A stretch of 5,457 nucleotides of DNA from Candidatus Zixiibacteriota bacterium (GTDB lineage: Bacteria; Zixibacteria; MSB-5A5; GN15; FEB-12): NCBI GenBank assembly GCA_003641345.1, contig QNAD01000153.1:1-5457 (forward strand). Reading direction: 5' to 3'. The notes beneath the pieces are model-generated. The model ran no database searches and had not been told where the DNA came from. It was given only the letters and a program-made list of their open reading frames with translations. The position numbers were made by a program, and so were the translations under genes. Below are positions 1-5,457 of this stretch, piece by piece (the first letter of the stretch is position 1; each line of letters opens with the position of its first letter).

Positions 1-513
1 CAATGAATCGAGCGGACTTCCATAATAGTCATTAGGAAACGGTAATCTAAAATTCTGCCCCATGCCAAGAATTACCAGAGCATAATAAGGCTTGTAACCC
101 AAGAAACAATAATCGACGCCATTAACAATTTCTCGTCCTTTGAACTCTACATCATTGTAAGCTCTGTCAAGTAGCAAGGAATCCGAAATATCACGAATAG
201 CCTGATCTGCCATACCGGGACCGTTTTGAGACAGCGAGGTGAAAATAACTTTTACATTTTTTCGCCAACAATGCTCAACAACTGCATAAGTCATAGGATG
301 CAATTCAGCCATATTATTCGGGTCATAATCAATAGCTATTAAAACTATTGACCCAGGTTCAAGATCATCGATAAAATCATATATCTTTTGTGATTCTGGT
401 TCAACCATTATAGGAACATCAAATGGTACTACATACGCAAAAACACATACAATAATTAAAAACAGGAAGACCCAACGACGATCTAACTTCATCAATTTTT
501 CAAATACATTCAT
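1..513 (-). CDS. C: N-terminal part of an extracytoplasmic DxDP-domain protein (3' part outside window)
   Basis: The first 171 codons are present and the frame stays open to the left edge. The start MNVFEKLMKLDRRW has a strong Shine-Dalgarno AAGGAGG at 519-525 with five bases to the ATG. A single membrane span (about 14-32) after the basic KLDRR implies an N-in anchor and an outside domain. The visible domain matches C' from residue 44 on with a constant offset of 28: IVLIAIDYDP (56-65) against KILISFDFDP, then HPM against QPM, NVKVIFTSL (86-94) against HKIIFMSL, and VDYCFLGYK (133-141) against VDYVNIGYK. PLDSL at the window edge matches PLDSI of C'. C lacks the extra N-terminal span of C'. 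If the resemblance continues, about 110-120 residues including a glycine-rich region and a C-terminal span lie outside. Function is unknown. Confidence 0.88.
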   Translation of the reverse strand, partial: MNVFEKLMKLDRRWVFLFLIIVCVFAYVVPFDVPIMVEPESQKIYDFIDDLEPGSIVLIAIDYDPNNMAELHPMTYAVVEHCWRKNVKVIFTSLSQNGPGMADQAIRDISDSLLLDRAYNDVEFKGREIVNGVDYCFLGYKPYYALVILGMGQNFRLPFPNDYYGSPLDSL

Positions 514-518
514 ATTGT

Positions 519-525
519 CCTCCTT
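519..525 (-). promoter_or_regulatory. Ribosome binding site of C, overlapping the stop of B
   Basis: TAAGGAGG on the minus strand merges the TAA stop of B (526-524) with a near-perfect Shine-Dalgarno sequence, five bases before the ATG of C at 513. A ribosome finishing B would be positioned over the start signal of C, which favours coupled production of B and C. Confidence 0.8.
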
Positions 526-1339
526 ACCCCTTCCCCATATAGCCGCGTTCAATACCCAAAATAATTTTCAGGGCGGTAGCAACAATTCCAAGTCCAATTC
601 CAATTACAATTGCTCGCTGAGCAGCCAAATTAGGTACATTCATTAACCAATTGGATAATTTAGCTCCATAGTCACCATAAATTACAGGTACCCATGGATT
701 AAATCTCATCATCACAATCAGTGCAGCAACCAAAAGAAGCGTAGCTAATAAGTTCCTGGCTCTAAATGCACGATATGCCGCCGATGCGATAAAGAACGCC
801 AACAAAGCAAACATAGTTGATAATACAGGAATTAAAATATGGTCGAAGAATGATCGGAACATCGGATTCTGAACACCTTCGGCTGAACTAAAATGAAAAC
901 TCCAACTATTATCAAAGATTGAAATTAATACTGACAACAAAATGAATAAAACGGATAATCCAGCAAAAGTAGTTCTTTTACCGGTAGAAATCATTGTGTG
1001 AATAACCATTCCAATTGCTAACAATGCACAAACCACAAAAGGAATATAGAACCCCCATGATTCACCATTGAAAGCAGTAAAACCAAAAATTATCTCACCA
1101 AATAACCCAAAAAGAATCAAATAAGAATAAACATAGTTTTCTTTTTTATTCTTTATCTTATCCATCGAAACTCGTAATAATGACCAAATTCCCAGAGCAA
1201 GGGCAAAGATACCGATGATAATAATCCAGTCAAGAAGGAATTCGTAAACCCATTCGGAAGTTTCATGAGGAATAAAATATTGGAAAATCATGAAAGCTCC
1301 GAAAATAAATACTAAAGCAAATGGTATTTGTCTTTTCAT
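524..1339 (-). CDS. B: polytopic membrane protein of unknown function, longer paralog of B'
   Basis: A 271-residue protein starting MKRQIPF. The reading frame is open a further 51 bases upstream, but the ATG at 1339 is chosen because it has an ideal AGGAGGT seven bases off at 1346-1352 and because it matches MKREIPL of paralog B'. Hydrophobic segments lie near 5-23, 36-57, 70-88, 98-116, 123-142, 165-186, 198-211 and 240-262. Conserved motifs are LLAFFIASAAYRAFRARN (179-196) and NLAAQRAIVIGIGLG (237-251), followed by LGIERGYMG. Compared with B' it has about 56 extra residues before the first motif, including two additional hydrophobic segments near 98-142, and about eight fewer between the motifs. 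It follows A by 11 bases and precedes C by 10. It is an inner-membrane protein with no recognised family function; its repeated placement between A-type and C-type genes suggests one complex. Confidence 0.9.
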   Translation of the reverse strand: MKRQIPFALVFIFGAFMIFQYFIPHETSEWVYEFLLDWIIIIGIFALALGIWSLLRVSMDKIKNKKENYVYSYLILFGLFGEIIFGFTAFNGESWGFYIPFVVCALLAIGMVIHTMISTGKRTTFAGLSVLFILLSVLISIFDNSWSFHFSSAEGVQNPMFRSFFDHILIPVLSTMFALLAFFIASAAYRAFRARNLLATLLLVAALIVMMRFNPWVPVIYGDYGAKLSNWLMNVPNLAAQRAIVIGIGLGIVATALKIILGIERGYMGKG

Positions 1340-1345
1340 GCCGTT

Positions 1346-1352
1346 ACCTCCT
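1346..1352 (-). promoter_or_regulatory. Ribosome binding site of B (decides the start)
   Basis: AGGAGGT, read on the minus strand, sits six bases before the ATG at 1339 and overlaps the TAG stop of A (1353-1351). It supports the ATG at 1339 over the upstream in-frame ATG at 1390, which lies inside the coding end of A. Confidence 0.8.
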
Positions 1353-2745
1353 AATTCATAACTTGGAAAAGGTCGGTGAAATAAGTCCAACCAAGGTTAG
1401 CGGCTATCAAACCTGTAATGCCAAGAATAACTATCGCCGCTTTAGCCCAATCCTGAGCTTTAAGCGATCCAAGCAATACCGGTTCACGTCCTAAATATGC
1501 CGATGCGGCATAAAGTTCTTCACCAATCAAAGTGTAATCACATGCAACTATAAAAAATGGAATCTGAGCAATTTCATCAGTACCTGCAATCTGAATAGAA
1601 CCAGCAACTGCACCGGTTTCTGCAAGTAGAAGTGATTCGGCAAAGAATTTACCCATATAAACATTTGTAGCCGGCAATTCTCTTAACATAGTTCCATTAA
1701 CAGCGGCAACATATGCAAACTGGGATTGAGTTACGAAATGGACAGTATCTTCTTTAAAATCATCCGGACGACCGGCATCAATATAAGCTGACTTAACAAC
1801 TTCCTGTGCTACTGTCATAACGATAGGATCATAAGTAGGGACAATCAATGCTGTTTGGTACTCAGCAACTTTTTTAGCAACTCTTCCTAAAATTGTAAAA
1901 GATGCAATGGTTGCAACATCGGATGCTGTCCCCAAACCTAATACATAAAGAATTGGTTTTCCCATTTCTGTTGCACGGCCGATAGCATCATCGACAGCTT
2001 CAATTCCAGCTAAAGGTCTAACATATAAATCAGCACCCTTTTTAGCTTTTTGCACAAAATATATTGTCATAAAACAAAAGAATAATACTGCTGCAAAAAT
2101 CGGAATACGACCAGTATTGAACAACTGTCCATAAGAATGAACCGGACCAAATATTTCCGAACCTGTTCTAATTTCATCATCACTGGTCACAGCGAAAACC
2201 TGATAATAGAAATCACAATAATCCGGAAGATAGTCAAAAGCTTCACGTTTTTTGCTTCCTTTATCGACAAAATTAGTATCACCGGAAGGTGACACACCAA
2301 CGCTTTTCCAAATGCCATTATTAGGATATTGTCCGTATGCATCTGAATAACGTGACAATAATCCTGCATATTCATCACGAAGCCGATTTCTTCTCTCTTT
2401 AATTTCTCCTGTCGGATCACCTATATCTAATTCCTGTTCGGCATTTGCAAGTTCTGAACGTACTTGCTCAACCGTATCTCTCATAAGCGGTACCCAACGG
2501 AATATTTCATAAAACATAACAGTACCGGCTCCCTGTCCATCATCAGGGGATGCTTCCCAAGTCAATGTGACAGAATGACCGTTGTCATTGTCGGTATCTG
2601 TTGCTGTCAACATTGATATCGGTGCCGGAGGCGGCATTTGTTCAGTAGTGTCCGCTTCCGGTACAACTTCTGTACCTTCCTGAGCACTAACCGATATCGT
2701 CGCTAATAATAGCAGACAAATAAAGATTACCGTTTTTAATTTCAT
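1351..2745 (-). CDS. A: DUF6754-like protein with signal peptide, split FN3-like domain and conserved cytoplasmic domain
   Basis: A complete 464-residue protein. Residues 1-21 form a signal peptide ending VSA before QEG. Residues 41-205 resemble a fibronectin-III domain: VTLTWEASPDDG (59-70), YEIFRW (79-84), later WKSVGVSPSGDTNFVDKG (146-163) and FYYQVFAV (179-186). A charged helical stretch at about 90-137 interrupts it after the YEIFRW strand. A membrane span (about 212-231) is followed by basic QKAKK, placing the next domain in the cytoplasm. That domain (about 245-430) carries AIGRATEMGKPILYVLGLG, AEYQTALIVPTYDP, QSQFAYVAAVNG, AETGAVAGSIQIAGTD and CDYTLIGEELYAASAYL. From memory these match the DUF6754 family, whose function is not known to me. 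A last span (about 433-452) ends the protein. Shine-Dalgarno GGAAGA lies at 2751-2756. It is paralogous to A' at the right edge. Confidence 0.92.
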   Translation of the reverse strand: MKLKTVIFICLLLLATISVSAQEGTEVVPEADTTEQMPPPAPISMLTATDTDNDNGHSVTLTWEASPDDGQGAGTVMFYEIFRWVPLMRDTVEQVRSELANAEQELDIGDPTGEIKERRNRLRDEYAGLLSRYSDAYGQYPNNGIWKSVGVSPSGDTNFVDKGSKKREAFDYLPDYCDFYYQVFAVTSDDEIRTGSEIFGPVHSYGQLFNTGRIPIFAAVLFFCFMTIYFVQKAKKGADLYVRPLAGIEAVDDAIGRATEMGKPILYVLGLGTASDVATIASFTILGRVAKKVAEYQTALIVPTYDPIVMTVAQEVVKSAYIDAGRPDDFKEDTVHFVTQSQFAYVAAVNGTMLRELPATNVYMGKFFAESLLLAETGAVAGSIQIAGTDEIAQIPFFIVACDYTLIGEELYAASAYLGREPVLLGSLKAQDWAKAAIVILGITGLIAANLGWTYFTDLFQVMN

Positions 2746-2766
2746 ACAGTTCTTCCAATTTAAAAC

Positions 2767-2794
2767 ATTATATAAATTAACTTATTATTTCCAA
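2767..2794 (-). promoter_or_regulatory. Possible internal promoter ahead of the second A-B-C module
   Basis: On the minus strand a perfect TATAAT (2772-2767) lies 16 bases downstream of TTGGAA (2794-2789), a four-of-six match to the TTGACA -35 box. Transcription would start near 2760, just ahead of the GGAAGA ribosome site and ATG of A. This is in the only intergenic gap above 11 bases in the window. AT-rich sequence makes chance matches common, so this is weak evidence. Confidence 0.22.
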
Positions 2795-3622
2795 CCAATC
2801 CTTGAAAAGAAAAGTGATTCTTCCAACCAACAGAGAAATACGCCCCATAACAGTATAGCCGAACGAAGCACCAAAGGTAATCATCAGAATCCAAATTCCA
2901 ACCCTTGATGCCTTTCCAAAAGCTCCGGTATGCTCTTTTGAAAAGAAGAAATAGATAAGACCGCAAAAAACTCCTATAAATATTACCCAGTTAGCTAATA
3001 TTAACACCAGTTGTCCTGATGCATCTAAACTTAAATTACTTAAAAAATCCCCGAATCCAGTCCAGTTATTTCCCAAAAGAGGAACAAATGTTGACGAAAC
3101 CTGCTGTATAAAATCTGATTGTAAATATCGAACAAAATTCAATCCGGCAGTAGTACCAACAATCAACGCCAACGGCCAACGGGAAATCCATCCATAATTA
3201 CTGGATAATCTCATTATTAACATAACACCGAATATAATAGGAAAGATAAAGACGACATTCATTATATCAATACCTAAAACATTTCCCCAATCACCCCCTA
3301 TATATGGAACCTTAAAAGCATTTGATAAACCCTCAGATATTCTTGGAATCAAATTCCCAACGATTGTTGACCAAAACCCAAGACACATCCAAAAAGCCGC
3401 AGAAATGCCAACAAACAAATGCTCGGCAAATTTATAAAAAGGATTATCTTTATATAGGAATGATAAAACTGATAAAGTTAAAAAAGCAGCAATAGTAACC
3501 AAAAAACCACGTAAAATATAATTGCTCTCTGCAGTAGCACTTACAGCATTGGCTTTTAGCACCCAGCTTAAAATAAACAGCCCCATAACTACTGCCGTAA
3601 CAATTATTGCTGTTTTTTTCAT
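2777..3622 (-). CDS. D: roughly seven-span integral membrane protein, unpaired member of the cluster
   Basis: A 281-residue very hydrophobic protein with no function I can name. Probable membrane spans lie near residues 5-22, 36-57, 67-90, 118-138, 148-165, 204-227 and 240-258. Between spans two and three sits the polar-aromatic motif KDNPFYKFAEHLFVG (58-72), which looks like a family signature. Basic residues cluster in short loops, such as RLSSNYGWISR near 138-148 and FGKASR near 235-240. The start MKKTAII is set by a four-base ATGA overlap with the stop of C' and has AAGGGTGG upstream, so translation is coupled to C'. Unlike its neighbours it has no second copy in this window; it lies exactly between the two A-B-C modules. 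A 31-base gap separates it from A. It is probably the shared membrane core or partner of both modules, but that is inferred only from position. Confidence 0.9.
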   Translation of the reverse strand: MKKTAIIVTAVVMGLFILSWVLKANAVSATAESNYILRGFLVTIAAFLTLSVLSFLYKDNPFYKFAEHLFVGISAAFWMCLGFWSTIVGNLIPRISEGLSNAFKVPYIGGDWGNVLGIDIMNVVFIFPIIFGVMLIMRLSSNYGWISRWPLALIVGTTAGLNFVRYLQSDFIQQVSSTFVPLLGNNWTGFGDFLSNLSLDASGQLVLILANWVIFIGVFCGLIYFFFSKEHTGAFGKASRVGIWILMITFGASFGYTVMGRISLLVGRITFLFKDWLEIIS

Positions 3623-4560
3623 TTAGCACCACCCTTGCGACGAGATCTAAAGAAAATCACATTACCAATAATTATAAAGCACATGATAACCATGTGGGCT
3701 AAAGTCTGTGGTCCCATCATACGAAGCCCGGGAGTATCCATATTTTCAAATTTGGAATAATTCTTTACAAATTCAGACTCATACTCTGCGGCACCTTTGA
3801 CGCCACCCAAGATACCTACAACTTGTTTAGGATAATATGGATATAACTGTGGAGCAACTACCGCCGCAACACCTACACCCATTGGAATATTACCAGGATC
3901 CCCGACAAACAGAACCCATTCTTTAGGACCGGGTTTACCTCCGCCAATAGACACTATCATGTCAAGATCTTTACAAGATTTTAAATTGTAAAAAAGTGGG
4001 ATTGAGTCAAGCGGGACAGAATTGACATCTGTCGGAAACATCTGGCGAAAGTCTGCAACGATAACATTTAGAACACCTTCGTTACCTGCTTTATATCCAA
4101 TATTTACATAATCAACAAATTCTTCTTTTTCCGGAAACTGCGGCAGTACAACAGTCTCCAATGTCTGACTTAGAAGTGCCTGTCCGGTTGCCCAAAGGGA
4201 CATAAAAATTATTTTGTGGCCTTTTTCCAATGCATGAGCACTTATCGCGTTAGCCATCGGTTGGACTTCGGGAGCCATTGCCGGATCAAAATCAAATGAG
4301 ATTAAAATTTTGGAACCGGCGGGTAAATTTTCAATTTTATCATAAACCCCTTTTACAACTTCAGTTGCACTTTCCTGAAATGTTATCGGGAATAAAATCG
4401 GTGCCGCTACTGCAACAAATATGAAAATAAATATAATTCTTCGGTCAACTTCTTTTGCTTTTATAGAGCGAATCAACAACCACAAAAGCCCACCAAAAAT
4501 TACTATAAGAGAAATAATAACTCCAATATCAGACAGGGAAATTAAAAGGAAATTATTCAT
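3619..4560 (-). CDS. C': membrane-anchored protein with large extracytoplasmic DxDP domain
   Basis: A 313-residue protein of unknown function. Two N-terminal spans (about 6-30 and 42-62) flank a basic loop with RSIKAKEVDRR. A soluble domain of about 220 residues follows, then a third span (about 287-304) and a basic tail RSRRKGGAK. The positive-inside rule places the soluble domain outside the cytoplasm. That domain alternates beta-like hydrophobic strands and helices: KILISFDFDP (84-93), KIIFMSL (116-122), VNIGYKAG (152-159), LNVIVADF (164-171), DMIVSIGGG (200-208) and a glycine-rich GILGGVKGAAEYE (249-261). This suggests a Rossmann-like alpha/beta fold. It is paralogous to the partial gene C at 513-1; 15 of 35 residues are identical around DxDP. 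The ATG lies 2 bases after the B' stop and is preceded by GGAGGAAGGGA. The 3' end overlaps the start of D in an ATGA. Enzyme versus ligand-sensing role cannot be decided. Confidence 0.9.
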   Translation of the reverse strand: MNNFLLISLSDIGVIISLIVIFGGLLWLLIRSIKAKEVDRRIIFIFIFVAVAAPILFPITFQESATEVVKGVYDKIENLPAGSKILISFDFDPAMAPEVQPMANAISAHALEKGHKIIFMSLWATGQALLSQTLETVVLPQFPEKEEFVDYVNIGYKAGNEGVLNVIVADFRQMFPTDVNSVPLDSIPLFYNLKSCKDLDMIVSIGGGKPGPKEWVLFVGDPGNIPMGVGVAAVVAPQLYPYYPKQVVGILGGVKGAAEYESEFVKNYSKFENMDTPGLRMMGPQTLAHMVIMCFIIIGNVIFFRSRRKGGAK

Positions 4561-4562
4561 AT

Positions 4563-5240
4563 CTATTTCCCTTCCTCCCCAAGGTAGGTTCGTTCAACGC
4601 CAAGTATCAGGCGAAGCGACATAGAAACCACACCCAGTCCAATGCCAATCATAATAGCTCTTTGTCCTGCTAAATTAGCTGAGTTCATTATCCATATAGC
4701 TAAATTGGGAATCTGAAAAATTGAAAAACTATCAGGTATCCATCCAGTAAGCATCATTCCAAAAGGAGTACGGCCTAATAGAATTATAAAAGCGGCAATC
4801 AATAAAATTGTAGCTTCTTTATTTTTAGCACGGAAAGCACGATATGAAGCCGAAGCCACAAAAAATGCCAAAAGAGAATACATTGTTGATTGCAACGGGT
4901 TTATTACATAGTTAAATATTTCCTGAAACCATGAACCTTCGGCAGTAACCGATGCAGCTATACCACCGTCATTACCTATCTTAAACAGACCGGCATACAA
5001 CATCAAAGCAAACCCGCCTAAAGTTACAAGAGAATACATCCAGTCTTGTTTTCTGTCACCAAGCTTACGGACATGCACCCGTATAAGATTACCACCTCCG
5101 AGGAAAAAGGCAAACACAGCAATAATATCAAAAAAGAGCGTAAATGTTTTTTCAATGTTTTCAATTGGTGGAATAAACACCGCTATTATAAGCAATACGC
5201 CAACAAAAAATGTTATAAATAATGGAATTTCTCGTTTCAT
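4563..5240 (-). CDS. B': polytopic membrane protein of unknown function, shorter paralog of gene B
   Basis: A 225-residue protein with no function I recognise. Hydrophobic segments suggest membrane spans near residues 5-23, 34-53, 66-86, 114-131, 142-156 and 194-214. Two motifs stand out: LLAFFVASASYRAFRAKN (residues 123-140) and NLAGQRAIMIGIGLG (189-203), followed by LGVERTYLG. Both recur in gene B (524-1339): 26 of 38 positions are identical around the first motif and 22 of 34 around the second, counted by eye. B' lacks a stretch of about 56 residues that adds two hydrophobic segments to B. The start MKREIP matches MKRQIP of B. Its ATG directly abuts the stop of A' and has only a weak Shine-Dalgarno-like GTGAG upstream, so translation probably depends on coupling. 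It is an integral inner-membrane protein; a role as membrane anchor or channel subunit of a complex with A' and C' is inference. Confidence 0.9.
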   Translation of the reverse strand: MKREIPLFITFFVGVLLIIAVFIPPIENIEKTFTLFFDIIAVFAFFLGGGNLIRVHVRKLGDRKQDWMYSLVTLGGFALMLYAGLFKIGNDGGIAASVTAEGSWFQEIFNYVINPLQSTMYSLLAFFVASASYRAFRAKNKEATILLIAAFIILLGRTPFGMMLTGWIPDSFSIFQIPNLAIWIMNSANLAGQRAIMIGIGLGVVSMSLRLILGVERTYLGEEGK

Positions 5241-5457
5241 CTATTTACTCACAGAAAATATAGTAGTGAAAAAATCATAAATCGAAGTCATAAATGCAAT
5301 ATCCCAGGCAGCACTAAAAGTAGCCGCAATAACACCAATTAAAATCACTATCAATGCTATAGCTTTGCCCACATCCTGCCCCTTTAAAGAACCCATCTGT
5401 TTAGGTTCACCAGACAAATACGCAGAGGCGGCAAAAAGCTCTTCTCCAATTAAAGTA
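5241..5457 (-). CDS. A': C-terminal end of a DUF6754-like membrane protein (5' part outside window)
   Basis: Only the last 71 codons are present; the gene enters from beyond the right edge and ends at a TAG (5243-5241). The peptide opens with TLIGEELFAASAYL, continues with a short linker containing GSLKGQD, then a hydrophobic span of about 20 residues (roughly KAIALIVILIGVIAA onward), and ends in FSVSK. Over its first 45 residues it aligns without gaps to residues 405-449 of the complete gene A at 2745-1351, with 28 identities counted by eye, so the two are paralogs. By analogy the missing part should hold the rest of the conserved cytoplasmic domain, and possibly a membrane span and FN3-like region. 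The TAG stop is immediately followed by the ATG of B', which implies translational coupling. Function is unknown. Confidence 0.88.
   Translation of the reverse strand, partial: TLIGEELFAASAYLSGEPKQMGSLKGQDVGKAIALIVILIGVIAATFSAAWDIAFMTSIYDFFTTIFSVSK

Follow-up and report, generated by a model that had tools for sequence, protein, structure and literature searches.

Tandem four-gene modules in Zixibacteria as candidates for an undescribed membrane complex with a DUF6754 subunit

DUF6754 (PF20539) is known as a Pfam entry that states no function and spans about 250 residues of a single subunit; the entry is without the four-gene unit, the repeats and the M and K partners described here. Protein A of both modules in the DNA we analyzed is a member of this family. 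MutL/GlmL (PF13941) is an accessory protein of glutamate mutase operons, distinct from the MutL of DNA repair. The whole of its family profile is matched by M, a gene next to the modules and outside our own stretch, and M here accompanies the barrel-sandwich protein K and a membrane module. Rnf and Na+-NQR are likewise membrane complexes of several subunits; their peripheral subunit carries a barrel-sandwich domain that K resembles. A literature search of titles and abstract openings returned no paper on DUF6754, PF20539 or the system, and the four-gene membrane complex is probably undescribed.

The window, by which we mean the whole stretch of 5,457 nucleotides, holds seven open frames, all on one strand (Table 1). 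They comprise module 2 (the end of A, then B, C and D) and module 3 (A, B and most of C) of a Zixibacterium array. Both A proteins clear the curated PF20539 cut-off of 27 bits: the fragment in module 2 scores 69.7 bits (E 2.8e-19, profile positions 202-254 of 257) and the full-length protein in module 3 scores 382.6 bits (positions 3-256 of 257). The latter runs from an N-terminal helix through an FN3 domain with a helical hairpin insert, a second helix and the DUF6754 domain to a last helix; the FN3 domain was identified by profile, and the structure model has a mean pLDDT of 91.0. For C of module 2 the mean pLDDT is 94.7. The start of D overlaps the end of C by four bases in module 2. Promoter and terminator patterns in the window did not rise above the level of shuffled sequence.

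Table 1. Genes of the two modules in the window.
Feature	Coordinates	Strand	Family or lineage
A module 2, C-terminal end only, runs off window	5241..5456	-	DUF6754; groups with second-position A copies
B module 2, 225 aa, multi-helix membrane protein	4563..5240	-	open frame; second-position group in tree
C module 2, 313 aa, membrane-anchored Rossmann-like domain, DxDP motif	3619..4560	-	second-position group
D module 2, 281 aa, multi-helix membrane protein	2777..3622	-	second-position group
A module 3, 464 aa, full length	1351..2745	-	PF20539 E 9.1e-115; third-position group
B module 3, 271 aa from ATG at 1339; open frame back to 1390	524..1339	-	third-position group
C module 3, cut by window edge after 171 codons from ATG at 513	1..513	-	third-position group

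An earlier note, made from the letters of the window, had described three pairs of paralogues arranged in matching order. Local alignments, tested pair by pair against 300 shuffled versions, bear this out, with z-scores of 22.7 for A, 50.0 for B and 34.0 for C. The identity counts given there are exact for A (28/45), the first B block (26/38) and C (15/35); the second B block, put at 22/34, was not recovered as such, and we count 26/44 identical residues over the C-terminal stretch. D resembles none of A, B and C within the window (z 0.2 to 2.0), and profile comparisons of all six pairs of subunits gave no more than 1.6% probability of homology. The same note had read the locus as a three-gene unit, A-B-C, with a single D as a component common to both modules. 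This part does not stand. In relatives the usual order is ABCDABCDABCD, and the 80 loci contain 171 open frames of the D family; D returns with each module, so it has its own paralogue in each and is not a shared subunit. For the D in the window, a partner is expected beyond the window edge at position 1.

The repeat unit is A-B-C-D, normally with three modules in tandem. All 80 loci found through D keep the cyclic A-B-C-D order on one strand, the sole deviation being one D split in two, and exactly three complete modules are present in 27 of them. Genes within the arrays are tightly packed, with short overlaps. Across these 27 loci, first- and third-position copies form exclusive groups in all four families. 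Synonymous sites are saturated, and non-synonymous differences amount to 0.14-0.25 per site (measured against one reference locus, L001). Judged by their sequences, each of the four families split long ago into distinct lineages for positions 1, 2 and 3, in line with the earlier suggestion that a whole module was duplicated and diverged into specialized sets. Each family retains near-invariant residues among about 90 sequences. A pyruvate phosphate dikinase-like gene lies downstream in 24 of 30 Zixibacterial loci; it gives no pointer to an envelope role.

Both gene order and co-occurrence, which the earlier note had proposed comparing across genomes, proved to be conserved. Planctomycetota, a phylum with cultured members, are informative in this respect: among 149 genomes searched, 42 hold any of A-D and 40 hold the complete set. 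In five of those 40, A lies far from D or on a different contig, and both are still present; these five genomes keep the set, and the refuting pattern named in the note, scattered genes that do not co-occur, is not what they show. Two stretches with an incomplete neighborhood speak against an obligate set: a 3,420-base contig with A alone and without the full set adjacent (L099), for which mere truncation at the contig end was considered and dropped, and a locus where A and B are followed by frames matching neither C nor D (L105). Every one of the 80 Zixibacterial genomes searched has DUF6754, as a rule in more than one copy and with five matches in 44 of them, and so do 50 of 60 Latescibacterota genomes.

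Family searches leave A as the one subunit with a name. DUF6754 is the sole family in its Pfam scan, and sequence searches of solved structures returned FN3 chains only. No consistent Pfam family was found for B, C or D in the window or in further members, and 97 C sequences gave no Pfam match at all. Weak Pfam matches in the window, among them ILEI, TgpA_N and YldA, fall below curated cut-offs. We discarded as isolated an EIIC-GAT match in one of 36 D sequences, and a weak TMD0_ABC match in two and a DUF4149 match in one of 35 B sequences. Among solved structures, sequence searches with D, with C1 alone and with a 609-aa B from locus L068 found no match, and the C profile gave five matches at E 0.63-0.90. 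Foldseek with C returned nothing below E 0.001, and its receptor-type rows were taken as helix noise. No ABC ATPase was matched among the seven window proteins, and six of them matched no PADLOC defense family at E 0.01. The earlier note had seen no function to assign to any of the proteins; A does sit in a named family, and that family's entry states no function.

Two genes encoded outside the window, M and K, accompany the A-D set. K is present in 36 of 41 Planctomycetota genomes with A and in 2 of 108 without it, and M in 36 of 41 and 7 of 108, respectively. Five genomes holding A are without K and five are without M, which counts against the explanation we favor below. Of the 49 Latescibacterota genomes with both K and A, 46 have K immediately upstream of A, and a separate count gives 25 of 36; M-K fusions occur on four contigs, one of which (L120) was checked by Pfam. 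Of 23 loci with at least three modules, just 10 have M among the two nearest upstream genes, and its linkage in Zixibacteria is therefore patchy. Among the 76 Zixibacterial genomes with K, 70 show a single match; if anything is common to the modules, it is K. M matches the MutL/GlmL profile over its full length (positions 1-450 of 450) with 433.2 bits (E 1.4e-129) in locus L011 and 419.7 bits (E 1.8e-125) in L072. We take this family to consist of ASKHA-type ATPases. Family resemblance suggests an ATPase activity for M and is likewise the basis for a putative function of K, which gave four matches to solved structures by sequence at E 0.036-0.61.

The reading we favor, at a probability of roughly one in two, is that each tandem module encodes one obligate four-subunit inner-membrane complex, and that a common M-K ATPase/adaptor pair serves them all. 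B and D would form the membrane core. Under the positive-inside rule, read by eye, A is predicted to cross the membrane with its FN3 domain outside and the strongly conserved, Rossmann-like DUF6754 domain inside, and the Rossmann-like domain of C is predicted to lie outside the cytoplasm. Soluble M and K may dock on the cytosolic part of A, where ATP turnover would drive or gate the complex and so let its outer domains work on some envelope component. Zixibacteria would then possess several specialized versions of the complex with one M-K pair in common. To the earlier note, too, the locus looked like an uncharacterized envelope complex, and our results support an uncharacterized membrane complex as the likeliest reading.

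Instead of separate complexes, the modules could contribute m1, m2 and m3 subunits to fixed positions of one large hetero-oligomer, as the adjacency of three modules in fixed order in 27 loci and the separate lineage of every position might suggest. We consider this unlikely, given that most Planctomycetota and Latescibacterota genomes have a single module, that extra modules unlinked to the array exist and that part of the array is located elsewhere in two records. A sensor or gating device, in which binding of a small ligand or nucleotide to DUF6754 or to C would switch the membrane part, seems to us distinctly unlikely. Both Rossmann-like domains share 5-12% identity with those of Sir2 and TrkA type and differ from them in being tethered between membrane helices; A matches no Sir2 family profile, the likeness being one of fold alone.

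We think still less of a pump of the Rnf/Nqr type, driven by redox chemistry or by ions, in which K would be the peripheral counterpart of RnfC or NqrA. In the L120 fusion, the K part matches the RnfC barrel-sandwich domain (RnfC_N) above the cut-off (29.6 bits against 25.6, E 7.1e-7) and NqrA_N weakly, while the stand-alone K of L072 scores 19.2 bits, below the cut-off. However, this likeness is limited to the barrel-sandwich fold, a common one, and Rnf/Nqr membrane subunit families are absent from Pfam scans of 36 D, 35 B and 97 C sequences, so that B, C and D match no such subunit consistently. That the repeat arose in assembly, or is no more than unrelated membrane genes lying in a row, is largely refuted: every relative seen comes from metagenomes and the contig of the window could not be extended, yet the same array recurs in 27 loci from different records, copies inside one array differ widely and the four genes are found together also in genomes where they are not neighbors.

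If the complex served by M and K is as we propose, it may, though we advance this only tentatively, represent a new class of envelope machine, in which an actin-fold ATPase and a barrel-sandwich adaptor act with a four-subunit membrane complex on a substrate outside the cytoplasm, inherited near all-or-none in several phyla and existing in about five specialized versions in Zixibacteria. Three whole modules that diverged according to their position offer a clear example of a multi-gene unit that was duplicated and retained as a unit. With the near all-or-none set, its single-module versions in Planctomycetota and the candidate M-K pair, a domain without a name becomes a complex that can be tested. 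Given the breadth of DUF6754 retention, the system is likely to matter for the envelope biology of bacteria known almost solely from metagenomes.

Every coding frame of the window is on the minus strand. In coding order, from 5457 to 1, they encode A (C-terminal end), B, C, D, A, B and C (most of it), where A is a DUF6754 (PF20539) protein, B and D are multi-helix membrane proteins and C is a membrane-anchored Rossmann-like protein. The genes are tightly spaced, with the start of D falling within the end of C. Probable starts are the ATG at 1339 for the second B and the ATG at 513 for the second C, each preceded by an AGGAGG-like stretch. The paralogy described in the earlier note holds: the A, B and C copies are true pairs, with z-scores of 22.7, 50.0 and 34.0, respectively (standard deviations of the local alignment score over 300 shuffles), and the identity counts of 28/45 (A), 26/38 (one block of B) and 15/35 (C) were recovered. 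Window D showed no relationship to window A, B or C in pairwise alignment, and profile comparisons found no link between any of the four families. The nearest relatives, in candidate division Zixibacteria, share 97% identity with window D and 92% with window A.

That note had also taken A-B-C as the duplicated unit around a single shared D, a view that was not borne out. We scanned a D alignment against genome contigs, took the best 80 of 164 relatives as loci (L-numbers), and mapped all four families onto their open frames. In 80/80 of these D-found loci the unit is A-B-C-D, in cyclic order on one strand, the one exception within that order being a D in two pieces in L014. Exactly three modules occur in 27 loci, two in 5, one in 11 and four in L055; the other 36 are cut by a contig end or otherwise incomplete. 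As these loci were picked through D, order alone cannot exclude lone members, a point addressed by genome searches.

Among 149 genomes of Planctomycetota, the phylum of the L079 genome, inheritance of A-D is near all-or-none, with at least one of the four genes in 42 genomes and all four in 40. A is found in 41 and B in the same 41; C is found in those 41 plus genome G079, and D in 40 of the 41 (absent in G026) plus G079. Because these genomes are interrelated and their completeness is not given, we relied on counts and not on p values. G079, which is possibly incomplete, has matches to C, D and both partner proteins discussed below (M and K), without A or B. A and D lie no more than 6 kb apart in 35 of the 40 genomes holding both, the exceptions being G036, G099, G117, G149 and G157; in G036, A, D and a B+C pair occupy three distant sites on a single contig. 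DUF6754 was found in 80/80 Zixibacterial genomes (five matches in 44, six in 9) and in 50/60 genomes of Latescibacterota, the phylum of the L074 genome (a single match in 49 of the 50), and was absent from 14/14 control genomes.

The modules are old and specific to their position in the array. For the 27 three-module loci, first- and third-position copies each form exclusive groups in the A, B, C and D trees (27/27 in every tree), and a separate D tree gives the same position grouping. Second-position copies are nearly exclusive: their groups additionally include the short contigs L031 and L037, while L046, L049 and L058 fall outside in the A tree, and L046 and L049 in the C tree. The window's A fragment, first B and C, and D belong to the second-position group, and its second A, B and C to the third. 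Between the window and L001, synonymous sites are saturated and non-synonymous differences run from 0.14 to 0.25 per site, a combination that fits strong purifying selection.

Further copies lie outside the arrays. The 12 genomes reached via loci carry 1 to 6 DUF6754 matches, and the five Zixibacterial chromosome records have 5, 5, 5, 5 and 6. A, B, C and D occur together in 12/14 stretches fetched around such copies; L099 (3,420 bases) holds A without other module genes, and L105 holds A and B followed by frames matching neither C nor D, even with filters off. In CP070756 (L004/L077, genome G001) and in G005, the DUF6754 copies that belong to a single array in other genomes are widely separated, through either true rearrangement or misassembly. 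In a quick joined-module tree, whose root is not known and in which L104 is a long branch, unlinked Zixibacterial copies form two additional lineages. One has a Fermentibacteria copy (L101) as a supported relative; the other joins two further copies weakly. A second Fermentibacteria copy (L102) lies on the third-position side. These placements suggest that some module versions predate the phylum. Planctomycetota single modules group with the second-position lineage.

When the neighbour genes of the 80 loci were clustered, two recurrent clusters were M, matching MutL/GlmL (PF13941; E 1.4e-129 in L011), and K, a barrel-sandwich protein of about 375 residues. K matches Biotin_lipoyl above cut-off in L072 and below it in L068, and that of L079 had no family match. 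K is present in 36/41 Planctomycetota genomes with A versus 2/108 without, and M in 36/41 versus 7/108; K is encoded on the strand of A and no more than 4 kb upstream of it in 25/36. Of the 60 genomes of Latescibacterota, 52 contain K and 49 of these also have A, with K directly upstream of A in 46 of the 49; one genome has A without K. Where K occurs without A, it lies 8 and 224 bases from a contig end in two genomes, on the side where A would be next, and 918 bases remain in the third. K is found in 76/80 Zixibacterial genomes, with one match in 70 of the 76.

M lies within the two nearest upstream genes in just 10/23 loci of at least three modules. Past the last D, the commonest gene is pyruvate phosphate dikinase-like (24/30 loci, named by eye), a small basic protein is encoded in 21/30, and an ADP-forming acyl-CoA synthetase type gene lies farther downstream. 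This patchy placement of M and these downstream neighbours count against a simple picture. One small protein cluster (c1) has a conserved KEKAKEYQRQY-type repeat and matches no family above cut-off. Large inserts near family residue 93 occur in some B proteins, and B matches are split in several Planctomycetota genomes. M-K fusions also occur, as complete frames of 985 residues in L120 and 933 in L121 and as cut frames on two more contigs; the L120 fusion matches MutL (E 1.8e-93) and an RnfC barrel-sandwich domain (E 7.1e-7). Stretches fetched around the fusions showed no A-D genes, which likewise counts against a simple picture; the fusions are perhaps a second, distant M-K system.

Coordinates of variant modules, inserts, neighbours and fusions
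Feature	Coordinates	Context
A and B genes, unmatched frames next	L105:4833-6964	same genome as four-module array L055
Small very basic protein, cluster c1	e.g. L005:5519-5872	between last D and pyruvate phosphate dikinase-like gene, Zixibacteria
B with FG-GAP repeat insert	L058:12251-13990	
609-residue B with large insert	L068:7054-8880	
M-K single frames	L120:7132-10089; L121:2267-5068	Fermentibacteria-phylum and Zixibacterial genomes; further frames on L111 and L112

Of the four subunits, A belongs to a Pfam family whose entry gives no function, and B, C and D had no consistent Pfam family match. A search of open-licence PubMed Central papers found none naming DUF6754 or PF20539, and further searches there turned up nothing on the system. 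The co-inheritance of A-D, their tight spacing and the duplication of whole modules lead us to infer that the four form a complex, most likely one four-subunit inner-membrane complex per module. That the three paralogous sets instead assemble into a single hetero-oligomer is unlikely, since single modules and unlinked copies exist. We consider a ligand-gated sensor somewhat more doubtful again, and an Rnf/Nqr-like redox or ion pump the least probable of these. In the favoured four-subunit complex, M and K would act from the cytosol, via A, and the outer domains would act upon something in the envelope; ATP coupling may be involved, as the family of M suggests.
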